43,792 bases of DNA from positions 1 to 43,792 of the IMG/VR virus record IMGVR_UViG_3300037230_000061; one strand, written 5' to 3'. The position numbers and the translations under genes were made by a program. Every line of letters starts with the position of its first letter. Positions within the stretch are counted from its first letter, which is position 1. This document shows, piece by piece, positions 1 through 43,792 of this stretch. Under the pieces are notes generated by a model. The model made no database searches. It was given only the letters and a program-made list of their open reading frames with translations, and was not told where the DNA came from. Origin of the DNA: a virus.

Positions 1-101
1 CTCAAGTTGCAGATCAGTATGTGCTCGGCGTGATTCAGATTTTGCTGGCCACTGAAGAGGCTCGGAAAATAATAACCGAGGTGCCAATTTGGAAGAAATA
101 G
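1..101 (+). CDS. C-terminal end of a gene cut by the left edge
   Basis: A plus-strand frame starting at base 3 is open from the edge to a TAG at 99-101. It encodes about 32 residues ending in ATEEARKIITEVPIWKK. The mix of hydrophobic and charged residues looks like the helical end of a real protein, but I do not recognise the family. The TAG lies directly before the hexanucleotide array. Read through that amber codon, the same frame continues as Gly-Thr/Gly-Pro repeats to a stop at 486-488. Coding is inferred only from the composition of a short fragment. Confidence 0.45.
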   Translation, partial: QVADQYVLGVIQILLATEEARKIITEVPIWKK

Positions 102-105
102 CTGC

Positions 106-446
106 CGGGGACGGGTACGGGTCCGGGGACGGGGACGGGTCCGGGTCCGGGTCCGGGGACGGGGACGGGTCCGGGTCCGGGTACGCGTCCGGGTCCGGGT
201 CCGGGTCCGGGTCCGGGTACGGGTCCGGGTCCGGGTCCGGGTACGGGTACGGGTCCGGGTACGGGTACGGGTCCGGGTACGGGTACGGGTACGGGGACGG
301 GTACGGGTACGGGGACGGGTACGGGTCCGGGGACGGGGACGGGTCCGGGTCCGGGTCCGGGTACGGGGACGGGTCCGGGTACGGGGACGGGTCCGGGTCC
401 GGGTCCGGCTCCGGGTACGGGTCCGGGTACGGGTACGGGGACGGGT
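106..446. repeat. Three-variant hexanucleotide tandem array (GGGTCC/GGGTAC/GGGGAC)
   Basis: About 56 tandem six-base units fill this stretch. Nearly all are one of three words: GGGTCC, GGGTAC or GGGGAC. Each of the other two differs from GGGTAC by one base, and the double change GGGGCC is absent. Rare single-base variants occur (one GCGTCC, one GGCTCC). Because the unit is six bases, frames stay open on both strands: plus gives Gly alternating with Ser/Tyr/Asp or with Thr/Pro; minus gives Pro alternating with Val/Gly. A plus frame from a TTG at 89, with GAGG upstream, runs to 448; a minus frame runs 463 to 35. I cannot tell which, if any, is translated. Confidence 0.9.
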
Positions 447-457
447 AAACCAAGCAC

Positions 458-486
458 TTGCACCGTTTTAGTGGGAGTGGTATACT
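458..486 (+). promoter_or_regulatory. Strong sigma70-type promoter after the repeat array
   Basis: TTGCAC at 458-463 and TATACT at 481-486 are separated by exactly 17 bases, close to the TTGACA/TATAAT consensus. The start point would be near 493. The first likely gene downstream begins at 1115, so the transcript would carry a long untranslated leader with the tRNA-like sequence at 665-737. Confidence 0.6.
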
Positions 487-664
487 AGCCTCGTTAATAC
501 GTCCGGTGTCGCTCTTCGGAGCTTGTGCAGGTTGATCGCTGCAGACAAGACTTCGTATACCGCGTGAGGAATCCGGAAGCAGCGCGGTCCTATCTTGCAG
601 GACACAAGGCCAACGTCGAGGCCGAAGACAAGAAGACGTGACACGTCGGGAGAGACCGGCCTAT

Positions 665-737
665 TGTGGGAGAGAGAAACGGTTTACTCGCTGGCCTCAT
701 AAGCCTGAGACAGCACGTTCGACTCGTGCGCCCGCAC
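665..737 (+). tRNA. tRNA-Met-like (anticodon CAT), possibly degraded
   Basis: The 73 bases fold as a cloverleaf by hand. The acceptor arm TGTGGGA pairs with GCCCGCA (one G-U, one mismatch at the base of the arm). The D arm is GAG/CTC with a loop containing GG. The anticodon arm is CTGGC, loop CTCATAA, GCCTG, with one T-T mismatch and CAT at 698-700. The variable loop has five bases. The T arm is GCACG, loop TTCGACT, CGTGC. CCA is not encoded. Odd points are G in place of the usual T at position 8 and the two mismatches, so it may be decayed or non-canonical. It could read Met, or Ile (ATA) if the C is modified. The T arm and anticodon loop are the best evidence. Confidence 0.6.
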
Positions 738-1060
738 TATTTTTATTAGCTTTCAACTTTGGAGAAACTGAAAGGTTTGAACCAAAGCGCGCCCCGTGAG
801 CGTAATGCGGTGGTGAAGCGTTCGGATCATCAGGCCACACCGAACTCGAAGAGGATTGCGGACTTCCGTTGACAGCCCGCACCATATGCTTAATGACGGG
901 ATGCAGCGGGTAGTGGAAGACCCCTGTGCGAAAGCGGTTTGTGCGACCGACATCCCTAACCTGTTTGATACGCGTCGGTTGAGCGACGCCGGAATTTCAT
1001 AGTCTTTGTGCAGAGTGGGTTAGACCTCCGGGAATACGAGCAAAGCACAAAGCTCTTAAG

Positions 1061-1106
1061 CAGGTCCGTTCCTCTTCTCAACAAGGGGGCCGGGCCTGTT
1101 TTATTT
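1061..1106 (+). terminator. Terminator- or attenuator-like hairpin before the first gene
   Basis: CAGGTCC at 1061-1067 pairs with GGGCCTG at 1092-1098 (one G-U) around a 24-base loop, and TTTTATTT follows at 1099-1106. The ribosome-binding site of the gene at 1115 begins at the end of the T-run. The stem could therefore end leader transcripts or control entry into that gene. The long loop makes it a weaker terminator than the one at 12153. Confidence 0.35.
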
Positions 1107-1114
1107 GGAGGATC

Positions 1115-1573
1115 ATGGACACAATCATGCGTAGTTGCCCGGTCAAGCTGACTGAGGCAGAAAAGAACGAGCGCGGGTATCAGATGGGATTGCAGGTTAA
1201 GGCAAAAGCTGCTGCCGAGCGAGAAAAGGAAACCGCGAACGCCGGGTTTAAGTCTCGGATACAGACCGCTGAGGCCGAGATAACTCTATTGAGCCAGGTA
1301 CTTGTTTCCGGCGAAGAGCACCGCGAAGTAGAATGCGACCAGATCCCTAATCGCGTTGAAGGCACGTGCCAGATTGTGCGCCGAGATACCGGCGAAGTCG
1401 TAACAGAGCGACCTCTTACCGACAAGGAAATGCACAAGTTGATGCAGATGTCTCTCGATGATCTGGAGAAGGAAAGTCGAACTGTGACAATGACTGCTAA
1501 TAGCCCTGAAGAGGCGAAACGCAAGTATGGAAGAGGTCGCGGTAAGGGGCCAGACCTTACGACTGCCGCGTAG
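1115..1573 (+). CDS. Conserved phage hypothetical protein, coiled-coil type
   Basis: 152 residues. The ATG has a good GGAGG seven bases upstream. The protein opens with a short motif around CPVKLTEAE, continues as an Ala/Glu/Lys-rich helix likely to be coiled coil (about residues 15-60), then a compact C-terminal half with the motif VRRDTGEVV near residue 90. This order resembles a group of small uncharacterised early phage proteins I have seen, but no biochemical role is known to me. It is the first gene after the long leader. The C-terminus is short and basic (KYGRGRGKG). Confidence 0.75.
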   Translation: MDTIMRSCPVKLTEAEKNERGYQMGLQVKAKAAAEREKETANAGFKSRIQTAEAEITLLSQVLVSGEEHREVECDQIPNRVEGTCQIVRRDTGEVVTERPLTDKEMHKLMQMSLDDLEKESRTVTMTANSPEEAKRKYGRGRGKGPDLTTAA

Positions 1574-1817
1574 AATTGAAGATGTGGGGCAGCCTTGGGG
1601 GTCCCGGCGCCACCGGATCCAATATCACCATAGGCCCCACAAACCTGTGCACCGCATCGTAAGAGGCGATAGCGGCCGCTTCAATCGCCGGGGCGTTGCG
1701 GTGCACTTCAATTGAGTTGAAGGGCGCTTCCGTTTCGTCTATATCGGCTAGGACAACGGCTAATATGCCGGAAAACGGTGTTCGATGCGCCGATTGGGGG
1801 CCACCCTTCAACTCATA

Positions 1818-1860
1818 GGGCCCAGTCCAGGGCGCAACCGTTCCGCTGGGCCCCGCGTTT
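1818..1860 (+). terminator. Inverted repeat with short T-run
   Basis: GGGCCCAG at 1818-1825 and CTGGGCCC at 1846-1853 are a perfect 8-base stem around a 20-base loop, followed by CGCGTTTTC. The stem is strong but the T-run is short and four bases away, so termination may be partial. Confidence 0.45.
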
Positions 1861-1867
1861 TCAAGAT

Positions 1868-1910
1868 GTTGCAGCGTCACTCTGCAACCGTTCCTATAGG
1901 CGTGACGCCT
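1868..1910 (+). promoter_or_regulatory. Two mutually exclusive hairpins upstream of a small gene
   Basis: GTTGCAG (1868-1874) pairs perfectly with CTGCAAC (1882-1888). The loop of that hairpin contains CGTCAC, which with the preceding G is complementary to GTGACGC at 1902-1908. Forming one stem therefore breaks the other. The 3' half is also a 13-base palindrome, AGGCGTGACGCCT, at 1898-1910. The gene starts at 1924, so a switch could affect its translation. No known riboswitch class is recognised. Confidence 0.35.
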
Positions 1911-1923
1911 TCATGGGGTCTTT

Positions 1924-2094
1924 ATGAGAACAGTGTGCCGCTACTGGCCCTTCCGCATCTCGTCCGGCCCGCCCGGTCGGTGGCCTCTATTTCAACGCGA
2001 GAGACGTATGCGCTGTTACATCTGTGGGTTCGATGGCGAGGTGTGCTTTGTGGGGCATCTGCAGGTGTGTAGCTGTTGTTTGGGGGAGATGTGA
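1924..2094 (+). CDS. Small zinc-knuckle protein
   Basis: 56 residues. The N-terminal half is basic and aromatic. The C-terminal half holds two cysteine pairs, CYIC about residue 33 and CSCC about residue 51, spaced as in a short zinc ribbon. The stop TGA overlaps the ATG of the next gene (TGATG), so the two are probably translationally coupled. GGGG six bases upstream is a modest ribosome-binding site. It is one of at least six small Cys-rich proteins in the window. No specific function can be assigned; nucleic-acid binding is the usual role of such folds. Confidence 0.55.
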   Translation: MRTVCRYWPFRISSGPPGRWPLFQRERRMRCYICGFDGEVCFVGHLQVCSCCLGEM

Positions 2095-2804
2095 TGAAAG
2101 AAGAGTTTAACAGCCTTTTCAAGGCGTGCTATGAGGTTGTGTTACCTGAGTACGCCGGACTGCGGGTCATGATGATGCCTGTAATTATTGGCAGCCCGGA
2201 GAGCATTCCTGAGTTCATGAAGCAGTATCGTGCGCTATTTGAGTCAATGTGTGGTGACCCTTCCGCGGCTGCACACGTGGGCGCCACAGGTTATTTGACT
2301 GTGGATGAGAAAGAGGTTCAGGTAGGTGAAAGCTCGCGTCGGCCTGGGCTGCATGTAGACGGAGCAGGAAAAGAGACGAGGGTTATTCAGCGTAGTCCGG
2401 GCGACAGTCATGAGGGGCGTGTTGTGTATGTAGAGTCAGGCCGATGCTTCGGCGCAATCGGCAATGGAATGCTGACCGTTTCGAGTCCTGCCGGCTGTAA
2501 GGCGTGGAATCAGGTATTTACTGGGCGTTGGGGCGACGAAGGCGAATGCGAGCACATGCGCGACCAATGTATTGATTCGCTGTCGAAGGTATTCGAGCCT
2601 AACATGATGTACTGGCTCGATGGGTTGTGTGTACACGAGAGTCTGCCGATGGCTGTTGATACGCGGCGTCAATTCGTTCGGCTGTCTCTTCCTTCAGGCG
2701 GCCCGTGGTTTAAAGGGTACACCGTCAACCCGACAGGAGTTCTTCCGGCAGGACCCATTTTACCACGCCGGGCGTTTATGGATGTGTCAGATACCCACGG
2801 CTAA
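2094..2804 (+). CDS. Possible 2-oxoglutarate/Fe(II)-oxygenase-like protein
   Basis: 236 residues from the ATG at 2094, preceded by GGGGGAG at 2082-2088. A TTG 18 bases upstream is also in frame but would lie inside that signal. The protein has a spaced set expected of the double-stranded beta-helix oxygenases: HVD (H87, D89), a distal His in CVHESLP (H181), and FVRLSLPSG with Arg196 and Ser198 about 15 residues later. Family knowledge: H-x-D and the distal His hold iron, and the Arg holds 2-oxoglutarate. I infer the assignment from these motifs only; the spacing is plausible but long. Phage members can hydroxylate proteins or modified bases; the substrate here is unknown. Confidence 0.5.
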   Translation: MKEEFNSLFKACYEVVLPEYAGLRVMMMPVIIGSPESIPEFMKQYRALFESMCGDPSAAAHVGATGYLTVDEKEVQVGESSRRPGLHVDGAGKETRVIQRSPGDSHEGRVVYVESGRCFGAIGNGMLTVSSPAGCKAWNQVFTGRWGDEGECEHMRDQCIDSLSKVFEPNMMYWLDGLCVHESLPMAVDTRRQFVRLSLPSGGPWFKGYTVNPTGVLPAGPILPRRAFMDVSDTHG

Positions 2805-2858
2805 AGCCAGTGGGCCTCATGGAGATAACTGTGATGAACATACCAAGAGCGAGCGCGA

Positions 2859-3119
2859 ATGACCTGGCTTGAAGACTGGCGCGAGTGCCGATACTTCCAA
2901 GGCCCGTGCAGCCCGACCTGTCAGCTATGCAAAGATGAATCGGCGCTGCGCGATAAGTGCTTGCTCTTGAGGGCCTGCAGCGATCCCGGAACCCAGTTGC
3001 TGAGGCCATACGGCAACACCGTTAACCCTGAAGAGTTACTGCGTGCTGTGAACGCCGGAGTGATACGTGTACCGCCGCGACGTAGACCGCGAGAGCTGCG
3101 AGGAACAAAAAGACCTTGA
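2859..3119 (+). CDS. Small Cys-rich hypothetical protein
   Basis: 86 residues. The start ATG at 2859 has only a poor purine-rich signal upstream. The N-terminal half contains CRYFQGPCSPTCQLC, four cysteines in about 15 residues, which could bind a metal; the C-terminus is Arg/Pro-rich and basic. The last codons overlap the -35 element of the promoter for the HTH gene at 3151. Family not recognised. The cysteine cluster and the fit with its neighbours are the only support. Confidence 0.5.
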   Translation: MTWLEDWRECRYFQGPCSPTCQLCKDESALRDKCLLLRACSDPGTQLLRPYGNTVNPEELLRAVNAGVIRVPPRRRPRELRGTKRP

Positions 3120-3144
3120 CGGCTTTTCGCGTATATGCTATGAT
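3116..3144 (+). promoter_or_regulatory. Near-consensus promoter for the HTH gene; leaderless start
   Basis: TTGACG at 3116-3121, a 17-base spacer, and TATGAT at 3139-3144 with an extended -10 TGC at 3136-3138. Six bases separate the -10 box from the ATG at 3151, so the predicted start point falls on the A of ATG. There is no usable Shine-Dalgarno sequence. The mRNA is therefore predicted to be leaderless, as for lambda cI from its maintenance promoter. Confidence 0.7.
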
Positions 3145-3150
3145 AAGAGT

Positions 3151-3516
3151 ATGATCACTGAAATTCAAGTGCAGCAAATGCTTCGTATGGAAATCGCGCT
3201 GTGCGGCTCTGCCGGGAAATGGGCCCTGAAGAAAGACGTATCATCGGCATACATATCCGATGTGCTGCGCGGACGCAGAGACCCGGGCGATAAGATCCTG
3301 CGGGCGTTAGGGCTTAGGAAAATCGTAGGATATGAGCTTGTTTCAGACCCTCCCGCGACAGTTGGTAGAGGTCAGGATTTGGACGCTGTGGCTCGCTATA
3401 TGATGGATTGCTGCAGCGGCTGGTACATCGAAGGTGATACGTCGGACGAGGCTGAATCTCCCCGTCTTGCGGCAATAAAACGCTTGCTGGAAAGGGTTAT
3501 GATTAATCGCCCATGA
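3151..3516 (+). CDS. HTH (Cro/C1-type) transcriptional regulator
   Basis: 121 residues. Residues about 10-50 form a helix-turn-helix of Cro/C1 type: a first helix ending in KWALKKD, then VSSAYISDVLRGRRDPGDK, the classic recognition-helix and following turn of phage regulators, then ILRALGLRKIVGYE. The C-terminal half is acidic and less conserved and could carry dimer contacts. The ATG at 3151 was chosen because the promoter at 3116-3144 starts transcription there; an in-frame GTG at 3067 lies upstream of that promoter. Likely a repressor or Cro-like regulator acting on phage operators; its operator was not identified. Its stop overlaps the next ATG. Confidence 0.8.
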   Translation: MITEIQVQQMLRMEIALCGSAGKWALKKDVSSAYISDVLRGRRDPGDKILRALGLRKIVGYELVSDPPATVGRGQDLDAVARYMMDCCSGWYIEGDTSDEAESPRLAAIKRLLERVMINRP

Positions 3517-3731
3517 CCGACGACGAAGTTGAGCAGTTCAACACGGACAACCGAATGCTCGTTCGTGAACTGTCCAGACTGGTGCGAAAGTTGAAATCTC
3601 CCGGCGTCCGCGCCGATCTGCAGGCGTTTATTGATAGCCGCAAAATCACTATCGCGCAAGTTGGATCGTACTCGCCTGATGTGGATTACGCGAAATATAC
3701 GGAGGGGCAGGGAGGTGAGTATCGTGAGTAA
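3513..3731 (+). CDS. Small hypothetical protein coupled to the HTH gene
   Basis: 72 residues. It starts with ATGA overlapping the stop of the HTH regulator, so translation is probably coupled. It is mostly helical: acidic N-terminus (TDDEVEQFN), then a basic amphipathic helix LVRELSRLVRKLKSP, and an acidic/aromatic tail. I do not recognise a family. A 20-codon frame from GTG 3724 (start SKTILEQVMKIAVF) follows with GGGAGGTGAG upstream and may be a further tiny gene; support is thin. Confidence 0.6.
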   Translation: MTDDEVEQFNTDNRMLVRELSRLVRKLKSPGVRADLQAFIDSRKITIAQVGSYSPDVDYAKYTEGQGGEYRE

Positions 3732-3828
3732 AACAATCCTTGAGCAGGTAATGAAGATTGCAGTTTTTGGCGCTGGGAAGATCTAGCGTGCATGATGGAA
3801 TGGTCGAGCACATTAAGGAGAATGGCTG

Positions 3829-4071
3829 GTGAGAGTAGATCCTGTAGAAACCGTTTTGCCGGGAGGAAGGCGACTGCATAAGTCCGGATGGATAACTTTC
3901 ATCGTCTCAAGCCCTCCCTTCCCGTTAGATGCCGCCAGTTCTGAGCAACATTTCGAAGAAGATCAGGGCTGGAGTGAATACAAACTCCCAGTTAAGGCAA
4001 AGGGAGCGGTGCTTCCAGTTATAGGCTTGGGACAAGCCGAATCAACGCCTGTGGAGATGTTAGAATGCTAA
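3829..4071 (+). CDS. Doubtful small gene upstream of an IS605-type scar
   Basis: 80 codons from a GTG at 3829 with AAGGAG about nine bases upstream. The protein contains a plausible hydrophobic/aromatic centre (KSGWITFIVSS) and an acidic stretch. Its last 20 residues, around GLGQAESTPVEMLEC, look like the unstructured tails found after the zinc ribbon of some TnpB proteins, and an IS605-type right-end hairpin follows at once. It may be a phage gene whose 3' end was replaced by transposon sequence. A short frame in another phase ending ENGW overlaps its GTG. Confidence 0.4.
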   Translation: MRVDPVETVLPGGRRLHKSGWITFIVSSPPFPLDAASSEQHFEEDQGWSEYKLPVKAKGAVLPVIGLGQAESTPVEMLEC

Positions 4072-4118
4072 CGTCAATGAAGCAGGAAGCCACGCCCCTA
4101 GTGGGCGGGGTAGTTCAC
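4072..4118 (+). mobile_element. IS200/IS605-type right-end scar
   Basis: The run GAAGCAGGAAGCC, a stem CCACGCCC / GGGCGGGG (4090-4097 with 4103-4110, one mismatch, five-base loop) and TAGTTCAC matches the arrangement I know from right ends of tnpB-bearing IS200/IS605 elements. The TnpB zinc-ribbon codons are absent. This would be the third such scar in the window. Identification is from memory of the end pattern, so moderate at best. Confidence 0.35.
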
Positions 4119-4197
4119 TTAGAATCGGACTTGTGCGATACAACCAGTCAAGTGCCGGCGAGTTCGTATTCGAGTTGGCGTGAGGGAGCATGAGAAA

Positions 4198-4566
4198 ATG
4201 AAGAGAGACGAAGTAGCCGAAGATGACCCGTACGGGTTCTGTATGGCACAGCAGATGGCCGCAAGTCAGGCACAATGCGCCCAATATAATTCACTGGTTG
4301 CCAACTATGCAAACCAGCAAGCGGCGCAGAATCCGTATGGTATCGGACTGTTTTCGGCCGGCCAAATGATACGCGTTCGCAGCCTGAATGACGCAGCTCA
4401 AGTGCAGTTCGGAAATCGTAACATGTTGCTCATCAAATACGTTCCCGTACGTAGACGCCGAACGTTCCTGCAAAAATTGCTACGCCGCCCGTACGACCGG
4501 AGTCAAGAGCGCGACATTTCGGACCGCGAGCTTGTCTTGTCTGTTGGGAGTCAGAGAGAAATATGA
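4198..4566 (+). CDS. Hypothetical protein, Gln/Ala-rich
   Basis: 122 residues from the ATG at 4198, with GAGGGAG about 10 bases upstream; a GTG at 4180 is in frame but lies before that signal. The first half is acidic and then Gln/Ala-rich (MAQQMAASQAQCAQYN), the second half is basic with RRRRTFLQKLLRRP. It could be a short helical structural or nucleic-acid-binding protein. It ends in an ATGA overlap with the next gene, so the two are one translation unit. Family not recognised. Confidence 0.6.
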   Translation: MKRDEVAEDDPYGFCMAQQMAASQAQCAQYNSLVANYANQQAAQNPYGIGLFSAGQMIRVRSLNDAAQVQFGNRNMLLIKYVPVRRRRTFLQKLLRRPYDRSQERDISDRELVLSVGSQREI

Positions 4567-4829
4567 ACACGATTCGCCGATTACTCAAATCGCCCTGGTG
4601 GTGCCTGCACTTTCACGGCAAGTTTCAGACTGGCTATGCAGTGGGTTTTAAAGCCCACTCGTTTTGTGAGAAGTGCCGGCGCTGGCGAAAGATTGGGACG
4701 ACGAAGACTCTTCCTATGATGAATGGGATAGCTCCGGAGACGATTCGCGCGCTTAGAGAAGAGAAAGCATCGAGCAGCGGATTCTACGGCTCGATTGGTG
4801 AAGAAGGGTACAGAAGGTACGAGGAGTAA
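4563..4829 (+). CDS. Small basic hypothetical protein
   Basis: 88 residues, starting in the ATGA overlap with the gene before it. It has a basic, Trp/His-rich N-terminus (LKSPWWCLHFHGKF), a single cysteine pair FCEKC about residue 35, and an acidic/Tyr-rich tail (GEEGYRRYEE). It has only half of a zinc-knuckle pattern. The stop is followed within five bases by the right-end hairpin of the TnpB element at 4830-5256, which may also act as its terminator. Function unknown. Confidence 0.6.
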   Translation: MNTIRRLLKSPWWCLHFHGKFQTGYAVGFKAHSFCEKCRRWRKIGTTKTLPMMNGIAPETIRALREEKASSSGFYGSIGEEGYRRYEE

Positions 4830-4833
4830 GTAA

Positions 4834-4862
4834 CCCCCGGCTAAAGCCTGGGGGCTTTGCCA
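4834..4862. terminator. Right-end hairpin of the TnpB element; possible two-way terminator
   Basis: CCCCC (4834-4838) pairs with GGGGG (4850-4854), and the inner GGC/GCC extends the stem around TAAA. It is the expected right-end structure downstream of tnpB. Standing five bases after the stop of the gene ending at 4829, it could also stop phage transcription from the left. Confidence 0.55.
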
Positions 4863-4869
4863 CTGGCTG

Positions 4870-5169
4870 CTAGGCAGCCGCGACAATAGGGCCGCTTACA
4901 ATTCGGCCCCGTGCTTCGATATTCACGCTGGCGTTGTCGTCAGCGTTGCACTCGAAGCCACATTCTAAACAGAGGAAAAGGGCTTGAGACTTTCGATTGG
5001 CTTTATCGCAATATCCGCATCGGCTGCAGGTGCGAGACGTTCCGCGCGCTTCCACATACAGAGTTGGAAGCCCGACGCGCCGCGCCTTGTATTCGATAAA
5101 ACCACCGAGTTGCCTGAATGCCCAATTCCCGATCCGCCATCTCATTTCCCGCGTAAAAGCCGATGCTCG
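4870..5169 (-). pseudogene. tnpB: 5'-truncated TnpB (C-terminal RuvC/zinc-ribbon fragment)
   Basis: The frame is open from 5169 (preceded by an in-frame TAG) to a stop at 4870, with an internal ATG at 5145. It encodes the conserved end of TnpB: WAFRQLGGFIEYKARRVGLP, then GTSRTCSRCG, then FLCLECGFECNADDNASVNI. That gives both cysteine pairs of the zinc ribbon and the NADDNA motif with the last RuvC acidic residue. TnpB proteins are about 350-420 residues, and this keeps roughly the last 90. It cannot be an active RNA-guided nuclease alone. In active loci the guide RNA scaffold overlaps this end of the gene, so an RNA role remains possible. Confidence 0.85.
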
Positions 5170-5210
5170 CTATCTAAACTGAAAGGTAGGAGCACCCTGC
5201 GGGGCTGAGG

Positions 5211-5252
5211 ATGCCATTCCTCCCCTGCATTTATGCAGGGGTCTCCTGGCAT
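5211..5252. repeat. Nested inverted repeat (left-end-type hairpin)
   Basis: CCCCTGCAT (5222-5230) and ATGCAGGGG (5233-5241) form a perfect nine-base stem with a two-base centre. Outside it, ATGCCA (5211-5216) pairs with TGGCAT (5247-5252). Its position upstream of the truncated tnpB fits the left end of an IS200/IS605-type element. Confidence 0.6.
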
Positions 5253-5310
5253 GAATAATGACGCCGGACAGACCAAAACCGGAAGATTTGATTAGGCGCG
5301 TAACAAAATA

Positions 5311-6039
5311 ATGCCTCTCGATGCACCCGATTCGACCGAACTTGATACTACTCGCCGCAAGTATGACATCCACCACGCGCGCGTAAAAGAAAACAGGGCG
5401 AAGCTCCTCAGTATTCTTGAGCGCGTAGTTGAGAACAAGACGGTGGTTCTTGATGCCGTAGAACCTTTGAAAGATAAGGTGCTGCTCGCGCTTATGGACA
5501 TGGCAACCGGCATCTTGGTGGAAGACTCGAACACTCCACCTAACAAGAATGGTGTCAAGAAAGAGCGGACGTATCGCAAGCAACCCAACATCACAGCCTT
5601 AACGAAGGTGTTAGGGTTGATCGATATAAACACGAACGATGCAGCAAGCGCACTCCTCAGATACACGCAGTCCGAGGGTCAAATGATGGAAGTGGACGCG
5701 GGCGTTGCTGCTGCCAAGGTGCGTAACCTCGACAGCCAAACTACATTCAACGAAAAACAGACCGAGACGTTTGAGAAGAGTCTTGTCAGCGAAGATGAGA
5801 TGAACGATGCGCTGCTCGGTCAGGCGTATGAAGCGCTTGCCGTCTTTCAGGCCGAGAGTCGTGAGACCTTACTTGCGGCCGCGGCGAGCGACGAATCGTT
5901 CTCGTTGTGGATTGCTCACAAAGGCGAGCGCATGAAGAAAACGATGAAGGATTTTCTGAAGCCGTATGGGCTCGTTCTGGAGGAACAAGAGGCCGAGGAC
6001 ATGGGAGATTATACGCCGGAGGAGAGCGAAGATGAGTGA
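5311..6039 (+). CDS. Hypothetical protein, candidate small terminase subunit
   Basis: 242 residues, highly charged and mostly helical. Residues about 20-70 form long amphipathic helices (RVKENRAKLLSILERVVENK), the centre holds RTYRKQPNITALTKVLGLIDIN, and the C-terminus is very acidic (EEQEAEDMGDYTPEESEDE). No HTH motif is obvious. It lies where many phages encode the small terminase, three short genes before the ATPase paralogue, so that role is inferred from position only. No good ribosome-binding site precedes the ATG. Its end overlaps the next gene (GATGAGTGA). Confidence 0.65.
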   Translation: MPLDAPDSTELDTTRRKYDIHHARVKENRAKLLSILERVVENKTVVLDAVEPLKDKVLLALMDMATGILVEDSNTPPNKNGVKKERTYRKQPNITALTKVLGLIDINTNDAASALLRYTQSEGQMMEVDAGVAAAKVRNLDSQTTFNEKQTETFEKSLVSEDEMNDALLGQAYEALAVFQAESRETLLAAAASDESFSLWIAHKGERMKKTMKDFLKPYGLVLEEQEAEDMGDYTPEESEDE

Positions 6040-6163
6040 CATCATAGACGACGTGAACAGTAAAAAGGGAGTGCCTGCTCGTGATGAGTTTAACGCTCTG
6101 AGTGAAAAGGTGGATGCCGCTTTCATGATTGTTAGGGATCTTGTCAGAAAGCCGAAGTCATGA
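6032..6163 (+). CDS. Very small hypothetical protein
   Basis: 43 residues from the ATG at 6032, with GGAGGAGAG at 6019-6027 just upstream. It overlaps the end of the previous gene by eight bases and the next gene by four (ATGA). The sequence is charged and helical (MSDIIDDVNSKKGVPARDEF). Its reading is supported by the ribosome-binding site and the tight overlaps on both sides; function unknown. Confidence 0.55.
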   Translation: MSDIIDDVNSKKGVPARDEFNALSEKVDAAFMIVRDLVRKPKS

Positions 6164-6354
6164 ACTACGTCCTACTCTTTCGTGGGTCCTGCGTTGTGTT
6201 CGGGGATCTTCTGCACGTCAACAACATCAAGGCGCGCATCAAAGACCGTTACCGATGTAAAGAGAAAGACTTCGAGATCAGACACGCCAAGATTGATGAC
6301 GTTATCGAGTTCCCGGAGGATCTGCAGCATCTCAGGGCGGAGATTGGAGCATAG
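6160..6354 (+). CDS. Small hypothetical protein
   Basis: 64 residues, started by the ATGA overlap with the previous gene. It has a hydrophobic N-terminal strand region (MNYVLLFRGSCVVFGDLL), then a basic segment and an acidic end. The N-terminus is not long enough to be a clear membrane segment. Its TAG overlaps the GTG start of the terminase-like gene (TAGTG), which makes it part of one coupled string leading into the packaging genes. Family unknown. Confidence 0.55.
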   Translation: MNYVLLFRGSCVVFGDLLHVNNIKARIKDRYRCKEKDFEIRHAKIDDVIEFPEDLQHLRAEIGA

Positions 6355-7205
6355 TGGAAGCTGAACTCAAATTCCGCATGGCCGATGTGGAGCCGTACTA
6401 CCCGGAAGTTGACGGCATTCGCAGCGTACTAGAATGGCAGCGCAAGTTCCACTACGGCATAACGCCTAGCAGGAAAGGTTCTGATTACAAGCTTATATCC
6501 GGCGGATTGGGCTGTGGTATGAAAACAGCGATTTGCGCCGACATAGCGTTTCATCTCGACAGATTCCCGGGAATTGAGCTCACAGTTGTTGCCAACTATG
6601 ATTATGTGATTGATGAGTTTCTCTCTGATTTATTGCATCGGTCCCTTCCGTGGGGATCCGACAAGATCAAGGCAATCACGGCGAAGAGTCGCAAGATCGA
6701 AATGGCGAACGGCAGTTTTCTGTTAATGCGATCCTGCGCCGATCCTAACCTGCTGCGCGGCTTCGCCTGCCACAAGGCGTACATGATTGACGCGGCGACA
6801 TGGACGAAAACAGAGCAGTATGAGGTGGAAGTGGATGAGATAGAGGGCTACGAGCAGCCTGACAAAGAAGGTTTTGAGCAGCCTATCTACACAGGTAAAA
6901 CGATCATCGTGAAAAAAACCCGTGACGTCGACATCGGCAAGGAAATCTTTACAGCCCTTGCTGAGAGATGCCGCGCACGGGGCGACTTCCCGCGAGGCGT
7001 CACCGTTCAGCAGAGCCCGCGCGGCCACAACTGGGCTTACAATGTGTTCGTTAAGCCCGCGGGAGACGACAACTTCATAGAGGCCGATGGCTGCAGGCAG
7101 TGGGAGTATACCAACTTGTTGGGCCAGACCTTCTATACGCTCGGCATTCCAAGTTCCGCGAACACGTTTCTGACGGAGAGGTTTGTTCAGGGCGAACGCA
7201 TCTAA
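6354..7205 (+). CDS. Truncated terminase ATPase paralogue, degenerate Walker motifs
   Basis: 283 residues, GTG start in a TAGTG overlap. It aligns with the ATPase half of the terminase at 7558: SGG..G.G, then FPGIELTVVANYDYVIDEFL matching PGIQIVL-CAPYSYMIDEFF across the intein junction, then QQSPRGHNWAYNVFVKP matching DQNPRGHNWSWKIFVKP. The Walker A Lys position is Met (GGLGCGMKT against GGVGNGKSI). The Walker B-like ITEAAE is MIDAAT. It has an extra segment of about 35 residues and stops where the nuclease domain should begin. The intact frame and coupling argue for a kept, non-catalytic role, perhaps a partner of the terminase. A decaying duplicate is the alternative. Confidence 0.8.
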   Translation: MEAELKFRMADVEPYYPEVDGIRSVLEWQRKFHYGITPSRKGSDYKLISGGLGCGMKTAICADIAFHLDRFPGIELTVVANYDYVIDEFLSDLLHRSLPWGSDKIKAITAKSRKIEMANGSFLLMRSCADPNLLRGFACHKAYMIDAATWTKTEQYEVEVDEIEGYEQPDKEGFEQPIYTGKTIIVKKTRDVDIGKEIFTALAERCRARGDFPRGVTVQQSPRGHNWAYNVFVKPAGDDNFIEADGCRQWEYTNLLGQTFYTLGIPSSANTFLTERFVQGERI

Positions 7206-7401
7206 ATTGAATGCCCGGAATCACGATCGCAACATGATGCGGTTGGCAGTCAGCTGTAGCGGGAGGACCTCGTTTACAGTGCCGCTTCCGCGTTTTTGCA
7301 GCGAACGGCGGTTCCCTCCGGTCGAATACGACCCAAACCGACGACGAAACGATCTTTCTTGCGAAGATAGCGAATCATGATGCGTTCGCCCTGGAGGTTT
7401 G

Positions 7402-7431
7402 TTGAAAACACGCTTTAGCCCGGCAGATAAT
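7402..7431 (+). promoter_or_regulatory. Candidate promoter upstream of the terminase
   Basis: TTGAAA at 7402-7407 and GATAAT at 7426-7431 are 18 bases apart, both near consensus. Transcription would start near 7438 and pass through the hairpin at 7481-7505 before reaching the terminase start at 7558. Confidence 0.4.
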
Positions 7432-7480
7432 CGGGTACACTAACCCCGACTAACGGATAAAACATAAGCGTACATCTCCT

Positions 7481-7505
7481 GGGCCTAGTAGTTCCAGCTA
7501 GGCCC
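7481..7505. repeat. Perfect inverted repeat before the terminase
   Basis: GGGCCTAG (7481-7488) and CTAGGCCC (7498-7505) enclose a nine-base loop. There is no T-run after it, so it is more likely a regulatory or processing hairpin than an intrinsic terminator. Confidence 0.5.
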
Positions 7506-7541
7506 GCCTCCAAACCCTCGTGTTAACCTGAGCTAGTTTTG

Positions 7542-7550
7542 TGCTAAACT
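7542..7550 (+). promoter_or_regulatory. Extended -10 box directly before the terminase ATG
   Basis: TGC followed by TAAACT ends seven bases before the ATG at 7558, where no ribosome-binding site exists. A start point at about 7557-7558 would give a leaderless mRNA. The -35 region is weak (TTAACC at 7523-7528, 16-base spacing). Confidence 0.35.
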
Positions 7551-7557
7551 TCCGTTC

Positions 7558-10506
7558 ATGTCCGCGATCAACTTTGCGCTTTTGCACAAGTCGCGCTGCC
7601 GTGAGCGCCTCTATGATAATTTTGCATCGGCTGTTGACGACGTTTGTGTGCCTTTTACCCTCGATTCGCTGTACCCTGTTCGTGAAGTGGAATGGCCACC
7701 CAAATCCGGGGAGTATGTTGAGTTGCAGGGGCCAATGCCCCACCAACTCAAAGCCCATGCCGGTATCACGCCTTCAGGCAAGAAGGCCAAATACATCATG
7801 CTTTCGGGAGGTGTTGGTAACGGAAAGTCGATTAACTTTGCGGTTGATATTGTGGCGCACCTTCGCAGATACCCCGGAATTCAAATCGTCCTTTGCGCCG
7901 ACGGAGACACCCTCGTGGAAGGTGTCCCTATCGGCGACTGTGTGCAGCCTGAGTATGTCAGAACAGCGCTGGGACAGAGTCCGGCGTCGGCTCCGTTTCG
8001 AAGAGGGCAAGCAGACCTGTGGCGTGTGTTAACACGTTCAGGCAAGGCAATATCAGTAGCGGCCAGCCACCGTTTCCTAACGCCAGAAGGTTGGCGTCCA
8101 CTTTCGAGCCTGAGTTCTGGTGACGTAATAGCGAGTGATGGTAGAGCTTATGACTGCTTTGACTCGGGAATATCCACAAGTTATCAAGAGAATTGTTCTT
8201 GGGATTCATGTCGTGGTGGTGAACTACTGAGCCCTGAAGCAACTTGCGCTGTGCATATCCTTCAACAATTCCTCGCGCTTTGCGGTTCCGAGTGTAGGTT
8301 CCACCAGTCCAGTTCGGGTTCGACGCGCCACGGCAAGCATGCTCCTTTCGAGTACGAAGAGTGTAACCGCGACGAACAAGGTGCTCGCGAATACAATTCC
8401 ACGATACACCATACTTCTCGCCAATTTTCTGGCATGTTAGGCCATCAGCATACAGAGCGGCAATTTCTTCAGTCGGAAGTGCTTTCGGGTTTATCAGCCC
8501 TGCCACATTCCCTACTGCAAACTGCTCTCGAAGTATCTGACCTACTCTGTGCTTACTTATACCGTTCAGGCGACCCGTCTCGATCTGGCTCTTCGTCCGC
8601 ATGTAGTCATCATATACTTTCTGCGACTCAGCTCTTGGCGGACGCTTCCCTTGGCCTACGCAAATGCCGTTCTTACGCAGAATTGAAGACACTGTGCAAC
8701 CGGCTATCCCGAGTCGCGCAGCAGCCTTCGTCTGATTCCCTTCTTCTTGAAACGCTCTGTAAACTTCTTCAAATGTTGGCATGCACATATCCTCCTAATC
8801 AATATTGTAGCACATATTGGGATTCGATAATTGGCGTATCATACGACAAATTTGCAGATTATTTTGATTTGAGCGTGTGTTCAGGCAATATGTACTTCGG
8901 AAACGGAGTCTTATCACACAACTGCGCACCATATTCGTACATGATTGATGAGTTCTTCTTGCCAACATTACGGACAGTTCTTCCTGACGAGTCGCCCCTC
9001 ATTAAGCAGATAAAAACAAAGGAGGGTCGCTACATAATGCGCAACGGCTCCGAGCTGCGCATGAAAGCATATGAGGACGCATCACGTATTCGTGGATGGC
9101 AGTGCCACCGCATCTACATTACAGAGGCCGCAGAGATTGGAGATGGAAACCCGTACAAGGCCGCCGAGATATTCAAGGCGTTGGGCGAACGGTTGCGCGG
9201 TTCCGGTGATTACCCCCTCGGTATGTGTATGGATCAAAATCCGCGCGGACATAACTGGAGCTGGAAAATCTTCGTTAAGCCTAACAAACTAGGTGACGTA
9301 GGGCTTGAGACGGTCTGCCCGCCCGATGGATATCGCCTCAACGAGATTCGTTTCCGCGAATACGAGCACACTGACCCCGTTTCAGAAGACACTTACTACA
9401 CTATAGCGGCCGGCACATCCGCAAACCCGTATCTACCAAAGGGTTACCTCGACAGCATGCTTGCACACCGCCGAGATGATCCGATGATGAAAGCCCGCAT
9501 GATCGACGGCAGCTTTACTCCGATCAACGCGCTGGTCTACGAGCTTCCTTACTACAGTAAGCAAAGCCACATCATTGACGTATACCGCTTCCTTCAGTAT
9601 TGGGAGTTGGACGCCTATGATGCAATCACCAACACGCCGTACGATGACCCGCGCGATGCCATTCCGCGCACATGGCCGCTGTATCTCGGCATCGATAGCG
9701 CTGGCGCCTCTTCTCCGTGGGCTGTTGAGTTCTACGTAGAAACGCCGGAAGACGAGTTCGGTCAGCACCACTACATATGCATCGATGAGATGTATTTTGC
9801 GGCAAAGGGTATGACATGGGCAGGCATCTCGATGGAGATACGGCGGCGCACCACAGGCTTGACCGGCCAGGAGGAAAAGGATTATCCTTCCAAGGTGGAG
9901 GGAGGCATCAATCCCGGCTGGCAGTTTGTGCAGTATTGGATCGACCCGATTCACTCCAAGCAGAAGAGCGGCCCGAACCAAGAAGCGATCTACGACGAAT
10001 TCCAAAGGAACGGCATACCGGTTCAGACTCCGCGCTGCTACAATCAAGCAGCGAGCGTTTCGCGCGTGAAAGAGTATTTACATAGAGACAGAACGCTGCC
10101 GTGCCCGTACATCGAGGACTTTGTTGATGATGACCCGGAGTTGCCCGAAGAAGAGCGGGGGCTGTACCAAATCGGCAGTGCTAAGCTATACTATTTAGCA
10201 GGCATGCGCGAAGGAGTTAACCCGGACGGCACGCCACTTGGATACGGGCCTTACGCCAAGGCGAACATTGCTGAAAAGCAAGAGTATCGCATGGACAACA
10301 AGAAGCAGAGGCAGGCGAGCGAGGCCGAGGAAGGTCTCACGCCGATGGGCCCTGAGAAGATTATCGACCGCGACGATCACGCTCAAACTGCGGAGATGTT
10401 CGCGTTTCTGGGTATCAATCCGCTGCCGCGCACCCGGCAGTCGAATGGTAAGCGGGTGGTTGTCGATGAGGATAGAAGTATCTATCCGGGAAGGAGGGGG
10501 AGGTAG
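7558..10506 (+). CDS. terL: Terminase large subunit with embedded intein
   Basis: 982 codons. Removing the 343-residue intein leaves a 639-residue packaging motor, a usual size. The ATPase half has Walker A GGVGNGKS about residue 85 and a Walker B-like IYITEAAE after the intein. The RNase-H-like nuclease half starts at YLGIDSAG (Asp713 of the precursor) and ends with DRDDHAQTAEMFAF (Asp939/Asp940). The protein pumps DNA into the prohead through the portal and cuts it. No Shine-Dalgarno precedes the ATG; an extended -10 box suggests a leaderless message. The later ATG at codon 60 would lose N-terminal residues that match the upstream paralogue. Assembly of a working motor would require protein splicing. 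Confidence 0.92.
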   Translation: MSAINFALLHKSRCRERLYDNFASAVDDVCVPFTLDSLYPVREVEWPPKSGEYVELQGPMPHQLKAHAGITPSGKKAKYIMLSGGVGNGKSINFAVDIVAHLRRYPGIQIVLCADGDTLVEGVPIGDCVQPEYVRTALGQSPASAPFRRGQADLWRVLTRSGKAISVAASHRFLTPEGWRPLSSLSSGDVIASDGRAYDCFDSGISTSYQENCSWDSCRGGELLSPEATCAVHILQQFLALCGSECRFHQSSSGSTRHGKHAPFEYEECNRDEQGAREYNSTIHHTSRQFSGMLGHQHTERQFLQSEVLSGLSALPHSLLQTALEVSDLLCAYLYRSGDPSRSGSSSACSHHILSATQLLADASLGLRKCRSYAELKTLCNRLSRVAQQPSSDSLLLETLCKLLQMLACTYPPNQYCSTYWDSIIGVSYDKFADYFDLSVCSGNMYFGNGVLSHNCAPYSYMIDEFFLPTLRTVLPDESPLIKQIKTKEGRYIMRNGSELRMKAYEDASRIRGWQCHRIYITEAAEIGDGNPYKAAEIFKALGERLRGSGDYPLGMCMDQNPRGHNWSWKIFVKPNKLGDVGLETVCPPDGYRLNEIRFREYEHTDPVSEDTYYTIAAGTSANPYLPKGYLDSMLAHRRDDPMMKARMIDGSFTPINALVYELPYYSKQSHIIDVYRFLQYWELDAYDAITNTPYDDPRDAIPRTWPLYLGIDSAGASSPWAVEFYVETPEDEFGQHHYICIDEMYFAAKGMTWAGISMEIRRRTTGLTGQEEKDYPSKVEGGINPGWQFVQYWIDPIHSKQKSGPNQEAIYDEFQRNGIPVQTPRCYNQAASVSRVKEYLHRDRTLPCPYIEDFVDDDPELPEEERGLYQIGSAKLYYLAGMREGVNPDGTPLGYGPYAKANIAEKQEYRMDNKKQRQASEAEEGLTPMGPEKIIDRDDHAQTAEMFAFLGINPLPRTRQSNGKRVVVDEDRSIYPGRRGR
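7958..8782 (-). CDS. HNH homing endonuclease encoded antisense inside the intein
   Basis: 274 residues from the ATG at 8782, eight bases after AGGAGG (8796-8791). An ATG at 8788 is too close to that signal. Three helix-turn-helix segments follow one another: about 16-40 (NQTKAAARLGIAGCTVSSIL), 60-86 and 105-140 (LTCQKIGEKYGVSWNCIREH). Next come NPNWTGG (155-161), common in HNH homing enzymes, and the HNH core VVHHHDMNPKNNSLDNLWIF with a later His211. Expected action: it cuts the intein-less terminase allele at the insertion site so that repair copies the intein. The last 55 or so residues are complementary to splicing block B and look non-domain-like. No group I intron is involved; the gene lies wholly within the intein. 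Confidence 0.88.
   Translation of the reverse strand: MPTFEEVYRAFQEEGNQTKAAARLGIAGCTVSSILRKNGICVGQGKRPPRAESQKVYDDYMRTKSQIETGRLNGISKHRVGQILREQFAVGNVAGLINPKALPTEEIAALYADGLTCQKIGEKYGVSWNCIREHLVRRGYTLRTRKEHACRGASNPNWTGGTYTRNRKARGIVEGYAQRKLLQGSVVHHHDMNPKNNSLDNLWIFPSQSSHKLYHHSLLRHQNSGSKVDANLLALGNGGWPLLILPCLNVLTHATGLLALFETEPTPDSVPALF
8791..8812 (-). promoter_or_regulatory. Extended -10 box and AGGAGG site of the antisense endonuclease
   Basis: On the minus strand TGC-TACAAT (8812-8804) is an extended -10 box, followed by ATTGATT and AGGAGG (8796-8791), then the ATG at 8782. The -35 region is poor (AATTAT at 17 bases), as expected for extended -10 promoters. The 5' leader would be only about 15 bases. 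Both signals lie inside the coding sequence for the C-terminal part of the intein. Confidence 0.6.
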
Positions 10507-10509
10507 GCA

Positions 10510-10758
10510 ATGGCAATAATAATCGAACGCGGGCATAAGTTGGACTTACAAAAAGAATTGGTTGGAATCGATTTGGAGTGCGGCAGATGTGGCTGTAAGT
10601 TCCAAACAGAAGCCAAGGATTCAGAAAGAGTGTCATTGTTCAAACAAGACAATATGGAATTTATCCGATTTAGCTGTCCCCAGTGTTCGGCTCTCACAGA
10701 TTCAGAAACCATTCAAACTGCTCACGGAATACCTGATGGCGAAGCAAAAGTGGCGTAA
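10510..10758 (+). CDS. Small zinc-ribbon protein
   Basis: 82 residues. GGAAGGAGGGGGAGG lies just before the ATG, the strongest ribosome-binding region in this part. Two cysteine pairs, CGRCGC about residue 25 and CPQC about residue 56, make a treble-clef or zinc-ribbon-like unit of the kind C-x2-C-x28-C-x2-C. It shares the layout CxxCG(C)-x-F/W ... F-x-CPxC with the protein at 11262, so these are probably paralogues. The end overlaps the next gene by 23 bases. Function unknown; nucleic-acid or protein contact is the common role. Confidence 0.7.
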   Translation: MAIIIERGHKLDLQKELVGIDLECGRCGCKFQTEAKDSERVSLFKQDNMEFIRFSCPQCSALTDSETIQTAHGIPDGEAKVA

Positions 10759-10975
10759 GTTGTGGACTCCGTATCCGCCTTTCAAGGGCGAAACGAATCG
10801 AATGAAAACAGGACACCGATTTACGAATGGGCCGCGGTATAACGGGTCGCACAAATTCACGCCGCCGCTCATCTATAATCCATATACTAGAAACGGCCAT
10901 TGCAAGGTCAATTCAATTCCAGATGAGGTTTTGAAATCTGTTTATGAATACGACGACGACGGATGCCCGGAGTAG
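10736..10975 (+). CDS. Small basic hypothetical protein
   Basis: 79 residues from the ATG at 10736, inside the end of the previous gene. The N-terminus is basic (MAKQKWRKLWTPYPPF), the middle is rich in Asn/Gly/Tyr/Pro with no regular structure (NGPRYNGSHKFTPPLIYNPY), and the end is acidic (EYDDDGCPE). There is no strong ribosome-binding site, so translation probably depends on ribosomes from the gene before. Its stop lies 18 bases before the likely TTG of the next gene. Family not recognised. Confidence 0.55.
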   Translation: MAKQKWRKLWTPYPPFKGETNRMKTGHRFTNGPRYNGSHKFTPPLIYNPYTRNGHCKVNSIPDEVLKSVYEYDDDGCPE

Positions 10976-10995
10976 TGGCCGGGAAGGAGGGGACG

Positions 10996-11259
10996 TTGAG
11001 CTCAGACATTCTTAGATACGTGCAAGATCCCAACTGCCTTTATAACGACGCGAGTTACATCGCCGATGCGAAGAAAGAGTTCGACGACCTCAAGAATAAG
11101 GAGGAGGACGCGGTAGTAAGAAGGCGAAAATCATGGAAAGTATTCATAGCATCGCCTCGATTTGTAGACCCTAAGCCTCAATATGATTCAAAGCGGGAAC
11201 CTAGACCTGCGATCACGCCAACTTACCCGCTGTATCGAAATCCGTTTTGCAAAGGATAG
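10996..11259 (+). CDS. Small hypothetical protein (TTG start)
   Basis: 87 residues from TTG 10996, chosen because AAGGAGG at 10984-10990 sits five bases before it; an ATG at 10963 is in frame but lies upstream of that signal. The protein has an acidic, helical N-terminal half (SYIADAKKEFDDLKNKEED), then a basic stretch RRRKSWK, and a Pro/Tyr-rich C-terminus. I see no known motif. It lies in the run of tiny genes between terminase and portal. Confidence 0.6.
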   Translation: MSSDILRYVQDPNCLYNDASYIADAKKEFDDLKNKEEDAVVRRRKSWKVFIASPRFVDPKPQYDSKREPRPAITPTYPLYRNPFCKG

Positions 11260-11261
11260 CA

Positions 11262-11450
11262 ATGGCAAAGATACTAAACGAAGCGTCCGGCTTTCCGCTC
11301 GGCAGGCAATGCGAGTGTGATAATTGCGGCTGTGTATGGGTAGTTGAAGAAGGAGATCATTTCAAATACACCAACTCATCATTTTCATTGCGATGTCCTT
11401 CGTGCAAATCGGGCATCATCACCATCAAAAAGCACCCGGAGATGCCATGA
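11262..11450 (+). CDS. Small zinc-ribbon protein, paralogue of the one at 10510
   Basis: 62 residues from the ATG at 11262, with AAAGGAT just upstream; a TTG 15 bases earlier is also in frame. The cysteine pairs are CECDNCGC about residue 17 and CPSC about residue 44, and the segment between them (VVEEGDHFKYTNSSFSLR) matches the layout of the protein at 10510. A four-base ATGA overlap leads into the next gene. It is predicted to be a metal-binding small protein of unknown role. Confidence 0.65.
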   Translation: MAKILNEASGFPLGRQCECDNCGCVWVVEEGDHFKYTNSSFSLRCPSCKSGIITIKKHPEMP

Positions 11451-11581
11451 AAATTATCAACAACGGAGCGGTCCGAGAAGCGCTTCCTCCGTGGTGGATT
11501 GGCGCGATAGTGCGTTGCGATGAGTGCGGATTCGCGGAGGAGATGGAAGACGGGGACAGCCCGAAGTATGACGGCATTTAG
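11447..11581 (+). CDS. Truncated zinc-ribbon paralogue ending at an amber codon
   Basis: 44 residues from the ATGA overlap at 11447. It has the first cysteine pair (VRCDECGF) and the acidic linker seen in its two paralogues, but a TAG at 11579-11581 falls before the second pair. The same frame stays open after the TAG and runs, with no further stop, into the gene starting at 11645. So it is either a cut-down paralogue, or the front part of a fused product made by amber suppression or interrupted by a point mutation. Confidence 0.55.
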   Translation: MKIINNGAVREALPPWWIGAIVRCDECGFAEEMEDGDSPKYDGI

Positions 11582-11644
11582 TGCCAGCAAGAGGTCTCAA
11601 GGGCCACACATGAGAGAAGAGAGTTGGAGGGGAAATCCGCAACC

Positions 11645-11920
11645 ATGCCGCTCCTGAGTGCTGAACAACTCTGGCGAAAGTATGGGCACTTCGCGAAAAA
11701 GGGACGTATGTACAACCTGCTCGCTGAGGCTGTGAATGCTGGAGCATTGAAGCGCGAAGTGGAAGCGGTTTGCATTCCGGGCCATTACGTTGTCGCAGGC
11801 TACTGCGAATTGTGCTTTTGCAAGCATGTTTACGCAACAAGACATAGGGCTTATGCCGCCAAACTATTTGCTCTTAATGTTTCCGAAATAAGAAAAGTTA
11901 TTGCTATGGAAAGCAAATAG
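11645..11920 (+). CDS. Small hypothetical protein with a Cys cluster
   Basis: 91 residues from the ATG at 11645; GGAGGGG at 11626-11632 is about 12 bases away, slightly far. A TTG at 11624 is the other choice. The N-terminal two-thirds resembles a helical DNA-binding or adaptor-like unit (SAEQLWRKYGHFAKKGRMYN), and GYCELCFCKHVY about residue 54 holds three cysteines. It is in the same frame as the 44-residue gene before it, separated only by a TAG. Function unknown. Confidence 0.6.
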   Translation: MPLLSAEQLWRKYGHFAKKGRMYNLLAEAVNAGALKREVEAVCIPGHYVVAGYCELCFCKHVYATRHRAYAAKLFALNVSEIRKVIAMESK

Positions 11921-12073
11921 GCTGTATCGTGATTGCGACAGCCGTATTTGTGGTCAGGGCGAGCAATCTCCTTTCCCGATACTGTGTGCCTGAAATGGCG
12001 TAGATGGCTACAGGATGCTTAGGCAGACCTGCGTCCCCGGAGTTAAATTCGGAACAGAAAGGAGGGACATATA

Positions 12074-12133
12074 ATGAATACTGCACCGATCCTTGTTCGT
12101 GATCGCAAGCGCAAGCACAAGCACATGAAGTAA
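12074..12133 (+). CDS. 19-residue, strongly basic peptide gene
   Basis: The ATG at 12074 follows an excellent AAAGGAGG (12058-12065) at normal spacing. The product MNTAPILVRDRKRKHKHMK has eight basic residues in its second half. It ends 20 bases before the terminator at 12153, so it is the last gene of its operon. The ribosome-binding site is better than that of most neighbours, which argues for real translation. It could bind nucleic acid or act as a leader peptide for the terminator. The 150 bases before it hold only a weak GGCTGT/ACAGCC stem at 11920-11943. Confidence 0.5.
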   Translation: MNTAPILVRDRKRKHKHMK

Positions 12134-12152
12134 GTGTGCTGCGAAACAGAGA

Positions 12153-12180
12153 AGGGCTGTCCTAATGGGCGGCCCTTTTT
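12153..12180 (+). terminator. Rho-independent terminator before the portal gene
   Basis: AGGGCTGTCC (12153-12162), loop TAAT, GGGCGGCCCT (12167-12176) form a ten-base stem with two G-U pairs, ending in TTTTT. It closes the run of small genes. The portal reading frame is open back through it, which is why the start at 12195 is preferred. Confidence 0.8.
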
Positions 12181-12194
12181 GCGTTTGGGAGCGT

Positions 12195-14105
12195 ATGGAC
12201 GACGAGTACCAGCTATTTCTCGAAGATGATGTCCGCAAGAAAACAGAGGCGGATATTTTACGCCGCATTAACGACGCGATAGAAGCGTCAAAAGAGCGCG
12301 ACGATAATATCCGCGAGATGCGCGATCAGGCGTTAGGCCTTACGAATAGCCCGAGTCAGAGCGATCCCTGGAAAGGGTCCGCCGATGTAGACGACCCGAT
12401 GACCGGCAACCTGGAGCTTACCGTTAACGCCGCGATGGTTCAAGCCTTGAAGCACTCCCCTCTCGTTATGGTTGAGGCCGTGATGCCCGAAGATGCGGAG
12501 GACGCGGAGGCGCAAGAGGCGTATGCGCAGCACAAGATGTATGAGGGCGGCCTTGAAGTTTGTATGCTCGACACTATCCAGAACTCGAATCGGTACCCGG
12601 TAGCAATAGTCGCCTGCACTCACGAAGAGCGGGTCCGGCATGTGCAAGAAGAAGTCTTCTTTAAGCCCGGAAGCGACGTGCCTATCTTTGAGGCCGCGAA
12701 AGAGGATGGCGTCTACTACGATGTTGGATACGCGAAGGTACCCAAGACCGAGTACAAGGGGCTTCGGCTTCAGACTATCCAGACCGACGATTGGTATATG
12801 TATCCGGCGATTGCGACCGACATTCAGACCTGCAACGGCACCGGATGGAGACTGCGCTGGTCGGCGGACGACCTGATTAATGCAATCGACGACTACGGTG
12901 CGGATGAAAAGACGGTTTGGGATCTCATTAAGACCGGCCCGACACATAATTCGCAGGATAAGGCTTATGAGAACCGCCGCGAGCGACAAGACGATATTGG
13001 CGTTGACGAACCGATCAACCAACGCGACGGCTATTACCACATCTTTCCGTGGTACTGCAAGTTTCCGCTACTTGACGCTGGTGGCAACCGTCTAGCCCCA
13101 GAAGAGTATGTCGGCGAAGACCTTTGCGTGCTGGCGTGCCCTGGCGCAAAGAAGATTCTCAAGATGGTCAAGTCTGACATCGGGCCGACAAGACCGCTTG
13201 CGCCGTTCAACAGCGACCGCGAAAGTGGTGATATTTACGGCAACTGCATAACGAACCGATCGGATTCGCTTCAGGCGTTCGGAAACGCGGCGCTCCGTCA
13301 CACCATGAATACATGGGAAATGGAGATAAGCCCGACGACGAAGATCAAGGAGAATTTGGCCCGCAAGTACACGGGCTATCGTTATGGGCCGGGGCGGATG
13401 TGGCCGGTCAACGAGATGGGTGACATCGAACCGGTACAACTTCCACAGACTTCAGGCTCTGGATTGCAGGTGATTCAATGGCTTGACAACAAGGCGTCTG
13501 AGTATATCGTGGGCGGCAACCTTCAGATTCAAGGCAAGCAGCGAAAAGACGCGGAGGTTAAGGCTCAATCGCAGTCGATAGGCTCCAAGATGGACCTTCG
13601 CCTTACAACTTTCTGCATCGGGCTGGAAGAGCTTTGGCGAATCGCGGTAGCGATCCTTGCTGAGCATATGGACGAAGACGGCGAAGACTTTCTTGACGAA
13701 GACGGGCATCGGCGGCACATAACGCCGCAACAGTTGCGCAAGCGGTTTCACTACATCCCGACACCCAACGGGCAGAACTCTACGCCGGAGGCGCGTGAAG
13801 CACAGGCCGCAGCTCTAGCAGGGATTCAAGAGAAGCGCCTTCCGTTGATATTAGACGAGACGAAATCTCTCGAATTCAGAAAGTTGATGTGGCATGGCGC
13901 TGCGCAGATGGCAATACGGCTTGGCGAGCGCAACGTAAAAGCATGGTTTGGTCCGGAGCCGCAGCCACCGACGCCGGAAGAGCAGACGCGGGCCGCACAG
14001 ATGCAGGCGCCGCAGGCGCCGCCGCAAGGCATGCCGGGACTGCCGCCGGGAGGACAAAATGCAGGAGCCATTAACCAACAACTCAGTGCTGTGGGCGCAG
14101 GTTGA
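12195..14105 (+). CDS. Portal protein
   Basis: 636 residues. An ATG at 12165 is in frame but lies within the terminator stem; the ATG at 12195 follows GGGAG closely. The first 60 residues are helical and charged, then QSDPWKGSADVDDPM, a segment typical of portal proteins near the start of their core. The middle alternates beta and helical segments, and the end is Pro/Gln/Gly-rich (GMPGLPPGGQNAGA). It would form the dodecameric ring at one vertex through which the terminase pumps DNA. The assignment rests on position (after terL, before scaffold and capsid), size and the PWKG segment. No promoter is visible between the terminator and the gene. Confidence 0.8.
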   Translation: MDDEYQLFLEDDVRKKTEADILRRINDAIEASKERDDNIREMRDQALGLTNSPSQSDPWKGSADVDDPMTGNLELTVNAAMVQALKHSPLVMVEAVMPEDAEDAEAQEAYAQHKMYEGGLEVCMLDTIQNSNRYPVAIVACTHEERVRHVQEEVFFKPGSDVPIFEAAKEDGVYYDVGYAKVPKTEYKGLRLQTIQTDDWYMYPAIATDIQTCNGTGWRLRWSADDLINAIDDYGADEKTVWDLIKTGPTHNSQDKAYENRRERQDDIGVDEPINQRDGYYHIFPWYCKFPLLDAGGNRLAPEEYVGEDLCVLACPGAKKILKMVKSDIGPTRPLAPFNSDRESGDIYGNCITNRSDSLQAFGNAALRHTMNTWEMEISPTTKIKENLARKYTGYRYGPGRMWPVNEMGDIEPVQLPQTSGSGLQVIQWLDNKASEYIVGGNLQIQGKQRKDAEVKAQSQSIGSKMDLRLTTFCIGLEELWRIAVAILAEHMDEDGEDFLDEDGHRRHITPQQLRKRFHYIPTPNGQNSTPEAREAQAAALAGIQEKRLPLILDETKSLEFRKLMWHGAAQMAIRLGERNVKAWFGPEPQPPTPEEQTRAAQMQAPQAPPQGMPGLPPGGQNAGAINQQLSAVGAG

Positions 14106-14388
14106 GTCCGGCCAACACTGGCTTGAGGTAATCGCGCCTTACCTGTATGCGGAGATAGAGATTGCAACGGATGATCTGTGCATGATCGACTCCGAGGACA
14201 TTGGCGCTGCAGACAAGCGCGCAGTTATTCAAGGGCGCATTATGAGCTTACGAGCAATACTCAGTGCGCCGCGAAACCAACGACTTGAGGAGAGGTTTGC
14301 TGCCGAGATGATGGCGGCGCAGGAAGAAGAGGGAGTAACCAATGGATCCGGAAGACGACGCAGCGCTTTTAGGCGACCAGGCAGATAG
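14059..14388 (+). CDS. Small helical hypothetical protein after portal
   Basis: 109 residues from ATG 14059 with GGGAGG five bases upstream; it overlaps the portal 3' end by 47 bases and the next gene by another 47. It is acidic and helical (APYLYAEIEIATDDLCMIDSED), with a basic tail (GSGRRRSAFRRPGR). A similar small helical protein often stands between portal and scaffold in phages, but no role is established. The double overlap suggests tight translational coupling in the head operon. Confidence 0.65.
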   Translation: MQEPLTNNSVLWAQVESGQHWLEVIAPYLYAEIEIATDDLCMIDSEDIGAADKRAVIQGRIMSLRAILSAPRNQRLEERFAAEMMAAQEEEGVTNGSGRRRSAFRRPGR

Positions 14389-15211
14389 TCAGGAGGCCGA
14401 CCCGACTGTAGATAACCAACCGGCAGAACCGCAGTTCGGTGACACAAACTATGTCGAGACTGAAACGTATGCCGGAAGTGATGAGCTTGTAACCCGGCGC
14501 ACCGACGGAACCGTCGTCTACGACGGCGACTCAGACTTTGCAGAGTACTTCCAGGAGGCGGAACCCGTTGCCCCTGTGACCCCGGCGCCTGCACCCAAAC
14601 CCGGACCCACCACAGTAGCGCATCCTGCAAATGCCGAGATTGCCGCGCCTGCGTCCATCGCGACACTCCAGCCTGTTCTATCGGAGGCAGAGCGCGCATA
14701 CTTCACCGCCAACCCCGACAAGTGGATTGAGTGCCAGGAACTCGTCGCTTACCGAACGGCAACACGCTCCGAGACTTCGATGCTCGCCTCTAACGCCAGC
14801 TACACCCGCCTCCAGCAGCAAGCGCCTGCGCTTATGAACATCATTGGGCATAACGTGCAGCAAAACCTCGCAAACCTGACGCCCGAACTTCGCGTGAGAG
14901 AAGACGCGGCGGACATCGGGATTTTCATGTCGATGCAGACCGAGGTGGTGAATAAGAGAGGATCGGCGATAGACGTTATACTGCGGTATGCCGACGTAAT
15001 CCGCAGCGGACAGAAACCCGCCCCTGCGCCTCCTCCGCGAGCTCCAACGGCTCCGACCGCTCCGGTACGCCGAATGCCTGGAGCTTCGCCGAACAGTGCG
15101 CCTCGCACATCTCCATCGAGGCAGCGACCTGCCCCAACTGTTGGCGTTGGTCTGAATTTAAGCGCATCCGAAATGAAGCTGATGGAGCAGGATACGGAAG
15201 GACTAATCTGA
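14342..15211 (+). CDS. Scaffold-like head assembly protein
   Basis: 289 residues. GAGGGAG precedes the ATG. The N-terminal 80 residues are acidic and disordered, with many Asp/Glu/Gln (DDAALLGDQADSQEADPTV), then a Pro/Ala-rich linker, a helical centre (AERAYFTANPDKWIECQEL ...), and a basic Pro-rich C-terminal third. Acidic, low-complexity, helical proteins just upstream of the major capsid gene are usually internal scaffolds. The role is inferred from position and composition. No protease motif is visible. Confidence 0.6.
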   Translation: MDPEDDAALLGDQADSQEADPTVDNQPAEPQFGDTNYVETETYAGSDELVTRRTDGTVVYDGDSDFAEYFQEAEPVAPVTPAPAPKPGPTTVAHPANAEIAAPASIATLQPVLSEAERAYFTANPDKWIECQELVAYRTATRSETSMLASNASYTRLQQQAPALMNIIGHNVQQNLANLTPELRVREDAADIGIFMSMQTEVVNKRGSAIDVILRYADVIRSGQKPAPAPPPRAPTAPTAPVRRMPGASPNSAPRTSPSRQRPAPTVGVGLNLSASEMKLMEQDTEGLI

Positions 15212-16056
15212 TGGCTGTAAGTAAGGGAATGCAAAACCTGAACGATACCGGCGGCGAGGGTGCAGGCATCGTCGGGCATGATGGGATACACCGCGAGGGC
15301 GGCCTTGCGCACGTCGGACAGAGCGAAGACGAGGCGCTCGGTAACACCTTCGGCCAACTATGTGAAGCGGACAGAAAACACTATGGCGTCAAGGACGATG
15401 AATGGGTGTATGGCGCACGACTGCCTGAGCGATGGCAGTCTACTGAAGGTAAAAACAGAATTCAGGAGCTTGCGCGTCAATATGGCTACGCTCGCGTTCT
15501 TAAAGACGAAGACGGCATGAACCCGCTTTATGGCAGCGACAATGTTATGGTGGCACTGCCTCTTGCACCAGCACTGGAACGCGCAAAGAGAATGCGTCAT
15601 GAGCTGAATCGTCAGCAGGCGGACCTGGAAGAGACGCAAATAGGCGACTTTAAGTACCTCGAAGAGCACAGCAGCAATGCGGCGAATGACCCAGATATGG
15701 TGGTTCCGTTCACTCTTGGTATGAAGGATATGCTTCGCAAGATCGCTCTGCAGAACAGGCGAAACAACCACTCAACGTCACTTATGGGTCCCGGCTCACC
15801 GACCTCCGGTAGAATGAGCCTGTCGCGAGCCGAGTCGATGTATACGCCGGAGCAGATCGAGGCGGAAGAGCGACGGCACGCCGGCACCACAACGCAGACG
15901 CCAATGAGCGTTGAGCGATGGAGCAAGATGCGTGCCGACATGAACCCAGAGGCGAAGCATCAGCGCGACAAGATGTTTGGCTTCTCAGATACCGGGTTTA
16001 CAAACCCCAACTCAGCATTAGCACAGGCCCGCCGAAACACGGCTTCGAAACGATAA
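15211..16056 (+). CDS. Hypothetical head-module protein
   Basis: 281 residues. The start ATG shares its A with the TGA of the gene before (TGATG). The protein is charged and mainly helical, with a mid-region LERAKRMRHELNRQQADLEE likely coiled coil, and a C-terminal part with Met/Arg/Gln-rich segments. It lies between the scaffold-like gene and the capsid genes, so a virion or assembly role is likely, but I recognise no family. Confidence 0.65.
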   Translation: MAVSKGMQNLNDTGGEGAGIVGHDGIHREGGLAHVGQSEDEALGNTFGQLCEADRKHYGVKDDEWVYGARLPERWQSTEGKNRIQELARQYGYARVLKDEDGMNPLYGSDNVMVALPLAPALERAKRMRHELNRQQADLEETQIGDFKYLEEHSSNAANDPDMVVPFTLGMKDMLRKIALQNRRNNHSTSLMGPGSPTSGRMSLSRAESMYTPEQIEAEERRHAGTTTQTPMSVERWSKMRADMNPEAKHQRDKMFGFSDTGFTNPNSALAQARRNTASKR

Positions 16057-16066
16057 GGAGTGACCC

Positions 16067-16765
16067 ATGCCTGGTTGCGCATACGGAGAAAACTTTGCGG
16101 GAAATGCTCTTGCGCCGTTAACTCCGTCGTTCTATCTAGCAAATAGCCTGACAGGCTCGGGCGTACCGCCTGCGGCCTATGTTCAGGCGACCGATATTGT
16201 GTGCCTCACGACAGCGACGGCGCTTACCTCCAACGCGATTCCGGTCCTAAGGATGCTGCTTGCCGCCGATATTACAGCTCTTTATCAGAACGGTTCCGGC
16301 GGTATCTGCGGAATCCTCGGTTCAGCCGCAGATGACATGATAAGCAATGCTTCCGGCTATGCACAGGCGCCGCCAACCAGCCTTGGAGGGTTCCAGTCGC
16401 CGGGTTCCTATGCATCCTTGCAGTATACCGAGCCGCAGGTAGGCAGGTCTCAGGGACGCGTTCAGGTATTCACCAGCAACCACGGTTTCCGGATGGCGCT
16501 GTATACCGGAGGGGGAGCGATTACCCTGACCGGACAGTACAACAACACGCTCGCGGGTATTCACATTTCGACAACATCCGGAACGACGACGTACACGATA
16601 GACCCGAACGCAACAACCAAGTGCGTGCAGATTGTAGCGGCAGACATTGGAGACCCGCTGTACGACACACTCGTTGCGCAGAACGCCGCAGGGCCTCATG
16701 TGTATGTGAAGATTCTGCCCGCCTATCAACAGTTCAATACCGGCGTCAACTATTCAGCCCAGTAG
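16067..16765 (+). CDS. Beta-rich virion protein (possible capsid decoration)
   Basis: 232 residues, with AAGGAG before the ATG. It is rich in Thr/Ser/Gly/Ala and Val, with predicted beta strands throughout (RVQVFTSNHGFRMALYTGG; TTTYTIDPNATTKCVQIV). No signal peptide. It immediately precedes the major capsid gene, a usual place for a head decoration protein, but the family is not recognised. Encoded in the head operon with good ribosome-binding sites on both sides. Confidence 0.65.
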   Translation: MPGCAYGENFAGNALAPLTPSFYLANSLTGSGVPPAAYVQATDIVCLTTATALTSNAIPVLRMLLAADITALYQNGSGGICGILGSAADDMISNASGYAQAPPTSLGGFQSPGSYASLQYTEPQVGRSQGRVQVFTSNHGFRMALYTGGGAITLTGQYNNTLAGIHISTTSGTTTYTIDPNATTKCVQIVAADIGDPLYDTLVAQNAAGPHVYVKILPAYQQFNTGVNYSAQ

Positions 16766-16780
16766 AAAGGAGAGTCTGAA

Positions 16781-17728
16781 ATGACAGCTCAAGTTACCCT
16801 CCTAACTCAGAAGGGCATCGATAAGCATATCTGGAATTCGTATGGCGAAACACCACCAATGTGGTCCTACCTGATGCACTACATGGAGACCGAATTCAGG
16901 TATATCGATATGGTCAACTGGCAGGACTACAACCTGCCCGGCTTCCGTCAGCCCGGCGGTCCGACAACGGCAGGGCAGTTCCTTCCATCGTTCAGCGTCC
17001 GCATGGTGATTCGCAACGCTTCTTTAGCAGACGGACTCGCCTATGAAGACATCCGTGACGACATCTACGGATTCGTCCACAGAATGCTGCCGAAGAAGGG
17101 TACCGCAATGGGCCTTGCCTTCCAGACTCTCATGGAAGTCTGTTTAGCGCAGTACATGGTCTACAACGGATACACGGCCGGCTCAATCACGGGTATGGTT
17201 GACGGCGTGAGCCTCTTCAACATCGCGCACCCTGTTAGCTTGTCCAACCAGGCGCAGACATTCTCGAACCGAAGTGATGTGGACCTTTCGATAAGCAGCG
17301 CACAGGCGGCAATCACGCGGCTTGAGACGACCCAGGCTGAAAACAACATCCGATACCAGGGCAACCGTGTAGCCGAGTGTTGGGTCAACCCGGCGCTTCA
17401 GTTTATCGCGCGTCAGATATTCGACCAGCCCGGCAACCAGGCGTTCGGGGCCGACTATACGCCTAACAAGCATCTGTACGAGAAGAAGGTCAAGGTTATG
17501 GACTGGCCTTACTTCAAGAGCTACGGCGTGAACGGCACCATCGCAAACAACCCGAACAGTTGGTTCCTGAAGGGCGAAAAGCACGAGGGCTACTTCTACA
17601 ACCGGCAGAGCTTCGAGACATTCTCGGATTTCGATATGGATACACTCAGCCAGGTATGGGCGGCTACAAGCCGGTTCGGGTATGTAACTGCAAACCCGCG
17701 CGGCTGGGACGGATCGCTCGGAGGTTAA
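16781..17728 (+). CDS. Major capsid protein (HK97-like fold expected)
   Basis: 315 residues. A strong AAAGGAGAG precedes the ATG. The protein shows features of a Mu gpT/HK97-type major head protein: a helical N-terminus, then SVRMVIRNASLADGLAYEDI, a long helix GTAMGLAFQTLMEVCLAQYM, the segment GVSLFNIAHPVSLSNQ typical of the loop in which newly made capsids place a phase-specific motif, and a C-terminal beta-rich part. It builds the icosahedral shell. The position after scaffold and the length match. No delta-domain or protease gene was found next to it. Confidence 0.8.
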   Translation: MTAQVTLLTQKGIDKHIWNSYGETPPMWSYLMHYMETEFRYIDMVNWQDYNLPGFRQPGGPTTAGQFLPSFSVRMVIRNASLADGLAYEDIRDDIYGFVHRMLPKKGTAMGLAFQTLMEVCLAQYMVYNGYTAGSITGMVDGVSLFNIAHPVSLSNQAQTFSNRSDVDLSISSAQAAITRLETTQAENNIRYQGNRVAECWVNPALQFIARQIFDQPGNQAFGADYTPNKHLYEKKVKVMDWPYFKSYGVNGTIANNPNSWFLKGEKHEGYFYNRQSFETFSDFDMDTLSQVWAATSRFGYVTANPRGWDGSLGG

Positions 17729-17729
17729 G

Positions 17730-17969
17730 ATGCCAAGAAATCATATCGACTATCGAAGCAATCCTCCGCTAAGCGGCCTGCGGTGGAATGGTAAGAAGAC
17801 GCAGGATGCGTACACCTGCGGCCCGACTTACCAGAACTTCCTTATAACCGACGACTATGGCGTACAGTACGACGGACGACGCGCAAGCGGCGGTGACATC
17901 AACCAGAAGGAAAATGCTTCGCCTGCAGTCGCAGTATCGCCGTACTTCCCGGCGGGGAGTGCAAGCTGA
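17730..17969 (+). CDS. Small virion-module protein
   Basis: 79 residues; GGAGG about five bases before the ATG. The sequence is polar with a Tyr/Asn/Gly-rich centre (YTCGPTYQNFLITDDYGVQY) and an Ala/Ser/Pro-rich end. The end overlaps the next ATG. It sits between the major capsid protein and two related beta-domain proteins, so it may be a minor head protein. No known family. Confidence 0.6.
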   Translation: MPRNHIDYRSNPPLSGLRWNGKKTQDAYTCGPTYQNFLITDDYGVQYDGRRASGGDINQKENASPAVAVSPYFPAGSAS

Positions 17970-18505
17970 TGGCGTTACACGAACAGGGCAGATTAAGTTC
18001 TGCGTCAGGCCTCGAACTCAACCCAACATTCCCGATTGATCCCGTTACGTACAGCGGAATGCTGCCTCAATCGACGTTGATAAGTTTGCCCACAACGGCG
18101 GTAACAACGGGAATCATCAGCGGCGCCGCTACAACGCTGGCAACCATAACGCAGGCGAATGTAAGCGGCTCGGCAGTTGCAGACATCCTCGTGCGCGTTG
18201 CCTGTAACAGCAGCGGCCATGTTTTCGACTCAACGCGGGTCGGTAAGTACACGCTCGCTATATCACGTGTTGCCGGAAGCGCGCTGGTTGCAACGCTGAG
18301 CTCGGTCTACGGTGCGGCGATTGCAACGTCAGGATCAGACACGCTGACGTTTAGTATCGCCCTTGCCGCTGTATCAGGCGGTGTAACCGCAACAAACACG
18401 ATAGCGATTCAGATAACCGTTACCGAGAGCGGCGGATTCACATCCGAAGCGCAACTATCAATAACAGCAATGAACAGCCAGACCTTCGGGCCTACCATCG
18501 CATAG
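17969..18505 (+). CDS. Beta-domain virion protein, first of a tandem pair
   Basis: 178 residues. The ATG overlaps the TGA of the preceding gene. Almost all of it is Thr/Ser/Ala/Val beta structure, with a central part about 85-150 (DSTRVGKYTLAISRVAGSA and VSGGVTATNTIAIQITV) that recurs in the next gene. The fold is likely an Ig-like or jelly-roll sandwich. Such proteins decorate heads or tails. It has no signal peptide. The direct neighbour with the same motifs points to gene duplication. Confidence 0.65.
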   Translation: MALHEQGRLSSASGLELNPTFPIDPVTYSGMLPQSTLISLPTTAVTTGIISGAATTLATITQANVSGSAVADILVRVACNSSGHVFDSTRVGKYTLAISRVAGSALVATLSSVYGAAIATSGSDTLTFSIALAAVSGGVTATNTIAIQITVTESGGFTSEAQLSITAMNSQTFGPTIA

Positions 18506-18515
18506 GGAGATCACA

Positions 18516-19031
18516 ATGCCAGATTACAGTTCGCCGGCAAACTTTGTTGGTGGCATCACGTTTGACCCGTCGGGAGGCGCTCCAGGTTCGGCTTTATCCA
18601 CCGGAATGGGAGTGACCGCGGGTGCGACCGCAATTGTAGACTCAACAGCAACACAGGTCGGCCTTATCACAGTTCCGAACGTCGCCTGCTCATGGGCGGG
18701 GCTTGTCATCCTTCGTCTTGGGCTGACGGGGGCGAGCCACACCTACGACTCAACCCGTGTATGGGTAGGTACATTGGCGGTTACACGTGTCCCCGGCGCG
18801 GCGGCAGTTTCAACGCTCACGGTCGTAACAGGAGGAAGTCAGCAGGCGACGAGCGCAAGCGGATATACGATCACGATCACCGTCGCGCTCGGTTCGGTAA
18901 GCGGCGGCGTGACAGCGACCAACACGTTCGCTATTAACGTCACATCGGTAGGGTCTACGGCGTCTACATCTGAATGCCAGTGCATGGTTATTGGCAGCAA
19001 CGGCGCGGCGGGCGGAGCATTGTTTAGCTAG
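18516..19031 (+). CDS. Beta-domain virion protein, second of a tandem pair
   Basis: 171 residues; GGGAG before the ATG. It shares with the gene before it the motifs DSTRV-x-x-x-TLA, RV-x-G-x-A-x-V-x-TL and VSGGVTATNT-x-AI in the same order and spacing, while the first 60 residues differ. This is what a tandem duplication with divergent N-termini would give. The product probably assembles on the capsid or connector. Its TAG overlaps the GTG start of the next gene. Confidence 0.65.
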   Translation: MPDYSSPANFVGGITFDPSGGAPGSALSTGMGVTAGATAIVDSTATQVGLITVPNVACSWAGLVILRLGLTGASHTYDSTRVWVGTLAVTRVPGAAAVSTLTVVTGGSQQATSASGYTITITVALGSVSGGVTATNTFAINVTSVGSTASTSECQCMVIGSNGAAGGALFS

Positions 19032-19861
19032 TGGCTCTTTTGATCAATCGGGCGCAGGCGAGGGATTTTTGCCGCCGAAGCGTTAATATAGTTCCTCCTT
19101 CAGACTACCCGGAGGAGGACGTTCGCTACGGGCCGCCGGGTGCGCAGCCTGCTGGAAACCCGACGCCAACCAACCAGCAGTATAACGACGGGTTCGATCA
19201 GGCGATTTCGCTCGTCAATGCGTACGTCGGGTTCACGACTCAGGTGATACCGATACCATTGCCGGCCTCAACTGCGCAGGGGTACGTGCCTATCAGCATG
19301 AGCCTGTTGAACGTAAGCGGCGCTCCGCAGTACCTGTCTAATATACAGGTCGGCCAGATCGGAATACAGCAGCTCAACGACATACGGCGAGTCGGGTTCA
19401 TACAATCACCTGGAGGGCAGTACCAGCAGATCTACCCGTTTGACATCGCGCGTTCAGACCGGGATCTGGTCATCTATGACAACAACCAGCCCGGAATGCC
19501 GCAGTACTACTATACCGACCAGTACAACCTGTACATAACGCCACCCAACGGCGTTGCGGGGACGCTGCAGATAACCGTCGGGCGCGGGTCGATGAGCTTC
19601 TCTCACGACGCGGGTTATATCGAGCAGCTTCCGGTAGATTACCACCAGTTCATATTCCAGATGACGACGCTGCTTGCGGCGATGAAGCAGCCTGGAAATG
19701 TGGAGATGAACACGGTCGTGCAAATGCTTGGACCGAGCGCTCAGAACGTGCTTACGCGCATAGCGGACTGGTTTGAGGCCAATAACAGGTACGCGCAGCC
19801 GACAATGGGGAGCGTCGATATTCAGCGGGACTATGGGTGTTACAGGAGACAGAGGAGGTGA
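19031..19861 (+). CDS. Head-to-tail adaptor candidate
   Basis: 276 residues, GTG start in a TAGTG overlap. It has helical N- and C-terminal parts (INRAQARDFCRRSV; NVEMNTVVQMLGPSAQNVL) around a beta-rich centre (QIYPFDIARSDRDLVIYD). The location after the capsid genes and before the nozzle protein is where short-tailed phages encode the adaptor ring. The helical bundle with a beta insertion fits loosely. Identification is from position. Confidence 0.6.
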   Translation: MALLINRAQARDFCRRSVNIVPPSDYPEEDVRYGPPGAQPAGNPTPTNQQYNDGFDQAISLVNAYVGFTTQVIPIPLPASTAQGYVPISMSLLNVSGAPQYLSNIQVGQIGIQQLNDIRRVGFIQSPGGQYQQIYPFDIARSDRDLVIYDNNQPGMPQYYYTDQYNLYITPPNGVAGTLQITVGRGSMSFSHDAGYIEQLPVDYHQFIFQMTTLLAAMKQPGNVEMNTVVQMLGPSAQNVLTRIADWFEANNRYAQPTMGSVDIQRDYGCYRRQRR

Positions 19862-19864
19862 CAG

Positions 19865-20149
19865 ATGGTGGAACTCGCAAATATCAATAATCAGCCTGTA
19901 GTTCAGGTGCGCGGCGTATTAGGCGTCACCTGTCAGAACATAGTTGCACCGAACGGCCTTGTTGTGCAAACAGCGGTAAACGTTTCTTCAGATCAGTTCG
20001 ATATGAACACCGCGGAGGGCCAACTTGAGGCGGCTCAATGGCTGGCGGATGCAGCAAAGAGCTTGTTCACGCTCGCTTTCAATACTCGCGCACAGGGCGG
20101 CGAGCAGTCGAAAATCTTGCGACTCCAGCCGGGAACCAAGGTCCAGTGA
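19865..20149 (+). CDS. Small connector-region protein
   Basis: 94 residues; GAGGAGG before the ATG. The N-terminal half is beta (NQPVVQVRGVLGVTCQNIV), the C-terminal half a helix and short tail (EGQLEAAQWLADAAKSLFTL). It is followed after two bases by the next gene. It is in the connector region and may be part of the tail-head interface. No family recognised. Confidence 0.6.
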   Translation: MVELANINNQPVVQVRGVLGVTCQNIVAPNGLVVQTAVNVSSDQFDMNTAEGQLEAAQWLADAAKSLFTLAFNTRAQGGEQSKILRLQPGTKVQ

Positions 20150-20151
20150 CA

Positions 20152-20517
20152 ATGCCGGTTAACGGAACAATACAAGTAGGTTCCTACCTTACAGACCCCG
20201 TGCTTGGGCCTATCCAGCAGCCGTCATATACACTCAATATCGTGGGAGGCGTTAACGAAAGACTGACGCCCACCCTTGTGAGCGGCTTCAACCAGTTCAC
20301 AATTCCGGCTGGAGCGCAGACCGTAACCTTCACGCCGCCGCTTAATGGGTCCAACACTTACACATGGAAAGGCGTTACGGGCGACACCGGTATACCTATT
20401 GGCGCGTGGGGACCATCCGGGCCGTTCGCGTTGGCACAACCTCAGAACGGCTCCAACACCTTCGGCATAACTGCGGGCAGTTCTGATACCGCCGCCTTCT
20501 CCATCCTCTTTATCTGA
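20152..20517 (+). CDS. Small beta-rich tail-module protein
   Basis: 121 residues from ATG 20152, two bases after the previous stop, with no separate ribosome-binding site visible, so translation is likely coupled. It is mainly beta (FTIPAGAQTVTFTPPLNGSN), with repeated NGSNT segments (NGSNTYTWKG and NGSNTFGITAG) about 45 residues apart. Its TGA overlaps the ATG of the nozzle gene. Possibly a small fibre or head-fibre protein. Confidence 0.6.
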   Translation: MPVNGTIQVGSYLTDPVLGPIQQPSYTLNIVGGVNERLTPTLVSGFNQFTIPAGAQTVTFTPPLNGSNTYTWKGVTGDTGIPIGAWGPSGPFALAQPQNGSNTFGITAGSSDTAAFSILFI

Positions 20518-23108
20518 TGCCCGCAAATCCGTTTCAAGTTCTCCCAGCGCCTACCGGATACGACAATACCAACGACCCTATGAGCGTGCCTTCTACGACG
20601 GCGCAGGCGCTCGTAAACCTGTTATGCGACCGTATGGGGCTTGCTCGCGGCATGGGGCAGTTAATCCCTGTTGCCGACCTCTCCAGTATCGGACCAACCA
20701 ATTTCGGAGGCGACGACCTTGTAGAACCGCGCGCCTATAACATGGCGTACTACTACGGGTCACAGACCATCACTTACCCTGGAGTGACGGCGATAGTTTC
20801 CAACCCGGCCGGGAACCGCCTTATCGTGGAGATCGCTGGCGAACTGTACGCGCTTGCATATGTTGGCATCGGCACGAATGCGTCTGCGCAGTTCTACCCG
20901 CCGTACCCGCCTGTTTTTGAGCCTCCGGTTATGATCGTATCAGCAGGCTACAACTTCACGTTAGCGCCGGTTAATAATGTTTACCCGCGTTTGCGGTACG
21001 CGCAGTTTCAAAAAGAGCTCATTCTCGTTCGCGGGTGGTTCACTTATCCAAACTTGCGATATTACGTTGGCGTTAACTCGGTAGCACCTTCGCCCGACCC
21101 CGGTGTTTTGTACCCGTTAGGCATCGGATCCCCACCCCCGCTTGTTGCGGGCGCGGGTTCTCCTCCCGCGGTGAACTTCAACGTTCCAACCGGGGGCAAC
21201 GTGCCGAAGGTAGGCGTGATTCAGTACACGTACACATTAGCCGATGAATTTATGCGTCAAAGCTCTCCGCCTATCGCGGCGACCCTGGATTTTGCAAGCA
21301 GCCCAACAAGCGATGCGCTCATTACTTTATCCATAGTAAACCCGACGAGCGGCCCGCTGAACTACTACTACTACTTTATCTACGCCACCGTTCAGGGCGG
21401 ATCACTCTTCTACCAGATAGCGACCGGGCCTCTCACTTTTGGTACCAATACTATTAGCTACGAAGACGGTGAGCCCGACGCGTTTGTTGAAACCGGCATC
21501 ATCGGCCCAAGGTACGGCGAGAACGATCCTCCGTTACCCGCCGATCAGGTGGTTGTCTTCAAGAACCGTCTATGGCTCAATAATCTGGCAAGCCCCAATG
21601 AGATTCAGGTGTCGAATCTCAATAGCCCAACGCAGTTCAACAGCCAGGGGTATCTTCCTACTTTAGGCAACGTTAACGACGGTGTGACTCTTACTATCGA
21701 TAACGATTACGGCGACCCGGCATATACGATGGTTGTGTTTGGCAGCTACCTCGTGTTCTTCAAGCGCAACGCCATTTGGATGCTGTACGGCCAGGACGCA
21801 TCGAACTTTCAGCCGCAGCCGTTGCAGAGCTTTCGAGGAGAGGCAAGCCCGGACACCGCGACGAGATGCGAGAACGTTTTAGTCTACCTATCGACCGACG
21901 GCGTGTACCAGTTCGACGGCGTGAACTGCGTTAAGCTATCAAAACCGATCGAAGCGAGCTTGCTCCAGTACAACCTTACACCGGCAGGACAGATAGCTTA
22001 TGCGAACGCTCAGGCCGCTTTCGTGGCGCGCCGCTATATATTGAATATCGGCGCCGACATCTACATCTTTGATCTCGACGCAGCGCAGAACGGGCAAAGT
22101 GGTTGGACGACCATGCTCTTCGGTATCGACGTGGCGAGCTGGATGCAACTGAACTACGGCTATAACATCTTCACCGGGATCCTTACCGGGCCTCAGCCTA
22201 CAAGCAATCAGGGTATAGCAGGAAGCGGCATTCCCATGCCGCCGTATGTGCAGCCGCCGTTACCGCCTGCCGAGTGGCCTTTGCCGCCGACTACAGTTCC
22301 GCCGCCCGTTTTTCTGCCGCCGCTATTCCTTGCCTACCACCCTGGCGGAGGGATCGACTCGGTGCAAGCTGTTCACGGCACAGGGCTGCTGACTGTAAGC
22401 TCGATCACGATCAACGGGGTAAGTCAGCAGATCAATAGTATAGTGAGCGACACGGAGTTGATATTTACCGTGCATTCCGGAAGTAGCGGCTTATTGGTAG
22501 CAACGAACCCGTACGGCATTACGACCGTTGCTCCGTTTGTGATTGCAGGATTCGTGGACGCCTTCAACCGGGCAAACTCGGCGCTTCCGGGTACGAACGG
22601 TTGGGTCAATAACTCCGGCACAAACAGCTTCAATATCGTATCAGATCAGTGCGTGTGCGGAACAGGCGGCGCGGCGAATGGATGTAGCAACACTGGCGCG
22701 ACGTATGCAGATGGCTACGCAGTTGGCCAATTTGTTTTCCCGGCGACAGGTACAGCCGTTAGCTTGCAGTACCGGTCTGTTGGCTCGTCCGGCTCGTGGA
22801 CCGGCTACGTAGCGACATTCGAGTATGTTAGCGGCTCGAACGGTTTCTCTGTGAGTTTGTACAGCGTGACGGCGGGTATACTCTCTCAGATAGGCTCGAC
22901 GATCAACTTCGTGGTGTCCGGCTTTTCGGTTACCCAAATGGTGAGTTGCGCCGTTCACTTTGTGGCAGGGGCGCACTACATTATCGTGAATGGCGCGAAC
23001 ATCCATCAATTCAGCGACAGCACCTACACAAGTGCGGGTGAAGCAGGAATGTACTATCCCGGCGCATCAGGGTCTCCAGTGTGCGTTGGGATAGCGATAG
23101 GATCTTGA
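20517..23108 (+). CDS. Nozzle-like beta-propeller tail protein with C-terminal binding domains
   Basis: 863 residues. Residues about 1-540 carry the features of the tail-tube/nozzle proteins of short-tailed phages (T7 gp12/P22 gp10-like): DQVVVFKNRLWLNNLASPNE, MVVFGSYLVFFKRNAIWMLYG and VLVYLSTDGVYQFDG, propeller-blade segments. After a Pro-rich linker (about 565-605) comes an IPT/TIG-like Ig domain (GTGLLTVSSITING ... SDTELIF) and then a lectin-like sandwich of some 180 residues (FVDAFNRANSALPG ...). The nozzle closes the DNA channel. The extra C-terminal domains are unusual and may bind receptors or fibres. Start overlaps the previous stop. Confidence 0.75.
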   Translation: MPANPFQVLPAPTGYDNTNDPMSVPSTTAQALVNLLCDRMGLARGMGQLIPVADLSSIGPTNFGGDDLVEPRAYNMAYYYGSQTITYPGVTAIVSNPAGNRLIVEIAGELYALAYVGIGTNASAQFYPPYPPVFEPPVMIVSAGYNFTLAPVNNVYPRLRYAQFQKELILVRGWFTYPNLRYYVGVNSVAPSPDPGVLYPLGIGSPPPLVAGAGSPPAVNFNVPTGGNVPKVGVIQYTYTLADEFMRQSSPPIAATLDFASSPTSDALITLSIVNPTSGPLNYYYYFIYATVQGGSLFYQIATGPLTFGTNTISYEDGEPDAFVETGIIGPRYGENDPPLPADQVVVFKNRLWLNNLASPNEIQVSNLNSPTQFNSQGYLPTLGNVNDGVTLTIDNDYGDPAYTMVVFGSYLVFFKRNAIWMLYGQDASNFQPQPLQSFRGEASPDTATRCENVLVYLSTDGVYQFDGVNCVKLSKPIEASLLQYNLTPAGQIAYANAQAAFVARRYILNIGADIYIFDLDAAQNGQSGWTTMLFGIDVASWMQLNYGYNIFTGILTGPQPTSNQGIAGSGIPMPPYVQPPLPPAEWPLPPTTVPPPVFLPPLFLAYHPGGGIDSVQAVHGTGLLTVSSITINGVSQQINSIVSDTELIFTVHSGSSGLLVATNPYGITTVAPFVIAGFVDAFNRANSALPGTNGWVNNSGTNSFNIVSDQCVCGTGGAANGCSNTGATYADGYAVGQFVFPATGTAVSLQYRSVGSSGSWTGYVATFEYVSGSNGFSVSLYSVTAGILSQIGSTINFVVSGFSVTQMVSCAVHFVAGAHYIIVNGANIHQFSDSTYTSAGEAGMYYPGASGSPVCVGIAIGS

Positions 23109-23120
23109 GGAGTATAACGA

Positions 23121-23924
23121 GTGCCTGTTTTACCGCCATCAAGTAATGTTGTTGCTGGAAACGGACTATCTCAGTCCGGTAATACTATATCGGCCAATCC
23201 CGACGGCAGCACCCTCGATACTGGAGGCGCTGGCAACTCGCTTGAGATCAAATCAGCAGGCGTAGGAACAACTCAGCTTGCTGCAGGCGCTGTTACTCCT
23301 GCCAAGCAAGCGCAGGCTCCGACCCTCACAATGCCTGGCAACAATACCGGCGGCACGGCGAACCTGGCGAATCTGACGGTTTCTCAGATCGTTACGATGC
23401 TCGGCCTTGTAATAGGTACGAACACACAGGCGTACAGTGCCGTTCTAACCACACTCGCCTCATTACTCACAACGCTTGGTGATTTGATCGTCGAAGGTTC
23501 TAGCGGCCCGGTTAGATTGCCAATTGGCTCGACAGGGCAAGTTCTCACAGTCGTTGGCGGTACGGCGGCATGGGCGGCTGCTGGCGGTGGCGGCGGTATT
23601 ACCTATACCAACGTTACAGGCACCTCTCAGGCAATGGCGGTCAACACTGGGTATATTGCTAACAACGCGGCGCTGGTAACGCTTACACTTCCTGCTACTG
23701 CCGCAATCGGGTCTGTTATTCCTGTCGTTGGAAACGGCGCGGGCGGCTGGAAGATCGCGCAAAACGCAGGGCAGAATATCATGTTCGGGGTTGCCGATAC
23801 CACGACAGGAACGGGCGGCTCTCTTGCATCAACTAATGAGGCCGACTGTGTAGAACTGGTCTGCACGGTTGCCAATACGACGTTTGTTGTGCGCAATTCT
23901 GTAGGAAATGTGGCGGTTACCTAA
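23121..23924 (+). CDS. Tail fibre-like protein
   Basis: 267 residues, GTG start with GAGGAG eight bases upstream. The N-terminal part is typical of fibres (NGLSQSGNTISANPDGSTL, then GAVTPAKQA), followed by an Ala/Gly/Thr-rich section with a Gly run (AAAGGGGGITYTN) and a beta-rich C-terminal domain. Likely a homotrimeric fibre or fibre connector. The next gene starts directly after its stop. The receptor is unknown. Confidence 0.7.
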   Translation: MPVLPPSSNVVAGNGLSQSGNTISANPDGSTLDTGGAGNSLEIKSAGVGTTQLAAGAVTPAKQAQAPTLTMPGNNTGGTANLANLTVSQIVTMLGLVIGTNTQAYSAVLTTLASLLTTLGDLIVEGSSGPVRLPIGSTGQVLTVVGGTAAWAAAGGGGGITYTNVTGTSQAMAVNTGYIANNAALVTLTLPATAAIGSVIPVVGNGAGGWKIAQNAGQNIMFGVADTTTGTGGSLASTNEADCVELVCTVANTTFVVRNSVGNVAVT

Positions 23925-26606
23925 ATGCCTCAAAAAGTCCTCGATACCTGTGTAGCCTCTTCCGCTGTCGATCCTGCCGGCACGCGTTCCTATCCTAATG
24001 TAACCGCCAATACGGGCGGCGCTCCGTCATATCCTTATTCGAGCAAATTAGGACCTCTTAGAATCGCCACGAGCGGATTTATCAAGCAAAACTTTAGCTC
24101 AGGCGGGGAAGGCTGTCTCGTTTACGGCAACGCTCCATGTGCGCCCGATATGTGGGCAAAAGCGACGTTCACTAATGCAGGTGACGCGGGCGCTTATATG
24201 GGTGTCAATATTGGAATGGACCCGACCACGGCAGACCAAACTGGAGTTGAGATACGATGGCAGCCTACAGGTGTGAACGCAGGCGGATGGTCTCTGAACA
24301 AATTTGTAAATGGCACCCCTACCACACTTGGAAGTCTTACAGGACAGACTCTGATAACTGGCAACACTTATGTGATGGACATCCAGTCGAGCGGGCTGCA
24401 GATCGTGGTAGCGATTAACGGGAACGTGATCCTGTCTGAAACAATGAGCGCGGTTCTAACCTCCTCACAAATTTACGCAGGACTGACGATCTACTATACA
24501 GGTACATCTGCAAGCACATTTAGCAATTTTACAGCCGGTACGTTTGACATGGTTGTCGAAACGCTGGTAGACGGAAACCGTGTTTCGTGGGATAGTAGGC
24601 TGTTTGCGTCTACCTACACTGTTCAATCAAGCTCGACGAGCGGCGGCACATACACTACCATCGGCACGGTGACGGCAGGCAGCCCTACCTCTTTCTTTGA
24701 TCCAACGCCGGGCGTTCATTACTATAAGGTAATCCCGAACTATACAAACCCGTCCAGCGGTTCCGGCGCGACGCAGGGTCCAGTTGCATCTCTATCTGCT
24801 CCACTGAATTTTAATGTTCCGGCCTCGACGATAATCGGTGGCAATCAGCTAACCCGGCAGAACCTAATAACGGACGGTACAAACTACTGGACGCCTGACC
24901 CGACTAAATTGATTTTCACAGAGATACAGAGCCAGGCAGTTCCGCCAAGTGCGAATGGGTATCAGTCTGCACCTTACAGCACGTCCGTAATTGCAATCGA
25001 GAATATGACCGGAACAACCGGCTTTACTGGCGGTATGGCCGCAGTCGGCTCTGCGGTCGGTACTTCGACATGGACGGGACGCCAATTCAAGTTTAGTTGT
25101 ACAGCAGGCGCAGGAATGCAGGCATTTCGCAATCCGGCGCTTTTGCTTGCCGGATGGTTCGGAGCAGGTTTCTCGGTTGATCCTGGGTTTACAGGACGTG
25201 TGACATGGGGAATAGGCGCGGATGCTAACAACGGTGTGTTTGCGAGCTTCTACTATGATGGAAGCGCGTACCACTTCAAGGTGTTCGGCGTGACGACAGG
25301 GACACGGACGGCTATAGTTGCAGATGCTACATTCAGCGGACCGACTACAACCGCGGCTTTCGAGATTGCGGCAGAATTCGCCCGATACTGCTTCTCGGCA
25401 TGGTCGAACACAAACGGCACGTGGAATAGCCTTAACATGGTCGCCAACGCCACGATAGGCGGCGCTTACGATCTATACAACGCTACATCGCTTGCCAACT
25501 GGTCGCCTATGCTGCTTGTAGGTTCGGACACCGGAGATAGCGAAGCGGCGGCGATCACGATGAACGAGTTCAGGATGACTTACACGCAAGGGAATGGCAA
25601 GTTACGTGAGTCGGCTTTCGTGCACTTTTTCGATGGATCGCTGTATCAGCAGGATGGTTTGAATGTTGTGGGGTTTGACCGGTGCGTTCGCGTTCCGGGT
25701 TCATTAGGCGTGGATGCAATCCTCAATGTACACTGCCTGCATCTCTATGACCCTATAACATCGAAACTGCAGGGGCAACCCTTCTGCCAACTTTTCGGGA
25801 CGTTCAGCGGACCTCCTACCTCTGTGCAGGACTCACAGGGGCTCTACGACCCGACTCTCAACAGCAACGCAGGCGGTTTTCATGTATTCTCCCCCGATTG
25901 GGGCGCGGGGAGCACCGGACAATATACAGGTATGTGGCACGCGACTACGCAGAGCATCGTCGGTCCGCAGCTTCTCACATTTACACTCATCTCGCAGCCG
26001 TCCGCGCTGACATCGGCAGGTTTAAGGCTTTATGGCGGCGATGTTTTTTATTGCAACGGTACGTGGTATATGCTTGCAACGGCTGCAAACCTTGGGACAT
26101 CTCCCTCGCAGACTGTTGTCGTATCTGGATCTTCGCCAACATCCATGACAACGTTAGTCGCCTACGATGGATCTGCATTAGGTTCACCTGCAACAGTCTG
26201 CGAAGGGACTAATTGGGTGTTTATGGGTTCGAGGATATTCGCGATAGCGGGCACATTAACCGATGATGGCGCAAATCTACAAGGACCGATTGTTGCATGG
26301 GATTTCAGCGATTTGGCGACGTTGGAGGTGTTAGGACCATTGCAATACGTTTATCCACAGACGCAGACGGTGCTGAGCATCCCGGCGCAGCCTTCGATAG
26401 TGGCGTCATCTGCATCCGCGAATTCGGCATTCCAGTTGCAGACGATGGATGACAACTCTGGAGGCGCTGGCAGTGACATGGGCAACGTATTCACGTACTC
26501 CGCGGATAAGACGCTAGTCGGCACGCAGTGGCCGGTGCGGGCTTCGCAAAACCTGATTGTGCCTATAATCCCGTCCATTGGCGGCGTTTCCAGCATGACG
26601 CTTTAG
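23925..26606 (+). CDS. Large tail spike/fibre protein with lectin-like and propeller-like parts
   Basis: 893 residues, starting right after the previous stop. Order: an N-terminal lectin-like sandwich (about 30-205, WAKATFTNAGDAGAYMG), an FnIII-like segment (about 215-290, VDGNRVSWDSRLFASTYTV), another sandwich (about 350-550, GRVTWGIGADANNGVFASF), and a C-terminal part with propeller- or glycosidase-like repeats (SAFVHFFDGSLYQQDG; GTWYMLATAANL; NWVFMGSRIFAIAG). It could bind or degrade a surface polysaccharide. I cannot point to catalytic residues. It is the largest fibre candidate. Confidence 0.7.
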   Translation: MPQKVLDTCVASSAVDPAGTRSYPNVTANTGGAPSYPYSSKLGPLRIATSGFIKQNFSSGGEGCLVYGNAPCAPDMWAKATFTNAGDAGAYMGVNIGMDPTTADQTGVEIRWQPTGVNAGGWSLNKFVNGTPTTLGSLTGQTLITGNTYVMDIQSSGLQIVVAINGNVILSETMSAVLTSSQIYAGLTIYYTGTSASTFSNFTAGTFDMVVETLVDGNRVSWDSRLFASTYTVQSSSTSGGTYTTIGTVTAGSPTSFFDPTPGVHYYKVIPNYTNPSSGSGATQGPVASLSAPLNFNVPASTIIGGNQLTRQNLITDGTNYWTPDPTKLIFTEIQSQAVPPSANGYQSAPYSTSVIAIENMTGTTGFTGGMAAVGSAVGTSTWTGRQFKFSCTAGAGMQAFRNPALLLAGWFGAGFSVDPGFTGRVTWGIGADANNGVFASFYYDGSAYHFKVFGVTTGTRTAIVADATFSGPTTTAAFEIAAEFARYCFSAWSNTNGTWNSLNMVANATIGGAYDLYNATSLANWSPMLLVGSDTGDSEAAAITMNEFRMTYTQGNGKLRESAFVHFFDGSLYQQDGLNVVGFDRCVRVPGSLGVDAILNVHCLHLYDPITSKLQGQPFCQLFGTFSGPPTSVQDSQGLYDPTLNSNAGGFHVFSPDWGAGSTGQYTGMWHATTQSIVGPQLLTFTLISQPSALTSAGLRLYGGDVFYCNGTWYMLATAANLGTSPSQTVVVSGSSPTSMTTLVAYDGSALGSPATVCEGTNWVFMGSRIFAIAGTLTDDGANLQGPIVAWDFSDLATLEVLGPLQYVYPQTQTVLSIPAQPSIVASSASANSAFQLQTMDDNSGGAGSDMGNVFTYSADKTLVGTQWPVRASQNLIVPIIPSIGGVSSMTL

Positions 26607-26613
26607 GAGAGAG

Positions 26614-27204
26614 ATGTCAGTTAACAATAACGCGGGCAATATGAATGTGACGGGTGCTGTGACTATCGTAGGCGGCAGCGGCAATACATTCACGTTTCCG
26701 GCCTCAACATCTCAGCTTGCAGCGGCGAACCTTGCGCAGAGCTTTACGGGGCTGCAAACATTCAATAACGGCATTTCGGTATCGGTTGCATCGTCGTACA
26801 CAGGTCTGCAGACATTCAACACAGGAATAGCAGTCAGCGGGCTTTCGACGTTGCAGCATATCGCTTCATCAGGCTCGGCTCCAACCATCGCGGCAGGCGC
26901 TGGCGCTGGAACTTCGCCGACTGTAAGCATAAGCGGGACAGATACGAATGGCACGATAAGTGTTACGGCGGGAGTGACGCCCAGCGCATCGGGAACCGTG
27001 GTAACAATCACATTCAATTCTGCATGGGGAACCGCGCCGAAGACGGTTATATTGACGCCTGCGAACTCTGCAACCGCATTACTAAGCGGTGCGACGATGG
27101 TGTATGCAGGAGGAATTTCGACAACTGTCTGGACGATCACGAGCGGGACTGCTGCACTTGTGGCGACAACGGTGTACCAGTGGTACTATCAGGTGCTCGG
27201 TTAG
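26614..27204 (+). CDS. Fibre-like protein with internal repeat
   Basis: 196 residues, with GGAGAGAG before the ATG. Two copies of a segment S-x-TGLQTFN-x-GI-x-VS lie about 20 residues apart (about 45-75), typical of trimeric fibre shafts. The C-terminal domain is beta-rich (SGTVVTITFNSAWGTAP; TTVYQWYYQVLG). It lies directly after the spike. Likely a short side fibre or fibre tip. Confidence 0.7.
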   Translation: MSVNNNAGNMNVTGAVTIVGGSGNTFTFPASTSQLAAANLAQSFTGLQTFNNGISVSVASSYTGLQTFNTGIAVSGLSTLQHIASSGSAPTIAAGAGAGTSPTVSISGTDTNGTISVTAGVTPSASGTVVTITFNSAWGTAPKTVILTPANSATALLSGATMVYAGGISTTVWTITSGTAALVATTVYQWYYQVLG

Positions 27205-27212
27205 GAGATAGT

Positions 27213-27872
27213 ATGGCAGGCGAACTTCAGTTCCAATACACAACCGGAAAAACACTCTACGCCGTGATCCTGAACCCGGCCGGGCAGGCATGGTACACGG
27301 TTACGCCTGCCTTTGAAAATATAACGGCGGCCCATTGGTCTTCATACGCTATTTCGCTCACAGAACAGGCCGCGACAGGCATTTACCTCGGCAATTTCCC
27401 GACAGGGATAACAACATTTGCCGAGTACGGAGTTCTGATCTACAATCAGGCCGGCGGTTCTCCTGCGTATGCGGCCGACAGTCCGTCACTCTCTCAGGGC
27501 AATATGAATTGGAGCGGAACTGCAATTCTGTACCCGGTCAACACAAACACAAAAGGGCTTGTCATCGTTCAATACCCGATTCAAAAGAACGTGGCGCCCG
27601 CGACACCGTTCCAGTTTGTCATGACGCTTGCCGTCGATCATATCAGCCCATACACGGGCGCGGCCAACACGATCACCCCATACGTTAACTTGGATGGTGT
27701 GAAGACGGCGATCAGCAGCGGTGCGCTTGCATCACTTGCACAGGTGACAGGCTCGCCAGGCGACTACTCGATCAGCCTCGGTGCGGCTGACGTGAACGGA
27801 AACTTCGTGCAATTTAGGGCCAACGCTACTACGTGCGACACTACCAAGATTGACTTTGCGACTCAGGTGTAA
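27213..27872 (+). CDS. Beta-rich tail-module protein
   Basis: 219 residues from ATG 27213 with AGGAG before it. The first 110 residues form a beta domain (ELQFQYTTGKTLYAVILN ... TGIYLGNFPTGITTFAEYGV) of a kind seen in phage neck and fibre-region proteins, followed by another beta domain (TPFQFVMTLAVDHISPYTGA). The family name is uncertain. Placed in the fibre operon, so probably a baseplate/fibre component. Confidence 0.65.
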   Translation: MAGELQFQYTTGKTLYAVILNPAGQAWYTVTPAFENITAAHWSSYAISLTEQAATGIYLGNFPTGITTFAEYGVLIYNQAGGSPAYAADSPSLSQGNMNWSGTAILYPVNTNTKGLVIVQYPIQKNVAPATPFQFVMTLAVDHISPYTGAANTITPYVNLDGVKTAISSGALASLAQVTGSPGDYSISLGAADVNGNFVQFRANATTCDTTKIDFATQV

Positions 27873-27880
27873 GGTGACCT

Positions 27881-28648
27881 ATGCCAGCAATCGTAGGCAC
27901 AATAAGCGGGCCGTCAACGGTCACAGAGGGAACGTCATCTACTAACTTTACGATAGATAACACTGTAGATAACCCGACGTACAGCGGCACGCTTACGATG
28001 AGTGACGGCGGATTTGGAGGCACGTTCACGCCGGCAACGCTGACATGGACGGGAACTGCATCTGCAAAGACGTTCGTTTACAACGCACCAAGCCGAACCG
28101 GGCTTGCCGTGATTATGGCGACTAATGGCGTAGGCGATTCGACGGTTCCGAGCACGCTAAACATAACTGTTACGGGAGCTACGACAACTTCACAAGTTTC
28201 GTACCAATTTCCGAGCCGGTTCGGGCCCCCGCCGTTTCCAGTGCTCTGGTGGCAGAATCAGGTTCCTGCGGCAGACATATCGCCGTCTCTGTTTCCAGGT
28301 GTTATAACCAACACCGGCGCAACGTCGTCTACGCTCAGCTTCACGGCTACAGATGCAACAGGTGGTTATCCGCCATACTCGTACCAGTGGGCCTATCGGC
28401 TGCACGGAATTGGCAGCTACGCTAACTTCGGCACGGACGCGATTACGCCGCAAGTGCTCACCGGGCTTACAGCGAGCACGGCGTACGACATCCAGCTAAC
28501 GTATACTGACAGCGCAAGCAACGTCGTAGAGGCGTACCTGCTGGACGTGACCACGCAAGCATCCGCAACATCGGGCAACATTCAAAACATCATCGTTATT
28601 CCGCAGGGCTTGCAGGCGACGGGAACTGCGGTCAAGCTTGCAATCTAA
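27881..28648 (+). CDS. Ig/FnIII-like fibre-module protein
   Basis: 255 residues. AAGGTG lies before the ATG. Residues about 1-95 form an Ig-like domain (ISGPSTVTEGTSSTNFTI), a Pro/Phe/Trp-rich linker follows (RFGPPPFPVLWW), and residues about 140-230 form an FnIII-like domain with the usual SYQWAY and LTGLTASTAYDIQLTY strands. Such domains on phage tails bind carbohydrates or serve as spacers. No catalytic motif. Confidence 0.65.
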   Translation: MPAIVGTISGPSTVTEGTSSTNFTIDNTVDNPTYSGTLTMSDGGFGGTFTPATLTWTGTASAKTFVYNAPSRTGLAVIMATNGVGDSTVPSTLNITVTGATTTSQVSYQFPSRFGPPPFPVLWWQNQVPAADISPSLFPGVITNTGATSSTLSFTATDATGGYPPYSYQWAYRLHGIGSYANFGTDAITPQVLTGLTASTAYDIQLTYTDSASNVVEAYLLDVTTQASATSGNIQNIIVIPQGLQATGTAVKLAI

Positions 28649-28660
28649 GGAGAAAATCAG

Positions 28661-29062
28661 ATGCCGATAGTTTTGACGTCTTCGGGCAGGCCAAATAGAA
28701 TCCCTCTGCCGGTTTACTTCGCGGCGGCGGGCGGCGCCACAGGCTGGCAGATCATGGCGTTAGATGGAACAGGATATACCACCGTTGCGGCAATGCAGGC
28801 GGCAGGCAAAAAGCCGTGGCCGTCACTGCCGCTGGGTGCGTGGGACTGCCTAATCAAGACGAAGGGTATTGCGGCAGGTGGAGACGCGCCGGGTAGCCCA
28901 TATCAAATAGCGGTAAACCCAACAGGAGGGGGACCGCCCGCGACTGGCGATGAGATTGCAGGGCTGGATTACACGCAGATAGATAGCACGGGCTACATAA
29001 ACACCGTTTGGGTTTCGCTTTCCGTAGGCTCAGATACACCGATCTTCACGATAGAGTGGTGA
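28661..29062 (+). CDS. Hypothetical tail-module protein
   Basis: 133 residues with AAGGAG at good distance from the ATG. It is mixed beta/Gly-rich (LPVYFAAAGGATGWQIMALDG). No known domain. The downstream gene begins 37 bases after its stop, with a frame open back to that stop. Confidence 0.6.
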   Translation: MPIVLTSSGRPNRIPLPVYFAAAGGATGWQIMALDGTGYTTVAAMQAAGKKPWPSLPLGAWDCLIKTKGIAAGGDAPGSPYQIAVNPTGGGPPATGDEIAGLDYTQIDSTGYINTVWVSLSVGSDTPIFTIEW

Positions 29063-29099
29063 AACCATCGCAAACGCGCCCTACATAACCTACCTGTCG

Positions 29100-29504
29100 A
29101 TGTGCCCGGTAAACCCGCAAGGCTCGTTGCCGTACTTACTGTTCGGGCGATCCGACTTGCCCCAGGTGGCTGTACTCGATACGCTTTTACCAGCCAATCA
29201 GCCGTTCGTCCTGTTCCAATCCCACATGGTCAGCAATGGGCAAAACACATCTCGCCCTCTCGGAATGATCTTGCAGGGTGAAGGAGTGATTACTCAGGGC
29301 GCGGCTGTTCTCATCTGCGACCAGATACGAGCGCAGCCTATGAGAGCAATTATGTTTCCGAGCGACCCATTGAAGGACAACCTGATCGATGTTCACTTTC
29401 AGGGAGATTTAGTCTGTAGGCAGTGGAGCGTAGTGTTTGCATTGGCCGGGTTCGGAATAACAATCCGGGGGCAACTGCCGGTTGAGGACAACGTTAACAC
29501 TTGA
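29100..29504 (+). CDS. Hypothetical beta-rich virion protein, uncertain start
   Basis: 134 residues from ATG 29100. There is no ribosome-binding site before this ATG. The frame is open 15 further codons upstream and those codons read protein-like (TIANAPYITYLS), but the only possible starts there are ATC, ATA or CTG. The protein has a hydrophobic beta core (LPYLLFGRSDLPQVAVLD; AVLICDQIRAQPMRAIMFP). Its TGA overlaps the TTG of the next gene. Confidence 0.6.
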   Translation: MCPVNPQGSLPYLLFGRSDLPQVAVLDTLLPANQPFVLFQSHMVSNGQNTSRPLGMILQGEGVITQGAAVLICDQIRAQPMRAIMFPSDPLKDNLIDVHFQGDLVCRQWSVVFALAGFGITIRGQLPVEDNVNT

Positions 29505-30181
29505 GCTTTCCGATACTGCCGACAACGCCTATAACCGTGAACCTGACTCCGGAACGTGGGCCGGGCGGCCAGGAGGATTATTGGGGATGCTGGAGGACGG
29601 TGCTTCCCAACGAGTTTCGCCGCCTTGAGGGACTTATAGCGCAGACCAACACCGTCGTAAATGCGGCCCTGATAATCGGCAGCACCTATCAACTGTATGC
29701 AGACAGCACGGTTCCGACCGGCAATACAATCGCGAACTCATCGGCGCAGACTTCATTCGCTTCGAGTTATTTGTTTCCCGCGAACTCGATAGTGGCCGGC
29801 CAGAGCTTCAGAATCAAACTTTATGGCGTGTTTAGCCTCATCGCTGCGACGGGCACGGTACAATTGAAGGTGATACTCGGCGGACAAACGGTACTTAACA
29901 CAGGGGCTCAGGCAATAGCAGGCGGATTCAGCAACGGCGGATTCTGTTTAGAGGGGGATCTGTTCATCACAACGATAGGCACATCCGGACAGATAGAGGC
30001 GCAGGGAACCGCGCAGTTCGGAACCCCGGTTCAAAGTGGGCACCTGTTGAACCTGCCGAACGCCGCGGCGTTCACAGTGAACACAACGGTATCTCAGGCG
30101 CTCACGTTTGCATGGACTTTCGGGACCGCAAACGCGGGGAATACATGTACGCTGAGAGCAGCGAGAGTGGAGCAATTGTGA
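29501..30181 (+). CDS. Beta-rich fibre-module protein
   Basis: 226 residues, TTG start in a TTGA overlap with the gene before. After a short N-terminal anchor-like part (PERGPGGQEDYWGCWRTV) with a helix (LEGLIAQTNTVVNAALI), the rest is one long beta domain (FRIKLYGVFSLIAATGTVQL), resembling jelly-roll fibre heads. It overlaps the next gene by one base. Confidence 0.65.
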   Translation: MSFPILPTTPITVNLTPERGPGGQEDYWGCWRTVLPNEFRRLEGLIAQTNTVVNAALIIGSTYQLYADSTVPTGNTIANSSAQTSFASSYLFPANSIVAGQSFRIKLYGVFSLIAATGTVQLKVILGGQTVLNTGAQAIAGGFSNGGFCLEGDLFITTIGTSGQIEAQGTAQFGTPVQSGHLLNLPNAAAFTVNTTVSQALTFAWTFGTANAGNTCTLRAARVEQL

Positions 30182-30393
30182 TGCCAGATAAGTCAAAAGA
30201 GCCGATTACCTATTTTCCTAACTCTTCACTAACCAGCGAGGTCACGTTCGACCCGCAAGCTCAACAAGCGAAATTCGTCTTTGAGTCAACGGGCAAAGAA
30301 ACTACGGTCGACTTGGATGAAGAAGCGATGAATGCTTGGCTTGCCGCACCGAGCTTTGGCGTTTATTATGTCCAGCATTTTCAGGAGAGGTGA
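30181..30393 (+). CDS. Small hypothetical protein
   Basis: 70 residues, ATG sharing the A of the previous TGA. It reads as a small beta-sheet protein (LTSEVTFDPQAQQAKFVFES) with an acidic helix (DLDEEAMNAWLAA). It and the next gene are two small acidic proteins between fibre and ejection genes, perhaps chaperones or early-made regulators. No family recognised. Confidence 0.55.
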   Translation: MPDKSKEPITYFPNSSLTSEVTFDPQAQQAKFVFESTGKETTVDLDEEAMNAWLAAPSFGVYYVQHFQER

Positions 30394-30395
30394 CC

Positions 30396-30602
30396 ATGCA
30401 GAAGCTCGAATCTCGCAGCGTTTCGATAGTGCTTGGTCCGGGCGAGTTAGTGGAGGCTGGCGAATCTTCGGAAGAAGAGCAGTACACATACATCGCCTTA
30501 CGGAACACCGATGGTGAAATACATCTCGATCTCGACGTTGGCGACGTCCAGTATCTGTGCGACTACCTGAATGAGCGTCTAAAGGTGCTGACGGGAAAGT
30601 AG
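30396..30602 (+). CDS. Small acidic hypothetical protein
   Basis: 68 residues from the ATG at 30396, which follows GGAGAGG. Acidic (VEAGESSEEEQYTYIALR), a beta-hairpin-like middle and a C-terminal helix (VQYLCDYLNERLKVL). It is placed between fibre and internal-virion genes. Function unknown. Confidence 0.55.
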   Translation: MQKLESRSVSIVLGPGELVEAGESSEEEQYTYIALRNTDGEIHLDLDVGDVQYLCDYLNERLKVLTGK

Positions 30603-30609
30603 GCAAGGA

Positions 30610-31722
30610 ATGGCAGCAGTAGCAACGCAACAGTCAGTGCCCACCGCACCAACGAGCACGAGCGCTAACTCACTCATTGGTTACGGAACCGGCTTGCTTG
30701 GGAGTGCGGCAACGGGGGCGGCGAGCGCTGGCAACGCAGCGAGCTCACTTTATGACCCCTTGCTTCAGCAGTACCTCACGAGCATCAATAATAACCCGCT
30801 TGCTCAACTATATCAGACCGGCGGTACATCAGACCCTCTCCTGGAGCAGTACCTTAACGTCGCCGGCATACCACTACAGCAGGTGCCCTCACAGGGCGGC
30901 GGCACGCTAGGCCAGGGCGCTACGCAGAACGCGCAGGGGCAGACCTTGCCGCAGCCGACGCAGAGCGGGAACAGATCGGCGCTCGTGCCGGGTCCGGGCG
31001 GCCAGCTAAGCACAACCGCAACAGGTAATTACGTAGCTAACGGAGTTATGTACAGCGCCAACGGTCAGCCTCTTGGATTAGCCCCGCAAGGTACCCCGAA
31101 CGGTCCAGTGGGCGGTACGGCGGCCGCAACGTCTCCAACAGGCACAAGCTCACTACCACAAGGCAACCCGGCATCTCCAAACACTGTTTCCATAGCCGCC
31201 AACGTGTTGAGTCCCAGCAATCCGTACGGCCTAACTCAGGCACAGCAGACGCAGCTCAACGGGCAGATTCAGCAATACCAACAGCAAGCGCAGAACTCAG
31301 TCGCGCAGTATCAAGACCAGATGGCGCAGGATGGCGTAGATCCATCGCATAGTGCGGAAGGTGCGGCTCTTATTCAGCAGACGTACAGCCAGATGAGTGA
31401 CCAACTCGCGGCGACGTTTGCGCAACAGGCGCAACAGACTCAACTTCAAGCGCTATCCGGGCTTATCAGCGGCGGACAGTCGGCAGACAGCACCAGTCAG
31501 TCTCAACTGGCAAGCATACTCGGCTCGCTTCAGCAACAGCAGGACTTGGGCTACAGCACCTCGCTTAACGCGGGAACTGCGGCCTTGAATCAGGGCAACG
31601 TGATAAACCAGCAGAACGCTCAGAATCAGGCGAACACTAACAGTTTTCTTGGTGGTATTTTGGGAATCGGCGGCAAACTCGGTGCGGCAGAGATCGCTGC
31701 GTCAGCGGCCGAAGCAGCTTAG
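30610..31722 (+). CDS. Internal virion (ejection-type) protein, Gln/Ala/Ser-rich
   Basis: 370 residues. Very rich in Gln, Ala, Ser, Gly, with an N-terminal hydrophobic Gly/Ala stretch (SLIGYGTGLLGSAATGAAS) that could enter a membrane, a low-complexity Gln/Pro/Gly centre, a Gln-rich coiled-coil part (about 205-290) and a second Gly/Ala-rich hydrophobic end (SFLGGILGIGGKLGAAEIAA). This is the make-up of the small ejection protein in T7-like and P22-like phages (gp14/gp7-like). It is the first of three such genes in a row. Assignment by composition and order. Confidence 0.65.
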   Translation: MAAVATQQSVPTAPTSTSANSLIGYGTGLLGSAATGAASAGNAASSLYDPLLQQYLTSINNNPLAQLYQTGGTSDPLLEQYLNVAGIPLQQVPSQGGGTLGQGATQNAQGQTLPQPTQSGNRSALVPGPGGQLSTTATGNYVANGVMYSANGQPLGLAPQGTPNGPVGGTAAATSPTGTSSLPQGNPASPNTVSIAANVLSPSNPYGLTQAQQTQLNGQIQQYQQQAQNSVAQYQDQMAQDGVDPSHSAEGAALIQQTYSQMSDQLAATFAQQAQQTQLQALSGLISGGQSADSTSQSQLASILGSLQQQQDLGYSTSLNAGTAALNQGNVINQQNAQNQANTNSFLGGILGIGGKLGAAEIAASAAEAA

Positions 31723-31731
31723 GGGAAACTC

Positions 31732-33402
31732 ATGCCCGGACCACCATCTAACTTACTCGCGGGATTTGCCGGACTTCTTCAAGGAATCGATGAAGGTATT
31801 GAACAAGGGCGCCAGCGCAAGCGGCAAAAGGCGCTAGATGCGGCGAACAAGATTTCGACCGATGCGTTACGTGAACATCAGAAATCGCTTGACGCGATTG
31901 CAGCGGGCCGCGAGCAGCGGCTTGATGAAGAATTCAAGGAGAGAAACAGGTTAAAGAAAGAAATAGCCGACCTAAACGCGGCGGCCAAATCGGAAACTGA
32001 CGCCACGAAGCGGTACCAGATACAAATGGAAGCATGGTCAAAGTCGCTTCAACTGTCGCAACCGTACTCCGGGAGCGCGGGCGATAACGTCAACCTGAGT
32101 AGGTTCTTGCAGGAATCGATGCCCGGAGCACCTCCTGCGATACCCGGAGCACAAGGATCGCCCGGACAGCCTCCTGCTCCGCAAGGACAGCCAATACAGC
32201 CTCAAGGCAACCGGCCAGTAGGTATAGGTAATGCATTAGGCGCGATAGGGCCAAGTGCCCAATCTGCCATAACTACCCTACCGCAGGGGCCGCCGACCGG
32301 ACAGCCGCCTATATCAACGATGCCCGCAGGTGCTAATATTCCCGGCGCTCCCAGCCCTATCACAAGAGCCGTAGGAATGCCACCGAATCCGTTCACTGGC
32401 GCGTCTGCGCCTCCGCCTGGTACAACACCGCAGACATTCAGTATGCAAGGCGCTCCTGGACAGGCCGTGCCGCCTGCTACCGACCCGTATAACCCAGGCC
32501 CGACTGCGCCTATATCACAGAAGGCGGCGGCGAACGCGGCAACTATTGCGCAGAAGAATTCCACCATTCCAGTTAACGAGGCGCGGGCGAAGGTTCTGAC
32601 GCAAGATGAAATGTTGAAGAACATTCAGGCCCAAACAGCCCGTGAACTCGCGTCGAATAAAATCAGCAAGATACAGGCGGACACGATCAACGCGCAAGCG
32701 AACCATGAATTAATACTTGCCAGAACTAAACATGAGGAAGCGTTAAGGGAACTCATTGGAGCGCAGACTCGGTTGACGAATGCCAAAACTAAACTCGAAC
32801 CGCTAAGAGTTGAACTTGAAAAGGCCCGCATATCTGTTGAGAAAGAGCGTGCATCAAATCCGGGACTAAGCAAAGACGAGAAATGGCTTGCCGCTCAGAA
32901 TCGCGAACTTGGACAAGCAATGTCCTCGATTATCTCCAAACAGGAACCATTCATCAAGGCGATAAACACGGCGCGGGCAAAGGTTGCGGGCTTTGAACAG
33001 ATCACAAGCGGCCCGCCGCCTACAAAACCACAGGGCGACATGAATGATCAGGCATTTCAAAAGGTGTTCGGCAATTGGCAGAAGGAGCAGGCGCTTTACG
33101 ATTACGCCAAGACACACATCCCGGCACTGAAGGACGAGATTGCTGAAAACGAAGACCTGAATCGTCAGCTTGAACACGAGAAAGCCCTCGTAACGAGAGA
33201 TATCACGAAGTACGGGCTTACGATGCAGACCGATGGCCACGACGACCCCAAGCGCACTAAGGCCGTTCAGGAAGCGGCGGCGGCTGAGGCTAAGCGCAAG
33301 GAAGAGGAAGTAAAGAAGCATCGCAAGAAGCCTGTTGTCGCGCCCGGCGGCGTTGCTCCTGCGGTCATCAGTGGACCCGGATTTAGTCTCACGCCAAAAT
33401 AA
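31732..33402 (+). CDS. Internal virion-type protein, coiled coil with Pro/Gly/Gln-rich centre
   Basis: 556 residues; GGGGAA before the ATG. Residues about 15-110 are a charged coiled coil (EEFKERNRLKKEIADLNAAA). About 120-270 is Pro/Gly/Gln/Ala-rich low complexity with short collagen-like tracts (GAPPAIPGAQGSPGQPP). About 275-420 is another long coiled coil, and the end is Lys/Glu-rich. Such a build fits a protein stored inside the capsid or a long linker that leaves with the DNA. Its stop overlaps the next start (TAATG). Confidence 0.65.
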   Translation: MPGPPSNLLAGFAGLLQGIDEGIEQGRQRKRQKALDAANKISTDALREHQKSLDAIAAGREQRLDEEFKERNRLKKEIADLNAAAKSETDATKRYQIQMEAWSKSLQLSQPYSGSAGDNVNLSRFLQESMPGAPPAIPGAQGSPGQPPAPQGQPIQPQGNRPVGIGNALGAIGPSAQSAITTLPQGPPTGQPPISTMPAGANIPGAPSPITRAVGMPPNPFTGASAPPPGTTPQTFSMQGAPGQAVPPATDPYNPGPTAPISQKAAANAATIAQKNSTIPVNEARAKVLTQDEMLKNIQAQTARELASNKISKIQADTINAQANHELILARTKHEEALRELIGAQTRLTNAKTKLEPLRVELEKARISVEKERASNPGLSKDEKWLAAQNRELGQAMSSIISKQEPFIKAINTARAKVAGFEQITSGPPPTKPQGDMNDQAFQKVFGNWQKEQALYDYAKTHIPALKDEIAENEDLNRQLEHEKALVTRDITKYGLTMQTDGHDDPKRTKAVQEAAAAEAKRKEEEVKKHRKKPVVAPGGVAPAVISGPGFSLTPK

Positions 33403-36400
33403 TGAGTGACTACGACCTTGTAATCGACAATAAGCACTACGACCTGAAATGGACGAGGCCTCAGCCTCCTACGCAAAAGGATGTTGAGGGAATTGTCGCT
33501 ATGTACCGCCAAGAAGCGGCCAAGACTAAGCCGCCGCCCGGTGGAATTCACGCCTCCTCCCCGCTTTCACAGACATCGCAGCATGAAGCGCCTAAGCCTG
33601 TGGTGCCCACCCCACCACAACCCGCACCGACTCCGCCCAACGCCGGAACCTCAATCCTTGCCGGAAAAACCGGCATTGGCCCGCAGGAACAGCACCAGCC
33701 GAACATGCTCCAGCGCAGTATTGAATCTCTAGGAAAGGTGCTAGGCTACCCCGCCGATGTCGTCAAGGCCGGGGCGCTGTTACCTATGGAGGAGAAGTTG
33801 TATAAGTCGGCGTGGGGCGTCGATACACGCACCCCTGCCGACAAAGCGCGCGTGAAGCAGTTGCAGGACATGCCACTTCTCAAGCGAGCGTCGGCCATGC
33901 ACGGCGACCCGCTGCGATCTCTCGGCACGCCGGAAAAGGAAGCGCAGAGGCAGGCGGCGGACGCGAATTTAGGCCCACTCGCTCACGGCATGAATCTGCT
34001 AGGAGGAGCAGCCGCGGACCTCGTAACAGACCCAATGACGTACCTAGCCGGGGCGGGACTCGCCAAAGCTCCCGCGAAAGTTGGCAAGGCGATATCCGGA
34101 GCGTTTGCGGGCCAGATGATAGCGCCGTACATAGCGGACCCTTCAAAGATAAAGGATGACCCGCAAGCATTCCTCCTTCATCTCGTGATGGCCGGAACTG
34201 CGGCAACACACGCCCTCGGTCATGCGCAGACGCCCAAACCAGGATCCGAAGGGCTAAGCAAAGAGACTTTGCCTGATATCAGGGAATCTCCTCTCAGAAC
34301 ACGATCTGTAAAGCCGTCGAAGAGTCCTAAGCTCAGTCCTGAAGGGCCGACACGCTCCGCAACAGAACGGGCGGAAGCAACTCATCGCGCAAACCTTCTT
34401 AAGCAGGAGGAGGCGGCGCGTACAGCACAGGAGAACGCTGAATCGCAGGCGCGGCGGGTGAAAGCGAATCCGCAGGCAAAACCACAGCGGGTTCGACCTG
34501 TTGACCCGAAGCAGGCTGAGGCAAAGGCCAAATCCGAGGCGCAAGCTAAGGCCGATGCTGAATATGCGGCATGGACACGGCAGCATCCTACCGAGGCGGC
34601 AGGGCCGGTCAAGCCTGTTGCTGCAAAGCCGAAACCAGAGCCTGCTGACACATTCCCGCGAACGATCCGCGATAGGTACGGAATACCGCGAGATGAGCCG
34701 CCGGAGAAAGGCGGAAGTGCTCCGATTGTACCGAAGCCTGTTGAGCCGAAGCCGCCGTCGGCAGTAAAACCAGAGGCAGTAAAACCTGCCCCCAACCCAG
34801 AAGCGGCTGCAAAGTCTACAGACAGCCCTATCAAAGCAATTGGAGGCATAAGGCAGACCTATACGGACGGAGGACGCTCATTTGATGTAGACACGATAGC
34901 GCATCCAGACAATCCGCAGACCGCCGTCATAACAGGCTTGCAGTCACGCGGCGATGGTGGATCATTTGCAAATGTTGCCGATCAAGTGGCGGCAGACTTA
35001 CGGAAACAGGGCTATACGGACGTAGACTACCGACCCGATAATGAGGATGGACGAGCGGCGGCGCGAACCAAGCTGTTCAACACTATAAAGGATAAGGTAA
35101 ATGTACGACAAACTAAACCGTCGAAGCCTGCCTCTGCGCCAATAAAACCGCCCACCGCCGTGTCAAAGGCTGACGCATCGATCCATCCGAAATCTTCCGA
35201 CGAACTTCAATCCGAAGTCGATAAGATAGAAGATCAAATCGAAGCAAAGCACGGCCTAAATGCTGTATTAGGGGCTCTTTGGTTTGAAAAGGGCAAGTTC
35301 TCACCATCCGACGCAAATAACCCACTCTACCAACGACTCGCCGACGCTTACAATGCCAGGGACGAAGCATACGAGCGGGAGGATTTAGCCAAACTAGACA
35401 AAATAGAATTCTCACACGAAACCCTTGAAGGTCCAATAAATGAATCAGGATTACGGGACATCGCAAGCAAGTTGCAGAAAAGAACTCAATACGGCACGAC
35501 TGCAGGGCGGTGGAGCGCCGATGAAGTTGCATCAAGGTTGTGGTCTGAGGTTCAGTCTAAAGCGTATGAATCCGGCACGGTTGATAGCCGAACCATAGAT
35601 GAAATGGAGGACTGGAAGCGGTATCCGGAAGTGATTGCCCAGGCGCGATCAATCGCTAAAGACTTGGGAATTACGCTGGATACAGCAAGGTTAAGGATAA
35701 ATGCAACCGGACAAACTGAACCGCCGAGTCTTGCCTCTGCGCCAATAAAACCGCCCACTCTCAAAGAGCGCGGCAAAGGAGGCGCGGAGGTAAATGACGC
35801 AACTGTAGCCAGCGACGAAGCGCGGATGCAGACTCAAGCACCCGCCAACGATAAGTACATTACCAAAGCTGACCGGATTATGTTTGAGAAGAACGCGGAG
35901 GCGGCAAAGCCCGCGATCGCAACAACCAATAACGTTCGTGTTGCCAATGTTGATGGTAAATCCACAGCCTTTGTGAAGTTGCCGGGCGGCGGAGAAATGA
36001 GAGTAGAACTTCCGCAGAACGCGGCGGCGAAAACTAAGGCGATACGCGATCTTCAGGCGAAGCACGACAAGCCAGCCGGAACCCGCACAGGCTCCCGCAC
36101 ATCAGGCATGTATCGCTACGGCTATCTCGAAGGGTCGCCTGCCGACGAGTTTCAGCGTGCCAAACAACAGATGCGCACACAGATTGCGGAGGCAGCGGGG
36201 GCGGCGAGCAAAGAGCTGCCGAAGGTCGTCGGCGCGGCGGGAGCGTCGCAACAGAGTAAACAGGGAGAAAACAATGCCACTCAAGAAGGGTTGCAGCAAG
36301 CAAACGCGTCAGGAAAACATCAAGGAAATGGTCAAGGCGGGTCACAAACCGGCTCAGGCAGCGGCGGCCGCGTACGCCCAGCAGCGCAAGTGCAAGGGGA

Positions 36401-38831
36401 AGAAGTAGGCGCAGGCATCCGTCACAAAACGCTGCAAGCAATCGCAAAGAAGTATGGGCTGCCGGAGATACCGCGCGGACCGGGCACTTCGACAAAAGAG
36501 ATGGTTGAATTCGGGCAGGAAGCAATCAAGCACGGCGCAGACCCGGAAGCGCACCTGCAGGCCGCGCTCGGACGCGGACCCGTTTCCGGTTTCTCTCTAA
36601 AAGAATCGGCGGCTGTCGTTCGCGGACACCTCGAGCACCTGCAATCCGAGGTAAACAGGCTTGGGGATGAAGCGAAAGATCACCCTCAACTAAAAGGGTT
36701 GGCCGAATCCGCCAAAAGCAAATATCAGGACTTTGCCGAAAAAGCGAAGGAAATCGGCACCGAGGTATTTCACGGCGTCGGTATGACAATGCAGGGTGAA
36801 ACCGACATCGACACCGGGAGCTTCACGGCGGTAAGCCGCGCCTACCAAGAGCGTAACACAAAATCCACGGGACGCGCGGAGCTAACACCATTCGAGACCG
36901 CGAATGCTGAGCGGTTGACCAACAATGTTAAGACCACAAGGGCGGCGGCTACCAAGGCGGCCGATGCGCTGAACAAGCAGATGAAGGGTGAGGCCGTTAT
37001 GAAGGGTAAGGCTAGAAGTGAAAAAGTGCCGAGCGATCCCGTAGAACTTGGGCAGCACATCGCAAAGAAACTGGCCGATTATCAGCGCCGCAAGATCGAA
37101 CTCGGCGCAGTTGGAGCGTCGTCACGACCAAACCCGGCGTGGAGTGCCGCCGACAGAGCGGCTATCTGGGACCACGCGAAGGCTAACTACATCGACGCCG
37201 GCCACGACTATGAAAGCACGCTGCGCAATACGGCAACCGATTTAGGAATCTCTGCTGATGACGTGCGGCGCATATTCGAGTCAGACACGCGAACGCGGCA
37301 ACTAGCCGCAGACTTCTTTGCCGCTATGAATAAGATGCGCACCGCCCAACGCAAAGCGCAGTCGTTCATCGATTGGGGAAACAAACCTGATTGGGAGCGC
37401 GTGTACGACATGACGCTTGGTATTCCTCGCAACACCAAAATATACGGGCACGGCGGGGTTATGATGTTTACGCACGCGGTGCCCAACCTATTTGACCCGA
37501 TGACTACTGCTAGTTGGTTCAGAAACTTCGGCAGGAGTTGGGGCTACTGGTTTAATCCAGGGTTTCACGAAAAGGCGATGATGAAGATAGAGCGCGATCC
37601 TCTATTTCCTGTGATGGACAAGGCGGGGCTGGCGGTTAACCCTAACAAGACCTTCGATGATTACCATATGTTCGAAGGAATCTCCGATAAATTGAGCGGC
37701 GCAAAGAATGCAGTAATCAGCGGCATAGGCAAGGGCATCGAAACGGTTGGGGGGCCATTCATCAGATTTGGCGAATCCGGTAACCGCGGAGCAGATGCGC
37801 TGAAGAGTTGGCGATTTGAAACCTTCAAGAAGATATGGAATGGACTGCCGACCAGTATTAAAGACCCTGGATTCAACAACAAGTTGCTTCGTGCGGGATC
37901 TCGCAAGCTCAAAACTGCGAGCGACGACATTAGAAACGATGGCATGGCGGAGCAAATCGCCGAATGGGTAAACCACGCAAGCGGACATGCCAGGATCGGC
38001 GACGGGTCGGTTAAGAAAATCGCAGGCAAGGTGATGTTTTCGCCGGGTAAGTTCGGTTCTACATGGGCACGCGTTGTGGGCGATCCGATTAAGACCCTCA
38101 ACGGCGTTCGCAAGATGGCGCTCGGCACCTCAACGCCGGAAGAAGCGTACATGACGACGTTCCGGGTTAAGCGAGCTGCACGGCTATCTTCCGTGTTCTT
38201 AGGCGCATTATATGCCAATGATAAATTTCAGGAGGCCAGAAAGTCAAGCAACCGGGTAAACTTCACTCAGCCTTGGAAATCAGACTGGCTGCACTTCAAG
38301 GCAGGAGATAGGCAACTGGACCCAACAGGCGGAACGTTAGGACCGCTGCATCTGCTCGGCGTCGGATGGGCAACTGCAACGGGCCGAATGCCGGGGCTGC
38401 ACGGAGAAGGCGAGCGGGAGGCCGGATTGCAGGCAGGTATGCACTATCTGGAGGGACAGGCAACTCCCGGCGTAGATACGTTTCTGTCTACTGTGTATCG
38501 CGAAGACTTCATGGGTAGACCTTTGCCGTGGAGTAGAAAACCCGGCACGCCGGCGAAACCGAAGTACACTTATCGCGAATGGTTACTTGAGCAACTGCCT
38601 ATACCTATTCAGGAGAGCGTCCAGAGCGTGTACGACGACTACAGGCGGCACGGGATGAGCGAAAGCGAGGCCGACAAAGCGCTGGGCTCGGTATACGCGT
38701 TTGGCCTTGCAATGGTAGGCGTGAGGGATATGCCTGCCACGAGGCCCGCGCCTGTGCGAATGCCCGCGCTGCCGCGCAATCCCGATATACCGCGAACCCG
38801 CATCAACACCAGGAGCGATTTCAAGGACTGA
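33402..38831 (+). CDS. Giant internal virion/ejection-type protein
   Basis: 1809 residues, the largest gene. It opens with SDYDLVIDNKHYDLKW, then a Pro-rich linker, a hydrophobic helical segment about 190-255 (LLGGAAADLVTDPMTYLAGA; ISGAFAGQMIAPYIA) that could cross membranes, and a Lys/Ala/Pro-rich stretch (about 300-480). A 201-residue module is flanked by direct repeats (about 569-770). A Q/G/S-rich linker at about 940-1005 overlaps another gene in a different frame. The remaining 800 residues are mainly helical and basic with Trp/Tyr-rich segments (GRSWGYWFNPGFHEKAMM). By size, place and composition it matches the largest ejection protein of short-tailed phages; no transglycosylase motif was seen. 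An IS605-type hairpin follows its stop. Confidence 0.75.
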   Translation: MSDYDLVIDNKHYDLKWTRPQPPTQKDVEGIVAMYRQEAAKTKPPPGGIHASSPLSQTSQHEAPKPVVPTPPQPAPTPPNAGTSILAGKTGIGPQEQHQPNMLQRSIESLGKVLGYPADVVKAGALLPMEEKLYKSAWGVDTRTPADKARVKQLQDMPLLKRASAMHGDPLRSLGTPEKEAQRQAADANLGPLAHGMNLLGGAAADLVTDPMTYLAGAGLAKAPAKVGKAISGAFAGQMIAPYIADPSKIKDDPQAFLLHLVMAGTAATHALGHAQTPKPGSEGLSKETLPDIRESPLRTRSVKPSKSPKLSPEGPTRSATERAEATHRANLLKQEEAARTAQENAESQARRVKANPQAKPQRVRPVDPKQAEAKAKSEAQAKADAEYAAWTRQHPTEAAGPVKPVAAKPKPEPADTFPRTIRDRYGIPRDEPPEKGGSAPIVPKPVEPKPPSAVKPEAVKPAPNPEAAAKSTDSPIKAIGGIRQTYTDGGRSFDVDTIAHPDNPQTAVITGLQSRGDGGSFANVADQVAADLRKQGYTDVDYRPDNEDGRAAARTKLFNTIKDKVNVRQTKPSKPASAPIKPPTAVSKADASIHPKSSDELQSEVDKIEDQIEAKHGLNAVLGALWFEKGKFSPSDANNPLYQRLADAYNARDEAYEREDLAKLDKIEFSHETLEGPINESGLRDIASKLQKRTQYGTTAGRWSADEVASRLWSEVQSKAYESGTVDSRTIDEMEDWKRYPEVIAQARSIAKDLGITLDTARLRINATGQTEPPSLASAPIKPPTLKERGKGGAEVNDATVASDEARMQTQAPANDKYITKADRIMFEKNAEAAKPAIATTNNVRVANVDGKSTAFVKLPGGGEMRVELPQNAAAKTKAIRDLQAKHDKPAGTRTGSRTSGMYRYGYLEGSPADEFQRAKQQMRTQIAEAAGAASKELPKVVGAAGASQQSKQGENNATQEGLQQANASGKHQGNGQGGSQTGSGSGGRVRPAAQVQGEEVGAGIRHKTLQAIAKKYGLPEIPRGPGTSTKEMVEFGQEAIKHGADPEAHLQAALGRGPVSGFSLKESAAVVRGHLEHLQSEVNRLGDEAKDHPQLKGLAESAKSKYQDFAEKAKEIGTEVFHGVGMTMQGETDIDTGSFTAVSRAYQERNTKSTGRAELTPFETANAERLTNNVKTTRAAATKAADALNKQMKGEAVMKGKARSEKVPSDPVELGQHIAKKLADYQRRKIELGAVGASSRPNPAWSAADRAAIWDHAKANYIDAGHDYESTLRNTATDLGISADDVRRIFESDTRTRQLAADFFAAMNKMRTAQRKAQSFIDWGNKPDWERVYDMTLGIPRNTKIYGHGGVMMFTHAVPNLFDPMTTASWFRNFGRSWGYWFNPGFHEKAMMKIERDPLFPVMDKAGLAVNPNKTFDDYHMFEGISDKLSGAKNAVISGIGKGIETVGGPFIRFGESGNRGADALKSWRFETFKKIWNGLPTSIKDPGFNNKLLRAGSRKLKTASDDIRNDGMAEQIAEWVNHASGHARIGDGSVKKIAGKVMFSPGKFGSTWARVVGDPIKTLNGVRKMALGTSTPEEAYMTTFRVKRAARLSSVFLGALYANDKFQEARKSSNRVNFTQPWKSDWLHFKAGDRQLDPTGGTLGPLHLLGVGWATATGRMPGLHGEGEREAGLQAGMHYLEGQATPGVDTFLSTVYREDFMGRPLPWSRKPGTPAKPKYTYREWLLEQLPIPIQESVQSVYDDYRRHGMSESEADKALGSVYAFGLAMVGVRDMPATRPAPVRMPALPRNPDIPRTRINTRSDFKD
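35107..35155 (+). repeat. Direct repeat, left copy, inside the giant virion gene
   Basis: A 49-base sequence that recurs at 35710-35758 with 44 of 49 bases the same; the last 27 bases are identical. The spacing is 603 bases, exactly 201 codons, so both copies are read in the same frame, giving the common peptide ASAPIKPPT. The pair flanks a separate module. Confidence 0.8.
35710..35758 (+). repeat. Direct repeat, right copy, inside the giant virion gene
   Basis: Second copy of the repeat at 35107-35155. Recombination between the two would remove the 201-residue module without breaking the frame. Residue differences between copies are limited to its 5' part (QTKPSKPASAPIKPP against QTEPPSLASAPIKPP). 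Confidence 0.8.
36274..36408 (+). CDS. Conserved small phage protein nested out of frame in the giant virion gene
   Basis: 44 residues, start MPLKKGCSKQTRQENIKEMV, then KAGHKPAQAAAAAYAQQRK and a basic end. This matches a widespread small phage family whose members begin MPLxKGxSxxTxxxNI and continue with a Gly/Lys-rich turn, QA(V/A)AxA and a basic tail (established by recognition, not by a search). The ATG lies six bases after GGGAG (36263-36267). Relative to the giant gene it is in the +1 frame. There the giant protein reads only as low-complexity NNATQEGLQQANASGKHQGN and similar. So the same bases code twice. Confidence 0.75.
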   Translation: MPLKKGCSKQTRQENIKEMVKAGHKPAQAAAAAYAQQRKCKGKK

Positions 38832-38839
38832 TAACAGAA

Positions 38840-38865
38840 CCCCCGGATAAATCATGGGGGATTTC
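38840..38865. terminator. Right-end hairpin after the giant virion gene
   Basis: CCCCC (38840-38844) pairs with GGGGG (38856-38860); GAT/ATC-type pairing extends the stem inside. It corresponds in form to the hairpin at 4834-4854. It may serve as terminator for the gene ending at 38831, although only ATTT follows. Confidence 0.45.
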
Positions 38866-38875
38866 GCGTTCCAAT

Positions 38876-39019
38876 TCAGTTAGCGACTACTAGCTGCGGA
38901 CGCGTATAGGCGGTGTTATAGGCCGCCCGTGCTCCGATGTTTATGCCAGCGTTTTCGTCGGCATTACATGCGAAGCCACATTCTAAGCAGAGGAAATGGG
39001 TTTTTACAGATAAGGCGAA
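38876..39019 (-). pseudogene. tnpB: TnpB C-terminal remnant (second zinc-ribbon pair only)
   Basis: The minus frame reads FLCLECGFACNADENAGINI followed by GARAAYNTAYTRPQLVVAN and a TGA at 38878-38876. It matches the last part of TnpB: the second cysteine pair and the NADENA motif. The first cysteine pair is missing. About 46 codons remain. The sequence differs from the copy at 4870-5169 at many positions (FACNADENAG against FECNADDNAS), so it is a separate, older or different insertion rather than a recent copy. The ancestral coding limit upstream is unclear. Confidence 0.8.
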
Positions 39020-39023
39020 GTAG

Positions 39024-39263
39024 ATGAATGCGTATCAATTCTGGCTCCAGTTCCTACCTGTGCTCGGCACGTTCATAACCACCATCGTGATGCTGTTTCG
39101 CCAGCAGTCCAACCATGCAGAACAAAAGGAGATGAACGCAGATGTCAAGACAACCACCGAAGCTGTTTTGGTTGCAACAAACGGCATGTCTGATAAGTTG
39201 GTGGCCGCTGCAAAACTGCAGGGTGCAAGCGACGAACGGGAGCACCCGACACAGCCGTTCTGA
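39024..39263 (+). CDS. Holin-like small membrane protein
   Basis: 79 residues with one predicted N-terminal membrane span (YQFWLQFLPVLGTFITTIVMLF, about residues 4-25), then a charged, soluble C-terminal half (HAEQKEMNADVKTTTEAVL). A single span followed by a charged tail, close to the endolysin, fits a small holin or a spanin-type accessory. It is the only clear membrane protein of its size here. Only AAGG precedes the ATG. Its upstream region is the TnpB scar. Confidence 0.55.
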   Translation: MNAYQFWLQFLPVLGTFITTIVMLFRQQSNHAEQKEMNADVKTTTEAVLVATNGMSDKLVAAAKLQGASDEREHPTQPF

Positions 39264-39277
39264 GGTATATTATCCAA

Positions 39278-39757
39278 ATGGAAATCAATATCGGTTCTGT
39301 TGAGATAACGATTAGAGAGCGCCATAACAAGAGGCACAAGCCTGCCTTTCTCGGCTTGATTTTTCCGAATTTTAACCCAAGGAGTTACTCAGTGAACGCA
39401 ACATCAATTCCGCTAGGCGAGTTTGCGCTTGGTACCATCGCGTACCTCAATGCGGACGGAACGCCTTCTCTCGATTCCAATGGCGCGCCGATTCCACTCG
39501 TCGGCCCGGTCACCGTTTCGGATATCAGCGATACAACGAATCTATCAGTTGTCGTGAACAGCGACAACACTCTTGCCGTCGGCGTAGGCGACACCGCTCC
39601 TGTACCGGGTTCAGCGACGTTTACCTTCTCGGACGCAAGCCCCACCCCGTTCACCGGCACCGCAACAATCACCTACGGCGCGGCTGTTGCTGTTGGCACG
39701 CCGGCGTCTCTTGGTATCGTATTTACCGGACCTTTCCAGACGGCGCCGACCAGCTAG
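39278..39757 (+). CDS. Beta-rich protein with two possible starts
   Basis: 159 residues from ATG 39278, which lacks a good ribosome-binding site but has TATATT six bases upstream (possible leaderless start). A GTG at 39392 has AAGGAG at proper distance and would give 121 residues (start MNATSIPLGEFALGT). The N-terminal 38 residues are basic (ITIRERHNKRHKPAFLG); the rest is an Ig-like beta domain with Thr/Ser/Gly/Val (VTVSDISDTTNLSVVVNSD). Possibly a surface or decoration protein. Followed by two tandem hairpins. Confidence 0.6.
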   Translation: MEINIGSVEITIRERHNKRHKPAFLGLIFPNFNPRSYSVNATSIPLGEFALGTIAYLNADGTPSLDSNGAPIPLVGPVTVSDISDTTNLSVVVNSDNTLAVGVGDTAPVPGSATFTFSDASPTPFTGTATITYGAAVAVGTPASLGIVFTGPFQTAPTS

Positions 39758-39772
39758 TCAACAATACGCCAC

Positions 39773-39824
39773 TTTCGCCTGCATCGGCGAAAACGCTCCC
39801 GGTTTGATGGGTTCAGCCGGGAGC
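39773..39824. terminator. Two tandem hairpins
   Basis: TTTCGCC/GGCGAAA (39773-39779 with 39786-39792) and GCTCCCGG/CCGGGAGC (39795-39802 with 39817-39824) stand side by side after the gene ending at 39757. Both are perfect. The first is followed by AACG on the plus strand but is flanked by A and T runs, so it may terminate weakly in both directions. Confidence 0.5.
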
Positions 39825-39857
39825 ATTACCACATCTGGTTGAAAAGGCGGAAGTATA

Positions 39858-40217
39858 ATGCCAGATTCGGTCAACCTGCCGTATTTCAACGATTCGGCAA
39901 AATGTGAGAAGTGCGGATGTAAAGATGTGAAAGCCTCCTATGCGAAACCTGGATGGAGAGGCTATTATGAAACATGCTCCTCTCACGGCGAAGGAGAACA
40001 CATCGACCGCCGGTGCTCTCGGTGCAACTATATATGGGCTGAAAAGTGCTTAGATGTTCCATGGGATGATGTGGGGACTCTTTCGAAAAACGATTCCGCC
40101 GCATTGGAACAATGCCGCGAGGACACGTGGGCGTGCCAACGGACTCGCGGCCTTTTTAAGGAGAAACCATGTACGAAAAAGCGCAAAATTCCACACTTAG
40201 GACATTACGAGATTTAG
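39858..40217 (+). CDS. Cys-rich zinc-binding-type protein
   Basis: 119 residues. Cysteine pairs CEKCGC (about 16-21) and CSRCNY (about 53-58) form a C-x2-C ... C-x2-C ribbon, with a His/Cys-rich middle (YETCSSHGEGEHIDRRC). The C-terminus is basic (CTKKRKIPHLGHYEI). AAAGGCGGAAG precedes the ATG. The end overlaps the next gene by 49 bases. Its layout is similar in outline to the small ribbon proteins between terminase and portal. Function unknown. Confidence 0.65.
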   Translation: MPDSVNLPYFNDSAKCEKCGCKDVKASYAKPGWRGYYETCSSHGEGEHIDRRCSRCNYIWAEKCLDVPWDDVGTLSKNDSAALEQCREDTWACQRTRGLFKEKPCTKKRKIPHLGHYEI

Positions 40218-40495
40218 AAGACAATGCCTGTTTTGAAGCTGCGCGTGAATCTCCAATTCCAGCGCGACTCGGTGAATGCGATCATGCTCTAGATGAGTTG
40301 CGTTCAGGCATTCTCATTCTTGCAGACAGGATCAATTGGGTGCTGACTCCGGGAGCCGAAAGCGGTAAGACGCCTCCCGGCAATGCTCCAGTTCCCAGAA
40401 TGTCTCCTCTCACAGAAAACCTCGAAGACCATCTCGAACGCATCCGCGAACTCATGCGATTCGTTCGGGATCTCAATGAGCGAATAGAGCTCTAG
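40169..40495 (+). CDS. Helical hypothetical protein in the lysis region
   Basis: 108 residues, AAGGAGAAACC before the ATG. Helical ends (STLRTLRDLEDNACFEAA; EDHLERIRELMRFVRDLNE) enclose a Pro/Gly-rich centre (TPGAESGKTPPGNAPVPRM). It could be a coiled-coil accessory protein. No membrane segment. The next gene starts nine bases after its stop with GGGAG in between. Family unknown. Confidence 0.6.
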   Translation: MYEKAQNSTLRTLRDLEDNACFEAARESPIPARLGECDHALDELRSGILILADRINWVLTPGAESGKTPPGNAPVPRMSPLTENLEDHLERIRELMRFVRDLNERIEL

Positions 40496-40504
40496 GGAGA
40501 AAAC

Positions 40505-40693
40505 ATGCGAAAACTAAGACTGCTTGCAGCGTGCGCTGTGTGTTTAATAGCCCTAACCGGCTGTAATGTAGCGGCTACGGTGACGAACATCATTGACAAG
40601 TGCGGGCCGCAGAGTACGATTGCGGACTGCTTCACATCGTTGACCGCTTCGACCAAAGAAGCTCGTTATTTGGGGGATACAGTTGGTCGCTAA
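40505..40693 (+). CDS. Small phage lipoprotein
   Basis: 62 residues. The N-terminus is a lipoprotein signal: basic MRKLR, hydrophobic LLAACAVCLIALTG, then the lipobox LTGC with the modified Cys at residue 20. The mature part is about 43 residues with two further cysteines (DKCGPQSTIADC) and no proline-rich Rz1 signature. In the lysis region, a small lipoprotein may be a spanin-type outer partner or a superinfection-exclusion protein made by the phage. If it is a spanin, the host should have an outer membrane. Overlaps the next gene by 11 bases. Confidence 0.75.
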   Translation: MRKLRLLAACAVCLIALTGCNVAATVTNIIDKCGPQSTIADCFTSLTASTKEARYLGDTVGR

Positions 40694-41015
40694 ACCAGCC
40701 AATAGAAAGACTGCACTATCTAGCGCCCGTTGCCAACTGACCGCGTACATCCACGAGTATCGCCTACCTCTGACTTTCTCAGAAGCTAGGGATATATGCT
40801 ATCGAATGGGGAAGGATATGCAGTTGCAAATTGAAATCAAGAGGCTTAAGGCTAGATTGCATGATGCCGAAGTCTGCATGGCATCGTCGGGGTCGTGCTC
40901 TACGCTAACTCCATGCGCTGCGGCAAAGATATATGTCCAGAAGTATGGACTAACCGCCGAGGAGTTCCATGCGCTTGAAGTGGCAGGCATTAACGTAGAG
41001 GATGCGGCGGCGTAA
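40683..41015 (+). CDS. Hypothetical protein before the endolysin
   Basis: 110 residues, TTG start with GGGGGAT at good distance. It is helical, with a basic central segment (MQLQIEIKRLKARLHDAE, coiled coil) and several cysteines (CMASSGSCSTLTPC). No membrane span is visible. It overlaps the lipoprotein gene before it and shares a base with the endolysin start (TAATG). It could be a lysis accessory. Confidence 0.6.
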   Translation: MVAKPANRKTALSSARCQLTAYIHEYRLPLTFSEARDICYRMGKDMQLQIEIKRLKARLHDAEVCMASSGSCSTLTPCAAAKIYVQKYGLTAEEFHALEVAGINVEDAAA

Positions 41016-41650
41016 TGCCCAAGGGATTCGACACCGATTCAAACTTCTTCGCTGAGTGCGGTTGCCTCGTCGCGGCCGGCATGGAGTTTGCTGGTGTTTA
41101 CATCAACAGGCAGTCACCCGCGACGATTCATCATGCCGTACAGCAAGGGCTTTTCATTGTCAGCATCTTCGAGCAAAAGTCCAACACCTACTCCTATTTC
41201 ACAACTGCACAGGGCCTTGCTGATGGCAAGGCAATCATGCGATTTGCTCCGTATGTCGGACAACCCGACGACACACCAATTTACTGCGCTGTTGACTTTG
41301 ATTGTTCTGAGGAAGAGGCTCGCGGGGGCATCGCGGCGTACTTTACTGCACTCAGGTCGGTCATTAACGAGAGCGGCCAGGGCCCGTTCGAACTCGGTTG
41401 TTACGGCTCAGGATTGGTATTGTCGGTGTTACGCGAACTCGGCCTGGTGGAGTATTTCTGGCTCGCAGATGCAGTTGACTGGCGGGGAAGCAGCACCTTC
41501 ACAGGTTGGCATATCAAGCAGTCGGTCGGGGGTGTTGTCTGCGGCGTCGAAGTGGACTATGACGAATCCACCGGGAACGCGGGCGGATGGCGGGATGATG
41601 CCTCAGTTAAAGGCCCGGCGTCTCCACGCCGGGCCCAGCAACCAGGATAG
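41015..41650 (+). CDS. Endolysin, DUF1906 (glycoside-hydrolase-like) type
   Basis: 211 residues. It has the order of motifs of the DUF1906/Rv2525c-like family, a TIM-barrel related to GH25 lysozymes: GFDTDSNFF at the start, then AGVYINRQS, PIYCAVDFDCSEEEA, ELGCYGSG, YFWLADAVDWRGS, GWHIKQ and VEVDYDES. The acidic residues Asp6, Asp91/Asp93 and the final VDYD lie at barrel strand ends where catalysis is expected. It should hydrolyse peptidoglycan at the end of infection. There is no signal peptide, so a holin is needed. Its last 13 residues are encoded by a perfect hairpin. Confidence 0.85.
   Translation: MPKGFDTDSNFFAECGCLVAAGMEFAGVYINRQSPATIHHAVQQGLFIVSIFEQKSNTYSYFTTAQGLADGKAIMRFAPYVGQPDDTPIYCAVDFDCSEEEARGGIAAYFTALRSVINESGQGPFELGCYGSGLVLSVLRELGLVEYFWLADAVDWRGSSTFTGWHIKQSVGGVVCGVEVDYDESTGNAGGWRDDASVKGPASPRRAQQPG
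41612..41635. terminator. Perfect hairpin in the 3' end of the endolysin gene
   Basis: GGCCCGGCG (41612-41620) and CGCCGGGCC (41627-41635) enclose TCTCCA. It lies between convergent operons (plus genes end at 41650, minus genes end at 41669), so it may stop or stabilise transcripts from both sides. There is no T-run on the plus strand. Confidence 0.5.
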
Positions 41651-41668
41651 CAGTTACATGGCTAACGT

Positions 41669-42028
41669 CTAGGCATCACCTCCCCGCTGCTTGCATTTAC
41701 GAACATCTTGAAAGGCGTCATTGACTTCGTCGTAGGCATCTACGGCCTCTAGCAGCTCTCTTGTGTAGCATTTCACTTCCGGATTTCTAGCTACCATCAT
41801 GGCTTTCAAAAGGACGGCGTCTCGCGCTGAATTCCGCGCCCGCTTCAACGTCTTCATCTCGACCCGATCATTGTCCACGACTTCGCGGACGGTCGCCGCG
41901 ATCGCGTCCGGATTAATAGCCCTCGCGGGAGGATCGTATGCTTCTAGTCCTCTCACCCGACAGTCCAGCGCATTAATACTGGCTCTGATTTCGTTCCGGT
42001 ATTCTTGTATTTTCGCTTCACTTGTCAA
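41669..42028 (-). CDS. Helical hypothetical protein
   Basis: 119 residues from a TTG at 42028 (start LTSEAKIQEYRNEI), chosen because it lies about 11 bases after AAAGGA and overlaps the preceding gene by only 11 bases. A GTG at 42082 is in frame and would add 18 residues but lacks a ribosome-binding site. The protein is charged and helical throughout (ETVREVVDNDRVEMKTLKRA-like), with likely coiled coil. It is the last gene of the minus-strand operon. Function unknown. Confidence 0.6.
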   Translation of the reverse strand: MTSEAKIQEYRNEIRASINALDCRVRGLEAYDPPARAINPDAIAATVREVVDNDRVEMKTLKRARNSARDAVLLKAMMVARNPEVKCYTRELLEAVDAYDEVNDAFQDVRKCKQRGGDA

Positions 42029-42467
42029 AAACTCTACCGTCCTTTCTCTGCTTGTTGTGCTGCTCTTGCTGCCATTTAACACTTTCTAGCGCGTCCTGCC
42101 ACGTTGGGCAGAAAACAACTTGTGGCAGACAGTGAAACACGTTCTCTCTGTGGCCTACGACTAAAACGTCGTGACCAAAAGCGAGCGCAGCCCCGAACTC
42201 TACATGGCGTCCGCCGCGCGAATGTTCCGAACGTGGAGCCTCCGTAAAGCTGATTGTCATTTCAGCGCTCCGGAGATCCGTCCAATCCTCTTCAGCGAAC
42301 CGCGTACGTTCCTCCTGTTTAGCCTCTGCGCTTAGTCCGTCGTCACCGATCTGATGTGCGCCCCATATCCAACGAGAAGTAACGGTGTGCCCGAGTTCTT
42401 GCAATTGCTTCGCGTATCCCTGTAGCTCATGATGTCGCGAATACCTCGATGCCAGATAAATATTCAA
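42018..42467 (-). CDS. Nucleoside 2-deoxyribosyltransferase family protein
   Basis: 149 residues. TTG start in a TTGA overlap; GAGAGG five bases upstream. The N-terminus MNIYLASRYSRHHELQGYA and the segments LGHTVTSRWIWGAH, SRGGRHVEFGAALAFG and VGHRENVFHCLPQV are the hallmarks of phage members of this family (PF05014-type). The Glu in RHVEFG is in the place of the catalytic nucleophile. Family reaction: cleavage or transfer at the base-deoxyribose bond of (deoxy)nucleosides or their monophosphates. In phages it may adjust the nucleotide pool or help base modification; the substrate is not predictable. Confidence 0.8.
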   Translation of the reverse strand: MNIYLASRYSRHHELQGYAKQLQELGHTVTSRWIWGAHQIGDDGLSAEAKQEERTRFAEEDWTDLRSAEMTISFTEAPRSEHSRGGRHVEFGAALAFGHDVLVVGHRENVFHCLPQVVFCPTWQDALESVKWQQEQHNKQRKDGRVFDK

Positions 42468-42637
42468 AACAGCCTCTCTTCCTGCTCGCTAAGAGCTTTG
42501 TCAACCTCGCGCTCAAGGCGCTTCGATTCGGTTAGGTATTCGCGGCGGAATGGTGAGTCGTCATCTCGACACGACGCAAAGTATTGCTTCTGCGCCTCAC
42601 GCATACGGCGGACTAGATCACGGAAGGTGTCTGTCAT
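42464..42637 (-). CDS. Small helical hypothetical protein
   Basis: 57 residues from ATG 42637, in an ATGA overlap with the preceding gene. It is one or two long charged helices (RDLVRRMREAQKQYFASCRD; SKRLEREVDKALSEQEERL). Short proteins of this look are common in phage early operons next to nucleotide-metabolism genes. Family role unknown. A start 30 bases earlier is in frame but not needed. Confidence 0.65.
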   Translation of the reverse strand: MTDTFRDLVRRMREAQKQYFASCRDDDSPFRREYLTESKRLEREVDKALSEQEERLF

Positions 42638-43365
42638 TTTAGTTCGTACTCCTCTGCTCCGAAGCATAATACTTTTCGCGTCTCAATTGCGCGGCTTATG
42701 AAATCGTTAGGCCCTACCGTTTCTTCTTCATGCCAAGAATCCTCGACGCTCTGCCACTCATTCCAGACGTTCCAGAACCGATCTGTAGCAAGTACCTTTT
42801 CGCCTATCGCCAACTGTCTGCGACCCGGCTCAATCGTGCAACCACCCGGTGGAAGCGGATACTCTTCCGCATCGGTGTATGTGGATGATGATTCGCCGGT
42901 AATCAACCCCTCCTCCTTCGGATCACGCTCCGGACCGCAAGCATCAAACAGCGGCTTTAGTGCGTCCGGATACCGGTTGTAGCACGGTCGCTGCGGGCGC
43001 ATCTGTCGAACGCGAGCACAGAATAGGTCTGCGGCGTGACTGCCAACGGTTCTCCATGCGTCGTACAGGTGCCCATCACTCCCGACTGGTCTCTTGGCTC
43101 TGTTGCGTGGATCGCACACACCCAATGCCGCCGCAACGTCGTCAACCGCCTGCTTTATCTGCCCAAAGTTTTCGGCGGTGATTTTCTCGCCGTCAGCACA
43201 CGCCCAGTAGAACAGATCGTTGCAGTTCACAAAGAACGTAACCGGCGCGTATTCGCCATCTGTGCGCCACCAGATGTGCTCCCACAGGCCGGCGTAGGGA
43301 TCTGCAAATCCGTCGTTTATCGACAGGATGTTGCTGATGAGTGAGAGGTGTTTGGAATCGGTCAT
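42634..43365 (-). CDS. Hypothetical early-region protein
   Basis: 243 residues; on the minus strand GGGGAG stands about six bases before the ATG. It divides into a Trp/Asp-rich N-terminal part that reads like two fused short phage early domains (DGFADPYAGLWEHIWWRTDG; FFVNCNDLFYWACADGEKIT; a second part about 95-135 with SHAADLFCARVRQMRPQRP) and a C-terminal domain (VLATDRFWNVWNEWQSVED). Segments with NDLFYWACADAE and DLFCARVRQMRPQ are typical of small proteins in phage early operons. Function unknown. It couples to the next gene by ATGA overlap. Confidence 0.7.
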   Translation of the reverse strand: MTDSKHLSLISNILSINDGFADPYAGLWEHIWWRTDGEYAPVTFFVNCNDLFYWACADGEKITAENFGQIKQAVDDVAAALGVCDPRNRAKRPVGSDGHLYDAWRTVGSHAADLFCARVRQMRPQRPCYNRYPDALKPLFDACGPERDPKEEGLITGESSSTYTDAEEYPLPPGGCTIEPGRRQLAIGEKVLATDRFWNVWNEWQSVEDSWHEEETVGPNDFISRAIETRKVLCFGAEEYELK

Positions 43366-43469
43366 AGTATCTCCCCAAATAAACCCATGTTGCAGTAAGT
43401 CTCACCCATAAAGTGCCTCCCGATTGCTTCGCCGATCTCCGGAGCAAAGGTCGATTCCGAGCGGTTTTC

Positions 43470-43682
43470 TCATGCACTATCACGCTTTCTCAGTGGGTCT
43501 ATCCCGCGCTTATTCATATCTTCGATAATCTCCTCTGTTGCCATTTCACCGAGCGCGTCACTCAGCAACAACTTGACGGCACGCCGGGCTTCTGCAGCAG
43601 TTCCGAGACCTTCCCTATCGAAAAATCTGGCAAGCATCCTGCGCTCATGCTCATCCAGATTCAGAGTTATTGTTACTTTCAT
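43470..43682 (-). CDS. Small ribbon-helix-helix-like protein
   Basis: 70 residues from ATG 43682. It begins with a short strand (KVTITLNLD), a helix (EHERRMLARFFDREG), a turn, and another helix (TAAEARRAVKLLLSDAL): the outline of a ribbon-helix-helix DNA-binding protein. The C-terminal part is acidic then basic. An inverted repeat covers its start codon (43681-43698), the place for an autorepressor site. No clear ribosome-binding site precedes it. The 104 bases between this gene and the next hold no gene. Confidence 0.55.
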   Translation of the reverse strand: MKVTITLNLDEHERRMLARFFDREGLGTAAEARRAVKLLLSDALGEMATEEIIEDMNKRGIDPLRKRDSA

Positions 43683-43698
43683 GTGATTTTGCTCACAT
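43681..43698. promoter_or_regulatory. 18-base inverted repeat over a start codon (CRP-like half-sites)
   Basis: ATGTGA-TTTTGC-TCACAT is a perfect palindrome with a six-base centre, and its core TGTGA-N6-TCACA equals the consensus of CRP/FNR-class sites. It overlaps the ATG of the RHH-like gene. It could be an operator for that protein or a host regulator site, or chance within coding sequence. Confidence 0.5.
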
Positions 43699-43792
43699 CA
43701 GCATGTCCTTCCCGATCATACCCACTTCTCCGAAGGCCACACGATACCTCGGTGCTCTCGATTTGCTGAGCAAACGTAGCCGTGCCGCCGAT
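43683..43792 (-). CDS. Possible 3' end of a gene cut by the right edge
   Basis: All three minus frames are open in from the edge for some distance. One ends in an ATGA overlap with the RHH-like gene (ending GHADVSKIT). Another ends at about 43711 and reads REHRGIVWPSEKWV, which looks more like a natural protein end. A third ends with GEVGMIGKDMLM. I cannot decide between them. The operon clearly continues beyond the edge. Confidence 0.3.

Follow-up and report, generated by a model that had tools for sequence, protein, structure and literature searches.

Inteins are understood as single polypeptides in which the splicing and homing domains share one reading frame. The terminase large subunit (TerL) gene in the viral DNA analyzed here (IMG/VR record IMGVR_UViG_3300037230_000061, 43,792 nucleotides, referred to as the window) raises the question of whether an intein and its homing endonuclease can instead be encoded on opposite strands of the same DNA.

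A terminase intein and the gene on its opposite strand

The TerL precursor of the window is encoded by a single ORF of 982 aa (7558–10506, plus strand), identified by matches to the phrog_2 TerL family (E 7e-16) and to Terminase_3 (E 1e-3). Residues 113–455 of this ORF form an intein of 343 aa (7894–8922, plus strand) that separates an N-extein (7558–7893, plus strand) from a C-extein (8923–10506, plus strand) about 25 residues past the P-loop (PGIQIVL/C...HN/CAPYSY). TerL homologues without an intein align across this insertion site, for which the intein-less junction reads GGAATTCAAATCGTCCTT/TGCGCACCATATTCG. The site is empty in two other loci (L001 and L002) and in a truncated TerL paralog encoded just upstream (6354–7205, plus strand; tblastn E 6e-42, 33% identity), which comprises the ATPase part only, has its Walker A degraded to GCGMKT and continues uninterrupted across the insertion site.

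The intein had originally been predicted to carry all splicing blocks, and motifs, Pfam matches at its two ends, DnaB matches and the AF2 model all bear this out. Cys1 (CADGDTLV), block B (GKAISVAASHRFLTPEGW), block F (YFDLSV) and block G (GVLSHN) are followed by Cys+1, and the class 1 residues C1, H59, H342-N343 and Cys+1 are present, of which C1, H59, H342 and N343 are invariant among 31 inteins of the family described below. The threonine of the block B TxxH motif, which is common but not universal in class 1 inteins, is replaced by alanine in the window (AASH), and this position also varies across the family. Pfam Intein_splicing matched only the two ends of the intein (residues 40–343 with a large gap; E 3.7e-7, a score just under the curated cut-off), and DnaB inteins of the PDB matched it by sequence (E 9e-8). 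AF2 assembled a confident HINT domain from residues 1–85 and 306–343 (pLDDT 89–98), for which Foldseek returned the Ssp/Npu DnaB (E 5e-6) and gp41-1 inteins. This class 1 type, DnaB-like HINT domain is split by a long linker into an N-terminal part with blocks A and B (7894–8150, plus strand; pLDDT 89–97 at residues 1–80, HMM match 7981–8151) and a C-terminal part with blocks F and G, ending in HN before Cys+1 (8791–8922, plus strand; HMM match, pLDDT 90–98). Judged by these signatures, 7894–8922 is a DnaB-type intein in TerL and is predicted to splice. The sense linker (8151–8790, plus strand) is open in frame by codon test and largely disordered by prediction (pLDDT below 50 at residues 91–204 and 50–77 at residues 205–300). 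As anticipated, it matched no protein family and contains no in-frame endonuclease.

On the opposite strand, an ORF at 7958–8788 (minus) contains a gene of 274 codons (7958–8782, minus), counted from its third-codon methionine (M3) at 8782, that encodes a putative homing endonuclease of HTH-HTH-HTH-HNH architecture. Searching both frames against family collections placed the intein ends in the sense frame and the HTH and HNH matches in the antisense frame: HTH_23 (1.9e-6, above cut-off), HNH_3 (2e-4, slightly below the curated Pfam cut-off) and PHROG HNH families (3e-11). The beta-beta-alpha core of the HNH domain (8108–8260, minus; residues ~175–225, VVHHHDMNPKNNSLDNLWIFPSQSSHKLYHH) was delimited from alignment A6, in which H188, H189, D191, N196, N201 and H211 are invariant, and from AF2, which placed strands at 186–189 and 202–205 and a helix at 208–224 and modeled the HTH domains and HNH core with pLDDT of about 90 or more. 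Foldseek of this model against the PDB gave nothing below 1e-3, so the fold of the antisense protein rests on AF2 and Pfam. The three HTH segments and the HNH core of the original prediction were thus upheld, but the last ~50 of the 274 residues (226–274) are a run-on that is predicted to be disordered and overlies the N-terminal block of the intein. The predicted start signals were both seen in the sequence, with a Shine-Dalgarno AGGAGG (8791–8796, minus) 8 nt before the ATG at 8782 and an extended -10 box (TGCTACAAT, 8804–8812, minus) upstream of it, inside the intein coding sequence; a search for a full sigma-70 promoter (-35/-10) found the extended -10 only.

The TerL frame had also been predicted to stay open across the antisense gene, and it contains 0 sense stops along the entire overlap, which lies in antisense phase 1. 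In this phase a sense stop requires TT, CT or TC at the end of an antisense codon whose next codon begins with A, and the wobble base can therefore avoid most stops. Synonymous permutation between the intein blocks of the window gave an expectation of 4.9 stops (P(0)=0.0009). Stop-making wobble choices before A-starting codons numbered 0/18 between the blocks vs 35/71 elsewhere (Fisher 6e-5), the latter being the same amino acids in other contexts. Restricted to a narrower region of 112 codons, the window taken alone was not significant (P 0.21).

Recurrence of the arrangement and selection on the two strands

Single-sequence scans with the window TerL or HNH revealed no close relative in the collections, and only profile searches were productive. 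An IMG/VR search with the window HNH and one relative identified 80 HNH loci, 10 of them opposite an intein. The resulting profile A4, comprising 11 HNHs opposite inteins, retrieved 417 relatives, of which the best 80 were all opposite an intein; 78 of these had both blocks in one ORF, while 2 were cut by the contig end. A scan with only the intein N-block, blind to the HNH, found one ORF with an antisense HNH in 71/80 cases, and a scan of genome contigs gave 51 HNH relatives with 0 opposite an intein. The last viral scan for window-like HNHs yielded just three new, unclassified loci. Altogether, inteins with an HNH gene on the opposite strand number 163 besides the window, or 164 loci in total (a count of sequences in which some contigs are represented twice); at 90% nucleotide identity these fall into 66 clusters and at 70% into 46. 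The overlap phase is identical in 164/164 and the sense frame is open in every one; the HNH catalytic pattern is kept in 163/164, and antisense stops occur in 0/164. Pfam Intein_splicing (PF14890) was detected in 31/31 inteins tested and HNH_3 in 47/47 aligned HNH proteins tested, the window included. The layout recurs across upwards of 60 separate virus lineages.

The family is usually inserted at one of a few positions in Walker A (GGNR/C...HN/SGKT; GNRxGK/C...HN/T), and one member (L188) lies in an SNF2-like helicase rather than in TerL. Carriers from the named-phage collection, cultured phages among them, include Pectobacterium phages Ymer, Abuela, Sabo, Koroua, Amona, Taid and Pappous, Dickeya phage Setonix and Pseudoalteromonas phage PHS3; the regions of Ymer, Setonix, Taid, Sabo and PHS3 were read, and the other four were identified from two-piece TerL and HNH matches. 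Existing annotations miss the arrangement, with TerL labeled hypothetical or truncated and the HNH unannotated: the 754-residue TerL of the Pectobacterium phage records is a 'hypothetical protein', and the PHS3 record annotates TerL only from after the intein, though the frame is open through it. The original prediction concerned a single window; the large family, Walker A as its usual site and the intein-less TerL paralog just upstream extend beyond it.

Which of the two strands is selected was examined in 55 representatives spanning 8,101 codons, in which synonymous permutation predicted 262 sense stops and 0 were found. Stop-making codons before A were used in 0/751 cases in the family, compared with 1330/2356 elsewhere. 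Control HNH relatives not found opposite inteins contained 248 phase-1 stops in 7,888 codons, and 0/43 of them were open in phase 1; a mild avoidance of the same codon contexts in these controls (248/732 vs 1047/2301) revealed a small intrinsic bias that is far from the 0/751 of the family. Among 14 non-overlapping close pairs, linker substitutions fell on sense codon positions 1/2/3 as 153/428/133, sense position 2 being the antisense wobble base, whereas the C-exteins of the same pairs showed the normal pattern of 704/424/2511, of which the linker pattern is the reverse. Since linker changes lie mainly at the antisense wobble base, purifying selection acts on the antisense protein, and the sense amino acids are almost unconstrained. 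A sense frame that is never interrupted in turn implies that ribosomes must read through the linker, and the linker would be tolerated because splicing, as we infer it, removes it. Both strands are thus in use, the linker coding for the antisense protein and the sense side needing only to avoid stops, and the antisense gene would be the reason that a sense linker exists at all. Antisense starts had a Shine-Dalgarno match in 32/55 representatives vs a background of 12.5%, and an extended -10 box near the block F coding DNA was present in 12/55 vs 1.8%; as these backgrounds are unmatched for block F composition, the enrichment is supporting rather than decisive.

These patterns bear directly on whether the HNH-like frame could be a chance by-product of sense coding. 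Base composition can open antisense frames, and in the CcrRogue TerL intein an antisense frame of 341 codons is indeed open throughout yet encodes no HNH. Against such an origin stand HTH and HNH family matches with E down to 3e-11, a single phase shared by 164 loci, and wobble and substitution patterns that mark the antisense protein as the constrained one. For the family, the synonymous permutation, HNH controls and substitution pattern led us to reject a chance open frame, and for the window we consider it scarcely credible. Because the window has no close relative, the evidence for selection is carried over from the family to this divergent member; arrangement and constraint have very good support in the family and good support in the window.

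Probable mobility, alternatives and the origin of the window member

Presence and absence of the element among related TerLs were informative. The N-block scan revealed 7 mini-inteins of 130–152 aa that lack the gene and occupy the same TerL position as the family, one of which (L271) retains a short antisense HNH remnant. The TerL carrying one of them (L261, 130 aa) is 86% identical to that carrying a 315 aa version (L255). An intein kept alongside a broken antisense frame had been named among the observations that would count against the original prediction; with the family N-block as query, a long linker was never seen together with a broken HNH frame, and clean mini-inteins without the gene were the only gene-lacking form of this kind. 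In addition, the interrupted TerL of Pectobacterium phages has 72% identical counterparts in Escherichia phage KW1E_UTAR and Klebsiella phage KLB22 that are continuous.

We consider it very probable that the element is a mobile intein served by a homing endonuclease that has its own gene on the opposite strand. Sense expression would yield a TerL precursor from which protein splicing excises all 343 residues, including a meaningless linker of ~215 residues, while the antisense strand would yield the HTH-HNH nuclease, using start signals of its own that lie within the DNA coding for the intein. This nuclease would recognize and cut terminase genes without the intein, and repair of the cut would copy the intein and the antisense gene together into the cleaved site. 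Within the overlap, selection would keep the antisense protein, and its wobble bases would keep the sense frame free of stops. The observed architecture, its recurrence, the constraint, the open frame, the gene-lacking versions at the same site and the empty sites in relatives support this explanation. Homing is proposed on the grounds of the nuclease, of where the element is inserted and of how it is distributed among related TerLs; splicing, cleavage and the timing of expression are likewise proposed rather than observed.

One rival reading is an intein that is dead or split, with the sense frame not read through, TerL made in two trans-spliced pieces and the HNH a free-standing insert. There are reports of fractured genes in which an endonuclease lies between the halves of a split intein, a same-strand HNH lies between TerL intein halves in one locus (L099), and the TerL of Brochothrix BL3 is broken inside its intein. 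A dead or split intein is nevertheless very improbable here, as sense linker stops number 0 in 164 loci (with 262 expected in the 55 representatives), and wobble-level avoidance of stops is sensible only if ribosomes read through. The host frame that is interrupted in a split intein or fractured gene is here a single ORF in all 164 loci. A group I intron was also considered and rejected, as Rfam returned nothing at E<=1 for 7500–9300 and the exteins are joined at the protein level. More weight is due to the possibility that the antisense HNH serves in packaging, as does the HNH beside HK97-type terminases, or that its nuclease activity is aimed at competing phages, with the intein as mere shelter. 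HNH proteins can act with the terminase (PMC10448857); nearly all members reside in terminases, and their catalytic motif is intact in 163/164. Yet one member (L188) sits in an SNF2-like helicase, relatives in two loci (L047 and L083) are in frame in helicase inteins, and the presence/absence pattern among related TerLs, which manage without the gene, fits a mobile element; a non-homing role is therefore unlikely, and mobility through the antisense endonuclease remains our preferred explanation.

Whether the window member shares its ancestry with the Walker A family is a separate matter. With a site downstream of Walker A and a divergent HNH, it may have arisen separately. HNH trees cluster the Walker A members together and group the window HNH weakly with a free-standing HNH (L015; SH-aLRT 91–92; 52% over 64 columns), and the EHRLVME motif is absent from the window HNH. 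On the other hand, a single clade of window and family was not rejected (p-AU 0.72), and the overlap phase and the position between blocks B and F are the same as in the family. We lean somewhat against an independent acquisition with convergent layout while regarding it as a serious contender; such an origin is compatible with the mobile-intein explanation.

More broadly, these loci could represent an unrecognized class of mobile inteins, residing mainly in phage terminases, with an independently expressed antisense endonuclease and a linker whose sole sense duty is to contain no stops, a proposal that we advance tentatively and hold at close to an even prospect. Being uncoupled from expression of the host gene, the nuclease could be made early and silenced by late terminase transcription. 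If so, the endonuclease would no longer be tied to the timing and amount of the host protein. Splicing and homing functions would reside on opposite strands in 66 sequence clusters, cultured phages included. The loci also offer an unusually clean natural antisense overlap: as protein splicing would remove one of the two products, the two-strand constraint can be measured with the sense side nearly neutral. Where mini-intein and full versions share a site, gain, loss and homing can be tested directly.

Comparison with known systems

The arrangement shares features with several known systems. Fractured phage genes in which split inteins accompany a free-standing endonuclease are said to have been described by Dassa et al. 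2009, a study that PMC3229294 cites; there too, intein and endonuclease are separate products. In those systems the host gene is split and its products are joined in trans, while here it is one reading frame. Free-standing HNH_3 homing endonucleases, such as those of phiKZ and Streptomyces phages, share the HTH and HNH_3 architecture, but they have no splicing element as shelter and their antisense frames contain stops. The Ssp and Npu DnaB mini-inteins (PDB 6frg, 4o1r, 1mi8) share the fold and sequence of the splicing domain, while the antisense gene is absent from them.

A further known kind comprises inteins with an in-frame endonuclease (LAGLIDADG or HNH), among them L047, L083 and the TerL intein of cyanophage Mic1, a mobile intein with a nested endonuclease (PMC7156551). 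These share with the window a HINT domain in a terminase or other ATPase and an endonuclease between blocks B and F, and the HNH of L047 and L083 belongs to the same superfamily as the antisense family. Their endonuclease is, however, within the spliced polypeptide and in its frame, whereas the one in the window has a distinct antisense gene, which sets the window intein apart from the nested type.

An antisense endonuclease gene within an intein was not found in searches of the open-access literature, where the precedent seen is confined to group I introns, though an earlier description is possible. That precedent comes from nuclear rDNA group I introns, for example Dsq.L2066, which has an antisense homing endonuclease gene, I-DsqI, that is expressed and active (PMC9548176). 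Both systems combine a self-splicing element with an endonuclease gene on the opposite strand. Dsq.L2066 is spliced as RNA, resides in an rRNA gene and encodes a His-Cys enzyme, while the present element is a protein intein with an HNH enzyme. As the sense RNA of a group I intron need not be an open frame, the two-strand coding constraint that marks the intein family does not arise there.

TerL paralog and TnpB-like ORF beside the packaging genes

In the window, TerL is adjoined on its upstream side by a truncated TerL paralog (6354-7205) that comprises the ATPase part only, with a Walker A motif degraded to GCGMKT and with neither an intein nor a nuclease domain. This paralog is either a duplicate in decay or an ATPase-like protein put to another use. 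Close to the packaging genes, a 91-aa ORF on the minus strand (4873-5145) displayed a strong match to PF07282, the Cas12f1-like/TnpB zinc-ribbon domain (E 1.6e-19) and is apparently a C-terminal fragment of TnpB.

Recognition, probable loss and possible escape of the antisense HNH gene

In one comparison locus (L271, 997-2706), a 148-aa mini-intein was accompanied by an antisense HNH remnant of 33 residues; the endonuclease gene has probably been lost there. The HNH relatives of two further loci, L030 and L055, were placed within the antisense family in the HNH tree, and a search for an intein on the strand opposite these HNHs found none; they are possibly free-standing escapees from the family or its ancestors.

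The TerL intein of Caulobacter phage CcrRogue (L014, 2950-3972) has 341 codons open in one antisense frame, where no HNH is encoded, cautioning that an open antisense frame by itself says little in GC-rich genes. In Pseudoalteromonas phage PHS3 (L243), the intein-containing TerL frame is open (1044-3167), and the GenBank record conceals it by placing the TerL start downstream of the intein and entering the HNH as its own gene.

Split and in-frame counterparts

A fractured-gene counterpart of the antisense layout was identified in Brochothrix phage BL3 (L013, 727-2520) and in locus L099 (1819-4143), where an intein breaks TerL near its C-terminus and each intein half belongs to an ORF of its own. 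Between the two halves, L099 has an HNH gene on the same strand. The normal counterpart is represented by the inteins of loci L047 (1993-4545) and L083 (2014-4527), which are inserted at the P-loop of SNF2-like helicases and carry the HNH in frame on the same strand.
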